Origin: Traorella massiliensis
Lineage (GTDB): Bacteria; Bacillota_I; Bacilli_A; Erysipelotrichales; Erysipelotrichaceae
Direction of reading: 5' to 3'
DNA: 64,000 nucleotides
Assembly: GCF_900104665.1 (NCBI RefSeq)
Contig: NZ_LT629967.1
Location: forward strand, 317,624-381,623
Shown: one piece after another, positions 1-64,000 of the stretch
Layout: the number at the start of each line of letters is the position of its first letter
Position numbering within the stretch: the first letter of the stretch is position 1
Notes under the pieces: model-generated
Database searches by the model: none
Told to the model about the DNA's origin: nothing
What the model saw: the letters and a program-made list of their open reading frames with translations, nothing else
Made by a program: the position numbers and the translations under genes

Positions 1-1544
1 AGTCGATATCTTATATGATATTTCTCATCCGCTAATTTAGTTACTCCCAGCCGTTCATAATCTTTCAATACTTTCGGTACTGTGTACTCTTTTCTATTCG
101 TTTTATACAATTCCTTTAATGACTGATAAATCTCATTCCTGATAATCAATGCTATGAATGATACGAACACTTTGCTTTCAAGTTTCTCTTCCGAATGTAC
201 TCTGAATACATCATTCCCTAAATATGTCTTTTCCATCCTGAATATCTTTTCCACCGCATCCCTATCCCGATATGTTTCCAGCGCTTCTTCTGCACTCATC
301 TTTTTTGACGTCACTATCGCAAAATATCCCGCTTTATTTATCAGCTTCATGATTTCGTTATCTTTTCTTTGATAATTCATGAAGTATCCATTCTCATCAA
401 ATCCCAATCGATAATATTTCTCATAGCTTTTCACATCTTCTGCTTTCTTTATCTTTTTCTCTTTCTTCTTCTCTAACTCCTCATCCATCTTATTGAATCT
501 GTTATTGATCGTAATCTTTTCTTTTTCCGCTTCTATTCCATTATAATATACATGCACATATTCTTTTTTTCCTGTATTGAATAAATCCTTCTCTACTGTC
601 ATCCCGTACAGTTCGTATCCCTGCATATAATTTGAATATCCGTTCTTTAATACTGCTCCTGCTTCTTCTGCCGCTTCCTGTATGAACTTTGCATTCCCCT
701 TCGTCATCAGTATATAGTCATAATTATGCTTTTCGAAATACCTTATATTCCGTAATGAAAAATATCCCCTGTCCAGTATGAATCCTATTTCCCTGCATCC
801 GTACTGCCGGGCTCTCTCCACCATCTTTTCACATTCCGTATTGTCGATGATGCTTCCCGGAAACAATTCATAGAATAAAGGCACCTGATCCGTCTGATTA
901 TATCCTATTGATAAATTCACTTGCGGTAATTCATCACGATCCTTCGCATGTCCGTATTCTGCCAATTCAAGATTTCCTGCAGCACTGTTCATATTCGTCG
1001 AATCATAAGCTATATAGATTTGCTTCTCAACATGCATATGTACCCACGATCTGATGAACAAATCGATATCCTTTACTTTTATTTTTTTAAACAGTCTTCC
1101 TATCGCATTATCATCGAAGTTCTCTGCACTGAACAATGTGTGATTATATCCATAGTCTTCAAAATACTGCATTACGTTATTTTCGCTCATCATCATATAT
1201 GTCGCTATATCCAGGATCTTGTCCGAATCATCTTTGAAAATCGTCTCCAGCAGTTCTTTTAATCCATTCCCAGCACTTATCTTGTCCGCCACAAAATGAG
1301 GTCCCGCAATAACGAAGTCTGCTTTATCTCCGGGTTCATTCTGTTCATATGGAAATATTTCAAAATAGTTCCTGTTTGGAATCAGCTTTCCTTCTTCGTT
1401 AAGTTTTCCAATAGCTACTCTTACTGGTCTGGTTTGTTTTAATTCTGGCGAATATTTAACCCTTTGTGTCAAGTACACATAACTGCCACTTCTGCCTTTT
1501 ATGATGACTGTTCTTTCAGGTAAATCCACAGGATTTTGATGCAT
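1..1544 (-). CDS. IS4-superfamily (IS1634-like) DDE transposase, 3' end outside window
   Basis: A reading frame on the minus strand opens at an ATG at 1544, nine bases after an AGAAAGGA ribosome site, and stays open to the window edge (at least 514 codons), so the C-terminus is missing. It would cut and rejoin the ends of its insertion sequence. Visible catalytic pieces are an Asp in AYDST (about residue 180), an Asp in ILDRGYF (about 258), and YRDRDAVEKIFRMEK (about 424-439), which fits the Y-(2)-R-(3)-E-(6)-K signature of IS4-type transposases. A lysine-rich segment lies between the second Asp and the signature. The large size and layout resemble the IS1634 group. No frameshift is seen in the visible part, so the gene may be active. 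Family is fairly sure; subgroup is a judgement. Confidence 0.85.
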   Translation of the reverse strand, partial: MHQNPVDLPERTVIIKGRSGSYVYLTQRVKYSPELKQTRPVRVAIGKLNEEGKLIPNRNYFEIFPYEQNEPGDKADFVIAGPHFVADKISAGNGLKELLETIFKDDSDKILDIATYMMMSENNVMQYFEDYGYNHTLFSAENFDDNAIGRLFKKIKVKDIDLFIRSWVHMHVEKQIYIAYDSTNMNSAAGNLELAEYGHAKDRDELPQVNLSIGYNQTDQVPLFYELFPGSIIDNTECEKMVERARQYGCREIGFILDRGYFSLRNIRYFEKHNYDYILMTKGNAKFIQEAAEEAGAVLKNGYSNYMQGYELYGMTVEKDLFNTGKKEYVHVYYNGIEAEKEKITINNRFNKMDEELEKKKEKKIKKAEDVKSYEKYYRLGFDENGYFMNYQRKDNEIMKLINKAGYFAIVTSKKMSAEEALETYRDRDAVEKIFRMEKTYLGNDVFRVHSEEKLESKVFVSFIALIIRNEIYQSLKELYKTNRKEYTVPKVLKDYERLGVTKLADEKYHIRYR

Positions 1545-2095
1545 AAAATCATCCTTTCTATAGATGTATATTTATACATCTATTATATCATACTCTTTCC
1601 GAACAGAAAAGCTCAAATACGCTTATTTTATCACCTATTTGAGCTATTTATATTTTTTCTTTTTTATAGATGTATAAAACTAAATTAAGTTAACGATCTA
1701 AATCAATATCCTTTACTTTGTAATGTTTGGATAAATCTTGGTTTAGAATCTTTTTTTATTTTTCTTTTGAACAATTGATATGAACGACAACCGTTTACTA
1801 TCGTCTAAAGTATTATATTTCTATATATGCTCATATAAAGTGTCTTTGCTATATACAAGTCTGCAATCCTCATAAGAAATAAAAGAAAATTATATTCTTT
1901 ATTTTTTCTACCTCTCTCTAATTAATAAAAACTATATGTATGTCCTGTTTAATTAGAATATTTACAACTTAAGTCTATTTCCATTGAAATACTCTCAATT
2001 AAATCCATACTAAGAAATCAATTTATATAAAGCTCCCATAAAAACAACTCTATTCTCTAAATTTAGTATAATAGAGATTATTCATAAAAAGAATA
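1545..2095. other. AT-rich non-coding stretch with IS-end hairpins
   Basis: No convincing gene is seen. Next to the transposase start lies a perfect palindrome TAGATGTATA-TT-TATACATCTA at 1561-1582, and TAGATGTATA recurs as a direct copy at 1667-1676. Between them, GCTCAAATA (1611-1619) and TATTTGAGC (1636-1644) form a 9-bp stem with a 16-base loop. These are probably the regulatory or terminal end of the left transposon, but its exact boundary cannot be placed. The rest up to the next IS element is featureless AT-rich sequence. Confidence 0.5.
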
Positions 2096-3304
2096 ACTTG
2101 GTCAACGGCTTAACGCACTGGTAAGAAAATAAAAAAATTTATATAATTTTATTTTTGTTACATCTATTATGTAACAATAGGTATTAAGATAAAGGCAGAA
2201 GAAAGGAAGTGCCTTTATGTATACTAAAAACCATAGAAATCATTCTACTTCAACAGCAAAACACTTTAATATGATTCAGTTTCTTGAAAAATATTACAAT
2301 AATCCAGAAGAACAGCGTAAAACTTTAATTAAAATGCGTTTCCCTCAAGGATTTGTTTGTCCTGATTGTGGGGGTACAGAGTATCGCTGGCTTTCCACTA
2401 GAAATTGTATGCAATGTAAACGTTGTTCAAGACATATCCATATCCTTGCAGGGGCTGCTCTACAGGATTGCAGACTTTCTTTTTTTCAAATTCTTCTTGG
2501 TATCTATCTTTTTATTTCTGAACAATCCGGTATAAATGGTGTTTCTTTAGCTAATCAAATGGATGTGAATGTAAATACCGCTCGTTTATTTCTAAGAAAA
2601 TTACGAGCTGCCTGCTCTATAGGGAATGAAGAAACGATATTAAAAGGCACTGTTGAGTTAGATTGTGCCTATATCGGTGGAGTCGATCAAGGTGGAAAAA
2701 GAGGACTAGGATCTGATAAACAGACAGTTGCAGTATCTGTCGAAATTTGTGAGGTGGAAAACAAAAAAGGTGAAAAAACGAGGTTTCCCAGGCAAAGCTA
2801 GATTTCAGTTGATTAAATCAGAGAATGGAGAAGAAATAACAACCTTTGTAAAACGTGCAATATCCCCTAAAACCATAATATATTCAGATGGAGGAAAAGG
2901 AATCAGTGTACTTAATCAAGTAATAAAAGACGTTGATGGGAACGTAGTATATAAAGAGAATGGCGAACCAGTAAAAAGATACGATTATGAACTAAAATCA
3001 GAGATTTTTGATGAAAAGAAGAATCCATTAGAATGGGTACATACTTATATATCTAACCTGAAAGCAGAAATAATAGGCATATTTCATGGTATCTCTATGG
3101 GGTATTTAGAATCTTTTATAGATGAATATAATTGGAGATTTAACATGAGGACAATTTCTAACAATATGTATAAGATGGAAACTTTATTAAACCTTATTTT
3201 TAAAGCGCCTATTACAACTGAAAAACATTTAAAGAAAATTAGCACTTAATCTTTAATATATCATTATTGGTTTTGCTCTTCACGTGCGTCATAACGTTGA
3301 CCAT
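2096..3304 (+). mobile_element. IS1595-type insertion sequence, about 1.2 kb, decayed
   Basis: The element carries one transposase frame, now broken. Imperfect terminal inverted repeats frame it: 2100-2121 (beginning GGTCAACG) and the reverse complement of 3281-3302 agree at 16 of 22 positions, including GGTCAACG and ACGCAC blocks. A 9-base direct repeat AAAGAATAA flanks the pair at 2088-2096 and 3305-3313, consistent with the 8-bp target duplications usual for this family. The exact outer ends are uncertain by two or three bases. Confidence 0.7.
2217..3249 (+). pseudogene. IS1595 (ISXO2-like) transposase, frameshifted
   Basis: Two overlapping frames together make one transposase of about 345 residues. 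The first (2217-2801) holds an N-terminal zinc ribbon (CPDC...CMQC-K-RC) and the first catalytic Asp in VELDCAYIGG. The second (from about 2770 to 3249, in the +1 frame) holds the second Asp in IYSDGGKG and the C-terminal FIDEYNWRFN block typical of ISXO2-like DDE enzymes. The switch falls in the A-rich stretch at about 2765-2790. The needed shift is +1, not the -1 slippage that IS elements normally programme, and no suitable slippery heptamer sits in frame, so I call a disabling mutation. Start chosen at the ATG after GAAAGGAAGTG. Confidence 0.85.
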
Positions 3305-3585
3305 AAAGAATAATTAATTTCGATTATTTTTAAACTTGTTGGAAAAAATTTTTTAATATTTCTAAATAATTTTAGCTTATATATGTTATATAAAATTATT
3401 TTTTACTATATATATATAAAAAGAAATAATTATATTTGTAAATAATTACACGATACTGAAATACATTATCTACATGATCATATTAATTTTTAAAATTTCA
3501 ATCAATGTATCAGCTGAAAAGAAGACATATTTAGAATCTAAGTAATTATTTTGACACAGAAATCTATAACTAAATCTTGATATAA

Positions 3586-3897
3586 CTATAACTTAGAATG
3601 TGCATTTAAAAAAATTGGAAGAATCATTTTTAAAGTATCTTTTGAAATATATAACATAATTAGATTAACCATTTCTTTTTCATTAAGTTTACTTTTTGAA
3701 ATGACCCAATTAAAAATAATAGAAGTCAAAGCAATTGCTTGAAAAATTACTTTATCCTTTTCTAAATCTGAAAAATTAAAATAAAGATTTTTATCAGAAA
3801 TATAATCAAAAAATATATGTTCTTTGTGGATCATTGATAAAGACTTAAAATATTTTTCGTTTTTCTTGAAAAATAGCAAATGATAATAAATGTATTT
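3586..3897 (-). pseudogene. Truncated TetR-family regulator, ligand-binding part only
   Basis: An open frame of about 100 codons has no ATG; the usable start would be a TTG at 3879, and upstream codons stay open to a TAA at 3898-3900. The sequence is helical and amphipathic (FFKKNEKYFKSL, then IALTSIIFNWVISKSKLNEKEM), which resembles the C-terminal domain of TetR-like repressors. The helix-turn-helix half that should precede it is absent, since the neighbouring dehydrogenase promoter begins there. It may have repressed that divergent gene before truncation. Recognition is by general resemblance only; it could instead be a small unrelated protein. Confidence 0.4.
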
Positions 3898-3951
3898 TTA
3901 TATGAAAAAATTGTATATTATTAAATTATAAATGTCAAGGAGGATGTAACA

Positions 3952-4707
3952 ATGAGATTTAGTAACAGAACGGCAATTATTACTGGAGCTGGAGGTGGAT
4001 TAGGAAAAGCATATGCAAAAGCTATTTTATCAGAAGGTGGTAATGTAGTTATTGCAGAATTCGACGATGTTAAAGGTAAATCAACAGAAAAAGAATTCAA
4101 AGAAAATGGATGGAATGTTTTATTTGTTCATTGTGATGTTTCTAAGGAAGAAGATGTAATTAATACTGTAAACAAAACACTTGAAACATTTGGCAATATT
4201 GATATTCTTATTAATAATGCACAATGTACTAACGATGTTCATGCAACAGTTGAAAATACTTCTATTGAAATGGTAAAAAGATGCTGGGAAACTGGTTTTT
4301 TAGGTGCATTCATGTTTGAAAAATATTGTTTACCTCACATGAAAAAAAACCAATATGGTAGAATCGTCAATATAGCAAGCGCAACTGGTGCATTAGGGCA
4401 AGAAGGTTTTTCTGCATATGGTTCAAATAAAGAGGCAATGAGAGGATTAACTAGAATTACTGCTGTTGAATATGGAGCATATGGAATTACATGTAATTCA
4501 ATTACACCTAATGCTTTCACAGAACCAGCTCAAATATGGGCAGAAGCAAATCCTGAACAATATAAAGCAATCTGTAGCACATTAATATTAAAACGTATGG
4601 GAGATCTTGATAAAGATATTGCGCCAATTGTTGCATTTTTAGCTTCAGAAGATTCAAGATATGTTACAGCTCAAACTATTGGTGCTGATGGAATGATTAG
4701 ATATTAA
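3952..4707 (+). CDS. Short-chain dehydrogenase/reductase (SDR)
   Basis: This 251-residue protein is a classical NAD(P)-dependent oxidoreductase, probably cytosolic. The N-terminal Rossmann signature TGAGGGLGKAY is at residues 11-21. Asp62 (HCDVS) should contact the adenine. NNAQ replaces the usual NNAG near residue 88. The catalytic Ser lies in NIASATG, and Tyr-Lys in AYGSNKE (about residue 160). A strong AAGGAGG site precedes the ATG. It stands alone between a TetR remnant and a terminator, so its substrate cannot be read from context. Steroid or bile-acid hydroxyl groups are common targets of gut SDRs, but that is only a possibility. Family assignment is firm; substrate is unknown. Confidence 0.9.
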   Translation: MRFSNRTAIITGAGGGLGKAYAKAILSEGGNVVIAEFDDVKGKSTEKEFKENGWNVLFVHCDVSKEEDVINTVNKTLETFGNIDILINNAQCTNDVHATVENTSIEMVKRCWETGFLGAFMFEKYCLPHMKKNQYGRIVNIASATGALGQEGFSAYGSNKEAMRGLTRITAVEYGAYGITCNSITPNAFTEPAQIWAEANPEQYKAICSTLILKRMGDLDKDIAPIVAFLASEDSRYVTAQTIGADGMIRY

Positions 4708-4730
4708 TTATTATCTAATAAAATTAATAA

Positions 4731-4770
4731 AAAAAAACATTTTTGAAATATAATCAAAAATGTTTTTTTT
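4731..4770 (+). terminator. Terminator after SDR gene
   Basis: AAAACATTTTTGA pairs with TCAAAAATGTTTT across a short AT-rich loop and is followed by a T-run. It ends the dehydrogenase transcript and could serve both directions. Confidence 0.8.
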
Positions 4771-4889
4771 AGGGGAAACCAATATATAACAATAATTAAA
4801 ATATTGTTAATAAAATTTTCTTTATTTTATCAATTTTATCAATAATATAATTATGTAACTTTCATCAAAATAATTAGATTTCTCTGATT

Positions 4890-5483
4890 TTATTCCATCT
4901 TCTTTCTATTTTCCATTGCTTTGATCAAAGTCATTTCATCAGCATAATCAAGATGTGCTCCCATTGGCAAACCATGAGCAATTCTTGTTGCATGAATATT
5001 TTTCTTTTCTAATAGTTTTGATAAATATAAAGCTGTTGTTTCACCTTCAACTGTAGGATTGGTAGCAATAATTACTTCCGAAATACTATCATCACACCTT
5101 TTTATTAACGCATCAATATTAATATCATCTGGCAAAATACCCTTTGATGGAGATATAGCACCATTAAGCACATGATATACACCTTTGTATTCATTTGTTT
5201 TCTCCATTGCCATTAAGTCTTGTACTTGTTCAACTACACAGATTGTAGTAATATCTCTTGTAGTATCTTTACATATCTCACATAAATCATCTTCAGCTAA
5301 ATTACCACATACCTTACATTTATGGAGTTTGTTTTTTGCTAAAGAGCAGGCTTTTAAAAAGTCATCTATTTCTTCCTGATCCCATTTTAAAAATTCAAAA
5401 GCATAACGTTCTGCAGTTTTTTGACCGACACCAGGAAATTTTCTAAAACACTCAACAAGTGTTTCAAATATTGGTGGATACAT
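4890..5483 (-). CDS. recR: Recombination mediator RecR
   Basis: RecR (197 residues, normal length) works with RecO and RecF to load RecA onto gapped DNA. The order of parts is standard: a helix-hairpin-helix KFPGVGQKTAERYAFE near the N-terminus; a four-Cys zinc finger (CKVCGNLAEDDLCEIC, about residues 56-71); and a Toprim domain with VVEQVQDLMAMEKT and the later TNPTVEGETTALYL. Its start codon shares a base with the stop of the YbaB gene just upstream, so the two are translationally coupled. The dnaX-ybaB-recR order is the conserved Firmicute arrangement. Confidence 0.97.
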   Translation of the reverse strand: MYPPIFETLVECFRKFPGVGQKTAERYAFEFLKWDQEEIDDFLKACSLAKNKLHKCKVCGNLAEDDLCEICKDTTRDITTICVVEQVQDLMAMEKTNEYKGVYHVLNGAISPSKGILPDDINIDALIKRCDDSISEVIIATNPTVEGETTALYLSKLLEKKNIHATRIAHGLPMGAHLDYADEMTLIKAMENRKKME

Positions 5484-5779
5484 TAGAATGCTCCTGGCAT
5501 TTTAACGCCACCTGTTATTTTTGCCAATTCTTGTTCGTGTTCTGTTTTTGCCTTTTCAATGACCTTATTAACTGTAACTGCAATCATATCTTGAAGTATA
5601 TCGAGATCCTCCAAATTTTTACTTTTGATTTTGATTGCGGTTATATGATACTTTCCATCACATTCTACGCAAACTAAGTCATTTTCTTCTACATAAGTTC
5701 TCATTTCTAGTTTCTGTTCTATTTTTTTAAGATCAGACTGCATTTTTTGTGCTTGTTTTAATAATGCTTGTACATTCAT
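5483..5779 (-). CDS. YbaB/EbfC nucleoid-associated protein
   Basis: This 98-residue protein belongs to the YbaB/EbfC family, small dimeric DNA-binding proteins that form a tweezer-like dimer. It starts MNVQALLKQAQKMQSDLKKIE, a heptad-like helix, and ends with the family's GGVKMPG motif. It lies five bases downstream of dnaX and overlaps recR by one base, a conserved three-gene unit linked to recombination and repair. A good ribosome site (AAGGAGTAA) precedes the ATG. The exact biological role of the family in Firmicutes is not settled. Confidence 0.93.
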   Translation of the reverse strand: MNVQALLKQAQKMQSDLKKIEQKLEMRTYVEENDLVCVECDGKYHITAIKIKSKNLEDLDILQDMIAVTVNKVIEKAKTEHEQELAKITGGVKMPGAF

Positions 5780-5784
5780 TTTTA

Positions 5785-7509
5785 TTACTCCTTTATTTCT
5801 ATATTTTCTTCTCCAAATAAATTTTTTACTAATTCTAAACTATCTTCTTCTAATTTTACTGTTGCAGCTTTAGGTAAAGTATGACTTCTTTGGCGCTGAA
5901 TAAATTCATTGATAAGTTGTTTCTGCTCTTCGTCTGTAACTGCAAATACTTTTTTCTTTTTTAATAACAGAACTTCCATGAAATCCATTAATGATCCTTG
6001 TGCATCTATTTCATTTATTTCATTGGCAATTGCTTCATTTTTTACTGAAACAATTATATATTCCTTACCACTGGCTACCACATTTATATCTCTTAACAAA
6101 TTTGCATATCTTGCCCATGCTGGACTAAGATAGTAATTAGCTATATTTTCTATTTTTGTTAAATCTTCATGTTTATAACTTTTATTAGCACCTACAAGTA
6201 GTGAAAGAAGATATTCATGATCTAACCCTTTTACTTCTTTTTTTATAGCCCTTTTATACTTAACTGTATCTTCGTTGATATCTTTTTCAACTGTTTTTAC
6301 TTCGCTTGCTACAGTATATAGGCTGTCATCTTTTGTTAAAGATATGTTTTCGATATTCACATTTTCGCTTGTTATGCTTGTTGGCTTTTCTTTGTTGATT
6401 ATTAATGTTTCACGTGAAACATTTTTATTTTCATCTGCCGTTGTCATCATATTTAATAAACAAACTTCAAAATATGACTGAATATTTGATGCAAAACGAT
6501 ATTCATCATATGTCTTTATCAACTCTTCTATCATTTGTAATCTTTCTTTTGTAGATCGTTGCAGCTTAGCGGCATGAATTTCACTCTCATTTAAAATCGT
6601 ACATAAAGACGCATCTTTTGAATAATCATGAATCACACTTTCTTTTAGAATTTCAATCAGATCGTTTGTACAACGTTTAATATCTATTCCACGTTCAACG
6701 AATTCATTGATTTTTTTCATACATCCTTTTGCATCTTGATCAGACACCATCTGTAATAGTTCTATTTTTTCAGGAACAGTAACTATACCATAGATAGCAT
6801 TTATAGCTTCACAGCTAAGTTTATCTAATGAATAGGCGATTACTTGATCTATAATACTTAATGCATCACGCATCCCTCCGTCTGCTAATTGACAAACAAG
6901 GCGTACCGCTTCTTCTTCATATTGAATATTTTCTTTTTCTAATATTATCTTTACTCTTTCCATCATATCTTTGATACTGATTTTAGTAAAATCATATTGC
7001 TGACATCTAGAAATGATAGTAGGTAATACTTTATGTGGCTCTGTTGTTGCGAAAATAAAGATAACATGAGCAGGTGGTTCTTCAATAGTTTTTAAAAGAG
7101 CATTAAATGCTCCAGAAGTCATCATATGAACCTCATCAATAATATATACTTTATATTTTCCTTTTAAAGGAGCATATTTGATCTTTTCTATTAAATCACG
7201 TACTTCATCAACACCATTATTACTTGCTGCATCGATTTCAATGATATCGGGATGATTTCCTTGCTGAGCAGCAATACAATTTTCACACTTCCCACATGGG
7301 CGAACTGTTTTACTTTCACAATTAATCGTTTTTGCAAAAATCTTCGCAATACTTGTTTTTCCTGTTCCTCTCGGACCACAAAACAGGTAAGCATGAGCAA
7401 TACGATTCTGTAGTACAGCATTTTGAAGTGTTTTAACAATATGCTTTTGACCAGCAACATCTTCAAAACTAGTTGGTCTATATTTTCGATATAATGCAAT
7501 ATAAGCCAT
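5785..7509 (-). CDS. dnaX: DNA polymerase III subunit gamma/tau
   Basis: DnaX (574 residues) is the clamp-loader ATPase that couples polymerases at the fork. The N-terminal AAA+ module shows Walker A GPRGTGKTS (about 45), a four-Cys zinc knot (CGKCENC within residues 64-79), Walker B IIDEVHMM and sensor FATTEPHKV. The C-terminal third is lysine-rich and variable, as in other tau proteins. Unusually, a perfect parS site is embedded in the coding sequence at 6406-6421, read as the residues NVSRETL. It heads the dnaX-ybaB-recR operon and follows tadA and the SRP RNA on the same strand, the standard order near oriC. Confidence 0.97.
   Translation of the reverse strand: MAYIALYRKYRPTSFEDVAGQKHIVKTLQNAVLQNRIAHAYLFCGPRGTGKTSIAKIFAKTINCESKTVRPCGKCENCIAAQQGNHPDIIEIDAASNNGVDEVRDLIEKIKYAPLKGKYKVYIIDEVHMMTSGAFNALLKTIEEPPAHVIFIFATTEPHKVLPTIISRCQQYDFTKISIKDMMERVKIILEKENIQYEEEAVRLVCQLADGGMRDALSIIDQVIAYSLDKLSCEAINAIYGIVTVPEKIELLQMVSDQDAKGCMKKINEFVERGIDIKRCTNDLIEILKESVIHDYSKDASLCTILNESEIHAAKLQRSTKERLQMIEELIKTYDEYRFASNIQSYFEVCLLNMMTTADENKNVSRETLIINKEKPTSITSENVNIENISLTKDDSLYTVASEVKTVEKDINEDTVKYKRAIKKEVKGLDHEYLLSLLVGANKSYKHEDLTKIENIANYYLSPAWARYANLLRDINVVASGKEYIIVSVKNEAIANEINEIDAQGSLMDFMEVLLLKKKKVFAVTDEEQKQLINEFIQRQRSHTLPKAATVKLEEDSLELVKNLFGEENIEIKE
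6406..6421. promoter_or_regulatory. parS site inside dnaX
   Basis: TGTTTCACGTGAAACA is a perfect 16-bp palindrome identical to the bacterial parS consensus bound by ParB/Spo0J for origin segregation and SMC loading. It lies about 13 kb from oriC, within the usual parS range. Confidence 0.93.
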
Positions 7510-7552
7510 AAAACACCTGCTTTCTGCTTTTTATTATATCATTATCAATTCT

Positions 7553-7999
7553 CTATTTCATTCTTTTTTGTCTAAAAAAATCCTTTAATATTTGTGAGCA
7601 CTCTTCACACTCCAAATATATTGTTTCAGGATAATGATTATATCCTTTCGTTTCATACATTCTCATAACAGATTCAATCGATCCGCCTTTAGGATCTTTT
7701 GCACCATAAATAACTTTTTTTATTCTTGATTGTAGAATAGCACCTGCACACATCGGACATGGTTCAAGGGTTACATACAATTCACACTCTTCCAGACGCC
7801 AGCTGCCTATCTTGCGACAAGCCTTTTCTATTGCTAGTATTTCAGCATGAGCTGTTGATATCTGCTTTGATTCACGCAAATTATGCGCACGAGCAATTAC
7901 TTGATCATCATGAACGATAATTGCCCCAATAGGTACTTCATCTTTTTTAAATGCTTTTTCTGCTTCCTTTAAAGCGAGCTGCATATATCTATTTTCCAT
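7553..7999 (-). CDS. tadA: tRNA-specific adenosine deaminase
   Basis: TadA (148 residues) converts the wobble adenosine of tRNA-Arg(ACG) to inosine. The zinc-cytidine-deaminase fold is clear: HAEILAIEKA (zinc His plus catalytic Glu) near residue 54, and PCPMCAGAI (zinc Cys pair) near residue 84. Length and the N-terminal YMQLALKEAEKAF helix are typical. It sits between the SRP RNA and dnaX, as in Bacillus, and starts at the ATG after an AGGTGAAA site. Confidence 0.96.
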   Translation of the reverse strand: MENRYMQLALKEAEKAFKKDEVPIGAIIVHDDQVIARAHNLRESKQISTAHAEILAIEKACRKIGSWRLEECELYVTLEPCPMCAGAILQSRIKKVIYGAKDPKGGSIESVMRMYETKGYNHYPETIYLECEECSQILKDFFRQKRMK

Positions 8000-8014
8000 A
8001 TTTCACCTATAATA

Positions 8015-8098
8015 AAAGCTACCACACATGACAGCGCCACCTTATGGCTGCTTCGTTCCCGACCTGACCAGGTTCAGTAGATATCATTGTGATAGCTT
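8015..8098 (-). ncRNA. ffs: Small bacterial signal recognition particle RNA
   Basis: The transcript strand carries the diagnostic SRP core GGTCAGGTCGGGAACGAAGC around 8040-8075, which forms the Ffh-binding internal loops and GGAA-type tip. The ends AGCTATCACA and TGTGTGGTAGCT pair to close a single long hairpin of about 84 nt. There is no Alu domain, so this is the short 4.5S-like form. The location beside tadA and dnaX is the conserved one. Confidence 0.93.
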
Positions 8099-8102
8099 AG
8101 AT

Positions 8103-8132
8103 ATTATAACATAATTGACTAGCAATATACAA
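8103..8132 (-). promoter_or_regulatory. Promoter of SRP RNA
   Basis: TTGTAT (8132-8127) and TATAAT (8108-8103) are separated by 18 bases on the minus strand. The predicted start at about 8096 coincides with the 5' end of the SRP RNA hairpin. Confidence 0.75.
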
Positions 8133-8196
8133 GATTAAACTTCAATCATTTGAATACTACTACATTATCTATTCATCTATATACATTAAATTATAT

Positions 8197-8868
8197 TTAC
8201 TTTTTTACTACTGCATACATCAACATCGGAAAATCAGGTTCTACATGAGTAATCCCCTTTTCAATCACTTCTAATCCATTAGAAATAATTTCAGATGTAA
8301 AGGTGACAAAATTGACGATCCTGCAAGATGTCTCTGTAATCATTAATTCTTCTTGTGTTTCTTCATGTATTCTTTTACCTAAATCAAATGCTTTATTGAT
8401 ATCGCTTTTCTTTTCAAATTCGCCATCTCCCATCGTACATATGAGAGCAAGACCGTCTGCTTTTAAATGCTTATGAATAAATTGATAAAATTTATTTCTA
8501 TCCTCATCTAATACAAGCATATGTAGAACTGCAACTGCATAAATAAATTTAAATGATTCCTGTAAAGAATCTTGAAGACAGTCTAAGACTTTAAAATAAT
8601 CTTTGTAATCTGGATATTTTTTACGATTATAATGTATAACTTCTTCGGAAACATCTGTTGCGGAAACATGATAGCCTTTTTTTAATAAACAAATGGCATC
8701 TCTTCCTTCACCACAACCAATTTCTAGAATTTTATCATCAGATGTTATGTGATATTTTAGAATAGTATCCATTACGATTTGTGAAGGATTTTCTGATGCC
8801 CATTGAAGTGAATGTTCATGCACCTGCTTATATCTATCATCATAAGCTTTATAATAATCTTTTTTCAT
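8197..8868 (-). CDS. Class I SAM-dependent methyltransferase
   Basis: The 223-residue protein has a SAM-binding fold: motif I ILEIGCGEGRDAI (about residues 48-60), an acidic loop ATDVSEEVI after strand 2, and FIYAVAVLHML as the post-II region. The substrate is unknown. I place the start at the ATG at 8868, right after an AGGAGG site. An upstream in-frame ATG at 8973 lies inside a parS site and would add a tail with no family resemblance. The gene sits between serS and the SRP RNA and is not part of the usual origin gene set. Confidence 0.88.
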   Translation of the reverse strand: MKKDYYKAYDDRYKQVHEHSLQWASENPSQIVMDTILKYHITSDDKILEIGCGEGRDAICLLKKGYHVSATDVSEEVIHYNRKKYPDYKDYFKVLDCLQDSLQESFKFIYAVAVLHMLVLDEDRNKFYQFIHKHLKADGLALICTMGDGEFEKKSDINKAFDLGKRIHEETQEELMITETSCRIVNFVTFTSEIISNGLEVIEKGITHVEPDFPMLMYAVVKK

Positions 8869-8956
8869 TATATATGGTCCTCCTATTTTTATTATTATAT
8901 CATTCCATATTCGATAATAATAGATAATAAAAACGAGGATAACCTCGTTTTTTAGA

Positions 8957-8972
8957 TGTTTCACGTGAAACA
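8957..8972. promoter_or_regulatory. parS site between methyltransferase and serS
   Basis: A second perfect TGTTTCACGTGAAACA palindrome lies directly after the serS stop codon, 10 kb from oriC and 2.5 kb from the site in dnaX. It is intergenic once the methyltransferase start is set at 8868. Confidence 0.93.
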
Positions 8973-10256
8973 TTATTTTTTCTCAATTTTTTTCTTCCCA
9001 CCCATATACGGCTGTAACGCTTCAGGAATATTAACTGAACCATCTTTATTTAAATTATTTTCCAAGAAAGCAATCAACATACGAGGAGGAGCGACAACAG
9101 TATTATTCAAAGTATGAGCAAAATATTTTCCGTTTTCACCATTTACACGAATTTGTAATCTTCTTGCTTGTGCATCACCTAAATTGGAACAGCTTCCTAC
9201 TTCAAAATATTTTTTCTGTCGTGGAGACCAGGCTTCAACATCTACAGACTTAACTTTTAAGTCAGCTAAGTCTCCAGAACAACATTCAAGTGTTCTTACA
9301 GGAATATCAAGGCTTCTAAAAAGATCCACTGTATTCTGCCAGAGCTTATCATACCACATGTTTGATTCTTCAGGTTTACATACAACGATCATTTCTTGTT
9401 TTTCAAATTGATGAATTCTATAAACTCCACGTTCTTCAATACCATGGGCTCCTTTTTCTTTTCTAAAGCAAGGAGAATAAGATGTTAATGTATAAGGCAA
9501 ATCTTTTTCATCCAGAATTGTATCAATAAATTTACCAATCATGGAATGTTCACTTGTACCAATCAGATAAAGATCTTCCCCTTCAATTTTATACATCATA
9601 TTTTCCATTTCCGCAAAACTCATAACACCTGTTACTACATTGCTGCGAATCATAAATGGCGGAACACAGTAAGTAAATCCACGATCAATCATAAAATCTC
9701 TGGCATAAGAAATAACTGCACTATGTAAACGAGCAATATCACCCATTAAATAGTAGAATCCATTTCCAGCTACTTTACGAGCACTGTCTAAATCGATACC
9801 ATTGAAACTTTCCATGATTTCTGTATGATAAGGAATTTCAAAATCAGGAACTTTCGGTTCTCCGTAACGTTGAACTTCAACATTTTCACTATCATCTTTA
9901 CCAATTGGAACTGAAGGATCAATGATATTAGGAATTGTCATCATGATATTTTTCACTTTTTCTCCTAATTCAGTTTCTTTCACTTCCAATTCTTCCAGTC
10001 TGCCAGCAAATTCTTTGACCTTCTTTTTTACTTCTTCTGCTTCTTCTTTTTTTCCTTGAGCCATTAATGCACCAATCGTTTTAGAAATTTTATTACGCTC
10101 AGCTCTTAAATTTTCAGCTTCCTGTTTTGTCTTTCTATTTTCCTTATCTAGTTCAATAACTTCATCAACTAAAGGAAGTTTATGATCCTGAAATTTCTTC
10201 TTAATATTTTCACGAATCAAATCAGGATTTTCACGAATTAGTTTAATATCAATCAT
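8973..10256 (-). CDS. serS: Seryl-tRNA synthetase
   Basis: SerS (427 residues) charges tRNA-Ser. The start is the ATG at 10256 after AAGGAGG (MIDIKLIRENPDLIREN). An N-terminal antiparallel coiled coil covers about residues 30-110. The class II core follows: motif 2 around SPCFRKEKGAHGIEERGVYRIHQFEK, and motif 3 NNTVVAPPRMLIAFLEN near the C-terminus. The longer frame upstream of 10256 reads into the T-box terminator and is not coding. It is controlled by a T-box leader upstream and ends against a parS site. Confidence 0.97.
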   Translation of the reverse strand: MIDIKLIRENPDLIRENIKKKFQDHKLPLVDEVIELDKENRKTKQEAENLRAERNKISKTIGALMAQGKKEEAEEVKKKVKEFAGRLEELEVKETELGEKVKNIMMTIPNIIDPSVPIGKDDSENVEVQRYGEPKVPDFEIPYHTEIMESFNGIDLDSARKVAGNGFYYLMGDIARLHSAVISYARDFMIDRGFTYCVPPFMIRSNVVTGVMSFAEMENMMYKIEGEDLYLIGTSEHSMIGKFIDTILDEKDLPYTLTSYSPCFRKEKGAHGIEERGVYRIHQFEKQEMIVVCKPEESNMWYDKLWQNTVDLFRSLDIPVRTLECCSGDLADLKVKSVDVEAWSPRQKKYFEVGSCSNLGDAQARRLQIRVNGENGKYFAHTLNNTVVAPPRMLIAFLENNLNKDGSVNIPEALQPYMGGKKKIEKK

Positions 10257-10276
10257 TTTATATTTCCTCCTTGAAT

Positions 10277-10505
10277 AAAAAAAGAGGTATCGTATTAAAG
10301 GGACGATACCTCGTGTTGCCACCCTTTTTGACAAGTAAAATTACTTATCCTCTCAATAGTTATAACGGAACCACCGTAGCAGAATACTTAATTCATCTGC
10401 TCACTCCTAGGTTGATTTCAATACCATTCACTGATAACTTTCACCAGCCGTTATCTCTCTGCAAGCTAGTAGTATTTACTTATCCTCATCATCGCTTTAA
10501 TTCGA
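10277..10505 (-). promoter_or_regulatory. T-box riboswitch of serS
   Basis: The leader carries the T-box core AGGGTGGCAACACGAG (about 10310-10325). Its UGGC would pair with the GCCA end of uncharged tRNA-Ser, whose discriminator is G. In stem I the bulge reads GAAA-TCA-ACC before TAGGAG, so the specifier is most likely the Ser codon UCA at 10413-10415. The terminator uses GAGGTATCGT (10284-10293) against ACGATACCTC (10303-10312), followed by a U-run. Low Ser-tRNA charging should favour antitermination. Confidence 0.93.
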
Positions 10506-10509
10506 GTAT

Positions 10510-10538
10510 ATTTAATCATTCCTGAGAAGAATTGTCAA
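10510..10538 (-). promoter_or_regulatory. Probable serS promoter inside the end of gyrA
   Basis: TTGACA (10538-10533) lies 17 bases from TTAAAT (10515-10510) on the minus strand, placing a start near 10503 at the head of the T-box. The -35 box overlaps the last gyrA codons. The -10 box matches the consensus at only four of six bases. Confidence 0.5.
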
Positions 10539-12966
10539 TCTCTTCTTCATTTTCTTCTTCTTTTTCAACGATCGTAACTTTACTTACAATAGCATCACTG
10601 TCACTTAGATTGATCAGACGCACACCTTTTGTATTACGTCCATAGTTTGCAACCTTATCAAGACTTAAACGGATAATGATACCTTCATTTGTAATGATCA
10701 TCGCATCTTCATCACCATTAACAGAACGAATTGATGTAAGCTTACCTGTTTGTTCAGAAACATTAACCGTTAATACACCCTTAGCACCTCGTTTACACAT
10801 ACGATAATCATCAATTGGCGTTTTCTTTCCATATCCTTTTTCTGTTACAGATAAGATAGATTCTCCTTCAGTTGAAAGGGCCATACCCACAACATCTGAA
10901 CCATCCACATTCATACCTTTGACACCAATTGATTTTCTTCCCATAGGACGAACATCCTTTTCAGAGAATCGAACACATTTACCATTAGTTGCAGCAATCA
11001 AGATTTCATCATTACCGCTTGTTCCCTTGACATCAATCAGTTCATCACCTTCATTTAATACAATGGCTATCTTACCGTTCTGACGAATCGATTCAAATTC
11101 AGATACTGGCGTACGTTTTACGATACCCTTCTTTGTCGTAAAGAATAAATATTTCGCTTCTTCACTTGGTGAGTATGCAACTAATGCCTGGATCTTATCA
11201 TCTTTTTCAATATTTATTAAATTAATGATTGGAAGTCCTTTACTAGTCCTACTTCCTGAAGGCAGCATAAATCCTTTCAAACGGAAAACTTTTCCTTTAT
11301 TTGTAAATACTAACAGATAATCATGCGTTGACATGTTTAACATCATCTCAACAACATCATTTTCATTCATATTTAAACCTTTGATACCCTTACCTCCACG
11401 ATTCTGTGTACGATAAGTTGAAAGAGGAATACGTTTGATATATCCCGTTTGTGTCATTGTTACCACAATTTTTTCTTCCGGTATCAATGATTCATCATCG
11501 ATATATTCAATCGCTGTCATATCGATTTCAGTACGTCTTTCATCACCAAATTTATCTTTGATTTCTAAAAGTTCATCTTTGATGACTTTTAAAATATTGG
11601 CTTCACTTGAAAGAATTTCTTTTAAAGTATCAATTTGTTTAAATAATTCTAAAAGTTCATTCTCAATTTTTTCTCGTTCTAATCCGGTTAAACGACGTAA
11701 TCTCATTTCAAGAATCGCATTTGCCTGGACTTGAGATAATTCAAACTGAGTCATTAAACCAGTACGAGCTTCTTCATCGTTTTTAGAAGAACGAATCAAA
11801 CGAATGACTTCATCAATATGATCTAATGCAATTTTCAAACCTTCTAAGATATGTACCCTTTTCTGAGCAATATCTAAATCATAACGTGTTCTTCTTTCAA
11901 TAATTTCTTTCTGGAAATCGATATATTTACGAATGATGTCCAGAAGTCCTAATGTCTTAGGAACACCATGATCCAGCATCAATAAAATGATCCCGTATGA
12001 TGTCTGAAAAGAAGTATGTTTATATAGCTGATTCAAAATTACTTGTGGATTGGCATCTTTTTTTAGAGTAATCGTAATTTTAATACCATTTTTTAAATCA
12101 GAATGATAATCTGCGATACCTTCTATTGTTTTGTTATGTACCAGTTCCGCAACCTTATTTTTAAGTTCTGCCGTATTGACACCATAAGGTACTTCATCAA
12201 TGATAATAACATTTCTTCCTTTTTCTTCTTCAATACGGGCTTTACTGCGAACAGTGATGACACCACGACCTGTATCATATGCTTTGCGAATACCGCTATT
12301 CCCTAGAATAATGGCACCTGTTGGAAAATCAGGCCCTTTGATATATTTCATCATTTCATCAAGTTCAATGTCATGATTATCAATATATGCAACACAACCA
12401 TCGATCACTTCACAAAGATTGTGAGGTGGAATATTCGTAGCCATACCAACTGCAATTCCAGAAGTTCCATTTACCAGAATATTTGGAAAACGAGATGGAA
12501 GAACTTTTGGCTCTTTTTCGCTTTCATCAAAGTTAACATCAAAATCAACTGTATTCTTATTGATATTACGTAATAATTCCAAAGATATACGGGATAAACG
12601 AGATTCCGTATAACGCATAGCAGCAGCGCCATAACCTTCTATATTACCAAAGTTACCATGTCCATCCACCAACATATAACGATAACTGAAGTCCTGGGCC
12701 ATTCTTACCATGGCCTCATAAATACTATAATCGCCATGAGGGTGATATTTACCCATAACATCACCAACGATACGAGCACTTTTTTTATGAGGTTTATCTG
12801 GCGTATAACCACTCTCATACATAGAATATAAAATTCTTCTGTGAACCGGTTTTAATCCGTCTCTTAAATCAGGCAATGCACGTGCAACAATAACGCTCAT
12901 TGAATATTCAAGAAAGGAATCCTTGACTTCTTTTACAATGTTATTTTTCTCTAATCGATCCATCAA
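10516..12966 (-). CDS. gyrA: DNA gyrase subunit A
   Basis: GyrA (816 residues) is the DNA-cleaving subunit of gyrase. The breakage-reunion domain shows the quinolone-region [12 protein letters not shown] and catalytic Tyr in [11 protein letters not shown] (about residue 120). The C-terminal half holds the beta-pinwheel, including the GyrA box [10 protein letters not shown] (about residue 525). The C-terminal tail is acidic. It lies 12 bases behind gyrB after a GGAGGGGGA site, the standard arrangement near oriC. Confidence 0.98.
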
Positions 12967-12978
12967 ATCCCCCTCCCT

Positions 12979-14925
12979 TTAAATATCAAGATTTGTTACA
13001 TAGGTTGCATTGTTTTCAATAAATTGTCTACGAGGCTCTACTTCTTCACCCATCAAAGTTGTAAATATCTCATCTGCCATAATAGCGTCATCTACTGTGA
13101 TTTGACGTAAGATACGTTTATTGATATCCATGGTCGTTTCATTTAATTCTTCGGCATCCATTTCACCAAGACCTTTCATTCGATTAATTTCATATTTTGT
13201 GTTAGGTGAAAGTGTTGCCAGATATTCATCTCTTTCTGCCTCATTTAAGACATACTTGATCTTTTTTCCATGTTTAATGACAAACAGTGGCGGCTGAGCC
13301 GCATAAACATGTCCTGCTTCAACAATTGGCTTAAAGAAACGATAGAATAGCGTCAATAACAATACACGAATATGACTGCCGTCAACATCGGCATCGGTCA
13401 TGATGATGATCTTATCATAACGCAGCTTAGATAAATCAAATTCTTCTCCGATTCCTGTACCAAAAGCAGTAATGATCGTTCGAATTTCTTCATTTGACAA
13501 CGCCCTATCCAAACGTGCCTTTTCAACATTTAAAATTTTTCCTCTTAAAGGTAAAATCGCCTGCGTCATGCTGTTTCTTCCTTTGATAGCACTACCTCCG
13601 GCAGAATCACCTTCGACCAAAAAGATTTCGCATTCACTAGCATCCTTGCTCTTACAATCAGAAAGTTTACCATAGAAATTGGTAATATCTAAATCACCTT
13701 TACGTCTTGTAAGTTCTCTGGCCTTCTTAGCTGCCAAACGTGCTTTACTTGCTAAAATAGCTTTGTCAACGATCGTACGAGCTGTTGAAGGATTTTCCAG
13801 GAAGAAACGCTCTAACTGTTTTCCAAAAATATTAGAAACGATCTTTCTAACTTCTGAATTACCAAGCTTTGTCTTCGTTTGTCCTTCATACTGTGGATCA
13901 GGATGCTTCACGGAAATAATTGCTGTCAATCCTTCACGTACATCATCATTCGACAAAGATTCGTCCTTCTTTAACATATTGATTTCTCTTGCATAGTTAT
14001 TAATGACACGTGTTAAGGCCAAACGGAATCCCTCTTCATGAGTACCACCCTCAGCCGTATTAATATTGTTACAGAAAGAATAAATATTTGGAATATAGCC
14101 ATCATTATACTGCATAGCTACTTCACAAAGAATACTTTCATCTTCACCTTCACAATATACGATATCTTCATGCAAAGGATCTTTATTCTTATTTAGATAA
14201 GCAACATATTCTTTAATACCGCCATTGTACAAGTAATCAACCTTTTTATCTTCCGGATCAAACTGAAAGAACATATGAATGCCTTTATTTAAAAAGGCCA
14301 GCTGACGAATACGCTGATTCAAAGTATCAAAATCATATTCGCATGTTTCCTGAAAAATTTCTGGATCAGCTTTAAAGGTAACTAAAGAACCATGTTTCTC
14401 AGGATCACAATTACCAATCACATGTAACGGTGTTTCAATATTGCCGCCATTCACAAACTTTACAAAATATTCTTTACCTTCATTAAATACCGAAACAGTC
14501 AGCCAGCTAGAAAGAGCATTTACAACAGAAGCTCCAACTCCATGAAGTCCTCCAGAAACCTTATAAGCTCCTCCACCAAACTTACCACCGGCATGAAGAA
14601 TCGTAAAAATCGTTTCTACTGCACTAATACCACTCTTACTATTAATACCTACAGGCATTCCACGTCCGTTATCTTCAACCTCAACAACGTGATCTTTTGT
14701 CACACGAATATGAATATCCGTTGCATATCCTGCTAAGGCCTCATCAATGGAATTGTCTACGATTTCCCATACCAGATGATGCAGACCCTTCTGCGAAGTT
14801 GAACCGATATACATTCCCGGTCTTTTACGCACTGCCTCAAGTCCTTCAAGAACCTGAATATCATCCGCTTCATAAGAATGTTCAACTTTTTGCTCTAAAT
14901 CATAAAGCTCATGTTTTTCTTCCAT
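12979..14925 (-). CDS. gyrB: DNA gyrase subunit B
   Basis: GyrB (648 residues) supplies ATP hydrolysis for supercoiling. The GHKL ATPase part shows [26 protein letters not shown] and [14 protein letters not shown]. The Toprim part shows [11 protein letters not shown] and [13 protein letters not shown], and the C-terminal [12 protein letters not shown] motif is present. Its first codons overlap the 3' end of recF by 17 bases, and gyrA follows directly. Confidence 0.98.
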
Positions 14926-16018
14926 TTTGATGCTCCTCCTTTATCTTTCCATCGTGTATCAGAATCGTCCTGATCGGACGTTCATAATTTTCATGAATCT
15001 TTTCAGTAGTAGAAATAAATATTTGAATATTTTTTGGCAATAAATCTAATAATTTCCTTCTTCTTTCTTCATCCAGCTCACTAAATACATCATCTAGCAA
15101 AAGAATTGGTTCATCATTGATAATTTTTTCAATCAGCTTTACGATGCCCACTTTTAAAGAAAGAAGAATGGTTCTTTTTTGACCCTGACTAGCAAAATCA
15201 TCAGCATTCTTCCCATCGATCATCAGCATAAAATCATCTTTATGAATTCCTTTTTCTGTTGTCTTTAAAAAGAGATCACGTTGGAAATTATTCTTATATA
15301 TCTTTTTTATCTCCTCTTTCATCTGCTTTTCATCAGCAATCTGAGCAAAGGTTTTATAAACGATTGAAAACTTAGTAGAGTCATTCGCCAGTTCTTCATA
15401 AAATTCCTGAGAAATTTCAGTCAAATCATGAAGAAATTTATATCTCTGTTTTAAAATAATGCATTGTAAATCAGCGCATTTTTCATCAAGTACGCTTAAA
15501 TAGTCACCATCAATATTTTCTGTTTTAAGATAAGCATTACGCTGTTTTAAAATCCGATAATATTCATTCAAAGTGAACATATATGTCTTAGAACACTTTG
15601 AAAGTTCAATATCCATAAATCTTCTTCTAAAACGAGGCTGTGCTGAGAAAATATTCATATCATTCGGAGAAAAAATAATAGCATTCACAAATCCAACAAA
15701 ATCACTTACTTTTTTTACTGGATTTCGATATAGATATAAATTTTTTCCTGATTTACTAAAGATGGCTGTAAGATCCACTTTTCGATTTTTTTTAATCACT
15801 GCCGCATCAATACGAAAAGCATCATATCCTTCATAGATACAGCAAGCATCATCTACATTCCGATGAGTTTTCGTTGTCGAACAATAATAGATACTTTCAA
15901 GCAAATTTGTTTTTCCCTGAGCATTTTTTCCAACGATATAATTAATGCCCCTGCCAAACTCAAACGACTGGTTCAAATAATTTCGATAATGAACCAGATG
16001 TAAATGTGAAATATACAT
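14909..16018 (-). CDS. recF: DNA replication and repair protein RecF
   Basis: RecF (369 residues, normal length) is an SMC-like ATPase that directs RecFOR to gap edges. Walker [13 protein letters not shown] is near residue 30, the ABC-like signature [14 protein letters not shown] near 290, and Walker [17 protein letters not shown] near 315. It overlaps yaaA by one base upstream and gyrB downstream, so the group is tightly coupled. Confidence 0.97.
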
Positions 16019-16221
16019 TAGATCACTTCAAACTTCTTTCCTTCAATGATGACCACATCACCGCTGAAAAGCTTTCTTCCCCTACGATTTTCACGCTCAC
16101 CGTTGACAGAGATATTCAGCTCATTCACCATAAATTTTGCTTCCCCGCCAGAAGAAATAAAATCTGTAACTTTTAATAACTGACCCAATGTAATAAATTC
16201 TTTATTCAGCTTGATTTCCAT
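16018..16221 (-). CDS. yaaA: S4-domain RNA-binding protein YaaA
   Basis: This 67-residue protein is an S4-like RNA-binding domain (ITLGQLLKVTDFISSGGEAK...VNGERENRRGRKLFSGDVV), the constant small gene between dnaN and recF in Firmicutes. It has been linked in Bacillus to ribosome assembly, but its role here is unproven. It starts after AAGGAGTTA and its stop overlaps the recF start. Confidence 0.93.
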   Translation of the reverse strand: MEIKLNKEFITLGQLLKVTDFISSGGEAKFMVNELNISVNGERENRRGRKLFSGDVVIIEGKKFEVI

Positions 16222-16328
16222 TCGTAACTCCTTTATCTCATCTATATAATTATAACATATTTATGCTGTTATTTGGGGATTTTGAAACAAAAAAAAGGCA
16301 ATTAACAAGGATTTCTTTCATAATAAAA

Positions 16329-16387
16329 TGCGATTCTCATTATTGTATGTACATTTGCTTTAAGTACCTTCAAATTTAAGAATCGCA
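16329..16387 (-). other. Structured element between dnaN and yaaA
   Basis: A perfect 9-bp inverted repeat, TGCGATTCT (16329-16337) and AGAATCGCA (16379-16387), brackets a 41-base loop. Flanking TTTCTT/AAGAAA pieces could lengthen the stem with bulges. It lies in a 194-base gap inside an otherwise compact operon. It may be an attenuator, an RNA-processing site or a small RNA; nothing specific is recognised. Confidence 0.45.
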
Positions 16388-16415
16388 AGAAATTTAAAAT
16401 CATTTGTTTCTTTAA

Positions 16416-17534
16416 TTAAGCGTAAGTTCTTAACGGCAAGATCAGCTGAAGAAGAGATGAATCATCTACACTTTGAATGATAAAAGGCTTCATTTCTCCA
16501 GAAAAACTGAAACGAACCTTTCCTTTATGAGTGACCTTTAAGGCATCAAAAACATATAATCCATTAAAAGATATATCTAAATGTTCCCCTTTGAAAATAC
16601 CGTTTTTCAAATTTTCTTTACTTGAACCTACTTCCTGAGAACGACTTGACAATAAACATTCCTTTTCATCCAAAGAAAGTTTAATTACACTTACACCATC
16701 ATTCTTAATAAAGCTAGCTCTATCAATAGCACTTGTGATTTCTTGAGAATCAATTTCTAACTCATAAGCATAACTAACTGGAATCAGACGATCTGTTTCA
16801 GGATATACACCATCAATCAATCTAGTTTGAATTAAAGTATTCGCAATAACAAACTGTGCTTTTTTATCACTAACTGCAATCATGACATTCTCATCAAGAT
16901 CTAAAGTTTTCATGACTTCATTGAGATTTCTCGCCGGAATCGTAATGTTAAAATCAAGATCCTGATCAAGCTCTACCGTCTTTTTCGCAAGACGATATGA
17001 ATCTGTCGCAACACAATTTAATTTAGAATGTGAACAGTTAAAATTCACCCCTGTCAGTACAGGTCTTGTTTCACTCTTACTCGTTGCAAAACAAGTTTGG
17101 GAAATGATTTCTTTTAAAAGTTCAGATTTCATATCAAACTTTAAAAGCGGACAAGTAAAATCAATATTTGGATATTCGTTTGCTCTCATACCATTGATCT
17201 TAAATTCGCTCGATTCTGAAATGATTCTGGCACTTGCATTTTCAATCAGTTCAAACTCAATATTTTCAGAATCCATTTTACGAATGATTTCAAGAATATA
17301 TTTTGATTCAATGACGATACTTCCAGTTTCATATATTTGTAAAGATTCTTCTTCATCTGCTCGTATGATCGTTTTTATAGAAATATCAGAATCACTTCCT
17401 ACTAAAACAATGCAGTCTGTTTTTACTTCAATCTTAATACCGCTAAAAGCAGGAAGCGGTGAAAAATTAGAAATAGCTCTTGAAGCAATCAATAAGGCGT
17501 TGTAGAAAACAGTTTTAGAAATTTTAAAGTTCAT
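16416..17534 (-). CDS. dnaN: DNA polymerase III beta sliding clamp
   Basis: DnaN (372 residues) forms the ring clamp that tethers polymerase to DNA. Three clamp folds of about 120 residues are present. Typical stretches are RMDSENIEFELIE, CFATSKSETRPVLTGVNF and the C-terminal FIIQSVDDSSLLQLILPLR, ending with the hydrophobic tail usual for the family. It starts at the ATG after AAAAGGAGG, 138 bases from the dnaA stop, and a DnaA box lies in that gap. Confidence 0.98.
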   Translation of the reverse strand: MNFKISKTVFYNALLIASRAISNFSPLPAFSGIKIEVKTDCIVLVGSDSDISIKTIIRADEEESLQIYETGSIVIESKYILEIIRKMDSENIEFELIENASARIISESSEFKINGMRANEYPNIDFTCPLLKFDMKSELLKEIISQTCFATSKSETRPVLTGVNFNCSHSKLNCVATDSYRLAKKTVELDQDLDFNITIPARNLNEVMKTLDLDENVMIAVSDKKAQFVIANTLIQTRLIDGVYPETDRLIPVSYAYELEIDSQEITSAIDRASFIKNDGVSVIKLSLDEKECLLSSRSQEVGSSKENLKNGIFKGEHLDISFNGLYVFDALKVTHKGKVRFSFSGEMKPFIIQSVDDSSLLQLILPLRTYA

Positions 17535-17649
17535 GGGAACCTCCTTTTATATATCTTTTTATTTAATGAATAATAATAATTAGGACGGTGGAAATGTGGA
17601 AAAGTCCAAAATACTCTTATTCTTAGGTACTATTTTACACTATTTTGAT

Positions 17650-17658
17650 TGTGGATAA
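17650..17658 (-). promoter_or_regulatory. DnaA box in the dnaA-dnaN gap
   Basis: TGTGGATAA is the exact complement of the consensus TTATCCACA. A nearby TGTGGAAAA (17595-17603) is a near match. Boxes between dnaA and dnaN are usual in Firmicute origins. Confidence 0.8.
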
Positions 17659-17672
17659 CAGTGGGGAAAGAA

Positions 17673-19019
17673 TTAAACACCAAGTTTCTTTTCTATTTTT
17701 ATCACTGCACTGGCAAACAATTCTTTCTCTTTGATCAGCTTGTTAACCTTCTCATAACTGGCCATGATCGTTGAATGATCACGTCCTCCAAACTCCATGC
17801 CTATCTTTGCAAAAGGCATATCCAAATGTTTACGACAAAGATAAATCGCAATATGACGTGCATTGGAAATATTCTTTGTTTTCATCTTACTTTCTAACTG
17901 CGATCTTGTGAGTCCATAGAAGTCACAAACCGCCTTTTTAATTTTAGAAACCGTCATCACTCCAGGCGATTTATTGTTTGGATCATCCTTAAATGCCATG
18001 ATTGCAAAATCCAGATCAATGACTTTCGGATTATAAAGAATGGCTTTGAATATGAGCTTATTTAGATTTCCTTCAAGCTCACGCACATCATTTGAATAAG
18101 TCGTTGCGATATATTCTAATACACTTCTTTCAATTAATAAATGTTCATTTCTCTCCTCAATCTTCTTCTCTAGAATAGCTAATGAAGTTTCAAATTCAGG
18201 AGAATCAATTCCTACGGAAAGTCCCGAATTAAATCTTGAAATCAAACGATTTTCAATACCTTTAAGTTCACTTGGATGAATATCACTTGTTAAAACGATC
18301 TGTTTACCTTTAGAAAATAGATTATTATAGAGATTAAAGAAAATTTCCTGACTTCTCTCTCCTTGTTTTAAACGTTGAATATCATCAATCAATAAATAAT
18401 CAGCCTCTTCAATGATTCTTTTTACTTCTTCAATTGTTTTATCACGAATAGAATTAACGATAAGAGATATAAAATCCTCACTATATATGTAAATAACCTT
18501 TTTTTCAGGTGAATGTTCTTTCACATAATTACCAATTGCATGAAGCAGATGGGTCTTGCCAAGACCTGAATTACCATAAATAAATAAAGGATTAAAAAAT
18601 TCACCAGGATTTACTGCACATGAAAGAGCAGCAGCCTGACTTTCACGATTAGAGTGACCAACAACAAAATTATCAAATGTATATTTATCTAATAATTTGT
18701 CTTCAAGAATGATTTTCTTATTTTCTTCGTTTAATTCAGTATAATTCTGAATTTCTTTTTTTAGTGTAAATTGAATGGTAATCGGTTCATCAATAACTTC
18801 ACTTAATGCATTTTCAATGACTGCTTTGTTATTCTCAAAAATCTGTCGGGATACAAAGCTAGGTATAATGACAATTGCACCATTTTGATTTAAATCATAG
18901 AGTTTTGATTCATGAATATAGGTATTGAAAATAGCCATATCAAAAAAAGCACCGGTTTTTAATTTATCCAGTGTCTGATCCCAAATGAGTTGTAAAGAAC
19001 TTTTAGTATAATTTGACAT
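17673..19019 (-). CDS. dnaA: Chromosomal replication initiator DnaA
   Basis: DnaA (448 residues) binds oriC and opens the duplex. The AAA+ core shows Walker A YGNSGLGKTHLLHA (about residue 152), Walker B LLIDDIQRL (about 215) and the arginine-finger region LISRFNSGL. The C-terminal domain IV carries the DnaA signature GGRDHSTIMASYEKV for box recognition. It is transcribed away from the box-rich oriC region immediately upstream. Confidence 0.98.
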   Translation of the reverse strand: MSNYTKSSLQLIWDQTLDKLKTGAFFDMAIFNTYIHESKLYDLNQNGAIVIIPSFVSRQIFENNKAVIENALSEVIDEPITIQFTLKKEIQNYTELNEENKKIILEDKLLDKYTFDNFVVGHSNRESQAAALSCAVNPGEFFNPLFIYGNSGLGKTHLLHAIGNYVKEHSPEKKVIYIYSEDFISLIVNSIRDKTIEEVKRIIEEADYLLIDDIQRLKQGERSQEIFFNLYNNLFSKGKQIVLTSDIHPSELKGIENRLISRFNSGLSVGIDSPEFETSLAILEKKIEERNEHLLIERSVLEYIATTYSNDVRELEGNLNKLIFKAILYNPKVIDLDFAIMAFKDDPNNKSPGVMTVSKIKKAVCDFYGLTRSQLESKMKTKNISNARHIAIYLCRKHLDMPFAKIGMEFGGRDHSTIMASYEKVNKLIKEKELFASAVIKIEKKLGV

Positions 19020-19560
19020 TTCTATTCCCTCAATTCAGCATATATATTCTAAAACAAAAAATAGTAAAATACTAGGACAACTTTTTATAAAATAAAATTT
19101 TCCACAGTTTAAATATAATAAATATCCTTTAAATTCTTTAAAAATAAGAATTCCACATCTTTTCAATGTGGAAAAACTGTGGTTAAGTAGAGTGTGGAAA
19201 TACAAATTGTGGAAAATGTGGAAATATAATGTGGAAAACAAGTGGATTATCCACAAGGAACATATAAATAATAAGCTTATAAATAAGGCTTATTTTGACT
19301 TTTCAATAATTCCACATACCTACTATTGAATAATATTTAAAAACCACTGTTTATCCACAATTTATGTGTATAAAAAGTAAAATTGAATCAAATAATCCCA
19401 CAAAAAAATTAGATAAAAGATAGATTTTAAGAATATGTAAAAAAACTGTGAATGATTTATAAATCTTTTTTAACTGAATTACCACATATCATCAATCATT
19501 TTTAAAGTAATTTAAAAGACTTAATACCTGGGAAGAAGAAAGGATAAAGATAAATAATAA
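19020..19560. other. Replication origin (oriC)
   Basis: The dnaA-rpmH gap is rich in DnaA boxes. Perfect TTATCCACA boxes lie at 19247-19255 and 19351-19359. A row of same-direction near matches (TGTGGAAAA, TGTGGTTAA or TGTGGAAAT) begins at 19167, 19178, 19193, 19208, 19217 and 19230, spaced 9 to 15 bases. Several TTCCACA fragments lie outside the row. The side towards rpmH (about 19360-19500) is very AT-rich and is the likely unwinding region. No gene is seen. Strand bias of flanking genes also diverges here. Confidence 0.92.
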
Positions 19561-19589
19561 TTGACTTTAATTCAATTGTTTTGTATAAT
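19561..19589 (+). promoter_or_regulatory. rpmH promoter
   Basis: TTGACT (19561-19566) and TATAAT (19584-19589) are 17 bases apart. The leader that follows contains a 9-bp inverted repeat, AATCTATAA/TTATAGATT, spanning 19587-19620, which may fold in the transcript just before the ribosome site. Confidence 0.85.
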
Positions 19590-19641
19590 CTATAAGCAAT
19601 GTTCTATTTGTTTATAGATTAGAAAAGATGGAGGTGGCTCT

Positions 19642-19776
19642 ATGAAAAGAACATATCAACCAAGTAAAAGAAAACACCAAACAACCCACGGATTTAGAGC
19701 TCGTATGAAAACAGTTGGAGGACGCAACGTTTTAGCTCGTCGTCGTGCTAAAGGAAGAAAAGTGTTATCAGCTTAA
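19642..19776 (+). CDS. rpmH: Ribosomal protein bL34
   Basis: The 44-residue basic protein [18 protein letters not shown]... ending in [11 protein letters not shown] is unmistakably bL34 of the 50S subunit. GGAGGTGG precedes the ATG. It heads the rpmH-rnpA-yidC-jag group, divergent from dnaA, as in most bacteria. A terminator follows, so rnpA may depend on read-through or its own promoter. Confidence 0.98.
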
Positions 19777-19777
19777 A

Positions 19778-19805
19778 AATCACCATAAGGTGGTTTTTTT
19801 TTTTT
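19778..19805 (+). terminator. Terminator after rpmH
   Basis: AATCACC pairs with GGTGGTT across ATAA and is followed by a long T-run. This can explain high bL34 output relative to rnpA. Confidence 0.85.
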
Positions 19806-19911
19806 GGATAAGAAGGATTTGTATAAAAGCGTTGTTAATTCACAGATTTTTTTCTATATTTCTGATATAATACATAGGCAATACATCATTTAACTGAAAT
19901 AGGAGATAAAG

Positions 19912-20238
19912 ATGAGAAAAAATTATCGAATCAGAAAAAGTCAGGAATTTTCTGAAATTATAAAAAATAAACATTTTTATTCTTCTTCGGTAATGACGAT
20001 TTATGTGAGAGAAAAAAAAGAAGATGTCTGCCGTATCGGAATATCCGTTAAAAAGAAGATTGGAAATGCTGTTGTTAGAAATAAAGTGAAGCGTCAAGTA
20101 AGAATGATGGTACAGGAACTCTATACTTTTGATGAAAATTTTGATACAATTATTTTAATTCGTGATAAATTTATAGAAGAAAGTTATGAATCGAATAAAA
20201 AAGTATTGGAAATGCTCTTAAAAAAAGTTAAAATATAA
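19912..20238 (+). CDS. rnpA: Ribonuclease P protein component
   Basis: RnpA (108 residues) is the protein cofactor of RNase P, which matures tRNA 5' ends. It begins MRKNYRIRKSQEFSEIIKN and carries the central RNR-type motif IGNAVVRNKVKRQVR (about residues 49-63). AGGAGATAA precedes the ATG. It is followed within 30 bases by yidC. Confidence 0.96.
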   Translation: MRKNYRIRKSQEFSEIIKNKHFYSSSVMTIYVREKKEDVCRIGISVKKKIGNAVVRNKVKRQVRMMVQELYTFDENFDTIILIRDKFIEESYESNKKVLEMLLKKVKI

Positions 20239-20264
20239 GGGCGATGTTACACGAGGAGAAGAAA

Positions 20265-21149
20265 ATGAAAAACCTATTTAAAAACAAAAAGAAATTACTG
20301 CTGTTAAGTGTATTTTTATTAATTTTTGTAGCAGGCTGTGCAAATTATGTAGATCCTGAAACAAATAGAGTCAGAGAAGAATTTATTATTTATGCAAATA
20401 CTTCTTTTTCAGAAGTATTTAATGAAGGATGGTTTGCTGGAATCTTTGTATGGCCATTAGCTCAGATCATCAACTTCTTTGGAAATTTGACAGATGCTGG
20501 TATTGGTATCTTAATTACGACAATTTTATTTAATATCGTAATTGCGATATTGTCGATCAAAAGTCAGGTACAGAATCAGCGTATGCAGATGATGCAGCCG
20601 GAAGTCCAGAAAATTCAAAGAAAATATGAAGGTAAGACAGATGATGCTTCGAGAATGAGAATGGCTCAGGAGACACAAGCCTTGTATGCAAAATATCAGG
20701 TAAATCCTTTCTCATCTATTCTTATTCTTATTATTCAGATGCCAGTATTGATGGCATTCTATTATGCTGTTCAAAGAGCGGCTGTTGTCGTAAACGGAAC
20801 ATTCCTAGGTATTGATTTGACACGTACACCAAGTGAAGGATTGAGCGAGATGCAGTGGCCTTATCTGTTGATCTTTGGTGTTATGATCCTGCTTCAATTT
20901 TTGAGTATGAAAGTTCCAGCATGGTTAGCTAAGCAGAGAAAGAAAAAATCAGGTATCAAAGAAAAAAATTACGCACAGCCTAAAAAGAGCGGTCCGGATC
21001 AGATGACGATGATGACGATCTTCTCAACAGCAATGATTGCTTTCATCGGATTTACATGGCCGGTAGCGATGTCTTATTATTGGGCTGTTTCATCGCTGGT
21101 TCGTATTATCCAGAATATTATTATCGACAAGGTATTCTTGAAGGATTAG
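20265..21149 (+). CDS. yidC: Membrane protein insertase YidC/SpoIIIJ
   Basis: This 294-residue lipoprotein inserts membrane proteins with or without SecYEG. The start is the ATG at 20265 after GAGGAGAAG; the upstream ATG at 20244 lacks a ribosome site and would spoil the signal peptide. A signal peptide ends in the lipobox VAGC. The 60KD-IMP core follows with several membrane spans and a positively charged cytoplasmic loop (KSQVQNQRMQMMQPEVQKIQ). The Gram-positive short form lacks the periplasmic domain. It pairs with jag. Confidence 0.96.
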   Translation: MKNLFKNKKKLLLLSVFLLIFVAGCANYVDPETNRVREEFIIYANTSFSEVFNEGWFAGIFVWPLAQIINFFGNLTDAGIGILITTILFNIVIAILSIKSQVQNQRMQMMQPEVQKIQRKYEGKTDDASRMRMAQETQALYAKYQVNPFSSILILIIQMPVLMAFYYAVQRAAVVVNGTFLGIDLTRTPSEGLSEMQWPYLLIFGVMILLQFLSMKVPAWLAKQRKKKSGIKEKNYAQPKKSGPDQMTMMTIFSTAMIAFIGFTWPVAMSYYWAVSSLVRIIQNIIIDKVFLKD

Positions 21150-21160
21150 GGTGAAAGTCT

Positions 21161-21775
21161 ATGGAAAGATATGAAGGAAAAAATTTAGATGAAGCTTTAG
21201 AAAATGCTGCTCGATCAAAAGGATGCAGCAAAGAAGATCTGACATATAACGTACTTTCTGAAAAACAAGGTCTGTTTGGATTTGGAAGCAAAGTTGAAAT
21301 AGAAGCTTATTTTGATGGAGATATTGAAAAATTCATTATAAAATATCTAAGTACTTATTTCGATGGAATTGAAATGCAAGTAGATGTGAAATGTAAAAAA
21401 GAAGATTATTTTTTTAAGGTAGAGCTTGATGCAGAAAACAATGCTATTCTGATTGGTAAGAAAGGTCAGACACTGCAGGATATCAATAATGTAGTGAAAG
21501 CAGCAGCTTCCAGTGCCTTTAAAAAGAGAGTGATCGTTGTTAGTGATATCAATGGTTATAAAGAAGAAAAATATCACAAGGAATGTTCTATGGCGTTGAG
21601 AGTTGCGAAAACAGTGCAAAAAACAAAAATTAATGCTTCTTTGGATCCAATGCCTAATGATGAAAGAAAAGCAATTCATTCATATTTAATAAATATGCCA
21701 AGAATTCGCACTGTAAGCGAAGGTGATGGAAAAGAAAGACATATTGTTATTGTTTATGATGAAAATAAACACTAG
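21161..21775 (+). CDS. jag: RNA-binding protein Jag/KhpB
   Basis: The 204-residue protein has three parts in order: a Jag-N domain (MERYEGKNLDEALENAARSKG...GLFGFGSK, residues 1-50), a KH domain with GKKGQTLQDINNV (about 108-120) and a C-terminal R3H domain with RKAIHSYLINMPRIRTVSEG. It binds RNA and in other Firmicutes acts in cell elongation and division. It lies 12 bases after yidC, the conserved arrangement. Confidence 0.95.
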   Translation: MERYEGKNLDEALENAARSKGCSKEDLTYNVLSEKQGLFGFGSKVEIEAYFDGDIEKFIIKYLSTYFDGIEMQVDVKCKKEDYFFKVELDAENNAILIGKKGQTLQDINNVVKAAASSAFKKRVIVVSDINGYKEEKYHKECSMALRVAKTVQKTKINASLDPMPNDERKAIHSYLINMPRIRTVSEGDGKERHIVIVYDENKH

Positions 21776-21796
21776 AAGCTGATAAGCTTCTTTTTT
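21774..21796 (+). terminator. Terminator after jag
   Basis: AGAAGCT (21774-21780) pairs with AGCTTCT (21785-21791) over a four-base loop, followed by a T-run. The stem overlaps the jag stop codon. Confidence 0.85.
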
Positions 21797-21873
21797 AAAA
21801 AAAACATCGTATATGTAAACGAGTCATTAAAGTGTATTAGCTTTAGGTGTTTGCGACATAAACGATGTTTTTT
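21797..21873 (-). terminator. Long hairpin between jag and the pseudouridine synthase
   Basis: AAAACATCGT near 21801 pairs with ACGATGTTTT near 21862. The interior also pairs partly (TATGT/ACATA and AAAC/GTTT). It would terminate the leftward pseudouridine synthase transcript. The loop is unusually long for a plain terminator. Confidence 0.55.
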
Positions 21874-22570
21874 ATTTTTTTATTAAAGAATTAATTTCTT
21901 TTTCAGTTAATAAGCGATATTCTCCTTCTTTTACATCAAGATTTAAATTCATGAAACGAATGCGTTTTAATGAGCGTACATGGTAATTACAAGCAGTACA
22001 CATTCTTCTGATTTGACGATTATAGCCTTGTGTCAGAATGATAGAAAATTTTCTTTGATTGATTTGAGTAAGTTTACAGGGCAGTGTTGTAACATAACAG
22101 TTGTGAACAGGATTATATATTTTGATACCATTTGACATTTTTTTAAGAAAATCTGGTGTGATTTTATGATCTACCTCAACAACATATTCTTTTTCATGTC
22201 CATTTTCTACTCTAAGACAATCATTAACTAAATCTCCATTATTTGTTAATAGAATCAAGCCACTGCTATCTTTATCTAAACGACCGATAGGAAAGATTCT
22301 TTCAGGATAATGAAGTGCATCAATGATATTCCCTTTAATATGTCTTTCAGTCGTACAGGTAATACCAATAGGTTTATTGTAAAGCAATACGATTGTTTCT
22401 TTTTTAGGCTGGATCAGCTGATCATTGATCTTAACGATATCGTTTTCTTCAACAATGCTCTGAAGAACAGCTATTTTACCATTGATCGTAACACTTCCTG
22501 ATAGTATATATTCTTCTGCTTTTCTTCGTGAACAGAAACCACTGGAGGCGATATATTTATTGATTCGCAT
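21872..22570 (-). CDS. rluF: rRNA pseudouridine synthase, RluF/RsuA type
   Basis: The 232-residue enzyme isomerises a uridine in rRNA. An N-terminal S4 domain (RINKYIASSGFCSRRKAEEYI) is followed by the RsuA/RluB-E/F catalytic domain with the Asp in GRLDKDSSGLILLTNNG (about residue 100). QGYNRQIRRMC near residue 180 is the second conserved block. Its features favour RluF (23S rRNA helix 74-75 region), but RluB or RsuA cannot be excluded. It overlaps the end of nadE by 14 bases, so the two are cotranscribed. Confidence 0.85.
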   Translation of the reverse strand: MRINKYIASSGFCSRRKAEEYILSGSVTINGKIAVLQSIVEENDIVKINDQLIQPKKETIVLLYNKPIGITCTTERHIKGNIIDALHYPERIFPIGRLDKDSSGLILLTNNGDLVNDCLRVENGHEKEYVVEVDHKITPDFLKKMSNGIKIYNPVHNCYVTTLPCKLTQINQRKFSIILTQGYNRQIRRMCTACNYHVRSLKRIRFMNLNLDVKEGEYRLLTEKEINSLIKK

Positions 22571-24410
22571 GAGCTAAAATTGCTTCCTTTAAAGCTAAAT
22601 AAGTATTTGATTTTTCATAGCTGACTTGATTTTCTCTAAAATCACTGCCAAAGCAGCCTCTTGAAACCATGACGATTGGTGGTGTCTGTAATCGTTTGAA
22701 AACACCTAACTGGAATTTCTGAAGAACCCATTCTAAATCTTCAATAAATTTCTGAGGATCGTCTAATCCATAATAACGTATCCATTTACCTAATTCAGTT
22801 TCATAGATAGATTTATCTAAATACTGCTGCATCAGCTTTTCAATACCGTATCCAGGATATTCTGTTAAGATTTGAATGATTTGATCATGATAGAACCATT
22901 TCATTGGATCTAACTGATTATTTTTAAGTTCTGCACTTGGTGGTGTCTCCCATTTGATATGATCATTTTCAACTTCCGGTAATAAATTATATGGAATGAC
23001 TTCTTTATCTAAAGATTCATTGATACTGCGGGCAATCTCAAAGAGTTCTACTTTAGTAACATCCTGTAAAGGAGCTAAACAGCCAATTGTATCACCATAA
23101 AGAGTTGCATATCCTAAAGCACCTTCTATTTTATTACCATTATTGATAACAACACCATTTTCAATTTGGGAAATAGCACTAAGTATTGAACCCCGAATTC
23201 TTGCCTGAATATTTTCAATGGCAAATTCACTGATTTCTTTTTGAGTATATTGTTTTAAACATTCTATCTGTTCTTCTACTAATTTTTGGATGATACCATC
23301 TCGACATTCAATTCCTAAAGCATGAGCCAGTTTATGAGCATTATCAATGGTAGCTGAAGAATTATAACGAGTAGCCATATTTAAGCCAATGACACGTTCT
23401 TTTCCAAGGCTTAAGGTCAATAAAGCAGCATTTACACTACTGTCTAAGCCTCCGGAAAGACCAATGATCCATTTAAATCTTGATTGAAATACTTGCTGGT
23501 CAAACTCACGAATGGCAGTAATCAAAGCTTTTGTTAGTTTATTTTGACATTTATCCGCTAAATAAGTTTCATTAAGTTCAATAATCTTACATTCTTCAAG
23601 GAAAGAATCATTACAACTGGCAATGCGTTCACCCTTTTCATTATAGATACTGCTGTCACCATCAAAGACACAGACTGTTTTTGAATTATTCTGCATACCA
23701 ACAGCATTTACATAAACAAAAGGTACAAAGTCATGTTGAGCATAACGAAGGATCTGTTTCTCTCTTCCTTTTTCTTTATTTCTTGTCCAAGGAGAAGAAG
23801 AGATATTTACGATAAAATCAACATTTTGATTTAAATATTGGCTAGTAGGATCAAATTGATAATCCTGACTCCATAAATCTTCACATATTTCAAGACCAAT
23901 ACGATAAGTATGATCATCCTTTTCAAATAAGAAAGGTGATGTGAAATCAACATCATCTAATTTCATTCTTTTAGAAAGTTCTAAAGCTGATAAAAAATAA
24001 CGACTATCATCAAAAATACGATAATCTGGATTTAAACATTTGATGTAACGACCATCAAACAAATCATTTTCTTTTTTGACCCAATTGTTATTATAGGCAA
24101 AATAAGCAGTGTTACAACGTACATGGCGGCCATCACGACCTAAAATATCTTTAAAAGTAGATACATTTCCCCAAATAATGCCAATTCCCTCACTCGCTTT
24201 TTTCAAAACTTCATTATAAGAAAGTGCTGTTTCCACAAAATTTTGATCCATCCATTTATCCGCTAAAAGATAACCAGTCACACACAGTTCAGGAAATACG
24301 ATCAAATCTGCTTTTTCTTTTTTTGCTTTTCCAATCATGTCTAACATCTTATTGACATTTAAAGACATTTGCCCGGCAAGTACATTCATTTGTCCTAATA
24401 CAATTTTCAT
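22557..24410 (-). CDS. nadE: Glutamine-dependent NAD+ synthetase
   Basis: The 617-residue two-domain enzyme makes NAD+ from nicotinate adenine dinucleotide using glutamine. The N-terminal nitrilase-like domain (1-270) releases ammonia and has VFPELCVTGY (catalytic Glu) and LEICEDLW with the nucleophilic Cys. The C-terminal synthetase has the ATP loop GLSGGLDSSVNAAL (about residue 330). It is the long, ammonia-channelling form. RluF overlaps its end. Confidence 0.95.
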   Translation of the reverse strand: MKIVLGQMNVLAGQMSLNVNKMLDMIGKAKKEKADLIVFPELCVTGYLLADKWMDQNFVETALSYNEVLKKASEGIGIIWGNVSTFKDILGRDGRHVRCNTAYFAYNNNWVKKENDLFDGRYIKCLNPDYRIFDDSRYFLSALELSKRMKLDDVDFTSPFLFEKDDHTYRIGLEICEDLWSQDYQFDPTSQYLNQNVDFIVNISSSPWTRNKEKGREKQILRYAQHDFVPFVYVNAVGMQNNSKTVCVFDGDSSIYNEKGERIASCNDSFLEECKIIELNETYLADKCQNKLTKALITAIREFDQQVFQSRFKWIIGLSGGLDSSVNAALLTLSLGKERVIGLNMATRYNSSATIDNAHKLAHALGIECRDGIIQKLVEEQIECLKQYTQKEISEFAIENIQARIRGSILSAISQIENGVVINNGNKIEGALGYATLYGDTIGCLAPLQDVTKVELFEIARSINESLDKEVIPYNLLPEVENDHIKWETPPSAELKNNQLDPMKWFYHDQIIQILTEYPGYGIEKLMQQYLDKSIYETELGKWIRYYGLDDPQKFIEDLEWVLQKFQLGVFKRLQTPPIVMVSRGCFGSDFRENQVSYEKSNTYLALKEAILAHANQ

Positions 24411-24473
24411 TAACCATCACCATTATTTATTCTACCATAATTTAGAAAGAAAAGACATTTATTCAAATAAAAC

Positions 24474-24500
24474 AAAAAAACAGCTTCAACTGTTTTTTTA
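24474..24500 (-). terminator. Terminator of the nitroreductase gene
   Basis: AAAACAG and CTGTTTT pair over TTGAAG, with A/T runs on both sides, so it may act in both directions. It overlaps the nitroreductase stop codon. Confidence 0.75.
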
Positions 24501-25100
24501 ACTATTATTTGAATACACGATGACACGGTCATCCGCATCCATCTTTTCTTTAGGTTCAGGAATGCTTCCAATACCGCCAAAGACCATCTGTGCCGTTAAG
24601 CGATAGTATTCAGGTATCTCCCATTGTCTTTTGACTTCATCATCAATCAAAGGATTATAATGTTGTAAAGAAGCACCCATCTTTAATTCTGCTAATGCAT
24701 TCCAAATATTTCCTTGAAGAAGTCCCATGCTGTGATCTGCAAACATATCAAATTGATTCTGATAAAGTGGAAAATCTTTTTTTAATTGATCAATCACATG
24801 ACGATCATCAAAGAAAAGAATGGTTCCTTTTGCTTTAGAAAACATATCCATCTTTGCCTGTGTTGAAGCAAATTTACTTTCTTCTACTTGTTTTTTTAAG
24901 GTATTTGTAACGATTTCCCATAATTTCTTATGATCTTCATTCATTAAAATAACAAGATGGGATGATTGCATATTGAAGGCAGTAGGTGATTCTACCGTTA
25001 CATGTTTGATCGTATTTACGACAACCTTTTCACTCACTGGAAGCTGATCGTTTAGATCATAGATGCTTCTTCTATTTTTAATAATATCTATATAACTCAT
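24498..25100 (-). CDS. Nitroreductase-family FMN oxidoreductase
   Basis: The 200-residue protein matches the nitroreductase fold, FMN-dependent NAD(P)H oxidoreductases that act as dimers. The N-terminal flavin motif KNRRSIYDL is at residues 8-16. A substrate-side segment is ESPTAFNMQSSHLVIL, and GASLQHYNPLIDDEV (about 140-155) is typical of the small Firmicute subgroup induced by oxidative or nitro stress. The natural substrate is unknown. It is a single gene ended by a terminator. Confidence 0.88.
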   Translation of the reverse strand: MSYIDIIKNRRSIYDLNDQLPVSEKVVVNTIKHVTVESPTAFNMQSSHLVILMNEDHKKLWEIVTNTLKKQVEESKFASTQAKMDMFSKAKGTILFFDDRHVIDQLKKDFPLYQNQFDMFADHSMGLLQGNIWNALAELKMGASLQHYNPLIDDEVKRQWEIPEYYRLTAQMVFGGIGSIPEPKEKMDADDRVIVYSNNS

Positions 25101-25196
25101 AATATCCTCGTTTCTATATCTTTACTATACGCCTTATCCTTTTAAAAACAAATCATATGCTCACAAAATATGGTATAATAGCGAAAAGGAGAATTT

Positions 25197-25976
25197 ATGA
25201 TACCTACATCTTCACTTGTAACATTAGGATTTACGGCATTATTTTGTTCACTATTGCCTTTTATTTCAGCATTCATATGGACACGTAAAAAAGAAAAATC
25301 AATGAAACCATTTTTCATAGGTGCAGCATTTTATATATTCTTTGTATTGATTATAGAAAGTGTCCTCAATGAACTTATTTTTCAAAATGAATTTTTATTC
25401 AACAATACACTTTTTTATATTGTTTATAGTTGTCTGGCAGCTGCCTTTATTGAAGAAGGAAGCCGCTATATAGCATTCAAATATGTTTTAAAAGATGAAC
25501 AAAAAGAAGATTCGCTAACTTATGGTCTTGGTCATGGCGGCATTGAAATGATCCTGATCATAGGTATTTCATTATTTAGTTCATTGATGTTTGGGATGAT
25601 CTTTAATTCTACAGGAATGGAAACGATGTTAAGTGGCAGCAATGAAACACAGCAAATAGCCATCACAGAGATGATAACAGCCTTACAGAATTATGGAATA
25701 CAGGAAAGTCTGATATGTATCATAGAAAGAACCAGTGTTCTTATTTTCCATCTTTCATGTTCAATATTTGTTTATATGGCTGTTTATAAAAAAGAAAAGT
25801 GTTATTTTATCTATGCCCTTATTTTCCATTTTATTATGAATCTTCCTTCTCTATTGAATCAAAGAGGATTGATATCAAACATATGGATTGCGGAAGGACT
25901 TATTGTATTGATTGCATTAAGCTCAGCTGTTTTAGGATATAAATCCTATAGAAAGAATTTAGAAAATAATGAATGA
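25197..25976 (+). CDS. YhfC-family membrane protein (putative intramembrane metalloprotease)
   Basis: The 259-residue protein is predicted to have about seven membrane spans. Conserved blocks facing each other in the membrane are FIEEGSRYIAFKY (about 82-94), YGLGHGGIEM (about 106-115) and FHFIMNLPS near residue 204. This Glu-Glu / His / His-Asn pattern is that of the YhfC family, distant relatives of CPBP-type intramembrane proteases. Proteolytic activity is inferred. An extended -10 (TGGTATAAT) lies just upstream. Confidence 0.82.
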   Translation: MIPTSSLVTLGFTALFCSLLPFISAFIWTRKKEKSMKPFFIGAAFYIFFVLIIESVLNELIFQNEFLFNNTLFYIVYSCLAAAFIEEGSRYIAFKYVLKDEQKEDSLTYGLGHGGIEMILIIGISLFSSLMFGMIFNSTGMETMLSGSNETQQIAITEMITALQNYGIQESLICIIERTSVLIFHLSCSIFVYMAVYKKEKCYFIYALIFHFIMNLPSLLNQRGLISNIWIAEGLIVLIALSSAVLGYKSYRKNLENNE

Positions 25977-26068
25977 AAAAGCTTTGTGAAAGCAAAGTTT
26001 TTTTCATTATATGGGAAATTTGGTGATTTAGTGCATATATAATAGTAGGAGAGAATAAATAATCATAA

Positions 26069-26105
26069 TGTACAAAATTGATACCAAATGATATAATAGT
26101 ATCAA
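26069..26105 (+). promoter_or_regulatory. AbiE promoter with inverted-repeat operator
   Basis: TTGATAC (26078-26084) and GTATCAA (26099-26105) form a perfect inverted repeat around the -10 box TATAAT (26092-26097). A weak -35 TGTACA (26069-26074) is 17 bases upstream. AbiEi antitoxins repress their own operon through inverted repeats, so this is the likely autoregulatory operator. Confidence 0.7.
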
Positions 26106-26130
26106 ACTTATACATAATAGAGGTGATCAT

Positions 26131-26727
26131 ATGAATGATTTAGAAAAATTAAAGTCAATTGTTAGAGATAATGGATATTTATATACAAAAGATGTAACGA
26201 ATGCGGGTATTCGCAGAGAAAATTTAAAAAAATATCTTAATGAAGGAGTTATCGTTAAAGAAAGTAGAGGAATATATTCTTTCGCAGATGAGTGGAATGA
26301 TGAATTTGTATTGTTACAAGAGAGGTGTAAGAAAGGTATATTTTCATATGGAACGGCGTTATATTTTCATGGATTATCAGATCGTTTTCCGGATAAAATC
26401 TCTATGACCATTCCTAAAGACTATAATGTATTTTATCTGAAAGAGAAATTGAATAATGTTGAATTTCATAGAGTGAAGTCTTCTTTGTGGAATTTAGGAA
26501 TTATTGAAATGATATCACCACAAGGAGGGAATATATTAGTCTATGACATAGAAAGATGTATCTGTGATATTATAAAAAATAAAAAGAAGACAGATCCACA
26601 AATATTTATACAAGGTATTAAAGAATATTTTTCTTTAAAGAATCATAATTACTCTAAGTTAATCGAATATGCAAAACAGTTTCATATTGAAGAAGATATA
26701 TACATGTATATGGAGGTGCTAACGTGA
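26131..26727 (+). CDS. abiEi: AbiEi-type antitoxin
   Basis: The 198-residue protein looks like the type IV antitoxin AbiEi. An N-terminal winged helix (LKSIVRDNGYLYTKDVTNAGIRRE) binds the operator. The family stretch GIYSFADEWNDEF leads into SYGTALYFHGLSDR and MTIPKDYN, then IYDIERC-like VYDIERCICDII. AbiEi blocks the toxin's action without needing tight complex formation and represses the operon. The stop codon overlaps the GTG start of the toxin, and AGAGGTGATC precedes its own ATG. Confidence 0.9.
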   Translation: MNDLEKLKSIVRDNGYLYTKDVTNAGIRRENLKKYLNEGVIVKESRGIYSFADEWNDEFVLLQERCKKGIFSYGTALYFHGLSDRFPDKISMTIPKDYNVFYLKEKLNNVEFHRVKSSLWNLGIIEMISPQGGNILVYDIERCICDIIKNKKKTDPQIFIQGIKEYFSLKNHNYSKLIEYAKQFHIEEDIYMYMEVLT

Positions 26728-27560
26728 AAACACCAGAGCAATTGAAAGGTACTATTCGAAATTTAGCTAAAGAAAAAGGAATACATGCACAAGAAATCCT
26801 ACAAATTTATATGTTTGAAAAAATTATAGAACGCCTTTCTGTTTCACCTTATAAGAATAACTTTATTTTAAAAGGGGGTCTTTTGATTTCGGCTATTCTT
26901 GGAATAGAAGAGCGTACAACGATGGATATGGATACGACAATAAAAGGGTTGTCGATGGAAAAAGAAAATATAAAAAATATCATTATTGAAATTCTAAATC
27001 AAAAAGTGGGTGATGAAATAGAGTTTCAACTTTTAGATTTATTGCCTATTCGAGAAGAAGATGAATATGAAAACTATCGAGCATCTATTCAAGCTAGTTA
27101 TGGGAAAATGAAAATTCCAATGAAAATTGATATTACAACAGGAGATGTAATTACACCGAAAGAAATTCAATTTTTATATCCATTAATGTTTGAGGATTGC
27201 TCTATAAAAATTAAAGCTTATACACAGGAAACGATAATGGCAGAAAAGTTTGAAACAATTATGCGTAGAAATGTAGGAAATACGAGAGCAAGAGATTTTT
27301 ATGACTTACATCTGCTTTATCGGTTGTATCATAAAAATGCAAATTGGAACCTTTTAAAAGAAGCCATAACTGCAACTGCAAAAAGTAGAGGATCAATATC
27401 AATTTTAGAAAACACCGACCAAATTTTAAAAACGATAAAAGAATCTGATTATCTAAAAGATTTATGGAGAAGATATCAATCACAGAATTTATATGCACAA
27501 AATATTACATATTCAGATATTATGGAAACAATGAAGCTTTTTATAAAAAAAGCAATATAA
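26724..27560 (+). CDS. abiEii: AbiEii-type nucleotidyltransferase toxin
   Basis: The 278-residue protein is an AbiEii/MenT-like nucleotidyltransferase. The key motif is FILKGGLLISAI followed by RTTMDMDTTI, giving the GG...DxD metal and nucleotide site (about residues 50-75). KIKAYTQETIMAEKFETIM and ARDFYDLHLLY are the later conserved blocks. Toxins of this kind modify tRNA acceptor ends or otherwise stop growth, and the pair is a known phage-abortive system. It starts at GTG, overlapping the antitoxin by four bases. Confidence 0.9.
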   Translation: MKTPEQLKGTIRNLAKEKGIHAQEILQIYMFEKIIERLSVSPYKNNFILKGGLLISAILGIEERTTMDMDTTIKGLSMEKENIKNIIIEILNQKVGDEIEFQLLDLLPIREEDEYENYRASIQASYGKMKIPMKIDITTGDVITPKEIQFLYPLMFEDCSIKIKAYTQETIMAEKFETIMRRNVGNTRARDFYDLHLLYRLYHKNANWNLLKEAITATAKSRGSISILENTDQILKTIKESDYLKDLWRRYQSQNLYAQNITYSDIMETMKLFIKKAI

Positions 27561-27571
27561 TGAGTAATTTA

Positions 27572-27616
27572 CAAAAAAGAAGTGAATGAATAAATCATAA
27601 TCTATTCATTCACTTC
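27572..27616 (-). terminator. Terminator of the asd-lysC-hom operon
   Basis: A perfect 14-bp inverted repeat (27579-27592 and 27603-27616) has a ten-base loop and, on the minus strand, a T-run after it. It overlaps the last codons of the Nudix gene and separates the converging abiE and threonine operons. Confidence 0.8.
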
Positions 27617-27994
27617 CCTGTTGATATGATTTAAAATCTCAAGATCAGCTTTTTGAAATTTATAATCATAAAGATCACAAGCATTTACAAGCTTCATCTC
27701 ATCATGCACCTGTAATAAAGGTGTCCCTTTTTTTATTTGACATAAAAAAGCATGTACATGAAGAATAAAATTTTCTCTTTGATCATCAATACTACAAAGA
27801 TATTGAATCACTTCTACATCAACATCTAATTTTTCTTTTAATTCACGTATAAGAGCTTCTTCTCTGCTTTCATTTTGTTCAACTTTGCCACCTGGAAATT
27901 CCCAGAAACCAGGATCAGCTCCCTTGCTTCGTCGAGCTATCAAAAATTTATCATCAATTTGAATAGCACCACATACAACATCCATTTCTTTCAT
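27602..27994 (-). CDS. Nudix hydrolase, MutT-like, with an altered Nudix box
   Basis: The 130-residue protein resembles 8-oxo-dGTP diphosphatases. It starts MKEMDVVCGAIQIDDKFLIARR, and the Nudix box GGKVEQNESREEALIRELKEKLD is at about residues 37-59. The consensus REUXEEXGU reads RELKEKLDV, so the second metal-binding Glu is Lys and the Gly is Asp. Other box residues are intact. Either metal binding is shifted or the enzyme has a different or lost activity. It overlaps asd by four bases, so it is the last gene of the hom-lysC-asd operon. Confidence 0.85.
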   Translation of the reverse strand: MKEMDVVCGAIQIDDKFLIARRSKGADPGFWEFPGGKVEQNESREEALIRELKEKLDVDVEVIQYLCSIDDQRENFILHVHAFLCQIKKGTPLLQVHDEMKLVNACDLYDYKFQKADLEILNHINREVNE

Positions 27995-28998
27995 TTATAA
28001 GACCCCAATTCAATACATTTCTCACAAATTTGAATCGCATTTACAGCAGCTCCTTTACGTATCTGATCACCACAGCACCATAAAGTAATTCCTTTAGAAG
28101 AAGTAAGATCTTTGCGAATACGACCAACATAAACAAGATCCTGGTTTGAAGTATCAAGAGGCATTGGATATAGAGGTTCATCGATAAGACGACATCCTTT
28201 TGCTGATTCAATCGCCTCCTTGGCTTGTTGTAAAGAGATTTCTTTTTCAAAATGTAACGTCATGGATAAAGAATGACTTCTTAAGACAGGTACACGTACA
28301 CAGGTACAATTTACTTTTAATTGAGGTGCATGAAGGATCCTTCGGCTTTCATTCTGCATTTTCATCTCTTCGCTAGTATATCCTTCTTCATTAAAATCAC
28401 CAATTTGAGGAATCAGATTTGATACGATCTGATAAGGAAAAACGTCAACGTTTATTTCCTTATTTTGTGCTAGATCAGATAATTGCTTTTCATATTCACG
28501 CATTCCTTTGATTCCAGCGCCACTTACAGCCTGATAAGTTGAAACGATCATAGATTGGATCACTGAAAGCTGATGAAGAGCATAAACCGCCATACAGCCA
28601 ATAATGGTAGAACAATTCGGATTCGCAATGATCCCTTGATGTTGTAAGACATCTTTGCCATTGACTTCAGGAACGACTAAGGGAACATTTTCATCAAGTC
28701 GAAAAGCACTTGAATTATCAATAAATAAGGCATGAGCTTTTTTAATAAAAGGAGCATATTTTTTTGATAGATCATTTTCTACGGCACCTAAAACGATATC
28801 ACAGCCATCAAAGCTATGTTCATCTGTTTTTTGAATGGTAAGCTTCTTTCCTTTAAATAAGATTTTTCGACCAGCACTTTTTTCACTAGCCAATAGAACT
28901 AATTTTTTTATTGGAAAATTTCTTTCTTCCAAAGTTGAAATCATAGCTTCTCCTACAGCACCACTGGCACCTAAGATTGCGACAGTATAAGTTTTCAT
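27991..28998 (-). CDS. asd: Aspartate-semialdehyde dehydrogenase
   Basis: Asd (335 residues) reduces aspartyl phosphate to the semialdehyde with NADPH. The N-terminal ILGASGAVGEAM binds NADPH. The active-site Cys is in IANPNCSTIIG (about residue 128), and the later catalytic His region reads VPVLRSHSLSM. It overlaps lysC by four bases and the Nudix gene by four, giving a tight hom-lysC-asd order for Asp to homoserine. Confidence 0.96.
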   Translation of the reverse strand: MKTYTVAILGASGAVGEAMISTLEERNFPIKKLVLLASEKSAGRKILFKGKKLTIQKTDEHSFDGCDIVLGAVENDLSKKYAPFIKKAHALFIDNSSAFRLDENVPLVVPEVNGKDVLQHQGIIANPNCSTIIGCMAVYALHQLSVIQSMIVSTYQAVSGAGIKGMREYEKQLSDLAQNKEINVDVFPYQIVSNLIPQIGDFNEEGYTSEEMKMQNESRRILHAPQLKVNCTCVRVPVLRSHSLSMTLHFEKEISLQQAKEAIESAKGCRLIDEPLYPMPLDTSNQDLVYVGRIRKDLTSSKGITLWCCGDQIRKGAAVNAIQICEKCIELGSYK

Positions 28999-30320
28999 GA
29001 AATCCTCCTTATGAATTTCTCATAAATTACCTGAATCGTTTTTTCAAAATCATCATTATGTACACCTACGATGATATTCAGCTCATCGGCACCTTGAGAA
29101 ATCGTTTGAATATTGATTTGATGAGCGCCAAGCTCTCCAAAGATCTTTCCACTGATACCGGTATTTTTCACCATACCACGACCCACAACAGCAATCAAAG
29201 AAAGAGAATCACTGATACGAATGGAATCCGGCTGTAAAATTTCTTTGATATCAGAGAGCATTTCATAAAGACAATCGGCGATTTTACTGCTGGAAACAAT
29301 GAGTGAAAAACTATCGATACCACAAGGCATATTTTCAATACTGATCTTATATTTTTCTAGGATCTGGAATGCTTTTAAAGCAATCCCTGATTCATTAGAA
29401 ATTCCTTTTTTATAGATCGTAATCGAAGTAAAGTCTTTTTTACCGGCAATACCGGTAATCGTATGAGGCGGATGTTTTTTATCTAATTCACTACAATCAT
29501 TAAGAATCATCGTACCAGGATTATCAGGTTCAAACGTATTACGGATATTGATCGGAATATTTTTTTCTCTTACTGGAAAAACAGCTTCATCGTGTAAGAC
29601 ATTTGCACCCATATAACTTAATTCACGAAGTTCATTATAGGTTATGCTTTCGATACGTTTTGGTTCATGTACGATTTTCGGATCAGCAGCAAGGATACCT
29701 GAAACATCGCTCCAGTTTTCATAAACCGTCGCATCAAATAAATCAGCCAGTATACTGCCTGTAATATCACTACCGCCACGAGCCATGATCTTGATTCGCT
29801 GATGATTGATGCTGCCATAAAATCCAGGAACAACGATCCCTGTATGTAAAGGCATAAATTTATGAAAAGCTTCTTTTGTTTTTTCTATATTGATCTTACC
29901 ATTGTAATCAAAAAGAATGACATCCTTTGCATCAATAAATTGATATCCTAAATATTCACTCATCATCTTGGCACAAAGATATTCACCTCTTGATACAAGA
30001 TAATCAATATTTTCTTTCATCATATTTTGCCGGATGATCTCAAATTCATGATGAAGATCAATAGAAAGATGCAAGTCATCTTTAATACATCTATATCTTT
30101 CTTCAATCATCGATAAGATATTCTCTGTAGAAACACCATATTGAAGATGAGCATGGCAAAGATATAAAAGATCTGTAATCTTATTGTCATCCTTCTTTCT
30201 TTTACCAATCGCACTGACAACTACAATTTTTCTTGAAGGATCACTTTCTATGATATTTTTTACTTTTTGAAAACAAGTTGCATCTGCCAGCGAAGATCCG
30301 CCAAATTTAACGATTTTCAT
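28995..30320 (-). CDS. lysC: Aspartate kinase
   Basis: The 441-residue kinase begins the aspartate pathway. The N-terminal motif VKFGGSSLAD is at residues 4-13, and ARGGSDITGSILADLF (about 180) is the second substrate region. The C-terminal third holds two ACT domains, seen in ALKAFQILEKYKISIENMP and VGRGMVKNTGISGKIFGELG, which bind lysine or threonine for feedback control. It overlaps hom by 14 bases. Which amino acid inhibits it cannot be told from sequence. Confidence 0.95.
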   Translation of the reverse strand: MKIVKFGGSSLADATCFQKVKNIIESDPSRKIVVVSAIGKRKKDDNKITDLLYLCHAHLQYGVSTENILSMIEERYRCIKDDLHLSIDLHHEFEIIRQNMMKENIDYLVSRGEYLCAKMMSEYLGYQFIDAKDVILFDYNGKINIEKTKEAFHKFMPLHTGIVVPGFYGSINHQRIKIMARGGSDITGSILADLFDATVYENWSDVSGILAADPKIVHEPKRIESITYNELRELSYMGANVLHDEAVFPVREKNIPINIRNTFEPDNPGTMILNDCSELDKKHPPHTITGIAGKKDFTSITIYKKGISNESGIALKAFQILEKYKISIENMPCGIDSFSLIVSSSKIADCLYEMLSDIKEILQPDSIRISDSLSLIAVVGRGMVKNTGISGKIFGELGAHQINIQTISQGADELNIIVGVHNDDFEKTIQVIYEKFIRRIS

Positions 30321-31446
30321 GTTTATCCTCCAATAAAGCTAAAAAAACATCTTTAGAAGAAACAATAGATAATAATTCATTCAATGTCATACGTTTTGTT
30401 TTCATATAAATATACGTTTCATCTTTTTCATAGGATAACGCCAGCTCTTCATGAAAATCTTCAATTCTTTGACGAAGATAAAAATGATGAAGTTCTTTAG
30501 AATTATCAATGTCTAAAGAATGATGAAATAGAAAAGGTGTGGTATTGTTTTCGAAAAGGTCTAGAAGATCACTGATAACAGCAGTTGCCGTAGGTGATCC
30601 ACCAGCTCCCTGTCCGATCATTTCTAATTTTCCTAACTGCTGACTGGTACAAGAAGCGATATTTAAATTATCACCTACATGAGCCATCAGTCCATTCAGA
30701 CAAACAGGACAAACATAAAGGGAGATTGAAGAACCGTAATGCCTAGAAAATCCCATCAGCTTACAAACCAAATTTTTTGATTTAAAATAATCGATATCTT
30801 CTTTTAAAATAGAAGCAATACCAAAAACAGGAATCTTATCGACATCGATGAATGTATCATAAGCAACAGAAGCAGAAATAGCACACTTATTTTGAATATC
30901 AAATCCATCAATATCACTGCTAGGATCACTTTCCGCATATCCCTTTTTCTGCGCATCCATTAAGGCTGTTTCAAAAGAAAGCTCATATTGATGCATCCTG
31001 TCAAGAATATAATTGGTCGTACCATTGAATATTCCAGAAAATTGCTGGATCGTATCCATTCTTTTTATACGTTGTAATTCTCTGATCCAAGGAATCCCTC
31101 CACCCACAGAGGCTTCTATTTTAAAAGATACTTCATTTTCTATCGCCAAATCAGCAAATTCCTTAAAATACTTTGCGATAACAGCTTTATTCGCACTAAT
31201 CACATTCTTTTTAGCATTCAAAGAAGCCTTGATATATTCATAAGCCGGATGAAGTCCTCCCATCACTTCAATGATCGTATCAATATCATCATTCATTAAA
31301 TCATTAAAATCAGTTGTAAAACGAGGCTCATGACGCTTATTTCTAGTAAGGATACGAACAACTTCCACCTTTTCTGAAGGCATGGCATCGATCATCTTTA
31401 ACACTTCTTTTCCTACGACACCACAACCCAGCAATCCAATCTTCAT
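30307..31446 (-). CDS. hom: Homoserine dehydrogenase
   Basis: The 379-residue enzyme reduces aspartate semialdehyde to homoserine. The NAD(P) loop GLLGCGVVGKEVL opens the protein, and FSGIFNGTTNYILDRM followed by GYAESDPSSDIDGFDIQNK (about residues 140-180) is the catalytic signature. It is shorter than the common 430-residue form and seems to lack the C-terminal ACT domain, so threonine feedback may act through LysC or transcription. It starts the leftward operon, divergent from thrC. Confidence 0.95.
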   Translation of the reverse strand: MKIGLLGCGVVGKEVLKMIDAMPSEKVEVVRILTRNKRHEPRFTTDFNDLMNDDIDTIIEVMGGLHPAYEYIKASLNAKKNVISANKAVIAKYFKEFADLAIENEVSFKIEASVGGGIPWIRELQRIKRMDTIQQFSGIFNGTTNYILDRMHQYELSFETALMDAQKKGYAESDPSSDIDGFDIQNKCAISASVAYDTFIDVDKIPVFGIASILKEDIDYFKSKNLVCKLMGFSRHYGSSISLYVCPVCLNGLMAHVGDNLNIASCTSQQLGKLEMIGQGAGGSPTATAVISDLLDLFENNTTPFLFHHSLDIDNSKELHHFYLRQRIEDFHEELALSYEKDETYIYMKTKRMTLNELLSIVSSKDVFLALLEDKHENR

Positions 31447-31450
31447 ACCA

Positions 31451-31504
31451 ACACCTGTCTTTCCACCAAAAACACTTGTCTTTCATTGAAAAACATTGTA
31501 TCAT
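31451..31504 (+). promoter_or_regulatory. thrC promoter with paired direct repeats
   Basis: ACACCTGTCTTTC (31451-31463) and ACACTTGTCTTTC (31472-31484) differ at one base and are 21 bp apart, two helical turns. The second repeat contains the -35 box TTGTCT (31476-31481); TATCAT (31499-31504) follows after 17 bases. The site lies in the 87-base gap between hom and thrC and could control both operons. The ACT-domain protein in the thrC operon is the natural candidate regulator. Confidence 0.55.
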
Positions 31505-31533
31505 AATAAAAACACAAAAACAAGGAGACTTCT

Positions 31534-33012
31534 ATGAAATATATCAGTACCCGTAATGCTCATCGGCAACTCTCTGCTTCACAAGCCATACTTCAAGGAT
31601 TATCAGAAGATCAGGGTTTATTCATCCCTGATAAGATCGTTCATCTTGAACTAGAAAAATGTCTAAATGATGATTACCAGACATTGGCAGCACGTATACT
31701 TGCTCCTTTTTTAAACGACTTTAATGAAAAACAGATCCAAAAGATCCTTCATCATGCTTATGATCATAGCTTTGATACAGATGAAATCACACCTTTGGTA
31801 CATTTAAAAGAAGTCGATGTTTTAGAATTATTTCATGGTCCTACCAGTGCTTTTAAAGATGTTGCTTTACAGTTTTTACCTCATCTAATGAAAGAATCAT
31901 TAAAGATTCAAGATTCAAAAGATGAAATGATCATTCTAACTGCAACCAGTGGTGATACAGGAAAAGCAGCCTTAGAGGGATTTAAAAACGTTGAACAAAT
32001 GAAAATAATCGTTTTCTATCCCAAAGATGGTGTCAGTGAAGTTCAAAAACTACAGATGCTGACAACAAATGGAAATAATTGTTATGTAATCGGTGTTAAT
32101 GGAAATTTTGATGACTGCCAAAGAATGGTCAAAGCTTGCTTAAGTGATAAAACCTTGATCCATAAAATGAAAGAAAATCATCAACGCTTCTCAAGTGCCA
32201 ACTCAATCAATGTTGGACGTTTGCTTCCCCAAATCGTTTACTATTTTAAAGCTTATCTGACAATGGTCAAAAATCAGCAGATTAAGATGGGTGAAAAAAT
32301 CAATGTCGCAGTACCTACAGGAAATTTTGGAAATATCTTAGCGGCCTATATTTCTAAACAAATGGGATTACCAATAGAAAAATTCATATGTGCTTCTAAT
32401 GAGAACAATGTCTTAACTGATTTTATTCGATATGGCGTTTATAATATCCATCGAGCCTTTAAGAAAACAAATTCACCAAGCATGGATATTCTTATTTCCA
32501 GTAATTTAGAAAGATTATTATATTTTTATTGTGAAAATGATGAGATGATCAAAGAGATGATGGAAGAATTAGCAGTTAAAGGAAGCTATGAAGTAAATGA
32601 TCTAGTAAAAAAGAAATTATTGAAAGATTTCTATGGTGGATATGCTACTCAAGAGGAAACAAAACAAATCATTCATGAAGTCTATGAAAAAGAGAATTAT
32701 TTGCTGGATCCTCATAGTGCTGTTGCTTATAAAGTTATCAAAGATTTTAAAAAAGAAAATATCAATTCATATAAAACAATTCTTTGCGCAACCGCTTCTC
32801 CTTATAAATTTATGGAAACTGTTTATACAAGCATCACAAATGAAAAAGCAGATGAATTTGAAATGATGAAAAGATGTGAAACAAAAATAAAAATTCCTAT
32901 TCCTAGTAATCTAAAAGATTTAAAAGAAAAAGAAATCAGACATCATCAAAACATAGAAGTTAAAGACATGAAAAAAGTTCTTTGTGAGCTATTAGGAGTC
33001 AGTTATGATTAA
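31534..33012 (+). CDS. thrC: Threonine synthase
   Basis: The 492-residue PLP enzyme converts phosphohomoserine to threonine. It is the long form with the N-terminal Thr-synthase domain (YISTRNAHRQLSASQAILQGL). The PLP lysine is in FHGPTSAFKDVALQF (about residue 110), followed by LTATSGDTGKAALEGF. AAGGAGAC precedes the ATG. The downstream thrB start overlaps its end by eight bases. Confidence 0.96.
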   Translation: MKYISTRNAHRQLSASQAILQGLSEDQGLFIPDKIVHLELEKCLNDDYQTLAARILAPFLNDFNEKQIQKILHHAYDHSFDTDEITPLVHLKEVDVLELFHGPTSAFKDVALQFLPHLMKESLKIQDSKDEMIILTATSGDTGKAALEGFKNVEQMKIIVFYPKDGVSEVQKLQMLTTNGNNCYVIGVNGNFDDCQRMVKACLSDKTLIHKMKENHQRFSSANSINVGRLLPQIVYYFKAYLTMVKNQQIKMGEKINVAVPTGNFGNILAAYISKQMGLPIEKFICASNENNVLTDFIRYGVYNIHRAFKKTNSPSMDILISSNLERLLYFYCENDEMIKEMMEELAVKGSYEVNDLVKKKLLKDFYGGYATQEETKQIIHEVYEKENYLLDPHSAVAYKVIKDFKKENINSYKTILCATASPYKFMETVYTSITNEKADEFEMMKRCETKIKIPIPSNLKDLKEKEIRHHQNIEVKDMKKVLCELLGVSYD

Positions 33013-33871
33013 AATAAAAGTACCCGCAACCAGTGCCAATATTGGCTGTGGTTTTGACAGCTTAGGCTGTGCATTAACGCTATATGCGACATTTACTTTT
33101 AAAAATAGTCAGCAAATGAATATAAGCGGCTGTCCAAAAGAATATCAAAATGAAAATAATCTTGTCTTATATTCTTATAAAAAAGTATTTGAGAAATTAA
33201 ATCAGCCTGTGATACCAGTCAGCATTCATATTGATTCACAGATTCCTTTATCCAGAGGATTAGGCAGCAGTGCCAGTTGTATCATAGGAGGGATATGGGG
33301 TGCCAATACCCTCTTAAACTATCCATTATCAAAAGAAGAATGTTTAGATATTGCCACTGAAATAGAAGGACATCCAGATAATGTAGCACCTGCTTTATAT
33401 GGTAATCTATGTGCCAGCTTTCAAAGTGATAAAGTTTATTGTACACAGTTTCAAGCATCCAAAAAAATAAAGATGCTAGCTTTGATCCCTGATTTTGAAA
33501 TATCCACAAAAAAAGCAAGAGAGGTCCTGCCAAAACAAATAAAATATCAGGATGCAGTCTTTAACTTATCAAGAGTTGCCAGTCTATGCAAAGCCTTTGA
33601 AACAAATGATACAGAGATGATCCATGCAGCTTTACAAGATAAACTTCATGAACCTTATCGTAAAAAATTAATTGATGAATATGATAAAATAAAAGAAATC
33701 TGTAAAGAAGAAACAGCTTTCTTTATTAGTGGTTCAGGATCAACGCTGATTTGTATCTATCAAGATTCAAAAGAAAAATTAATTCAAGAAATTTCTCGTT
33801 TAAAAAATAAATGGCAATGTCTTGATTTAAGAATTGAACCCAAGGGTGTTCAGGAGGAGAAATATGATTGA
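33005..33871 (+). CDS. thrB: Homoserine kinase
   Basis: The 288-residue GHMP kinase phosphorylates homoserine for ThrC. Typical parts are KVPATSANIGCGFDSLGCAL (residues 4-23), the ATP loop PLSRGLGSSASCIIGG (about 80-95) and the C-terminal FISGSGSTLICIY. It overlaps thrC upstream and the ACT-domain gene downstream by eight bases each, showing translational coupling. Confidence 0.96.
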   Translation: MIKIKVPATSANIGCGFDSLGCALTLYATFTFKNSQQMNISGCPKEYQNENNLVLYSYKKVFEKLNQPVIPVSIHIDSQIPLSRGLGSSASCIIGGIWGANTLLNYPLSKEECLDIATEIEGHPDNVAPALYGNLCASFQSDKVYCTQFQASKKIKMLALIPDFEISTKKAREVLPKQIKYQDAVFNLSRVASLCKAFETNDTEMIHAALQDKLHEPYRKKLIDEYDKIKEICKEETAFFISGSGSTLICIYQDSKEKLIQEISRLKNKWQCLDLRIEPKGVQEEKYD

Positions 33872-34295
33872 AAAATATTTGATTATTGATAAAGAAGTAT
33901 TACCTGATTATTTTGAAAAAGTAGTGGATGCGAAAAATATGGTCAATTCCGGTATGGACGTCAGCAAAGCTGTAAAAACAGTAGGGATCTCAAGAAGTAC
34001 GTACTATAAATATAAAGACTATGTATTTACACCACAAGAAGATCTTACAGGAAAGAAAGCCATTATTTCATTACTATTAAAAAATGAAAAAGGAATTCTT
34101 TCAGAAGTATTAAATGATTTATTATTAGTCAATGTCAATATTCTATCTGTAAGTCAAAGTATCATCATCAATAAAAGAGCAAGTCTGGAATTAGTCATCG
34201 ATATGGGAGAAATGCTAGAAACGATCGAACAGCTTTTACAGCGTCTATCAGACATGGATGGAGTTGTAAATGTAAGATTAGTTGCGATAGAATAA
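33864..34295 (+). CDS. ACT-domain protein, probable threonine-pathway regulator
   Basis: The 143-residue protein has an N-terminal helix-turn-helix-like segment (SGMDVSKAVKTVGISRSTYYKYKDYV, about 29-54) and a C-terminal ACT domain (ISLLLKNEKGILSEVLNDLLLVNVNILSVSQ). This layout matches the PheB/ThrR-like family, amino-acid-sensing regulators next to thr or phe genes. The start is the ATG at 33864 after AGGAGGAG, inside the end of thrB. By context it should sense threonine and act on the hom/thrC gap. Confidence 0.85.
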   Translation: MIEKYLIIDKEVLPDYFEKVVDAKNMVNSGMDVSKAVKTVGISRSTYYKYKDYVFTPQEDLTGKKAIISLLLKNEKGILSEVLNDLLLVNVNILSVSQSIIINKRASLELVIDMGEMLETIEQLLQRLSDMDGVVNVRLVAIE

Positions 34296-34311
34296 AATTC
34301 ACGTGAATTTT
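34294..34311. repeat. Palindrome with parS-like core after the thr operon
   Basis: AAAATTCACGTGAATTTT is a perfect 18-base palindrome whose central TTCACGTGAA equals the parS core, but the outer bases differ. It could fold as a weak terminator hairpin with an ACGT loop. The same core recurs at 37521 and 38952. Confidence 0.6.
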
Positions 34312-34423
34312 AATTTGTAGTATATTTTACTTGAATTTATAATGTTGAGTAAGGACGAAAAGTAGTACTTAATCGAAAAGAAAAAGAAGAGATTTTAAAT
34401 AAAAAAGTTAAATAAAAAAAATG

Positions 34424-34445
34424 AGCGCACTAAAAACAAGTGCAC
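34424..34445 (-). terminator. Probable terminator of the IS transposase
   Basis: GCACT and AGTGC pair over a seven-base loop, with a T-rich run a few bases beyond on the minus strand. Moderate strength. Confidence 0.5.
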
Positions 34446-34473
34446 AAATGAAATAAAATAAATTTAGCGAAAA

Positions 34474-35925
34474 TCAGGTTTCATTTTTAATCCAAGCATC
34501 AAGATGAATATTGATGGCGGCAAAGATTGAAAAGAAAGCTGCTTTGGAGTCTTCACGAATTCTCATCTGATGAAGATGATAGTCATTGAGAATTCTATTA
34601 TTGATTCTCTCAGTACAAGTTCTATTTTTGTATAGTTCTTTCCATTTATCTGTTTTGTAAGGAACAGGGCCAAAAAGACGCATATCAAGCGAATCGTTAA
34701 TGTAAACAGTTCTACCATATGGAGAAGGAGAACATGTATCTGCATGTGGACAAGAATCAATCAATCCCATTTTTAGAGGACAACGGAATTTTCTTCTTTG
34801 CCTTTGATAGTCGTAGCCACAGTGATACATTTCAACACCACAATCACAAATTGGTTTGCCGTTTTCACTAATAGAATCAAAGTGTTTATAAATATTTTTA
34901 CCCAATTTACGTTGATTGAAATCAATGATTGGGATAATATTATGGTGACGCAGAAATTGGTAAACGGCAGAAGAATCGCTTGCGGAATCGAAACACATGA
35001 ATTTTGGAGAGAGTTCAGGGTTAATATCAAGGAAACGAGCGGTAGAGGAAATGGAAGACAGAGCATCATGACGAGAAGCTTTCTCTAAATCGATAAAGAC
35101 GGGAAGGTCAGTATGGATTAGAGGGTTATGATAAGAAATGTTATAGAGAGTATAACCGAAGTAATACATTCCAAGATCACTGTCCCAACCAAAATCTGCG
35201 TTTTTAGCGCTATAACGATGAGTGTTTAAAATATTGTCATCTTTAATGATTTGATGACCAAAAGGAGAAGCATGAATATGAAAAGCAGAACCATCACCAG
35301 AAAAGACAAGATTGTAGGAATCAATAAAGCCCATGTCATGAGAAGGAATGACAGCAATAGCGTTAAAAAGTAATTGAAGAGTATAAATCATACGATCACG
35401 GTCAAAAACAGAACCATCATGAGTGTAATTATCGAAAAGAGAATAAGTATCATCATTAGAGAAGTTCATTAATTTTTCACCTTTCTTAGGTTTAGAAGAA
35501 TTAGATTTATTCGTAAAAAGGCCTTTAGGAAGAAGATCGTTATGGTGAGAAAAAGAATGAGTGATACGGTTAATGAAATCGTAATGAGAAGAATGGTTAG
35601 GAACATTCCAAGAACCGATAAGATATTGAAGAAGCCTATCGTGATGAACTTCATAACACCAATTTTTAAGAGAAGTAAAACCAAGATGAAGCATCAAAAC
35701 GACAGAACGCAAATAGATAGCAGGATCGTTAGCGGGACGACCCAAAGGAGAATATAAAGGAAAGATGATATCGGCGACAAGGTCGACATCAAGTTTAGAC
35801 AACTTATGAATAGCAGACTTAAAATTAGGAGAAGAAAGTCTGAAAAGATCAGAAGTTGAAAGAGAAGACTTTTCTGTCTTAAGAAATTCTTTGTAATCTT
35901 GAGACGAAGAGAAATAAATTAACAT
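34474..35925 (-). CDS. DDE transposase of an unclassified IS element
   Basis: The 483-residue protein is an intact DDE transposase. An N-terminal domain (LGRPANDPAIYLRSVVLMLHLGF) resembles IS1182/IS5-type leading domains. Candidate catalytic residues are the Asp in VFSGDGSAFH (about 212), the Asp in MCFDSASDSS (about 310) and the Glu in CTERINNRILNDYH (about 448). A Cys cluster between the second and third (CDCGVEMYHCG...CPLK...CPHADTC) suggests a zinc-binding insert. I could not find clear terminal repeats. It lies just upstream of the regulated island and may have displaced its first promoter. Confidence 0.82.
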   Translation of the reverse strand: MLIYFSSSQDYKEFLKTEKSSLSTSDLFRLSSPNFKSAIHKLSKLDVDLVADIIFPLYSPLGRPANDPAIYLRSVVLMLHLGFTSLKNWCYEVHHDRLLQYLIGSWNVPNHSSHYDFINRITHSFSHHNDLLPKGLFTNKSNSSKPKKGEKLMNFSNDDTYSLFDNYTHDGSVFDRDRMIYTLQLLFNAIAVIPSHDMGFIDSYNLVFSGDGSAFHIHASPFGHQIIKDDNILNTHRYSAKNADFGWDSDLGMYYFGYTLYNISYHNPLIHTDLPVFIDLEKASRHDALSSISSTARFLDINPELSPKFMCFDSASDSSAVYQFLRHHNIIPIIDFNQRKLGKNIYKHFDSISENGKPICDCGVEMYHCGYDYQRQRRKFRCPLKMGLIDSCPHADTCSPSPYGRTVYINDSLDMRLFGPVPYKTDKWKELYKNRTCTERINNRILNDYHLHQMRIREDSKAAFFSIFAAINIHLDAWIKNET

Positions 35926-36028
35926 TGAAGATCACCACCTACTTACTACAGAAAGGCGAGCAAAGCGAGCCCGCAACGAGGGCGATTTGTCAAGCAAAAA
36001 GTGAAAAAAGTTGGGGGGATTTCAAAAA

Positions 36029-36093
36029 AACGGCAATTAAAAAAGAGCGTAAACAAGCCGTTAAAATGTTTTCGACCACGCTCATGTTTACAA
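36029..36093 (+). other. Leader with competing inverted repeats before the secreted peptide gene
   Basis: Three inverted repeats interlock: AACGGC/GCCGTT (36029-36034, 36057-36062), GAGCGT/ACGCTC (36045-36050, 36078-36083) and GTAAACA/TGTTTAC (36049-36055, 36085-36091). They cannot all form at once. The stretch GAGCGTAAACAAG resembles the cre-like motif of the other three island promoters, but no -10 box precedes it, perhaps because of the nearby transposon. Confidence 0.4.
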
Positions 36094-36108
36094 AGGAGGA
36101 TCACGAAT

Positions 36109-36279
36109 ATGAAAAAATACTTATCAGCATTATTAACTCTATTGTTAACAGCAATGATATGCACTCCAGGACATTGTACTCATGTGCATACAGAAGAATG
36201 CGGGGAAGATGGAGTTAACTGTACACATACTTGTGAAGAGTGTGTAGAGCCTTACCAAGACAAATGGCCGGATGATTAA
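36109..36279 (+). CDS. Small secreted Cys/His-rich peptide
   Basis: A 56-residue product starts at 36109 right after AAAGGAGGATCACGAAT; a longer frame from 36001 has no ribosome site. Residues 1-17 form a signal-like hydrophobic helix (MKKYLSALLTLLLTAMI). The rest is short, acidic and rich in Cys and His: CTHVHTEEC, then CTHTCEEC, ending PYQDKWPDD. The spacing recalls the C..HTHTEEC metal-binding repeats of Gram-positive surface proteins. Six Cys (18, 23, 31, 38, 42, 45) could bind metal or form disulfides. The last codons overlap the start of the XRE-TPR regulator. No family is recognised; a signalling peptide or a metal-binding secreted factor are both possible. Confidence 0.75.
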   Translation: MKKYLSALLTLLLTAMICTPGHCTHVHTEECGEDGVNCTHTCEECVEPYQDKWPDD

Positions 36280-37519
36280 GAATATGAATGATAAAGAGAT
36301 AGCATATTTGATTCATTTCTCTCGTAAAGAGAAAAATATAAGTCAAAAGAAATTAGGTGAACTTACTGGAATCAGTCATCAGATCATTTCTCGCTATGAA
36401 AACGGAGCTGAAGTTCCTACAGAAGAAAAACTTCAGCTCATTTTAAGTGCACTGAATGTCAGTTTAGAAGAAGTAATTGAAACAAGTAAGGAAATCAATA
36501 AGATCTTTGATAATTTATTAGATGATTTGTTTTATAGAAAAGCAGATTATGAAAAATATCATATAGTCATTCAAGAAAATAAAAATTGTTATCAACAAAA
36601 TTATGATTATTATAAAATAATGGTAATGGAATTGATTTATCATATTCATTATAGGAATAATGAGGAAGTTAATTCATTAATTTGTAGCTTTGAAAAAAAA
36701 GAAATTCAAGATCAAAAAATACTACAGATTTACTATGAATATAAAGGTTATTATTTATTAAAAAAGAAAAAAACAAAGGAAGGTTTAGAATATTTAGAAA
36801 AAGCAAAACTTCAGCGATATGATGAAAAAACAATCGCTATGATTCATTATCATATGAGCTTTGCGTATAACTATGAGTGGCTTAGAAAAACCGATGCGGA
36901 ATATTTAATAGATGCGAAAAATGTTTTTCAAAAATATTATTCACTTAAAAGAGTATCCGATTGTGAAATGATATTAGGAAATTATTATTCGACATTTCGC
37001 AATTTTCAAAAAGCAATTAGTTGTTATGAAAATCGTTTAAAACTACTAGAGATATTGGATGAAAATAAAGAAAAAATTTTAGATATTCACACAACAATTG
37101 CATTTAAATATATACAATTAAAAGATTATAATAGAGCGTTAAAAGAAATGGATATCGCATGCAAATATGGAAAAATAGATAAAAGAGATTATTTACAATA
37201 TATATGGTGTTATTATAAGCTAGGAGATATAAATAATGCGAACAGATGGCTCGTGAAAATGAATCGTTTAGATTTGGATCGAGAATTAAAAATGTTATGG
37301 AATCTATATGAAATGATCGTAGCACAATATGATAAAGTACCAAATGATCGATTGATAGAAAAAGCAATCAAAGTATATGAATACTATAAAAATCAAGAAG
37401 ATTTATCGTTATCAATATTTTATATTGATATTGTGATAGAACTTTTAGAAAAAAGAAAAGATTATGAAAAAGGATTTTTCTATCAAAAAGAAAAAATATT
37501 TTTACTGGAAAACATATAA
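36272..37519 (+). CDS. XRE-family regulator with TPR domain (RNPP-like)
   Basis: The 415-residue protein has an N-terminal XRE helix-turn-helix (NISQKKLGELTGISHQIISRYENGAEVPTEEKL, about residues 20-52). A long all-helical region of TPR-like repeats follows (ENRLKLLEILDENKEKILDIHTTIAFKYIQLKDYNRALKEMD). This is the plan of RNPP regulators (Rgg, PlcR, PrgX), which bind small exported peptides through the TPR part. The start overlaps the stop of the secreted-peptide gene (ATGATTAA); an alternative ATG is at 36284. A truncated second copy of its C-terminus lies at 38855. Peptide binding is inferred from architecture. Confidence 0.85.
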   Translation: MIKNMNDKEIAYLIHFSRKEKNISQKKLGELTGISHQIISRYENGAEVPTEEKLQLILSALNVSLEEVIETSKEINKIFDNLLDDLFYRKADYEKYHIVIQENKNCYQQNYDYYKIMVMELIYHIHYRNNEEVNSLICSFEKKEIQDQKILQIYYEYKGYYLLKKKKTKEGLEYLEKAKLQRYDEKTIAMIHYHMSFAYNYEWLRKTDAEYLIDAKNVFQKYYSLKRVSDCEMILGNYYSTFRNFQKAISCYENRLKLLEILDENKEKILDIHTTIAFKYIQLKDYNRALKEMDIACKYGKIDKRDYLQYIWCYYKLGDINNANRWLVKMNRLDLDRELKMLWNLYEMIVAQYDKVPNDRLIEKAIKVYEYYKNQEDLSLSIFYIDIVIELLEKRKDYEKGFFYQKEKIFLLENI

Positions 37520-37520
37520 A

Positions 37521-37530
37521 TTCACGTGAA
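37521..37530. repeat. TTCACGTGAA palindrome after the regulator
   Basis: The ten-base palindrome lies directly after the regulator stop codon, and the same context recurs after the regulator remnant at 38952-38961. Possible operator, or parS-like core. Confidence 0.5.
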
Positions 37531-37551
37531 TTGTGTATGACGTATACCAAC

Positions 37552-37608
37552 AAGAAAGAAGATTTGTTTGTTTATTTAATACAAATAACAGATTTCTTTC
37601 TTTTTTTT
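37552..37608 (+). terminator. Terminator of the regulator gene
   Basis: AAGAAAGAA...TTGTTTG pairs with AAATAACAG...TTCTTTCTT over an AT loop, followed by a T-run. Similar hairpins lie near 38985-39040 and at 41443-41486, so the terminator belongs to the repeated cassette. Confidence 0.7.
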
Positions 37609-37664
37609 AATTTTATAAACGAATTAAACAAAATAACAAGGTAAAGTATCATGTGAAAACGAAT

Positions 37665-37706
37665 TTGTTTTGAAAACTATTATATATTATAATGTAAGCG
37701 TAAACA
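37665..37706 (+). promoter_or_regulatory. Island promoter P1 with cre-like site
   Basis: TTGTTT (37665-37670), 17 bases, TATAAT (37688-37693). TGTAAGCGTAAACA (37693-37706) starts on the last base of the -10 box and differs from the CcpA cre consensus TGWAARCGYTWNCW only at position 10. ATCATGTGAAAACGAATTTG upstream of the -35 box is shared with P2. Confidence 0.75.
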
Positions 37707-37708
37707 AA

Positions 37709-37762
37709 GAAGATCGATCATCTTTAAGATTACAAGAAGATCGATCATCTTTAAGATTACAA
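37709..37762 (+). repeat. 27-bp tandem repeat in the P1 leader
   Basis: Two exact 27-base copies (37709-37735, 37736-37762) each contain AAGATCGATCATCTT, an imperfect inverted repeat. P2 has only one copy at about 39144-39168. The second unit runs directly into the AAGGAGGAGG ribosome site. Confidence 0.85.
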
Positions 37763-37778
37763 GGAGGAGGAAATCATA

Positions 37779-37823
37779 ATGAAATCAACTTATGAAGAAT
37801 TAGAAAGACTGATATTGGATTAG
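37779..37823 (+). CDS. 14-codon micro-ORF (copy 1)
   Basis: ATG at 37779 follows a very strong AAGGAGGAGG site by eight bases and gives MKSTYEELERLILD, then TAG. The peptide is charged and amphipathic, with no signal or membrane segment. It has its own promoter (P1). The sequence and stop position are kept in copy 2 at 39186, where the last residue is Glu. It could be a cytosolic regulatory peptide, a translational leader, or the residue of a longer peptide gene. No known family is recognised. Confidence 0.55.
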   Translation: MKSTYEELERLILD

Positions 37824-37842
37824 ACGGATTTATAATTCAAAT

Positions 37843-37930
37843 AATGTAATATTGACCAATTACTTTACAGTATCGTAAAGCAGGAGAATCTAATTGGCAA
37901 GACGTAGAAATAAGAACTATAATTGTATAA
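37843..37930 (+). pseudogene. Remnant of a secreted-protein gene
   Basis: With one frameshift near 37857, the translation reads NVILT then TLQYRKAGESNWQDVEIRTIIV before TAA. The C-terminus of the intact secreted protein at 40936-41379 reads NVTITYTLQYRFSGSSTWRTVEDKSITV, so this is its broken paralogue. No N-terminal part remains. Confidence 0.7.
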
Positions 37931-37979
37931 ATCATGTTCATTTTTTCGAGTATAATTAATTGAAATTTTGGAGGAAAAT

Positions 37980-38192
37980 ATGATAATAAAAAAATTTCGT
38001 AATTTATTGATATTTACTTTGGTACTTTCATGTTTTGTTCAGAAAACATATGCAATTGATGAAATAGAAGAAGATCCTTATAAAGTAACTATTAATTTCA
38101 GTAATAATATAAAAAAAGAATATGTTTATCCCGAAGCAGCAAAAAATCAGGCAGTTCAAGATTTTATGCTTACATTAAGAGTTTTAGAGTGA
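37980..38192 (+). CDS. Small secreted protein, unknown
   Basis: The 70-residue product starts at the ATG at 37980 behind TTGGAGGAAAAT; a TTG nine bases into that site is not used. A signal peptide (MIIKKFRNLLIFTLVLSCFVQKTYA) should be cut after Ala25. The mature part is short and begins acidic, IDEIEEDPYK, followed by VTINFSNNIKKEYVYPEAAKN. It has no recognised family. The lipoprotein gene starts 14 bases after its stop, so the two are cotranscribed. Confidence 0.7.
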   Translation: MIIKKFRNLLIFTLVLSCFVQKTYAIDEIEEDPYKVTINFSNNIKKEYVYPEAAKNQAVQDFMLTLRVLE

Positions 38193-38206
38193 AATAGGAG
38201 GCATGT

Positions 38207-38614
38207 ATGAAGAAGACTAGTAGTGAAAATTTCATGAGGAAAGCTATATTGTTTGTTTTATGTTTTTTACTCTTTTCTTGTTCGGGAAAAAGTGAAAAAC
38301 AATCCACGGTTGAATCAGTAATAGAAAACTATTTTGCTTGTTTAGAGAAAGGAAATCTTGAAAAACTGAATGAACTTAGAGCAATTCCATTATCAACCGA
38401 AGGATTGGCTTCTATAAATTGCTTTGAATCAATAAAAATTACTGATATGAATTTTCAGGAAAATGATGATGGTACAGTACAAGTAAATGTTGAGTTCGAT
38501 GTTAAACATAAGGAAGACATGTATTCACCATTTAATGAAGGATCAAATCACACCACTTTCGAATTAAAGATGGTAGATGATGAATGGAAGGTAGCAAGTA
38601 TAGGAAACGCTTAA
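38207..38614 (+). CDS. Small lipoprotein with NTF2/DUF4878-like domain
   Basis: The 135-residue protein starts after ATAGGAGGCATGT. The N-terminus has a hydrophobic signal (ILFVLCFLLFSCSGKSEKQ) whose LFSC is a slightly off-consensus lipobox, so it is probably anchored outside the membrane. The mature domain begins STVESVIENYFACLEKGNLEKLNELRA, typical of DUF4878/SnoaL-like folds, and ends in a beta-rich DEWKVASIG. Such proteins often accompany peptide export or immunity genes. The function is unknown. Confidence 0.75.
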   Translation: MKKTSSENFMRKAILFVLCFLLFSCSGKSEKQSTVESVIENYFACLEKGNLEKLNELRAIPLSTEGLASINCFESIKITDMNFQENDDGTVQVNVEFDVKHKEDMYSPFNEGSNHTTFELKMVDDEWKVASIGNA

Positions 38615-38639
38615 AGCAAATAGGAATAATTTCGATAAG

Positions 38640-38852
38640 AATTTATTCCTATTTGACTGTGTTCCAGACATAAGAAATGTTTGACAGTCTAAAAACGAGG
38701 ATAGCCTAGAACTATGAAGCCTAACCATAGATTGTAAGGGTAATGAGGATGGTTTCAAATAAATTTACGAATGGAAGAAATTTTAAGAGAAGAGAACTTA
38801 AAGATGGCAATCAAAAAGTCAAGTAGAACAAAGAAGCATTTGGAGTGTACAC
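38640..38852 (+). pseudogene. Probable group II intron remnant (start of reverse transcriptase)
   Basis: A stretch with phrases like CCTAGAACTATGAAGCC is followed by ATG GAA GAA (38772 on), reading MEEILREENLKMAIKK. If one A is restored after that point the frame continues VK*NKEAF, close to the group II intron maturase opening VKxNKGAxG. The piece is cut off where the regulator remnant begins. I call it a decayed intron fragment; the match is from memory of the family's shape. Confidence 0.45.
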
Positions 38853-38854
38853 GC

Positions 38855-38950
38855 ATTGATATCGTCATTGAACTTTTAGAAAAAAGAAGTGAATATAAAA
38901 TAGGATTTTTCTATCAAAAAGAGAAAATATTTTTGTTAGAAAATATGTAA
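38855..38950 (+). pseudogene. C-terminal remnant of a second XRE-TPR regulator
   Basis: The frame reads IDIVIELLEKRSEYKIGFF, then YQKEKIFLLENM before TAA, matching the last 31 residues of the intact regulator (37425-37519) with a few changes. The following TTCACGTGAA, hairpin, promoter and micro-ORF are also duplicated, so a whole cassette was copied and then truncated. Confidence 0.85.
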
Positions 38951-38951
38951 A

Positions 38952-38961
38952 TTCACGTGAA
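38952..38961. repeat. TTCACGTGAA palindrome after the regulator remnant
   Basis: Same ten-base palindrome and context as at 37521. Confidence 0.5.
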
Positions 38962-39095
38962 AAGTGTATGTTGTATACCAACAAGGAAAGAAAATTGTTT
39001 GTGAATAAAGGACACATAACACCTTTCTTTCTTTTTTTGTAACTTTAAAAAGAAATTAAATAAAATTATGATATATATATCACGTGAAAATGAAT

Positions 39096-39138
39096 TTGTA
39101 TTTGAAAACAATTACATTTTATAATGTAAGCGTAAATA
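39096..39138 (+). promoter_or_regulatory. Island promoter P2 with cre-like site
   Basis: TTGTAT (39096-39101), 18 bases, TATAAT (39120-39125). TGTAAGCGTAAATA (39125-39138) takes the same place as in P1. ATCACGTGAAAATGAATTTG upstream parallels P1. Confidence 0.75.
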
Positions 39139-39185
39139 AAAGATAGATCGATCATCTTTAAGATTACAAGGAGGAGGAAATCATA

Positions 39186-39230
39186 ATGAAATCAACTTAT
39201 GAAGAATTAGAAAGACTGATTTTAGAATAG
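39186..39230 (+). CDS. 14-codon micro-ORF (copy 2)
   Basis: MKSTYEELERLILE behind the same AAGGAGGAGG site and promoter layout as copy 1. The DNA after the stop codon is unlike that after copy 1, while the codons up to the stop are nearly identical. A short broken frame at 39303-39374 (MKKFENIKFLVLYV...) downstream looks like a damaged signal peptide; I do not count it as a gene. Confidence 0.55.
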   Translation: MKSTYEELERLILE

Positions 39231-39449
39231 AGTTCGAGGATATATATAAGAACAGCTAAATTAATTTAAAGGAGCTAACTATATAAAAATCAAGAGAATT
39301 AGATGAAAAAGTTTGAAAATATAAAATTTCTAGTTTTGTATGTTAGCTGGAGCTGTTCTTTGAAAAGTGAATAGTGATTTGTACTTTTTGGGCATGATGA
39401 AAACAACCTTGATGAAGGGAATTTCTAAAATTTGTTTGAAGTTAATTAT

Positions 39450-40634
39450 TTATCTTAACAAATCAGGATTAAATGGCTGATTCGTAGTGACTAAATGATA
39501 GATAACTCTAAGCAGCTTTCTTACACAGTGTCCTTGAGCACAGCGATGTCCCTTGCCTTGAGAGATCTTAAGCTGATAGTATTCCTTGAATACAGGATTG
39601 CATCGAATAACTGTCAGTATGATCTGATACAAGGTCTTTCGAAGATACTTTGATCCTTTCTTGGCAATAGCTGTATGCTGTGCAGCAAACTGACTTGATT
39701 CGTAATGGTAAGGGGCCACCCCTGCAGCCTTTATGATTTTTCTTGCATTAGAATAGTTGCTTATATCTCCTAATTCCGCTAAAATAGAAGTACCAGAGAA
39801 ATGAGAAATTCCTGGTATGGAGAGGATAGGAGAGTTTGTCTTGAGCGAGAACTCTTCTATTTTTTTATCTATTTCAGTAATTTGCTCATGGATCAATTCT
39901 ATTTGATCGACCAGATGTCTGATCTGAATAACGTCTGCTGATGAAGGAATTCCAACAGAGGATTTTGCACGATCCTTAAGCATTTCAGGGGTTAAAGAAA
40001 TACGTCTTCCTCTGCCTTTGTATTCAAAGCATCGACGAATCCTTCTTATATCAGCATTAGCGATAGCTTCAGCACTGCCAAAAGTTTTAAGCACCGCCAT
40101 ATATACACGGCTATATTTGGAATCAAACAGACTGTTGAATTCAGGGAATACAATATCAATACACCTTTGCAGGCGGTTTGAGTAGACATTGAGCTCTTCC
40201 TTCAGATTATGATGATGTCTGGTTAACTGTTTCTGTTCATAAAGATCGAAGCTGTTAACTTTCGTGATACGATACTGCTTTTTACGTTCTGGAGTATCCA
40301 GGACATCACAAATAGTCAAAGTGTCGAGCTTATCATTTTTGGTAATACCACCTTGCATTTTACGGGAAAAATCAGTGGTTGTAGGATTGATAAGAGCAAC
40401 GGAGAAGTTTCTATCCAGAAGAAATCTCAACAAAGCAAAATGATAGTGTCCGGTATCTTCCATACCAATTAAGATAGATTTTTTAGAGTAAGGTTTAAGA
40501 TTTTGAATAAGCAGATCAAAGCCATGTTTATCATTAGAGAAAGAAGCAGGGTGAACGATAAGTTCTCCGGTATCTTTATCCATGATACAAAAGAAGTGTT
40601 TATTCTTTCCAATGTCGATTCCAACTAATTTCAT
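39450..40634 (-). CDS. IS110-family transposase
   Basis: The 394-residue recombinase has the IS110 plan. An N-terminal RuvC-like DEDD domain opens with VGIDIGKNKHFFCIMD and carries GMEDTGHYHFALLRFLL and the KNDKLDT block. A coiled-coil middle follows, then a C-terminal domain with SIPGISHFSGTSILAELGD and AAGVAPYHYESSQF, the likely Ser site. The start is set at 40634 (AGAAAGGA upstream); an ATG 48 bases earlier has no site. IS110 enzymes use an element-encoded bridge RNA to choose donor and target. The frame is intact. Confidence 0.93.
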   Translation of the reverse strand: MKLVGIDIGKNKHFFCIMDKDTGELIVHPASFSNDKHGFDLLIQNLKPYSKKSILIGMEDTGHYHFALLRFLLDRNFSVALINPTTTDFSRKMQGGITKNDKLDTLTICDVLDTPERKKQYRITKVNSFDLYEQKQLTRHHHNLKEELNVYSNRLQRCIDIVFPEFNSLFDSKYSRVYMAVLKTFGSAEAIANADIRRIRRCFEYKGRGRRISLTPEMLKDRAKSSVGIPSSADVIQIRHLVDQIELIHEQITEIDKKIEEFSLKTNSPILSIPGISHFSGTSILAELGDISNYSNARKIIKAAGVAPYHYESSQFAAQHTAIAKKGSKYLRKTLYQIILTVIRCNPVFKEYYQLKISQGKGHRCAQGHCVRKLLRVIYHLVTTNQPFNPDLLR

Positions 40635-40860
40635 GATATAAAATCCTTTCTTTAAAATACGTGAAAATGGTATCCACAACACTTAAACCACAAAACCTGG
40701 TTCAAAATACGAATTCAAAGACTCATCTAACTCATCATTATTTAGGAATAAGGTGTGGTAAGAACCTCCTTAAAGTAGTCAAGCCACAAGGAATAATACA
40801 AATCCACATTCACATTATTCAATTTTACAGATTAACAAAACCGTAATCAACCACGGTTTA
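40635..40860 (-). ncRNA. Candidate bridge-RNA region of the IS110 element
   Basis: In IS110-group elements the non-coding end before the recombinase gene encodes the bridge RNA. This 226-base stretch is non-coding and holds a hairpin, AACCGT/ACGGTT over eight bases (about 40838-40857), plus further AACC/GGTT pairings near 40685-40715. Loop assignments and the element's outer ends cannot be fixed by eye. Confidence 0.4.
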
Positions 40861-40935
40861 AAGGGTTGATAGAAAGGAAAAGTATACTGTAAATGACTAT
40901 TAAATGAGTCATTTATAATATACCAGGAATATTTC

Positions 40936-41379
40936 ATGATAAAAAAAGCAGTTAAAATAATTAGTATATTATGTTTAGCATTAGGTACTTTTTGCACAGT
41001 AAATTTAACATCAGTCAGTGCCAAAAGTGAAAATGTTACTCCATATGCGCTTGTAACAGTCAGAAATGTTGATAAAACGATTACAGTAAATAATACAGGC
41101 ATAGATCCTGGCAATACAGTAACATTTACTTATAAACTAGAAGGCAGTTATTTACTATCGAATAATGGTGGTTTCTATAGTGTATCGGATGTAGATTTAG
41201 CGTTTAGTAGTGTTTCAGTTAAAATTAACGGTAGTTCAACATCTGTTATATATGGAAGAATTATTAATGTAAATAGAACTATAGGTTCTAAAAATGTAAC
41301 TATAACTTATACATTACAGTATAGATTCTCAGGTAGTAGTACATGGAGAACAGTGGAGGATAAATCTATAACAGTATAG
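40936..41379 (+). CDS. Secreted beta-rich protein, unknown
   Basis: The 147-residue protein starts MIKKAVKIISILCLALGTFC with a signal peptide ending near SVSA-KSE (about residue 29). The mature part is Thr/Ser/Val-rich and beta-like (TVRNVDKTITVNNTGIDPGN, later NVTITYTLQYRFSGSSTWRTVEDKSITV). It has no anchor, so it is probably released. Its broken paralogue lies at 37843. It is probably the cargo or partner of the island. The transposon upstream may have cut it off from promoter P2. No family is recognised. Confidence 0.75.
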   Translation: MIKKAVKIISILCLALGTFCTVNLTSVSAKSENVTPYALVTVRNVDKTITVNNTGIDPGNTVTFTYKLEGSYLLSNNGGFYSVSDVDLAFSSVSVKINGSSTSVIYGRIINVNRTIGSKNVTITYTLQYRFSGSSTWRTVEDKSITV

Positions 41380-41442
41380 ATTATCAAATAATTATTCATA
41401 AAAATACTTTAAATATAATTGTATCATAGAAACGAGTAGCAT

Positions 41443-41486
41443 AAAAGAAGAGATTGTTTATTATATGAAACAGATTTCTTCTTTTA
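41443..41486 (+). terminator. Terminator after the secreted protein
   Basis: AAAAGAAGA...TTGTTT pairs with GAAACAG...TTCTTCTTTT, the same hairpin plan as after the regulator gene. Confidence 0.7.
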
Positions 41487-41514
41487 AGTTTATATATTGA
41501 CATTAAAATAATGT

Positions 41515-41556
41515 TTGTTAAGAAAATATTTACATGATATAATGAAAGCGTAAACA
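41515..41556 (+). promoter_or_regulatory. Island promoter P3 with cre-like site
   Basis: TTGTTA (41515-41520), 17 bases, TATAAT (41538-41543). TGAAAGCGTAAACA (41543-41556) occupies the same place as in P1 and P2. It drives the ABC transporter genes. Confidence 0.75.
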
Positions 41557-41596
41557 ATAAAGAGTTAAAGCTATAATTAGGGGAGGAGGGAAGGAT

Positions 41597-43201
41597 ATGA
41601 ATTTTTTTAAAAGAGGGGTTCTTAGTATAATTCGAAAACCTTCTAAATCATTACTGTTGTTTATGATTGTGTTTTTGCTTGGGAATTTAGTATGTGGATC
41701 ACAAGCGATCATGCAAGCGACAGTTTCGGTGAAAAATGATATTAAACAACAATTAGGGGCTTTGATCACGATTCACGCTAATAGTGAAATGAATGAGGAT
41801 TTGGTGGATTATATTACATTTGGAGATAATAAAATAGATAGTAAACTATTAAAAGTAGTTGATGTTTTTGAGGAAGTAAGTAATCGTGATGAAGTTCAGT
41901 ATAGTGATTATATGTATCGGTATAATGAGTATGAATCACGTGAAATATTTAATCCTGCATATGATAATATTAGTGTTGTTGAAGATATCGATCCTCTTAC
42001 AAATTTATCGATCATGGGTGTAAGTCAGTCATATTTTGGAGATATTAAATATGGAAGAATATCTATAGTAGAAGGAAGATCTTTTAGTGAAGAAGAAATC
42101 GCTTCTCAGAAAAAGGTTATTATATTGAATGAAGCGTTTAAAGGAGTAAATGATACTTGTGAATATGTTTCATATGAGTATTTAGAGGAATATGGTGAAA
42201 GTTATTATGTTTGTAACAGAGATGAAAGGGATTTAGAAATTGGTGATAAAGTAACACTTGTTAGGCAGTTACGATCAACTAATGATGATTTATGGATGGG
42301 ATTTGGGAACTATGATGTATATTATGAAGATCAAGTGGAATATGAGATCATAGGATTTTATAAAGAACTTACAGAATACAGGGATAATAGCTTTAGTCCA
42401 TCGTATATAGATATTAATGGCAGTCCAGCGATGAGTTATACTTCTTTAATGGATGGTGATGCCTATATACCTGTCAGTTCAATGATGGAAGATATCAATG
42501 AATTTCAAATATATGATGATCAGTATCGTTCAGAAAATAGTGAAATTTTAAAAACAAATAATTTATCATTAAGTTCATTATCAATTGAATTAAATGATCC
42601 GGAAATGCTTGATGAATTTATGAAGTCGGTAGAGTCTTTATTTTCAAGAAATGGCTTATATAATCTTGAATATTATACTTCTAGGGATACTTATAATTTA
42701 GTTGCGGGTCCAATTGAAAGTTTATCAACGATTTCAAATATCGTTTTAATTGTTTCTGTAATTGTGTCTATCATCATTTTAACGCTTGTTATTGTATTAT
42801 TTCTTAAAGATAGAAAACATGAGATTGGTATTTATGTATCATTAGGAGAAGTAAAATGGAAGATGATCACACAGATCGTTCTTGAGGTGTTTGTTGTGGC
42901 AATACTTGCTGTTAGTTTATCGTTATTAAGTGGGATAAAATTGGGAAAGGTTATATCTGATGAGGTTTTAAAATCAGCAATGATTAAAGAGGAAGAAGTT
43001 GTTGATAGTCAATTGGAGAAAATTGGTTCTGTGAATCGTGAAAATCTTCAGATGGAAGATGTAACAAGTAAAGTAACGTTTACAATGGATGTGAATTATA
43101 TCATAAGTGTATATGGAACAAGTCTGATCGTTATTGTATTATCTTCAGCTATACCAATTATGTATATTTTAAGAATGGATCCTAAGAAAATATTGATGTG
43201 A
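41597..43201 (+). CDS. FtsX/MacB-type ABC transporter permease (1)
   Basis: The 534-residue permease has one N-terminal membrane span (SLLLFMIVFLLGNLVCGSQAI), a large extracellular domain (about residues 45-380), then three C-terminal spans with the FtsX-like core (IVSIIILTLVIVLFLKDRKHEIGIYVSLGE). This is the MacB topology, in which the outer domain moves substrates beyond the membrane instead of pumping them through it. GGGGAGGAGG precedes the ATG. The ATPase follows after seven bases. Permease 2 (43923) is a diverged paralogue. Substrate is unknown; a peptide is likely. Confidence 0.9.
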   Translation: MNFFKRGVLSIIRKPSKSLLLFMIVFLLGNLVCGSQAIMQATVSVKNDIKQQLGALITIHANSEMNEDLVDYITFGDNKIDSKLLKVVDVFEEVSNRDEVQYSDYMYRYNEYESREIFNPAYDNISVVEDIDPLTNLSIMGVSQSYFGDIKYGRISIVEGRSFSEEEIASQKKVIILNEAFKGVNDTCEYVSYEYLEEYGESYYVCNRDERDLEIGDKVTLVRQLRSTNDDLWMGFGNYDVYYEDQVEYEIIGFYKELTEYRDNSFSPSYIDINGSPAMSYTSLMDGDAYIPVSSMMEDINEFQIYDDQYRSENSEILKTNNLSLSSLSIELNDPEMLDEFMKSVESLFSRNGLYNLEYYTSRDTYNLVAGPIESLSTISNIVLIVSVIVSIIILTLVIVLFLKDRKHEIGIYVSLGEVKWKMITQIVLEVFVVAILAVSLSLLSGIKLGKVISDEVLKSAMIKEEEVVDSQLEKIGSVNRENLQMEDVTSKVTFTMDVNYIISVYGTSLIVIVLSSAIPIMYILRMDPKKILM

Positions 43202-43208
43202 GGTAAAT

Positions 43209-43895
43209 ATGAATATACTGGAAACAAAAGACTTATATTTTACATATCCTGATGGAGATGCACGAAAGGTGATCCTGAATGATGTGAATGTATCCTTTGA
43301 GAAGGGGAAGTTCTATACGATATTAGGGGCCAGCGGATCAGGAAAAACGACTTTTCTTTCTTTTATAGCCGCATTAGATAAACCTGAAAAAGGAGAGATT
43401 CTGTATGAGGGGAAAAGTCTGTCGGAAATAGGCTATGAGAAGTATCGAAGAAACAATGCAGGCATCGTATTTCAAAGCTATAATTTGATTCCATATATGA
43501 ATGCCGTAGAGAATGTGATGGTAGCGATGTCGATCACAGACAATGAGATGGAAAAGGATATGAAGGGACAGGCGTTAAGGATCCTGGAGAGCGTAGGAAT
43601 CGATGGGAGCAAGGCGACAAGAAGGATCAACCGGTTAAGCGGCGGAGAGCAGCAGCGGGTAGCGATTGCAAGAGCGATCTCAACGAATGTGGAAGTGGTT
43701 CTGGCAGATGAGCCGACCGGGAATCTGGATGCGAAGACGAGCGAAACGATCATCGAGATCTTTAAAGAGCTGGCACATAAACAGAACAAGTGTGTGATCA
43801 TGGTTACACACTCAGAGAAGATTGCAAATCAGAGTGATGTGATCTTGAAGCTGAATACGGATAATCAGAATTTTGAGATCACAGGTAAAGAATAA
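43209..43895 (+). CDS. ABC transporter ATPase (1)
   Basis: The 228-residue ATPase pairs with the FtsX-like permease. Walker A is GASGSGKTT (about 40-48), the Q-loop VFQSYNLIPYMN, the signature LSGGEQQRVAIARAI (about 142-156) and Walker B VVLADEPTGNLD. The MacB/LolD type is clear. The gene is richer in G and C than its permease neighbours, and its DNA is nearly identical to ATPase 2 except for one patch at 43349-43435. Confidence 0.95.
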   Translation: MNILETKDLYFTYPDGDARKVILNDVNVSFEKGKFYTILGASGSGKTTFLSFIAALDKPEKGEILYEGKSLSEIGYEKYRRNNAGIVFQSYNLIPYMNAVENVMVAMSITDNEMEKDMKGQALRILESVGIDGSKATRRINRLSGGEQQRVAIARAISTNVEVVLADEPTGNLDAKTSETIIEIFKELAHKQNKCVIMVTHSEKIANQSDVILKLNTDNQNFEITGKE

Positions 43896-43922
43896 ATCAT
43901 AATATGGGAAGATGGTGTTAGT

Positions 43923-45479
43923 ATGAATTATTTAAAAAGAATGTTTTGTAGTATAAAAAGGTGCAAATTTAAGACCTTATTATTCTTTTTAATTGTTTTT
44001 TTGCTAGGGAATTTTATATCTGCATCTATCGCAATCAATCAAGCGACTGATTCGATCAAAAGTGATATTCGTACAGAATTAGGTGCTACTATTGTTTTAA
44101 GTGCTGGAGAAGAAGTTGTGGATACTTATTTAGATTTTTTATTAGAGGGAAATTTTCAGGATGAAGAACATTTTGAATATGATAAAAGTATTATTGAAGT
44201 GTTTAATCGTTTTGAGGAAAATGAAAATGTAAGTTATATGGATTCTGTTATATATACCGCAATTTATTCAAAAGATATAAGAGAATCATTGATTGAAGAA
44301 AATGATAGCAGAGAATTTGAACCTTTAAAAATGTATAGTTTAATAGGGGAAAATGAGGCAGATTTCAAGGAGTTGAGGGAAAATAAAATCATATTGGTTT
44401 CTGGCAGGACCTTTACTGAAGAGGAAATGGCTTCAGGAGAAAAAGTAATTATTATTAGTGATGAGTTTAATCATATTACATCTCATTGTGCAAGTATTAC
44501 AGATGTGAAAGATGACTATGGAGAAGTATATAAATATGTATGTCAGCATGAAGGAGAATCGCTGGAAGTAGGGGATACAGTTCGTTTTACTAGAAAAATC
44601 AGTCTATTAGATGATCTAACTGAAACGATTGAAGAAGAGGTGGAATATGAAATAATAGGAATTTATAAAAATATTGATGAATTTGACAAAATAGGTTTTG
44701 AAGTCAGAGATCAAAGTTTGGTAAATAATATATATACACCTTATAAAACAGTAGAAAATGAAGTGAAAGAATATATTTCATTTGTGAAGGATTTTAAAGA
44801 AGAACATCCTGAAGAAGAATATTTTGAAGATTTATCGTATTATGGGATAAAATCTTTATCAATGAAGTTATCAGAGCCAGAAGAAGTTGAATATTTGGCT
44901 GAGGAAATGAATAAAGCATATGAACAGCAAGGTATCAAAGGGATCATAGTTAATGCGTCTTCTGATACATATAATGCAGTTGCAGGTCCGCTAGAGAGTT
45001 TATCAACGATTGCAAAGATGATTTTATTTTTATCTTTGGTTGTAAGCTTTATCATATTATCTCTCATTGTTTCTCTATTCTTAAAAGACAGACGTAAAGA
45101 GATAGGGTTATATTCCGCTTTAGGTGAGAAAAAGTGGAAAATCTTGCTTCAATTGATATTAGAAGTATATCTTGTAGGAATCCTGGCAATTTCTCTCTCT
45201 TTATTTACGGGCAGTAAACTTGGTGAAGCGATGTCTCAAGAAATCTTAAAGACACAAATAGAGAAAAACAGAGAAATTACTGAAGAAAAATTAGCTCAAT
45301 TAGATATCGTCAATGAAAACTTAATTGATTTAAACACAATTGAAAAAGAATATAAAATTGAAATAAATGCAGAATATATCGTTGGAATATACGTTACAGG
45401 AACATTAGTACTTATTATTTCAGGCTTTTTACCAATATGGAATACATTAAGAAAGGATCCTAAGAAAATATTGATGTGA
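43923..45479 (+). CDS. FtsX/MacB-type ABC transporter permease (2)
   Basis: The 518-residue permease shares topology and many short blocks with permease 1, such as the first span (LLFFLIVFLLGNFISASIAINQAT), the stretch before the last spans (SDTYNAVAGPLESLSTIAKM) and the final RKDPKKILM. The outer domain has diverged and is acidic. It follows ATPase 1 by 27 bases and is followed by its own ATPase after seven. Confidence 0.9.
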   Translation: MNYLKRMFCSIKRCKFKTLLFFLIVFLLGNFISASIAINQATDSIKSDIRTELGATIVLSAGEEVVDTYLDFLLEGNFQDEEHFEYDKSIIEVFNRFEENENVSYMDSVIYTAIYSKDIRESLIEENDSREFEPLKMYSLIGENEADFKELRENKIILVSGRTFTEEEMASGEKVIIISDEFNHITSHCASITDVKDDYGEVYKYVCQHEGESLEVGDTVRFTRKISLLDDLTETIEEEVEYEIIGIYKNIDEFDKIGFEVRDQSLVNNIYTPYKTVENEVKEYISFVKDFKEEHPEEEYFEDLSYYGIKSLSMKLSEPEEVEYLAEEMNKAYEQQGIKGIIVNASSDTYNAVAGPLESLSTIAKMILFLSLVVSFIILSLIVSLFLKDRRKEIGLYSALGEKKWKILLQLILEVYLVGILAISLSLFTGSKLGEAMSQEILKTQIEKNREITEEKLAQLDIVNENLIDLNTIEKEYKIEINAEYIVGIYVTGTLVLIISGFLPIWNTLRKDPKKILM

Positions 45480-45486
45480 GGTAAAT

Positions 45487-46170
45487 ATGAATATACTGGA
45501 AACAAAAGACTTATATTTTACATATCCTGATGGAGATGCACGAAAGGTGATCCTGAATGATGTGAATGTATCCTTTGAGAAGGGGAAGTTCTATACGATA
45601 TTAGGGGCCAGCGGATCAGGAAAGACGACCTTTCTCTCTTTGATAGCGGCACTCGACAAGGCAGAAAGAGGAGAGATCCTGTATGAGGGGAAAAGTCTAT
45701 CAGAAATAGGCTATGAGAAGTATCGAAGAAACAATGCAGGCATCGTATTTCAAAGCTATAATTTGATTCCATATATGAATGCCGTAGAGAATGTGATGGT
45801 AGCGATGTCGATCACAGACAATGAGATGGAAAAGGATATGAAGGGACAGGCTTTAAGGATCCTGGAGAGCGTAGGAATCGATGGGAGCAAGGCGACAAGA
45901 AGGATCAACCGGTTAAGCGGCGGAGAGCAGCAGCGGGTAGCGATCGCAAGAGCGATCTCAACGAATGTGGAAGTGGTTCTGGCAGATGAGCCGACCGGGA
46001 ATCTGGATGCGAAGACGAGCGAAACGATCATCGAGATCTTTAAAGAACTGGCCCATAAACAGAACAAGTGTGTAATCATGGTTACACACTCAGAGAAGAT
46101 TGCGAATCAGAGTGATGTGATTTTGAAGCTGAATACGGATAATCAGAATTTTGAAATCGTAGAAATGTAG
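45487..46170 (+). CDS. ABC transporter ATPase (2)
   Basis: The 227-residue ATPase has the same motifs as ATPase 1 (GASGSGKTT, LSGGEQQRVAIARAI, VVLADEPT). DNA identity with copy 1 begins in the last codons of the two permeases and runs through the spacer and start. It is broken by a single cluster of about 16 changes and only a few elsewhere, which points to recent duplication or gene conversion. Confidence 0.95.
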   Translation: MNILETKDLYFTYPDGDARKVILNDVNVSFEKGKFYTILGASGSGKTTFLSLIAALDKAERGEILYEGKSLSEIGYEKYRRNNAGIVFQSYNLIPYMNAVENVMVAMSITDNEMEKDMKGQALRILESVGIDGSKATRRINRLSGGEQQRVAIARAISTNVEVVLADEPTGNLDAKTSETIIEIFKELAHKQNKCVIMVTHSEKIANQSDVILKLNTDNQNFEIVEM

Positions 46171-46196
46171 GGAGTATCTGATATACTGGGAGAGCT

Positions 46197-46307
46197 ATGA
46201 AATATTCAAGATTACAGGATTTATTAAGAAGAAAGAAAAGTAATGAGATTATTAAATGGTTTTTTTTGGTGGTTGTAGTTTTTATTTTATTAGCGTTAAT
46301 ATTTTAA
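46197..46307 (+). CDS. 36-residue membrane peptide
   Basis: MKYSRLQDLLRRKKSNEIIK followed by WFFLVVVVFILLALIF makes a basic cytoplasmic head and a single hydrophobic span. CTGGGAGAGCT precedes the ATG, and a terminator follows 5 bases after the stop. It lies at the end of the transporter operon. A small transporter accessory, immunity peptide or unrelated stress peptide are all possible. Confidence 0.6.
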   Translation: MKYSRLQDLLRRKKSNEIIKWFFLVVVVFILLALIF

Positions 46308-46311
46308 TGTA

Positions 46312-46345
46312 AGAAAAGCTAGATTTTAGCTTTTCTTTTCTTATT
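46312..46345 (+). terminator. Terminator of the ABC transporter operon
   Basis: AGAAAAGCTA (46312-46321) pairs with TAGCTTTTCT (46327-46336), followed by a T-rich run. It closes the island. Confidence 0.85.
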
Positions 46346-46358
46346 TTAAGAATATAAT

Positions 46359-46386
46359 TTGAATTCGTCGAAAAAACGATTATAAT
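46359..46386 (+). promoter_or_regulatory. Promoter of the putative Mn exporter
   Basis: TTGAAT (46359-46364), 16 bases, TATAAT (46381-46386). The spacer contains TCGT...ACGA, a short inverted repeat. No riboswitch is seen. Confidence 0.6.
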
Positions 46387-46408
46387 ATAAGGACAGTCGG
46401 AGGAAATT

Positions 46409-47254
46409 ATGGTAGATGTTCTGTTAGATGCACTTATTGATACATTAAAGATAGTACCGTTTTTATATTTGTCTTATCTTGTGCTTGATTTTATTGAAAA
46501 GAAGTCTTCTGTGTATAAGTTGAACTTTTTATTTTTGAAGCATTTGGGACCTTTGTTTGGTGCGTTATTGGGTTGTATTCCACAGTGTGGCTTTAGTGTG
46601 ATTGCTGCTAGTTTATATGCACAAAATGGTATTAGTGCTGGTACACTGGTAGCTTGTTTTATATCAACGAGTGATGAAGCTCTGCCTATGTTTCTTTCAA
46701 ATCCAAGTGAATATCGTCAATTAGGTTTATTTTTGATTTGTAAGATCGTGATTGCTTTGATTGCAGGTTATCTGATTGATTTTGTGATACATAAGCAGGT
46801 GAATGAAGAAGATGATTTTGAGATTGAAGTAGAGGGTTTGTGTGACTGTTCATCGAATAGTTTTGTGAATGCTTTGAATAAGACAGCCAAGACGATCTTC
46901 TTTATCTTTTTGATTAATTTGGTTTTAGGAATCATTATTCACTTTATTGGTGAAGATCGATTAAGTGCTTTGTTGGCTGTACATCCTTATTTACAGCCGG
47001 TGATTGCGACGATCGTAGGTTTTATTCCAAATTGTGCTATTTCGATCTTACTGGTTCAGTTGTATATGCTTGATGCTTTGACATTTGGAAGTATGATTGC
47101 TGGATTGTGCAGTGGTGCCGGGGTAGGTATGGCCGTACTGTTTAAGAATAATAAAAATATGAAAGAGAACTGGCTGATCGTTTTATATATTGGTATCGTT
47201 GCACTTATAAGCGGAGTATTGATTGACTTGTTTTTGAAAGGGGTGATAGGATGA
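46409..47254 (+). CDS. ArsP_2-family (putative manganese) transporter
   Basis: The 281-residue membrane protein has about eight spans in two related halves. Each half has a matching motif: LGCIPQCGFSVIAASLY (about residue 54) and VGFIPNCAISILLVQLY (about 205), the hallmark of the family annotated as putative manganese or arsenic efflux. A central soluble loop has CDCSSNSF. Transport direction and metal are inferred from family annotation. The pth start overlaps its end by four bases. Confidence 0.8.
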   Translation: MVDVLLDALIDTLKIVPFLYLSYLVLDFIEKKSSVYKLNFLFLKHLGPLFGALLGCIPQCGFSVIAASLYAQNGISAGTLVACFISTSDEALPMFLSNPSEYRQLGLFLICKIVIALIAGYLIDFVIHKQVNEEDDFEIEVEGLCDCSSNSFVNALNKTAKTIFFIFLINLVLGIIIHFIGEDRLSALLAVHPYLQPVIATIVGFIPNCAISILLVQLYMLDALTFGSMIAGLCSGAGVGMAVLFKNNKNMKENWLIVLYIGIVALISGVLIDLFLKGVIG

Positions 47255-47805
47255 AATTGATCGTGGGGCTTGGAAATCCTGGAAAGGAATATGAGAAAAC
47301 ACGGCATAATGCAGGCTTTATGTGTATTGATAAGGTTGCGGCAGCATGTAATTTGCGTTTTGATACAAAAAAGTTTAAGGCTGAATTAGCAACGGGTTTT
47401 GTGAATGGTGAAAAGGTTATTTTGATGAAACCACAGACTTATATGAATCTTTCGGGAGAAGCTGTAGGAGCTTGTGTACGTTTTTATAATATTCCTATTG
47501 AGGATATTTGTGTTTTGGTAGATGATCTGGATCTGCCTATCGGAAAGATTCGTTTACGTATGAAGGGCAGCAGTGGTGGACAGAATGGTTTAAAAAATAT
47601 CATTGCTCATTTAGGAACACAGGAATTTAAGCGTATACGTATTGGCATAGGAAACAATAAACTGATTGATACGAAGGATTATGTACTTGGAAAGATATCG
47701 AAAGAGGATCAGACGCTTTTTGAAGATGCTTTACAAAGAGCGAGTCATGCGGCAGTAGATTTTATATCGAAACCGTTTGAGCGAGTTATGGGAGAATACA
47801 ATTGA
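47251..47805 (+). CDS. pth: Peptidyl-tRNA hydrolase
   Basis: Pth (184 residues) recycles peptidyl-tRNA. The opening MKLIVGLGNPGKEYEKTRHN contains the catalytic His20 and Asn10. KPQTYMNLSGEAV and DDLDLPIGKIRLRMKGSSGGQNGLKN are the other active-site blocks. It overlaps the transporter upstream and mfd downstream (four bases), and heads the pth-mfd-spoVT-rqcP row known from Bacillus. Confidence 0.97.
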   Translation: MKLIVGLGNPGKEYEKTRHNAGFMCIDKVAAACNLRFDTKKFKAELATGFVNGEKVILMKPQTYMNLSGEAVGACVRFYNIPIEDICVLVDDLDLPIGKIRLRMKGSSGGQNGLKNIIAHLGTQEFKRIRIGIGNNKLIDTKDYVLGKISKEDQTLFEDALQRASHAAVDFISKPFERVMGEYN

Positions 47806-50800
47806 AACGGATATTAGAAAAGCTGGCTCATAATCCTGCAGTTGAAGTCTTGCTTCGTGATGGTAATGAGATTGGAAACCTCAATCCCATTGAAGAAGCC
47901 TTACTGATTGCTGCTACTTATGAACAGAAGAAAAAAAGAATGCTGATCGTAAAAAGCAATCAATATACAGCACAAAAACTGATGGATCGACTGATCCCCC
48001 TTACCTCAGCGAAAGTGCTGCTTTTCAGCGTGGAGGATTCCTTACGTGTTGAAGCCATTGCTTCTTCTCCGGAAAGTAAAGCCGTTCAATTGGAAACGAT
48101 GAATGCGATGTTAGAAGGGGAAGCAGATATCGTGATCACACATGCAGCCGGGCTCATTCGTTATTTACCAAGTGTTGATTTTTTTCAACAATGTTCTCTT
48201 CATCTGAAAGTCAATCAGACAATATCTATGGAAGAGCTGAAAGAACGTCTCTTTTATGCAGGTTATGAATTGGTAGCCAGAGTGGATCAGCCATTGACCT
48301 ATGCACATCGAGGAGGGATCATCGATGTCTTTTCTATGAATCAAAATGATCCTATACGTATTGAGTTTTTTGATAATGAAATTGAAAGTATTCGTTATTT
48401 TGATATTACGACACAGCGTACGATCTCACTTGTTGATGAAATTAAAATCATACCTGCCAGTGATTTATTATTTAGTGATGATGATATTGCTCAGATCGTT
48501 TCTAGCGGAAATGAAAAATTAGAAAAGGCAAAAAGAGATCATAGTGATTTGATTAATCAAACATTAGATGAAACGATCAATGCTGATTTTGATGGTTTGA
48601 TGAATCATGTCAAAGAGAATCATTATTATCGTTATTATGCTTTGTGTTCTCATGAAACAACGATCAAAGATTATTTTGATGCGACCATTTATTTAAGTAG
48701 CATTGATGATGTAGAAGAAAAGATCAAACGTATTCAGGAAGAAACAATTGCCTATATACAAGAATTAGTTAAAGAGGGCAGAGCGTTACCGATCTATTCT
48801 TTATTTGCTTCACTTCAAAAGGCATTGGGTTCAAAGAAGGTCGTTGAATTTCAGTCATTTGTAGATATGCACAGACATATCATCAGTGGTATCCAGCAGT
48901 TAGATATGGCCGATCTTTCTTTAGAATTAAAGCTTAAAAAGATCATTGAAGAAGCTAAAGAAAATACGGTGCTTTTATGTTTGAATGAAACAGAAAGTGC
49001 CTTAGTCAGTGAAACTTTAAAAAACATGCATGAGAAAGCCGGTTTCCTTGATGAAAAGGATTCTTTGAAACAAGGCTTATTTATTGTCAAAAAAGAATTA
49101 TATGAAGGCTTTTCGTGTACTCATGAACATGTGATCGTCTATTCTTCAAAAGAATTATTTAACGAACGCAGGATCATTGGGCGACATACGAATAAATTTA
49201 ATAAAGCACAGGCCCTTACAAGTTATGAACAGCTGCAGAAGGGTGATTATGTCGTTCATCAGCAGCATGGTATCGGTATGTATAATGGTATCGTAACCCG
49301 TGAATTTAATGGATTACATAAAGATTATCTGCAAATCATCTTCCGTAATGATGATGTATTGTTTGTTCCTTTGGAACAGTTTCGATTAGTACGTAAATTC
49401 ATTTCAAAAGAAGGAGCTACACCGAAGCTGAATAAATTAGGAAGCAAGGAATGGCAGAATACGAAAAAGAAGATCAGTGAGGATATCAAAGAACTAGCTC
49501 AACGCTTAGTAGCTTTATATTCATTGCGTGAAGAAAATATTGGTTTTGCTTTTTCAAAAGATAATGAAGATCAGCAGCGTTTTGAAGATGAATTCGAATA
49601 CGAGCTAACAGATGATCAGAAACAAGCCGTTGCAGAGATGAAAAAGGATATGGAATCGAGCAAACCAATGGATCGATTATTATGTGGAGATGTTGGTTTT
49701 GGGAAAACAGAGGTAGCTATTCGTGGTGCATATAAGGCAGTAAGCGATCAAAAGCAGGTAGCCTTTCTATGTCCAACCACGATCTTAAGCCAACAGCATT
49801 ACAAAGTGTTCAAGCATCGTTTTCAAAATGAAGCTGTCAATATTGAAGTACTGAATCGTTTTGTCACTCCTAAGGAGCAGACTCGTATTCTTAGAGATCT
49901 AAAAGAAGGTAAAGTAGATATATTGATTGGAACACATCGTATCTTAAGTAAAGATGTCGTCTTTAAAGATCTGGGCTTTTTGATCATTGATGAGGAACAG
50001 CGTTTTGGTGTTCAGCATAAGGAAAGAATCAAAGAATTAAAAAGTAGTATCGATGTTCTTTCTTTATCTGCAACGCCTATTCCACGTACGCTTCAAATGT
50101 CACTGATTGGGGTGCGTGGTTTGTCACAGTTAGAAACACCGCCAAAAAACCGTCAAAGCGTTCAAACATATGTGCTTGAAAAGAATCCACGAATGATCAA
50201 TGAAATCATTCAACGTGAATTAGCTCGAGATGGACAGGTTTTCTATCTTTACAACAATGTAAACAATATCTATTCTGTCGCAAGTAAGATTCGTAAGGAT
50301 CTGGATGTAGAAGTAGGTGTCGTACATGGACAAATGGATAAAGAATCAATTGAAGATGTTATGGTTCGCTTTGTTAACAATGAGTTTAAAGTATTAGTAT
50401 GTACTACGATCATTGAAACAGGAATTGACATTCCCAATGCCAATACGATCATTATTGAAAATGCCGATACTTTTGGTCTGAGTCAGCTTTATCAGATCAA
50501 AGGACGTGTTGGAAGAAGCGATCGTCTTGCCTATGCTTACCTCTTTTATAAACCAAATAAACAGCTGAGTGAAGTTGCGCAAAAACGTTTGAAAGCAATC
50601 AAAGAATTTGCGACATTAGGAAGCGGATATAAAATTGCTATGCGTGACTTAACGATTCGTGGTGCCGGAGATATGTTAGGTGACAAACAGGCAGGATTTA
50701 TTGATACAGTGGGCATGGATATGTATATCGAAATGCTTAATGAAGCAATCAATGAAGAAAAGGGTATTAAGAAAGAAGAACCTAAACAGATCATTAAGAC

Positions 50801-51239
50801 CAATGTATCGGTAGATGCCTATATTCCAAAACATTTTAGTGATGAAGATTATGAAAAGATTACTTTCTATCAGAATATTGATAAGATTCAGACTAAAGAA
50901 GAATTATTGACTATGATGGAAGAAACCAAAGATAATTTTGGTAAATTACCAAAAGAAGTTCAATACTTATTTGAAAAGAGAAGATTGGATATCTTAGTAA
51001 GTGAAGAAGGCGTAGAATCATTTAAAGAATATCCAAAAGAAGTCGAATTGATCTTTACAAAGCAATATTCTGATCAAATGGATGGTGTAAAACTCTTTGA
51101 GATCATTACCTCAATTTCCAGGGAAATAGTTGTTCGTTATAGTAATTCTAAGATGAAATTTAAAATACCAAAGAGAAATCAATGGCTTGAAACGGTGATT
51201 GAAGTTATCGAAAGAAGCAAAGAAGCACTTAAAGCATAA
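47802..51239 (+). CDS. mfd: Transcription-repair coupling factor Mfd
   Basis: Mfd (1145 residues, usual size) displaces stalled RNA polymerase and recruits UvrA. The N-terminal UvrB-like part (1-400) includes YAHRGGIIDVFSMN. The RNAP-interaction domain contains GDYVVHQQHGIGMYNGI (about 480). The RecG-like motor follows with Walker A CGDVGFGKTEVAIRGA (about 625), DEEQRFGVQHKE and LSATPIPRTLQMS. The C-terminal TRCF domain (YIPKHFSDEDYEKITFYQ) ends the protein. No damage is seen. Confidence 0.97.
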   Translation: MKRILEKLAHNPAVEVLLRDGNEIGNLNPIEEALLIAATYEQKKKRMLIVKSNQYTAQKLMDRLIPLTSAKVLLFSVEDSLRVEAIASSPESKAVQLETMNAMLEGEADIVITHAAGLIRYLPSVDFFQQCSLHLKVNQTISMEELKERLFYAGYELVARVDQPLTYAHRGGIIDVFSMNQNDPIRIEFFDNEIESIRYFDITTQRTISLVDEIKIIPASDLLFSDDDIAQIVSSGNEKLEKAKRDHSDLINQTLDETINADFDGLMNHVKENHYYRYYALCSHETTIKDYFDATIYLSSIDDVEEKIKRIQEETIAYIQELVKEGRALPIYSLFASLQKALGSKKVVEFQSFVDMHRHIISGIQQLDMADLSLELKLKKIIEEAKENTVLLCLNETESALVSETLKNMHEKAGFLDEKDSLKQGLFIVKKELYEGFSCTHEHVIVYSSKELFNERRIIGRHTNKFNKAQALTSYEQLQKGDYVVHQQHGIGMYNGIVTREFNGLHKDYLQIIFRNDDVLFVPLEQFRLVRKFISKEGATPKLNKLGSKEWQNTKKKISEDIKELAQRLVALYSLREENIGFAFSKDNEDQQRFEDEFEYELTDDQKQAVAEMKKDMESSKPMDRLLCGDVGFGKTEVAIRGAYKAVSDQKQVAFLCPTTILSQQHYKVFKHRFQNEAVNIEVLNRFVTPKEQTRILRDLKEGKVDILIGTHRILSKDVVFKDLGFLIIDEEQRFGVQHKERIKELKSSIDVLSLSATPIPRTLQMSLIGVRGLSQLETPPKNRQSVQTYVLEKNPRMINEIIQRELARDGQVFYLYNNVNNIYSVASKIRKDLDVEVGVVHGQMDKESIEDVMVRFVNNEFKVLVCTTIIETGIDIPNANTIIIENADTFGLSQLYQIKGRVGRSDRLAYAYLFYKPNKQLSEVAQKRLKAIKEFATLGSGYKIAMRDLTIRGAGDMLGDKQAGFIDTVGMDMYIEMLNEAINEEKGIKKEEPKQIIKTNVSVDAYIPKHFSDEDYEKITFYQNIDKIQTKEELLTMMEETKDNFGKLPKEVQYLFEKRRLDILVSEEGVESFKEYPKEVELIFTKQYSDQMDGVKLFEIITSISREIVVRYSNSKMKFKIPKRNQWLETVIEVIERSKEALKA

Positions 51240-51314
51240 TTCATCTTACATTTTGTATAGAATTACCCAATCTGCCGATACTACTAGCATGACATCAGTT
51301 ATGGAGGCATGAAG

Positions 51315-51794
51315 ATGAAAGCGACAGGTATCGTAAGAAGACTGGATGATTTGGGAAGACTTGTTATTCCAAAAGAGATAAGAAAGCAATATCATTTAAA
51401 AGAAGGGGATTCAATTGAATTTTATATTGAAAATGAAAAAATCATATTAGAAAAATATGATACATTAAGTTCTAAAGAAAATGACATTTTAAAGATATGT
51501 GAAACACTCCAGGAGATTTATAAAACAAAAGTATATTTTATTCATCACTCGGCATTAGGTATAGAAGAAGACGTGAACTCAAAATTCATCAATAAATGCC
51601 AGGTATATCGTATTACTTCATTTAAAAATGAAAAAATATTTGTAAGTGATGTCAATGAAGTAAATGGTGTCATTTATCCTATTGTCATAGAAGGATATTG
51701 GCAGGGAAGCTTTGTTATTGTTTCCGGCAACCAGACAGATTTTCCTAAAGTAGAAGCTTTTACAGCCTTTTTATCTATCAAATATCAATTGTAA
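51315..51794 (+). CDS. spoVT: AbrB-type regulator SpoVT
   Basis: The 159-residue protein has an N-terminal AbrB swapped-hairpin DNA-binding domain (KATGIVRRLDDLGRLVIPKEIRKQ) and a C-terminal GAF-like domain (ILKICETLQEIYKTKVYFI...), the SpoVT plan. SpoVT controls late forespore genes in Bacillus. I use the ATG at 51315, seven bases after GGAGG; the ATG at 51309 is too close to the site. The position after mfd is conserved and supports the name. Whether it acts in sporulation here is not known. Confidence 0.88.
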   Translation: MKATGIVRRLDDLGRLVIPKEIRKQYHLKEGDSIEFYIENEKIILEKYDTLSSKENDILKICETLQEIYKTKVYFIHHSALGIEEDVNSKFINKCQVYRITSFKNEKIFVSDVNEVNGVIYPIVIEGYWQGSFVIVSGNQTDFPKVEAFTAFLSIKYQL

Positions 51795-51833
51795 TTTTAT
51801 TTATAAACTGATAAACTTATCTAGAGGTGAATT

Positions 51834-52100
51834 ATGCGTTTAGATAAATATCTGAAAGTTGCAAGAATATCAAAAAGGCGTGCGATTGGTAAAGAGTTGG
51901 CAGACAATCAGCGTGTACTGATCAATGGCCGCATTGCGAAACCAAGCAGTGAAGTTAAAGAAAATGATATTCTAACGATATACTTTGGACAAAAAGAATT
52001 AACGATTCGTGTCTTAATGCTGGCAAAACAGGTAAGTAAGCAACAGGCAAATCTAATGTTTGAAGTCATTGAAGAGAAGAAAAGAGAAGAGGATGCTTAA
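51834..52100 (+). CDS. rqcP: S4-domain RNA-binding protein RqcP
   Basis: The 88-residue protein has an S4 domain (RLDKYLKVARISKRRAIGKELADNQRVLINGR). It matches RqcP/YabO (HslR-like), which helps RqcH extend stalled chains on 50S subunits in ribosome quality control. AGAGGTGAA precedes the ATG. In Bacillus, rqcP is followed by yabP-yabQ-divIC; here a permease separates them. Confidence 0.92.
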   Translation: MRLDKYLKVARISKRRAIGKELADNQRVLINGRIAKPSSEVKENDILTIYFGQKELTIRVLMLAKQVSKQQANLMFEVIEEKKREEDA

Positions 52101-52215
52101 AAGCATCTTTTCTTATGTAAGAAAAAAGATAAAATAATTCTAGAATTTTATTTAAAAATATGATATTATCGAAAAAATGAATTCTGTGTTTATGGGGGAT
52201 TTTGTGTAAAAATGA

Positions 52216-52264
52216 GGCGTAGAGTTATATCTAAGCCAATTTAGAGAGCAAAAATACTTATTGG
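52216..52264 (+). promoter_or_regulatory. Structured leader of the nucleobase permease
   Basis: One hairpin uses GGC-TAGA (52216-52223) with TCTA-GCC (52230-52237). Another pairs CCAAT (52236-52240) with ATTGG (52260-52264). They share bases and exclude each other. The ribosome site AAGGAGAC lies between AAAGA and TCTTT (52276-52293). This looks like translational control, but no known riboswitch consensus (purine, preQ1, PyrR) is matched. Confidence 0.4.
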
Positions 52265-52294
52265 GCATGGGTTCAAAGAAAGGAGACATCTTTG

Positions 52295-53698
52295 ATGCGA
52301 AAAGAAAAAGTTTTTGCTTCAGAAGGCTATCTGCCTGATGAGACACCTACACTTGGGAAATTGATACTTTATGCAATCCAGCAAGTGATTGTCATGTTCC
52401 CGGCTACTGTGACTGTAGCTTTGGTAACTGGTTTTCAGGTATCAACTACCATATTTGCCAGCGGGCTTGCGACACTATTTTTCATTGTTATTACAGGAAA
52501 AAAGATTCCACTTTATTATGGTTCAAGCTTTGCTTATCTGACAGCTATATCTAGCATGTGTGCTGCTGAAGGTTTTGTGAAGGTTGATGGCATTCTTCCT
52601 ACAGAAGCTATCCAGTATGCTCAGTTTGGTATTATTCTTTCTGGTCTTGTTTCGATTGCGGCAGGTTTACTCGTTCGTTTCTTTGGCAGTAAAGCAGTAG
52701 AAAAAATTTTACCGGCTTCAGTTACAGGACCTGTTGCTATGATCATCGGCTTAACATTAGCAGGAAATGCATTGAGTGACGCTATTCCAAATGTAGAAAC
52801 AGCTACGATTGAAAGTAATCTTTGGATTGTTGTAGCTTTGGTAACCTTGGTTTCTACGATTCTTTATTCCAAATATTTAAAAGGCTTTTTAGGACAATTA
52901 CCATTATTGCTTGGCGCATTAACCGGATGTCTGTTTGCCGCTGCCTGTTATCTGGTTGCAGATGTAAATCTCTTTAGAGAAATGCCGGCCGCAGCTTTAG
53001 AAGCTTCTATTTGGAAACTTGGAGATGGTTCTCTCTTTGCTGTTCCTGCTTTTTCTTTGCCAAAAGTTTCATGGACAGCAGTAGCAGCCATCATGCCAAT
53101 TGCAATCGCAACGATACCAGAATCAACTGCCCATATGTATCAATTAGATATTTATGTAAACAATGTGGCAAAACGCAAGGGAGTTAATAAGAAATATCAT
53201 CTTATCGATCTATTAGATCGCAATTTGATTGGTGATGGTATCTGTGACATGATTTCAGGGGTAGTCGGCGGACCTGCAGGAACAAATTATGGTGAGAATA
53301 TTTCGACGATGGCAATTACCAAAGTTTTCTCTACTTCAGTATTAGTTGTTGCGGCAATTTTTGCGATGGTCATTAGTTTCTTTACTCCACTTATTCAAGT
53401 GATTTATGGGATACCATTAGCGGTGATCGGCGGACTTGAAATTTATTTGTTTGGAGCTATTGCAGCTCAAGGAATTGCGATCATGATAGAGAAGAAAGTT
53501 GATATGTTTTCTTCAAAAAATATTGCTGTCATTGCGGCAATTATGGTCATCGGTATTGGTGGAAACTATGCTTTTGGTGGTAATATTCCATTCTTTGGTA
53601 TCCAGATTCCATGTATTGCTGGAGCAGCTATCTTTGGTATCTTGCTGAATTTACTATTAAGTATTGGTGAGAAGAAACAAAGCGAAAGTCAATCCTAA
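52295..53698 (+). CDS. NCS2 uracil/xanthine permease
   Basis: The 467-residue protein is a nucleobase:cation symporter-2 with about 12-14 spans. Family blocks are LYYGSSFAYLTAIS (about residue 65), GLTLAGNALSDAIP, MPIAIATIPESTAHMYQLD (about 270), the region GPAGTNYGENISTMAITKVFS with the substrate-binding motif, and a C-terminal FGGNIPFFGIQIPCIAGAAI. Uracil, xanthine or another base could be the substrate. The start is the ATG at 52295; a TTG just before is ignored. It interrupts the conserved rqcP-yabP pair. Confidence 0.93.
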   Translation: MRKEKVFASEGYLPDETPTLGKLILYAIQQVIVMFPATVTVALVTGFQVSTTIFASGLATLFFIVITGKKIPLYYGSSFAYLTAISSMCAAEGFVKVDGILPTEAIQYAQFGIILSGLVSIAAGLLVRFFGSKAVEKILPASVTGPVAMIIGLTLAGNALSDAIPNVETATIESNLWIVVALVTLVSTILYSKYLKGFLGQLPLLLGALTGCLFAAACYLVADVNLFREMPAAALEASIWKLGDGSLFAVPAFSLPKVSWTAVAAIMPIAIATIPESTAHMYQLDIYVNNVAKRKGVNKKYHLIDLLDRNLIGDGICDMISGVVGGPAGTNYGENISTMAITKVFSTSVLVVAAIFAMVISFFTPLIQVIYGIPLAVIGGLEIYLFGAIAAQGIAIMIEKKVDMFSSKNIAVIAAIMVIGIGGNYAFGGNIPFFGIQIPCIAGAAIFGILLNLLLSIGEKKQSESQS

Positions 53699-53736
53699 AA
53701 GTACTTTTATTAGATAGCTATAGAATACATATTAGA

Positions 53737-53784
53737 AAAAGATGACAAATATAAAACCAAATTTATATTTGCCATCTTTTATTT
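53737..53784 (+). terminator. Terminator after the permease
   Basis: AAAAGATG (53737-53744) pairs with CATCTTTT (53773-53780), and the inner CAAATATAAA/TTTATATTTG extends the stem; a T-run follows. Confidence 0.85.
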
Positions 53785-53920
53785 TTATCTTACTTTTTTT
53801 CTAATTTTTCAGCATTCTATCTAAAATGACCAGCAATCGATAAACTAATATAAATTGCACTAACAAGATTTGCGGTTGTAAACAGATCGATATTTTTATT
53901 ATCTAATTTATATAGCACTT

Positions 53921-54148
53921 TTATGTTATTGTGAAAAGCGTTCCTATGATTAAGACAACCCATGCTCCTGATAAAATAGCAATTAACATATAGATGTTTT
54001 TATATTGGGATTGACTAAATCTAAAATTTATAATAGCTAAAGCACAAACGATTATAGCACAAATACAATTCCAAGGTATTGTTGAATAAAATAAAACACT
54101 TAAACCTATTAAAATCACTAGTATTAAATCAATGACTCTTTTTTTCAT
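53921..54148 (-). CDS. Small membrane protein, unknown
   Basis: The 75-residue product has two or three spans (LILVILIGLSVLFYST, CICAIIVCALAIINF, YMLIAILSGAWVVLIIGTLF). A strong AAGGAGG site precedes the ATG. Another frame beyond its stop (53827-53912, reading KLDNKNIDLFTTANLVSAIYI) is membrane-like too. So a longer protein may have been split by a frameshift. No family is named. Confidence 0.55.
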   Translation of the reverse strand: MKKRVIDLILVILIGLSVLFYSTIPWNCICAIIVCALAIINFRFSQSQYKNIYMLIAILSGAWVVLIIGTLFTIT

Positions 54149-54288
54149 AATGAACCTCCTTGTATTATAATGGTAAATATAGAAAGTGCTTCAGTCTTAA
54201 TTACAATAATATTATATCATATATATATTTATAAATTCATGTTCTGATTTTAATTTATCTTCATATAATGAACAAAAAGGAGTGAGCC

Positions 54289-54573
54289 ATGGAAAATGCA
54301 CTGAAGTTTGAAACAAATCCTTATCACAATTTTATTTGTAAAGAAAGAAAACTTCTTGAATTATCAGGAGTGAAAAATGTTGAACGCTTTGATGAAAATG
54401 AGTTTGTACTAGAAACAACATTAGGCTGGATGTGTGTAAAAGGAAGTGAATTATCTTTAAATAAGCTGGATACAGAGCATGGTGATGTCATCATCAAAGG
54501 AAATATTGATGCCATTGAATATACAACAGCACATAAAAATAAAGAATCAGTGTTTGCTAGAATTTTTAAATGA
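54289..54573 (+). CDS. yabP: Sporulation protein YabP
   Basis: The 94-residue protein matches the YabP family: the stretch RKLLELSGVKNVERFDENEFVLETTLGWMCVKGSELSLNKLD, followed by GDVIIKGNIDAIEY. YabP is a small sporulation protein related to spore-coat or crust formation in Bacillus. AAAGGAGTGAGCC precedes the ATG. yabQ overlaps by four bases and divIC follows. Confidence 0.88.
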   Translation: MENALKFETNPYHNFICKERKLLELSGVKNVERFDENEFVLETTLGWMCVKGSELSLNKLDTEHGDVIIKGNIDAIEYTTAHKNKESVFARIFK

Positions 54574-55004
54574 ATTTGTATGAGCAGATGATTTCTCTTG
54601 GTTATCATCTGATTGCAGGAACTCTTGGAGGATTTTTATTTAGTTTTTTATCTTTATGTAGTGTTTCTTTTACTTCTTTTTTTAAAAGCCTGCTTTATGT
54701 TTTCTTTTCAATGATTAGTACTGTAGTATTTTATTATGGTTTATATTGTATTAATGGCGGTATGACACATTTTTATTTAATGGTAGTGTTTATGTGGGGA
54801 ATTTATCTTTATTATCATTTTTTTTATGAACTTCTTTTACCCCTATTTTATTATATAAAAAAGGTATTGCGACCACTTAAGAAAAAACTTGGTTTTGCGA
54901 AAAGGAAATTTTATGTTATAATAAAACAGCAAAGGGAAAAAAGAAGGAGGTTGAAACTAAAGAATGAGCAACTCAAAAAGAAACGTAAAAATGAGAAAGT
55001 TTAA
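54570..55004 (+). CDS. yabQ: Sporulation membrane protein YabQ
   Basis: The 144-residue protein has four to five membrane spans (LIAGTLGGFLFSFLSLC, SLLYVFFSMISTVVFYYGLY, FYLMVVFMWGIYLYYHFFYELLLP) and a basic C-terminal tail of Lys/Arg. YabQ is required for spore cortex assembly in Bacillus. It overlaps yabP and divIC. With yabP and spoVT, it argues that the lineage forms or formed endospores. Confidence 0.85.
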   Translation: MNLYEQMISLGYHLIAGTLGGFLFSFLSLCSVSFTSFFKSLLYVFFSMISTVVFYYGLYCINGGMTHFYLMVVFMWGIYLYYHFFYELLLPLFYYIKKVLRPLKKKLGFAKRKFYVIIKQQREKRRRLKLKNEQLKKKRKNEKV

Positions 55005-55269
55005 TTATCATTTAAAAAGTATCTTGTTAATTGCTTGTTCCTTCTGGTTCATTTTCAATGTTGTTAATGAATTAGCGACAACAAAGAAAATTAAAGATGA
55101 AATCGGCGAAGCAGAAACACTTTCAGCCCAGATCGATGAAGAAACAGCGAGTCTGGAGGAACAGAAAGAAATGCTTCAGGATCCCAACTATGCAATGAAT
55201 TATGCAAGAGGAAAACTTCTGATTTCTCAGGATGGCGAACAGATTTTCGCATTGGATGACGGAGAATAA
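54964..55269 (+). CDS. divIC: Septum formation initiator DivIC/FtsB
   Basis: The 101-residue bitopic protein has a short basic cytoplasmic end, one span (ILLIACSFWFIFNVVNELA), then an external coiled coil (KKIKDEIGEAETLSAQIDEETASLEEQKEML) and the conserved DPNYAMNYARGKL box. It works with DivIB and FtsL in the divisome. The gene starts within the end of yabQ. A GGAGG site lies 13 bases before the ATG, slightly long. Confidence 0.92.
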   Translation: MSNSKRNVKMRKFNYHLKSILLIACSFWFIFNVVNELATTKKIKDEIGEAETLSAQIDEETASLEEQKEMLQDPNYAMNYARGKLLISQDGEQIFALDDGE

Positions 55270-55290
55270 AAATTATAAAGAGAATGATAA

Positions 55291-55320
55291 AATAAGACAC
55301 CTTAGGTGTCTTGTTTTATT
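55291..55320. terminator. Two-way terminator between divIC and the HNH gene
   Basis: AAGACACC (55294-55301) and GGTGTCTT (55305-55312) pair over three bases; A- and T-rich flanks make it usable from both sides. Confidence 0.85.
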
Positions 55321-56326
55321 ATCTGATCAGTTTATATATATGATGACGATGATAATCTAAAAACATTTTTCGTGATTCATTCATATGAATCTTGTCTAAT
55401 ATGAAATTATCTTTCAATTGATAGATTTCTTTTTTATCTTGAAGTTCATCACAAATGATCATTTTTCCATGATCATCAAAGCTGATATAACCTTGATCAA
55501 AAAGATAATCATGATTGCGACAAAGCAGAAGTCCATTGTTTGAATCCATGGCTTCAATCAAATATCCGCAGTCACGGAAAGGTTTGATATGGGAAGCAAT
55601 CAGCATATGTGGCAAAGCAGCCTGACAGATGCAGCAGGCATGATGAAACTCATTAAATAGACAGTCTTTGAAAAAAACCTGCAAATCTTTAGAACAATCC
55701 CGATCAATAGGAACCCCTTTTTGGGGAAAGATATTTAACATATCTTTTAGATGTCGATAATTGACAATGGGTACTTTTTCATTGCGATATTGTAATTTTT
55801 GATGACTATATAAATCATGAGTATAGTGAGTTTTTAAACAATCAGAACAATTTAATCCTTTTTCAGTATCTTCTATGATCCAGTTATATTCATGAAGCCA
55901 TTTAGGTTCAAAGAAGCGAATATTATCGATTTTTTTCATCAAAAGAGTATCTAAGACGATAGGACGGAATTCTTCTTCTATAAAGCGTAAGGATAAAGGC
56001 TGATTTAAATTGGTTTTAAAATAGGAGAGAGTTTCATTTCTTTGAATCAATGTTTCGAATATAGATAAAGCTTCTAGTTTTGAATCATGTGAACTTTTGG
56101 CGAAAATATAAAGAGGCTGTGAAAGATCAAAGCCATTTTCCAATATATTAAGATTTCCCGAATCAACAAGAAAACTCAATAAATGATTAAATTCTTTCTT
56201 AGTAAGCATTAAATCTTTCTCATTGATATAAGAGATAAAGGTCTCATAAACAGTATCACGAGTAAGCAGATCACTTTCTATTTTATCGAAAATATGTAAA
56301 TATTTCTTAAATTGTGATTTTTTCAT
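55319..56326 (-). CDS. HNH endonuclease
   Basis: The 335-residue protein has a C-terminal HNH domain. CCICQAALPHMLIASHIKPFRDC contains a Cys pair and the first His; SNNGLLLCRNHDYLFDQGYISF has the Asn and last His. The N-terminal two-thirds is helical with no recognised motif and may bind DNA. HNH proteins of this kind are often type II-like restriction or solitary defence nucleases. No methyltransferase is next to it. It diverges from the AT-hook-like gene at 56444. Confidence 0.85.
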   Translation of the reverse strand: MKKSQFKKYLHIFDKIESDLLTRDTVYETFISYINEKDLMLTKKEFNHLLSFLVDSGNLNILENGFDLSQPLYIFAKSSHDSKLEALSIFETLIQRNETLSYFKTNLNQPLSLRFIEEEFRPIVLDTLLMKKIDNIRFFEPKWLHEYNWIIEDTEKGLNCSDCLKTHYTHDLYSHQKLQYRNEKVPIVNYRHLKDMLNIFPQKGVPIDRDCSKDLQVFFKDCLFNEFHHACCICQAALPHMLIASHIKPFRDCGYLIEAMDSNNGLLLCRNHDYLFDQGYISFDDHGKMIICDELQDKKEIYQLKDNFILDKIHMNESRKMFLDYHRHHIYKLIR

Positions 56327-56443
56327 AGGTACCTCTTACATTATTATATACAAAAATCAAAAAAAATTAAAGAAGCACCATAATGTGCGTGTTTTCGACA
56401 AACGAAAAGTCTTACAATGTTTTTATTGAAGGAGGGATTTTCT

Positions 56444-57127
56444 ATGAAAGGTCCAGGAATTAAAGATTACTTAAATGCAATTGAAACTAAAAAAGAAGAA
56501 GCAAAAAAAGCAGGACTGCATGAGATTGAAATTTCCAGCAAAGCATTGCACCAGGAAATATCACCCAATCATGCGACAATGCCAACATGCTGTCAGGCAA
56601 TGTATAAGCTGACACTGGAAGGTGATGAGATCATTAAAACACCTAAGGGAACAACAGGGTATGGCTCACATTTAATTATACGATTCAATGTTGATGATTT
56701 AGATCGGGCTCAACGTTTTCCTAATAAGAAAAGAGGAAGACCATCTAAAACTTATGAGGAAAAATTAGCGTCTAAGAAAGCGAAAATGAAGCGTAATACG
56801 GAAGATTTAAATAATCTATTAAAGATATGGCTGGATGAAAATGGATATACATTCAGCGAAGAAAAGAATGAACTGGTAGCATCTAATGGTGAAAGAAAAT
56901 GGATCATTCAAGTTCAAGGCGTAAAACGGGGAAGAAAGCAGACATTGCCAAATAAGATTAGTGAGCTGATTACCCGTATTGATGATGGCGAAACTTATTA
57001 TTCAATTGCCTTTAATGATACAAATCTTACTCGTAGACAGTGGAATGAAATCAGCAAGGTAGTGAAGGATCAGTTGAAATTAAGTGTCTTATTAGCAGAT
57101 AAACAAGGTAAGATATTAGAGATTTAA
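56444..57127 (+). CDS. DNA-binding-like protein with AT-hook motifs, unknown
   Basis: The 227-residue protein starts at the ATG at 56444 after GAAGGAGGG; an upstream ATG has no site. The N-terminal half (ISSKALHQEISPNHATMPTCCQAMYK) looks like a helical domain. A GRP core in KKRGRPSKT (about residue 94) is a classic AT-hook, and VKRGRKQ (about 167) is a weaker second one. The C-terminal part has ISELITRIDDGETYYSIAFNDTN. I do not recognise the family. It is divergent from the HNH nuclease, which suggests but does not show a link. Confidence 0.7.
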   Translation: MKGPGIKDYLNAIETKKEEAKKAGLHEIEISSKALHQEISPNHATMPTCCQAMYKLTLEGDEIIKTPKGTTGYGSHLIIRFNVDDLDRAQRFPNKKRGRPSKTYEEKLASKKAKMKRNTEDLNNLLKIWLDENGYTFSEEKNELVASNGERKWIIQVQGVKRGRKQTLPNKISELITRIDDGETYYSIAFNDTNLTRRQWNEISKVVKDQLKLSVLLADKQGKILEI

Positions 57128-57128
57128 T

Positions 57129-57151
57129 AGAGTCTGAAAAGGACTCTTTTT
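57129..57151 (+). terminator. Terminator after the AT-hook-like gene
   Basis: AGAGTC (57129-57134) pairs with GACTCT (57142-57147), followed by a T-run. Confidence 0.8.
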
Positions 57152-57188
57152 ATGTGATATAATACATATAAAAAGGAAGGATGAAGGT

Positions 57189-57617
57189 ATGAAAGCAGAA
57201 GAAATGTGGAATAAATATTGTAAAGATCCTAGCATTTCATATGATACATGGAGCTTTGGAGGAGATCCGGACCATCTGGCAAAACTTGTAGCTGAGGGAA
57301 TTAAAACAGCAACTTGCAGTGCGTATGTCTTTTATGAATTGGAGGATGAAAAACTTCCTGAAGAAGGAGAGTATAGTGTTATCTTAGATTCACAAGATGA
57401 AGCTGTGTGTATCATCAAAACAACACGGGTTTACATTGAATCTTATCATAATATTAGTGAACAGCATGCTTATAAAGAAGGAGAAGGAAAAAGAACTTTA
57501 GAAGAATGGCGTAAAATTCATGAGAAATTCTTTACGGAAGAATTAAAAAGTGTTAATCTTGAATTTAATGAAGATATGAAACTTGTATGTGAAGAATTTG
57601 AAGTAGTATATCAATAG
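57189..57617 (+). CDS. ASCH-domain protein
   Basis: The 142-residue protein is an ASCH-domain (PUA-like) RNA-binding or small nucleic-acid-processing protein. Family blocks are WSFGGDPDHLAKLVAEGIKTATCSAY (residues 21-46) and the strand YSVILDSQDEAVCIIKTTRV. The latter half has the conserved AYKEGEGKRTLEEWRKIHEKFF. The role in the cell is not known. It heads a compact four-gene row (spaced 8 bases or overlapping) with HD, aldolase and GNAT genes. Confidence 0.88.
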   Translation: MKAEEMWNKYCKDPSISYDTWSFGGDPDHLAKLVAEGIKTATCSAYVFYELEDEKLPEEGEYSVILDSQDEAVCIIKTTRVYIESYHNISEQHAYKEGEGKRTLEEWRKIHEKFFTEELKSVNLEFNEDMKLVCEEFEVVYQ

Positions 57618-57625
57618 GAGAGAGC

Positions 57626-58192
57626 ATGGAAATCAGTGAATTTTTAAACTTTATGCATATGGCAGAAAACTTAAAACAGGTGACCCGTCATAGCTGGACA
57701 AGCAAAGGTCGTCATGAAGATGTTGCGGCACATAGCTGGCGTGTGGCATTGATGGCTATGATGGTAAGTGATGAATTTAAGGAATTAGATATGAATCGGG
57801 TAATCAAGATGTGTCTGGTTCATGATTTAGGAGAGAGCATTACAAGTGATATTCCTTCTTTTGAAAAGACAGATAAAGATGAAGCAGTTGAAGTAGAGGC
57901 ACAAAATCAGCTCATAAATTGTGTGAGTGGTGAGTTTCATGAAGAATTGAAAGCCTTATTTCATGAAATCAATGAAATGAAAACAAAGGAAGCGAAGCTT
58001 TATAAATGCTTAGATAAACTAGAAGCTTTGATCCAGCATAATGAAGCGAGTCTTGATACATGGCTTGATTTAGAAAGAGAGCTTCAATTGACTTACGGTA
58101 TTGAAGAATGTGAAACTTTTGAATATACTAAAAAATTAAGAGAAAGAGTGAAACAGGACTCAATGGATAAAATGAAGGAGGAAGGAAAATGA
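57626..58192 (+). CDS. HD-domain phosphohydrolase, YfbR-like
   Basis: The 188-residue protein has the HD metal site: SRHEDVAAHSWRVALMA-like GRHEDVAAHSWRVAL (His pair), then CLVHDLGESITSDIPSF (HD). This pattern fits YfbR/HDDC2 5'-deoxynucleotidases, which cut nucleoside monophosphates. The substrate is inferred. It lies eight bases after the ASCH gene and overlaps the aldolase gene by four. Confidence 0.88.
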   Translation: MEISEFLNFMHMAENLKQVTRHSWTSKGRHEDVAAHSWRVALMAMMVSDEFKELDMNRVIKMCLVHDLGESITSDIPSFEKTDKDEAVEVEAQNQLINCVSGEFHEELKALFHEINEMKTKEAKLYKCLDKLEALIQHNEASLDTWLDLERELQLTYGIEECETFEYTKKLRERVKQDSMDKMKEEGK

Positions 58193-59223
58193 TTCATTTT
58201 GAGTGTGATTACACAGAAGGAGCTCATCCAAATATTATCAAACGTTTAACAGAAACGAATATGATGCAGACATGCGGTTATGGTGAAGATGAGATCTGTG
58301 AAAACGCCCGTAATAAAATAAAAAAGGCAATCGGAAATCAAAAAGCTGATGTACACTTTTTAGTAGGGGGTACACAGGCCAATCTGACAGTCATTGATGC
58401 GGTTTTACGACCATATCAGGGTGTATTGAGTGCAGTGAGTGGTCATATCAACGTTCATGAAACAGGAGCTGTGGAAGCTTGCGGTCATAAGGTTTTGGCA
58501 CTTGATAGTGAAGATGGTACGATTCATGCAGAACAGGTTAGAGAATATATGGAACGTCATCTTCATGATTCTTCTCGTGAACATACAGTACAGCCGGGAA
58601 TGGTTTACATTTCATTTCCTACAGAGAATGGTACTTTGTATACAAAAAAACAATTAAAAGAGTTATATAAGGTTTGTTCTCACTATCATTTGCCGTTATT
58701 TATTGATGGGGCACGTTTAGGTTATGGATTGATGAGCCCTGAAAATGACTGTACTTTAAAAGATATTGCGAAATATAGTGATGTTTTCTATATTGGCGGT
58801 ACAAAAGTAGGCGCTTTATTTGGGGAAGCCGTAGTAATTATAAATAATAATCTAAAGAAAGATTTCAGGTATATGATCAAACAAAAAGGCGGTATGCTAG
58901 CAAAAGGAAGACTTTTAGGTATCCAGTTTGATGAACTTTTCGAAAATAATTTGTACTTTGATATTTCTAAGCATGCGATCGATCTGGCAATGAAGATTAA
59001 ACAGGCTTGTATGGAGAATCATATTGAACTGGCTTATGAATCATTTACGAATCAGCAGTTTGTATTATTGAATGATGAGCAGGTAAAGAAACTAGAAGAG
59101 AAATTTGTCGTATCTCATATTGAAAGAAAAGGCGACATGAATGTAATTCGCCTTTGCACAAGCTGGGCAACGACAAAAGAAAATGTTGATTTGCTGATAG
59201 AAAAATTAAAGGAATTATGCTGA
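58189..59223 (+). CDS. Low-specificity threonine aldolase (PLP-dependent)
   Basis: The 344-residue fold-type I PLP enzyme resembles L-threonine/allo-threonine aldolases, which split Thr to glycine and acetaldehyde. Conserved parts are CGYGEDEICENARNKIKKAIG (30-50), FLVGGTQANLTVID (about 56), PLFIDGARLGYGL (PLP Asp, about 175) and YIGGTKVGALFGEAVV with the PLP Lys (about 205). It overlaps its neighbours on both sides. It might counteract threonine excess. Confidence 0.9.
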   Translation: MIHFECDYTEGAHPNIIKRLTETNMMQTCGYGEDEICENARNKIKKAIGNQKADVHFLVGGTQANLTVIDAVLRPYQGVLSAVSGHINVHETGAVEACGHKVLALDSEDGTIHAEQVREYMERHLHDSSREHTVQPGMVYISFPTENGTLYTKKQLKELYKVCSHYHLPLFIDGARLGYGLMSPENDCTLKDIAKYSDVFYIGGTKVGALFGEAVVIINNNLKKDFRYMIKQKGGMLAKGRLLGIQFDELFENNLYFDISKHAIDLAMKIKQACMENHIELAYESFTNQQFVLLNDEQVKKLEEKFVVSHIERKGDMNVIRLCTSWATTKENVDLLIEKLKELC

Positions 59224-59681
59224 TCTGTGTAAAACCGAAATTTGATGAGTTAAGCTATCGTCAGAAATGGCTGACTGATGAAAAAACAATGGCTTATAAT
59301 CAAAAATGGGGAGGAACGATTCCTTTTCCCAAAGAAAAATGGGAATCGTGGTATGAGCGCTGGATTATAAATCCTGATAGAAAATTCTATGCTTATTTAT
59401 ATTCTGAAGAAGAGAAAGATTATGTAGGGGAAATCAGTTATCATTATGATGAAAGTTATGATGAGATGATTGCTTCGGTGATTATTGATGATGCCTATCG
59501 TCATCATGGTTATGGAAAAGCAGGATTACGTCTGTTGTGTGATCAAGCGAGCAAGATGGGTTATCGATCGATTTGTGATGATATTGCGATTGATAATCCT
59601 TCGGTATCGATGTTTTTAAAAGAGGGCTTTTATGAAGTCTTTAGAAATGATAGTATCATCATGGTTAGGAAAGAATTATAA
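59217..59681 (+). CDS. GNAT-family N-acetyltransferase
   Basis: The 154-residue protein has the acetyl-CoA loop in DDAYRHHGYGKAGLRLLCD (Q/RxxGxG/A, about 100) and the C-terminal SVSMFLKEGFYEVFRND. The substrate is unknown. It starts seven bases inside the aldolase gene and ends the row at a two-way terminator. Confidence 0.88.
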   Translation: MLICVKPKFDELSYRQKWLTDEKTMAYNQKWGGTIPFPKEKWESWYERWIINPDRKFYAYLYSEEEKDYVGEISYHYDESYDEMIASVIIDDAYRHHGYGKAGLRLLCDQASKMGYRSICDDIAIDNPSVSMFLKEGFYEVFRNDSIIMVRKEL

Positions 59682-59707
59682 TAAAAGATGCGTGCGCATC
59701 TTTTATT
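59680..59707. terminator. Two-way terminator
   Basis: AATAAAAGATGC (59680-59691) pairs with GCATCTTTTATT (59696-59707) over four bases. It serves both converging operons. Confidence 0.9.
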
Positions 59708-60140
59708 ATGTCAGTGATACTTTTCGATCCCAAATAACTCCAATCGTCATAATGACAATACCGATAACTTTTATAAATGAGAAAGAATATCCAAATGCAA
59801 GATCTAATAGAAATGAAGCAATCAATTGTCCAATCAAAATAATGATGGCTGATTGAAAGAGATTCATTTTATTCAATGATGTAATATTTAAAAAGAAGGC
59901 AATGACCCCGAATACTCCACCCAAATAAAGCCAGAAAGGAGCTTGTGTTAACTGTGTCATACCTGTTTTTGCTTCCGGATAAGCTAAAACGACACATAAA
60001 GATGCGATACTACCTATAAGATAATTCATTAAACAGCCGCTATTATTTCCAAGATGTTTGGTTGCCTGAAAGTTAACAGTACGGTTTATTACATTAAGAC
60101 AGCCAAGAAGCAAAGCTAATAGTATATAGAATATTTCCAT
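59706..60140 (-). CDS. DMT-family small transporter (DUF606), subunit 1
   Basis: The 144-residue protein has about five spans and the YdcZ/DUF606 pattern (EIFYILLALLLGCLNVINRTVNFQATKHLGNN, then GSIASLCVVLAYPE). Members of this group occur as adjacent pairs that likely form one heterodimeric exporter; the neighbour at 60142 is the partner. The start is the ATG at 60140 after TGGAGG, not the upstream ATG at 60173. Substrate unknown. Confidence 0.85.
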   Translation of the reverse strand: MEIFYILLALLLGCLNVINRTVNFQATKHLGNNSGCLMNYLIGSIASLCVVLAYPEAKTGMTQLTQAPFWLYLGGVFGVIAFFLNITSLNKMNLFQSAIIILIGQLIASFLLDLAFGYSFSFIKVIGIVIMTIGVIWDRKVSLT

Positions 60141-60141
60141 G

Positions 60142-60567
60142 TTAACCTCCAAAATTAATAAGTAAGATACCAAAGATGATAAGTAATAAAGCAGGAACTC
60201 TTTTCACGTTGAAAGAATTTTGAACAACACCAAAAAGACCAAAATGATCTAATAGAATGGAAAGAAAGATTTGTCCTGCAATTGAAAGACAGGTGGTCAG
60301 CACATTACCGATATGAGAAATCGCCAGTGAAGTAAAGCTGACAAGCAATAATCCACATAAGCCGCCACTATAGATATAGATAGGCATAGGACCTAATCGT
60401 ATTTTTTCTTTTTTAATGACTTTGATATAAAGAATCATCAGGATAGCACCAATAAGATGTACAAGAAAACTGGTACCATAAATACCGATGACAGTGCTTA
60501 ACTGTCCATTGAAGCTTTGCATACAAGCTAAAAGAACCCCTGAAAGGAATACTAAAAAGTATTTCAT
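60142..60567 (-). CDS. DMT-family small transporter (DUF606), subunit 2
   Basis: The 141-residue partner has the same half-transporter layout (YFLVFLSGVLLACMQSFNGQLSTVIGIYGTSFLVHLIG; later QIFLSILLDHFGLFG). The start is the ATG at 60567 after GGAGCGGTG. One base separates its stop from the other subunit's ATG, so both are made from one transcript in equal amounts. Confidence 0.85.
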   Translation of the reverse strand: MKYFLVFLSGVLLACMQSFNGQLSTVIGIYGTSFLVHLIGAILMILYIKVIKKEKIRLGPMPIYIYSGGLCGLLLVSFTSLAISHIGNVLTTCLSIAGQIFLSILLDHFGLFGVVQNSFNVKRVPALLLIIFGILLINFGG

Positions 60568-60615
60568 AATTATCACCGCTCCTTATTATATAGGGTTTTA
60601 TACAGATTGCAATGA

Positions 60616-60640
60616 AAAAAGGAGCGAATGCTCCTTCATT
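60616..60640 (-). terminator. Terminator of the small membrane protein gene
   Basis: AAGGAGC (60619-60625) pairs with GCTCCTT (60630-60636); on the minus strand a T-run follows. Confidence 0.8.
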
Positions 60641-60819
60641 TATTTAAGATTGTTTTCTTGCTCAGAAAGCTTTTTTCCATAAGAAGCAAGCATATATGTT
60701 AGAAAGCTTCCTCCTAAAAGATATCCGCTGATTCTTGCAGCTTTTACAGTTTTTCTTGCAGTCTTATTTTTCATCACTTTCTTTTTAGCGATTCTTATCG
60801 CTTGTTTCTTTATGTCCAT
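60640..60819 (-). CDS. Small basic membrane protein, unknown
   Basis: The 59-residue product starts at the ATG at 60819 after TGGGTGATG. A Lys/Arg-rich first half (IKKQAIRIAKKKVMKNKTARKTVKAA) leads to one weak span (ISGYLLGGSFLTYMLASYG). No family is recognised. It lies just downstream of asnB on the same strand. Confidence 0.6.
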   Translation of the reverse strand: MDIKKQAIRIAKKKVMKNKTARKTVKAARISGYLLGGSFLTYMLASYGKKLSEQENNLK

Positions 60820-60856
60820 GGTCATCACCCATGTTCATTATACACGTTTTTCTGAC

Positions 60857-62659
60857 TTATTGAATCTGAATTTTATACTTTTTTATCCAATAGTTAATTT
60901 GTAAGAGATAAGCAATCGTCTGTGGTGTTGTCATGAGCTGACCATACCATGGTATGCTGCTTTCTTCATCACAAAGCTTTAATATTTCTTCTTTATTAAA
61001 AATTTTCCATAATGGTTCATCCACTTTAGAAATTTTAATAAGCTCCTGACGTAAAATTCTTAGATATTCAGGATGATGGGTTTTAGGAAAAGGGCTTTTC
61101 TTACGTTCACTGATCTCTTTAGGTAAAAGATTTTTCATGGCTTCTCTTAAAAGTCCTTTTTCTTTTTGGTTATGATTTTTATATTCCCAAGGAATCGAAT
61201 AGACATAATTTAAGATACGGGTATCACAGAAAGGAACACGTGCTTCAAGTCCGCTAGCCATGCTCATGCGATCTTTTCTATCTAATAGTGTCTGCATGAA
61301 CCAGTGAATGTTGAGATAGGTCATTTGCTGGATGGCAAGATCTTCTGTAGAAGCATTTTTAAGAAGTGGTGCTTTTTGAATTGAATTGTGATAAAGTGAG
61401 CCAACATAGTGATGATAGTCGATTTGATATTGATTTAAAAGGAGGGAATGACGATATTCAAGATTTTGAGTCCATGGAAAGTAAGAAAGGTTTTGATCTT
61501 GAAACCAAGGATAACCTCCAAAAATTTCATCAGCACACTCACCAGATAAGACAACATCGACATGCTTTTTAACTTCTTCACAGAAACATAAAAGGGCTGT
61601 ATCTACATCTGCCATGCCTGGTAGATCTCTGGCATCCACGGCTTTATAGAGGGCATTGATCAAATCAGAGCTTTTCAGCTTGATTTTTGTGTGTTTGGTT
61701 TCAAATGTACTGACCATCAAGTCGATATAAGGAATATCACTGGTTGGCTGAAAATGATTTGGAATAAAATAAAGATCATTTTCTTCAAACTCTAATGAGA
61801 ACGTTGATAGCTGTTTTCCTTCTTTTTTATAATGGTTGGCTGCAACAGCACAAATGATAGAGGAATCAAGACCTCCGGATAAGAATGCGCCAATTTTCAC
61901 ATCACTAACTAATTGTCTTTCAATGGAATCAAAGACAAGAGATCTTACTTTTTCAACAGTTTCTTCATAACTATCAATATGTGGCTCTGCTTTTAATTCG
62001 AAATAAGAATGTATTTGAAAAGAAGAGGATGAATATGTCGCATATTCACCGCCTTTGATCTCATAAATATTCTTAAAAACACCATTGCCGCTAATTCTTC
62101 CAGGACCAAGATAGGCAATTTGATGAATAGAATGTTCATCAATGATCGGTTTTACAAGCGGATAGGTCAGTAATGTTTTGATTTCACTGGCAAAAACCAA
62201 TATTTGATTTACAAATGTATAAAATAAAGGTTTAACGCCCATAGGATCTCGTGCTAGAAATAAACATTTGTCTTTTGAGTTATAAATGGCAAAGGCAAAA
62301 ATACCGTTGATCATATGAAGACAGTTTTCCTTATAATAAATATAAGCATTTAGAATGACTTCTGTATCACAGGATGTATGAAAAACAATACCCTTTTCTT
62401 CTAAATCACAACGTAATTCTTCTGTATTGTAACACTCTCCGTTATAAATGATCGTATAGTCGCCGATATGCATCGGCTGTAAACCTTTTTCCACATCAAC
62501 GATTGCTAGACGGGTATGCATCAAAGCAATGTGATCTTCTAAATAAAGTCCATCACTGGTAGGACCACGGTGTTTCATTGATTGGATCATGTCTTTAAAA
62601 ATAATTTTTTGGTTTTCAAGATGATGATTTTCATCTAGGATTCCAGCTATACCACACAT
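60857..62659 (-). CDS. asnB: Asparagine synthase (glutamine-hydrolysing)
   Basis: AsnB (600 residues) makes asparagine from aspartate. The N-terminal class II glutaminase begins with the nucleophile Cys2 (MCGIAGILDENHH) and has MKHRGPTSDG and IYNGECYNTEELR. The synthetase half has the ATP loop FLSGGLDSSIICAVA (about 258) and SGECADEIFGGYPWF. Both domains are whole. The glutaminase supplies ammonia through an internal tunnel. It diverges from gpmI. Confidence 0.96.
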   Translation of the reverse strand: MCGIAGILDENHHLENQKIIFKDMIQSMKHRGPTSDGLYLEDHIALMHTRLAIVDVEKGLQPMHIGDYTIIYNGECYNTEELRCDLEEKGIVFHTSCDTEVILNAYIYYKENCLHMINGIFAFAIYNSKDKCLFLARDPMGVKPLFYTFVNQILVFASEIKTLLTYPLVKPIIDEHSIHQIAYLGPGRISGNGVFKNIYEIKGGEYATYSSSSFQIHSYFELKAEPHIDSYEETVEKVRSLVFDSIERQLVSDVKIGAFLSGGLDSSIICAVAANHYKKEGKQLSTFSLEFEENDLYFIPNHFQPTSDIPYIDLMVSTFETKHTKIKLKSSDLINALYKAVDARDLPGMADVDTALLCFCEEVKKHVDVVLSGECADEIFGGYPWFQDQNLSYFPWTQNLEYRHSLLLNQYQIDYHHYVGSLYHNSIQKAPLLKNASTEDLAIQQMTYLNIHWFMQTLLDRKDRMSMASGLEARVPFCDTRILNYVYSIPWEYKNHNQKEKGLLREAMKNLLPKEISERKKSPFPKTHHPEYLRILRQELIKISKVDEPLWKIFNKEEILKLCDEESSIPWYGQLMTTPQTIAYLLQINYWIKKYKIQIQ

Positions 62660-62793
62660 AATTTCACTCCTTTTTCAATCAAGTGTATTCAATTCAAATA
62701 TGAATTATGAAAAAATGTGAAAAAAATAGTAAATCAGGTGCTAATTTTTAAAAAAAGTGATATATTATGTAAAGGAAATATGGAGGAGAATAT

Positions 62794-64000
62794 ATGTCAA
62801 AAAGACCTGTAGTTTTAGTTGTAATGGATGGCGTTGGTTTAAGTGACAACAAGCTTGGAAATGCTGTTGCAAATGCTTATACGCCTAACTTAGATGAATT
62901 AATGAATACTTGTCCGTATACAGCCATCAAGGCTCACGGATTAGCTGTCGGCTTACCAAGCGATGGCGATATGGGTAACTCAGAAGTAGGACATAACGCA
63001 TTAGGATGCGGTCAGATCTATTCTCAGGGTGCCAAATTGGTAAATGAATCTATTGAAACAAAGGATATCTTTGAAACAGATACATGGAAACAGTTGATCA
63101 ATAAATGTAAGGATCATGGTAAGATGCATTTCATCGGTTTGCTTTCAGATGGTAATGTGCATTCCCATATCAACCATTTAAAGGCTTTGATCGAAAGAGC
63201 AAAGGAAGATGGTGTAAAAGAAGTAAGAGTCCATGCTCTTTTAGATGGACGTGATGTTCCGGAAACAAGTGCCTTAACTTATGTTGATGATATTGAAAAT
63301 TTCATGAATGGCTTGAATGATGATCACTTCCATGCATGTATTGCTAGTGGTGGTGGACGTATGAAGATCACGATGGACCGTTATATGGCAAACTGGGGCA
63401 TGGTAGAAGCCGGCTGGAAGACACACGTATTAGGTGAAGGAAGACAGTTTGCAAGCACTACTGAGGCTATTGAAACTTATCGTAAGGAATTAGGTGTGAT
63501 CGATCAGGATCTTCCGGCATTTGTCATTGCGAAAGATGGCAAGCCGGTTGGAACGATCGAAGATGGTGACAGTGTCGTATTATATAACTTCAGAGGCGAC
63601 CGTGCTCAGGAAATTTCTTTAGCATTCGATGAAGAAAACTTTGATAAATTTGATCGTGTAAGAAAACCAGATGTTATGTATGCAGGTATGCTGCAGTATG
63701 ATGGTGATTTGAAGATCCCTAACAACTTCCTTGTTTATCCACCAAAGATCAAGCATACGATGAGTGAATTTATGGTGAAACATGGAATCAGATCTTATGC
63801 AATCAGTGAAACACAGAAATATGGTCATGTGACTTATTTCTGGAATGGAAATAACTCTCAGAAATTCTCAGAAGAACTGGAAGACTGGGTAGAAGTAAAG
63901 AGCGATGTTGTGCCATTTGAAGAAAGACCTTGGATGAAGAGTGCAGAAATTACAGATCAGCTGGTAGAAGCTATTGAATCCGGCAAATATGATTTCTTGC
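62794..64000 (+). CDS. gpmI: 2,3-bisphosphoglycerate-independent phosphoglycerate mutase, 3' end outside window
   Basis: The visible 402 codons match GpmI, the Mn-dependent glycolytic mutase. VVLVVMDGVGLSDNKLGNAV gives the first metal Asp; DMGNSEVGHNALGCGQI has the phosphoserine Ser. LLSDGNVHSHINHLKALI, HALLDGRDVPETSA and YNFRGDRAQEI are further blocks. The last part (SETQKYGHVTYFWNG) belongs to the second metal site. About 100-110 residues are missing. TGGAGGAG precedes the ATG. Confidence 0.96.
   Translation, partial: MSKRPVVLVVMDGVGLSDNKLGNAVANAYTPNLDELMNTCPYTAIKAHGLAVGLPSDGDMGNSEVGHNALGCGQIYSQGAKLVNESIETKDIFETDTWKQLINKCKDHGKMHFIGLLSDGNVHSHINHLKALIERAKEDGVKEVRVHALLDGRDVPETSALTYVDDIENFMNGLNDDHFHACIASGGGRMKITMDRYMANWGMVEAGWKTHVLGEGRQFASTTEAIETYRKELGVIDQDLPAFVIAKDGKPVGTIEDGDSVVLYNFRGDRAQEISLAFDEENFDKFDRVRKPDVMYAGMLQYDGDLKIPNNFLVYPPKIKHTMSEFMVKHGIRSYAISETQKYGHVTYFWNGNNSQKFSEELEDWVEVKSDVVPFEERPWMKSAEITDQLVEAIESGKYDFL

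Follow-up and report, generated by a model that had tools for sequence, protein, structure and literature searches.

Organisation of the locus

The window analysed here is a stretch of 64,000 nucleotides of the Traorella massiliensis genome (contig NZ_LT629967.1, positions 317,624 to 381,623), in which a small open reading frame encoding a Cys/His-containing product is followed on the same strand by the gene of an XRE-TPR regulator (Table 1). The 56-residue product, MKKYLSALLTLLLTAMICTPGHCTHVHTEECGEDGVNCTHTCEECVEPYQDKWPDD, is preceded by a strong Shine-Dalgarno sequence (AAGGAGGATC), and its stop codon (36277-36279) falls within the first codons of the regulator frame, giving an overlap of 8 nt. 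The initial annotation had described a Cys/His frame with a signal-like N-terminus overlapping the start of an XRE-TPR gene, and the coordinates of the two frames, together with the strong Shine-Dalgarno sequence, bear this out. The Shine-Dalgarno sequence of the regulator is weak, and since a second in-frame ATG lies 4 nt past the peptide stop, either ATG could be its start.

Table 1. Features of the peptide-regulator locus and its surroundings (window coordinates).
Feature	Position	Strand	Basis
Native operator-promoter of the peptide-regulator operon	34295..34343	+	Sequence; same module in L029
Inserted DNA with IS1182-like transposase (34474-35925)	34344..36084 (approximate)	-	Junctions inferred by comparison with L029
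Putative propeptide gene, 56 aa	36109..36279	+	ORF; 19 homologues; purifying selection
Signal-like N-terminus, residues 1-17	36109..36159	+	Lys-Lys and hydrophobic stretch, in nearly all homologues
Cys/His core, residues 18-45	36160..36243	+	Alignment of 19 homologues
C-terminal tail (residues 46-56, VEPYQDKWPDD), from which the mature pheromone is proposed to derive	36244..36276	+	C-anchored motif
415-aa XRE-TPR regulator, putative transcription factor and receptor of the pheromone	36272..37519	+	HTH_3, NprR profile, AlphaFold2, Foldseek
Second operator AATTCACGTGAATT, overlapping the regulator stop codon	37519..37532	+	Same position in L029, L088 and L103
Downstream operator-promoter, weaker site	37645..37693	+	Intact version in L029, 7172-7220
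Tiny ORF MKSTYEELERLILD, strong Shine-Dalgarno sequence, first after the downstream promoter	37779..37823	+	ORF; similar ORF in L029
Small secreted protein, 70 aa, putative output region	37980..38192	+	ORF
Lipoprotein-like protein, 135 aa, DUF4829, putative output region	38207..38614	+	Pfam
Duplicated remnant: regulator C-terminus 38771-38950, operator copy 38950-38963, operator-promoter 39076-39125, second tiny ORF MKSTYEELERLILE 39186-39230	38771..39230	+	

Conservation of the peptide-regulator pair

Neither Pfam nor NCBIfam holds a family for the 56-residue peptide, a profile search of the PDB with it returned nothing meaningful, and the window's own genome contains no convincing second homologue. 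We searched 295 genomes of the order Erysipelotrichales with the single sequence and then with profiles, the final profile search covering all 316. Short homologues of 52-66 aa, 19 in all, were found in 12 of the 316 genomes, distributed over eight genera and two families, and the final search returned the same 19. Every one of them lies on the same strand as, and directly upstream of, a TPR regulator gene, with gaps of -26 to +85 nt; the regulators are about 360-475 aa long (18 aligned), the copy in G061 being split or interrupted in the database sequence. Since all 19 full-length short homologues carry a Shine-Dalgarno sequence and a downstream regulator, the 56-residue frame is not a chance ORF. 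The peptide is thus not unique to this genome, and, with all 19 homologues in the 12 genomes followed by a TPR regulator, no short homologue was found without one; the coupling to a regulator that the initial annotation had noticed is conserved. The named records include Traorella MAGs (of the same genus as the window's genome), Dielma fastidiosa, Clostridiales bacterium CHKCI006 and an uncultured Erysipelotrichaceae bacterium, and several divergent pairs can be present in one genome (four in Dielma, three in CHKCI006 and two in one Traorella MAG).

Outside the order, a sample of 392 genomes of the phylum yielded nothing convincing, the one weak match (E 5e-4) lying inside a 272-aa frame, and a scan of named genomes returned only CxHxH repeat matches, of which those that were fully read lie in large surface-type proteins. 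Matches in other genomes with E-values from 5e-5 to 0.01 (L018, L021, L022, L058-L063 and L068) were discarded as belonging to other long frames or to a large repeat protein. An origin of the pair from a mobile element was rejected because no relative of the peptide was present in the IMG/VR viral contigs and the regulator was unmatched in plasmid and phage collections.

A by-eye check of the homologues showed an N-terminal Lys and a hydrophobic stretch in nearly all of them, and no canonical lipobox. In the alignment, the motif HxHx3CGx5-8C (H25, H27, C31, G32 and C38) is almost invariant among the 19 peptides, the remaining Cys and His residues being common without being constant. Comparison with the orthologue of the closest relative gave a dN of 0.067 and a dS of 1.04, and hence a dN/dS of about 0.06; these two orthologues are separated by 11 synonymous changes and six amino-acid changes, all of which fall in the signal (residues 14, 16 and 17) or the tail (residues 50, 51 and 56) and none in the Cys/His core.

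The C-terminal tail and related pairs

The tail of about 11 residues is variable and anchored at the C-terminus, following the pattern [VI]xP...E.P. Counted from the C-terminus, V or I recurs at -11, P or L at -9, E at -5 and P at -3, and the residues between them vary; P or L occupies -9 in 16 of the 19 peptides, which was reached in 0 of 20,000 shuffles, while E at -5 and P at -3 are each present in 11. The distances between tails correlate with those between regulators (Mantel r 0.48; 0.34, P 0.002, without the close pair), a relationship that may come in part from common descent.

We also examined 25 further regulator matches in the same genomes for preceding peptides. Upstream of three of them lie secreted peptides whose two-Cys pro-region is unrelated, upstream of one more lies a peptide that lacks the Cys/His core, and one pro-region in these related pairs lacks any Cys/His motif; several of the regulators have no recognisable peptide in front. 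The tails VVPYGSKENDPKK, IDPLEGKYDPPKG and VSPLFQKDPPHE of these pairs resemble those of the Cys/His class, and the fourth, that of G096h, fits poorly. The two-Cys class (CVLEYNEDGT..NEEEY.KCLE) and the core-less class (...TPVSPLFQKDPPHE) are found upstream of related regulators, the further peptide classes being located at G070:C78, G096:C75 and G222:C5 (L161, L163 and L164) and at G065:C18 (L154).

Because the C-anchored tail is also carried by related pairs without the Cys/His core, we read the small protein as an RRNPP propeptide, for which the simplest arrangement would be a signal sequence, an exchangeable Cys/His spacer and a C-terminal pheromone. The initial annotation had contrasted this Cys-rich product with the Cys-poor pheromones of known systems; the contrast probably holds for the pro-region that would be discarded, and not for the signal itself; the tail is free of Cys. 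In four of the 19 systems (G096a, G054c, G065c and G112) a hairpin and T-run lie between the peptide stop and the regulator start, and these possibly attenuate the regulator relative to the peptide.

The regulator resembles RRNPP receptors

An N-terminal HTH of the DNA-binding NprR/PlcR/PrgX/Rgg type is present in the window's regulator, in which Pfam recognised HTH_3 (E 1.4e-14) and, weakly and below the cutoff, TPR repeats. In some relatives, such as G065a and G057a, the HTH looks degenerate by eye. A profile built from nine regulators matched NprR over residues 69-402, nearly the whole of its TPR domain, with an E-value of 8.6e-11, making NprR the best full-length natural match in the PDB, and it also matched RapF. 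The AlphaFold2 model of the regulator is all-helical (pLDDT 92.4, pTM 0.83), and in a Foldseek search of the PDB the best matches were Rap structures (8rtc, 3q15 and 4gyo), with Rap-pheromone complexes, RapH, NprR and the PlcR-PapR7-DNA complex (3u3w) among the top ones. The TM-scores were moderate (0.32-0.62) and other TPR proteins, LGN and OGT, were matched too, so the fold alone is not decisive; the assignment to RRNPP follows from the HTH in combination with a secreted peptide encoded next door and with NprR as a natural match. The regulator had been called RNPP-like from its sequence, and this description was sustained, with NprR found by sequence profile and Rap, NprR and PlcR by predicted fold. 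Elsewhere in its own genome the regulator matched, beyond generic HTH domains, only the 39-residue C-terminal duplicate in the remnant listed in Table 1.

In RRNPP receptors, an Asn binds the backbone of the peptide, as does N227 of RapF (PMC3601957). A column aligned with an Asn of NprR, which through NprR rather than by direct alignment to RapF would be the equivalent of N227, holds Asn in 15 of the 18 regulators; of the other three, the window's regulator and its G070 orthologue have Thr and G057a has Tyr. The G198 orthologue has Thr there as well.

Operators and promoters

The native operator-promoter module of the peptide-regulator operon consists of the palindrome AAATTCACGTGAATTT, 4 nt, a -35 box TTGTAG, 17 nt and a -10 box TATAAT. 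The same module stands directly upstream of the peptide at locus L029 of a Traorella MAG, where AAATTCACGTGAATTT ends 4 nt before TTGTAG and TATAAT follows after 17 nt; a second copy of the palindrome overlaps the regulator stop there, and a variant precedes a third promoter further downstream. The downstream module of the window has the corresponding composition of TATCATGTGAAAA, 5 nt, a -35 box TTGTTT, 17 nt and a -10 box TATAAT. Shuffling indicated that 0.01 matches to the native operator-promoter expression are expected per window, and genome-wide the site-plus-promoter pattern has four matches, of which the close ones are at the peptide-regulator locus, where two have canonical -10 boxes.

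Other systems carry other operator words at the same two places. In G096a, whose regulator is 32% identical, TTTCACGTGAA is found upstream of the peptide and again just past the regulator stop, the second copy preceding an operon that encodes a large membrane protein, a TIGR03608-like ABC ATPase and a small secreted protein; the words at both places are TTCCTAAGGAA in G096b, TGTATCGAAACA/TGTATCGATACA in G054b and GTTACACAACA/GTTACACAAAA in G015. In all, five systems have the same operator at both places, and four different words are represented among them. The same 11-mer, with at most one mismatch, occurs at both places in 5 of 17 true pairs compared to 5 of 272 mismatched combinations (P 8e-5), and palindromes with 7-8-bp arms abut the -35 box in 4 of 12 promoters against 0.13 expected; in many systems a paired operator was not found. 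Such a repeated word, ahead of the peptide gene and at the stop codon of the regulator gene, suggests that the regulator controls both its own operon and the neighbouring operon, and the position of the operator upstream of the -35 box points to activation rather than repression, so that self-activation together with control of the neighbouring genes may be envisaged.

The TTCACGTGAA palindromes were also considered as terminators, given their location behind stop codons and the presence of one tandem between convergent genes, and this reading was dropped because of the constant -35/-10 geometry and the different words at the same two places elsewhere. The tandem itself, two AATTCACGTGAATT sites between convergent aminotransferase-like and HAD-like genes with no promoter adjacent, is conserved in two genomes (G000:C7:469225-469263 and G070:C91:13587-13626).

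Downstream genes and rearrangements in the window

An insertion of about 1.7 kb sits between the native -10 box and the Shine-Dalgarno sequence of the peptide and leaves the coding sequence intact. Its transposase matches Pfam DUF772 and, weakly, DDE_Tnp_1_6, and no terminal inverted repeat of at least 14 nt was found for the inserted element. As a result of this insertion the pair in the window is without its native promoter, and the system may therefore be silent in this genome. The loss of the promoter to the insertion, the regulator remnant, the second operator set and an IS110 element together indicate that the module is probably disturbed here. The IS110-family transposase (39450-40682) follows the remnant, and the region 38771-40682 represents a rearranged second regulator 3' end with an output promoter.

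The 21-mer at the core of the tiny ORF occurred, as an exact match in the six genomes searched, only beside this regulator. ORFs of this kind, which share these 21 nt without change, with 14-16 codons (MK[SR][TV]YEELERLxL...), a strong Shine-Dalgarno sequence and no signal sequence, follow an operator-promoter in four loci, namely the two in the window (Table 1), L029 (about 7281-7328) and L088 (about 6188-6238, minus strand); a leader peptide, a second small product and an RNA element are candidates for their nature.

The genes downstream of the pairs encode secreted proteins and ABC transporters, and TIGR03608 (bacteriocin export) was the best family, below the cutoff, for one ATPase. Further along the window, 40936-41379 encodes a secreted protein of 147 aa that matches the bacteriocin-like NCBIfam family JUQZ_fam_ocin weakly and below its cutoff; in Dielma fastidiosa a homologue of it (30% over 108 aa, E 6e-11) is encoded immediately after a peptide-regulator pair. 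FtsX-type permeases and an ABC ATPase (41597-45479) lie beside this gene.

Interpretation of the pair

Taken together, these data make it likely that the pair is an RRNPP-type autoinducing quorum-sensing module with a Cys/His-containing propeptide. The 56-residue product would be exported through the Sec pathway as a propeptide composed of a signal, a Cys/His spacer and the tail of about 11 residues, and once it had been secreted and cleaved by proteases it would yield the tail, whole or in part, for re-import. This peptide would then occupy the concave TPR groove of the regulator, the product of the overlapping downstream gene. With its ligand bound, or less likely in the apo form, the regulator would bind the pair-specific palindrome, the copy upstream of the -35 box of the peptide-regulator operon allowing autoinduction and the copy at the regulator stop allowing control of adjacent operons, which often encode secreted proteins or transporters. 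The claim of a new signalling peptide-regulator pair, put forward in the initial annotation, is well supported by the conserved coupling and by the RRNPP-like profile and fold of the regulator. Several observations count against the RRNPP reading: the window's regulator has Thr in place of the conserved backbone-contact Asn; the tail is charged, whereas SHP pheromones are hydrophobic; several regulators of the family lack a recognisable preceding peptide, and a paired operator was not found in many systems; the correlation of tails with regulators may come from common descent; and the native promoter is interrupted in this genome.

The Cys/His core could serve as a processing signal, a stabilising spacer, a means of surface retention or a metal/redox gate. 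We regard it as unlikely that the core gates maturation, such that metal binding or a disulfide would control proteolysis and the release of the pheromone would depend on zinc or redox state; if this were true, the module would be an RRNPP system responding jointly to cell density and to a metal or redox cue.

A different possibility, of which the initial annotation had raised the metal-sensing form, is that the pair senses metal or redox state as such, the secreted Cys/His protein binding zinc or forming a disulfide and the regulator, told of its state, controlling metal or redox genes. The two His and two Cys could form a metal site, and the HxHx3CGx5-8C motif is almost invariant and unchanged between the closest orthologues despite their synonymous changes. 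Nonetheless, we find this distinctly improbable, since the regulator is intracellular and has the fold of a peptide receptor with its TPR groove, the adjacent genes are for secreted proteins and exporters, none recognisable as a metal-uptake gene having been seen in the loci inspected, and some related pairs have pro-regions without the core or, in one case, without any such motif. Furthermore, HxHx3CG is a common repeat in large surface proteins, and the part of the peptide that varies with the regulator is the Cys-free tail.

There is also little probability that the small protein is itself an effector, bacteriocin-like or acting at the envelope, with the downstream gene encoding its dedicated regulator, which would sense something else. 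Co-transcription of peptide and regulator is compatible with this, as are the bacteriocin-like export components (the TIGR03608-like ATPase) and small secreted proteins of the adjacent operons; however, the putative secreted outputs are separate genes behind the second operator, and the C-anchored tail, its retention where the pro-region has been exchanged, and the RRNPP-like fold agree better with a pheromone precursor. Finally, the gene overlap, the weak regulator Shine-Dalgarno sequence and the hairpin-plus-T-run in the short gap of four of the 19 systems could suggest that the small ORF acts as a leader, its translation governing the regulator through coupling or attenuation and its product having little function, but the dN/dS of about 0.06 and a protein motif conserved across genera and two families make this very improbable indeed.

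Comparison with known systems

RRNPP systems are well known and Erysipelotrichales are common gut bacteria, and our literature searches found no description of RRNPP signalling in this order. For the family described here, pheromone tails, receptors, operators and neighbouring target operons have all been predicted, and these could be tested in cultured Dielma fastidiosa, with its four pairs.

The NprR-NprX system of the Bacillus cereus group, in which a secreted propeptide with the signal at or near its C-terminus is encoded beside the receptor, shares with the quorum-sensing module proposed here the HTH and the long TPR array; it differs in that here the peptide gene lies upstream of and overlaps the receptor gene, the peptide carries a Cys/His core and the sequences are of low identity. 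PlcR-PapR and Rgg-SHP/ComRS are likewise autoregulated, with activators of the XRE-type HTH and TPR kind that act at palindromic boxes near -35, but their TPR domains are shorter, their operators are different and their propeptides are short and Cys-poor. Rap-Phr systems (Bacillus, pLS20, and the phages phi3T and phi105) gave the best Foldseek matches and share the Asn with most members of the family, although the phr gene is placed after rap, whereas here the peptide gene precedes that of the regulator. The regulator here also has an HTH, in place of which Rap proteins have a 3-helix bundle (PMC3601957).

By the criteria of RRNPP_detector, such systems comprise a propeptide of 10-100 aa with a Sec signal and a TPR receptor of about 250-500 aa encoded by adjacent genes (PMC10075063). 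The propeptide length, the receptor length, the TPRs and the adjacency are present in the pair, and the N-terminus of the peptide looks signal-like by eye. Software-based surveys add further RRNPP subfamilies, and Erysipelotrichia are not mentioned in the main text of this one (PMC10075063).

We found no description of a conserved Cys/His spacer as a propeptide feature of RRNPP systems, and its presence raises the question of conditional maturation. The core resembles one unit of the CxHxHxxxCG repeat of large Bacillota surface proteins (75% over 20 aa), a repeat covered by no Pfam family; in those proteins, such as that of Acetivibrio ethanolgignens (L036), the units are in tandem, the proteins are at least 1,000 aa long and there is no neighbouring receptor. 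The unit is a frequent and unexplained repeat there, and the role that it plays in the peptides of the present family may explain its role in the surface proteins.
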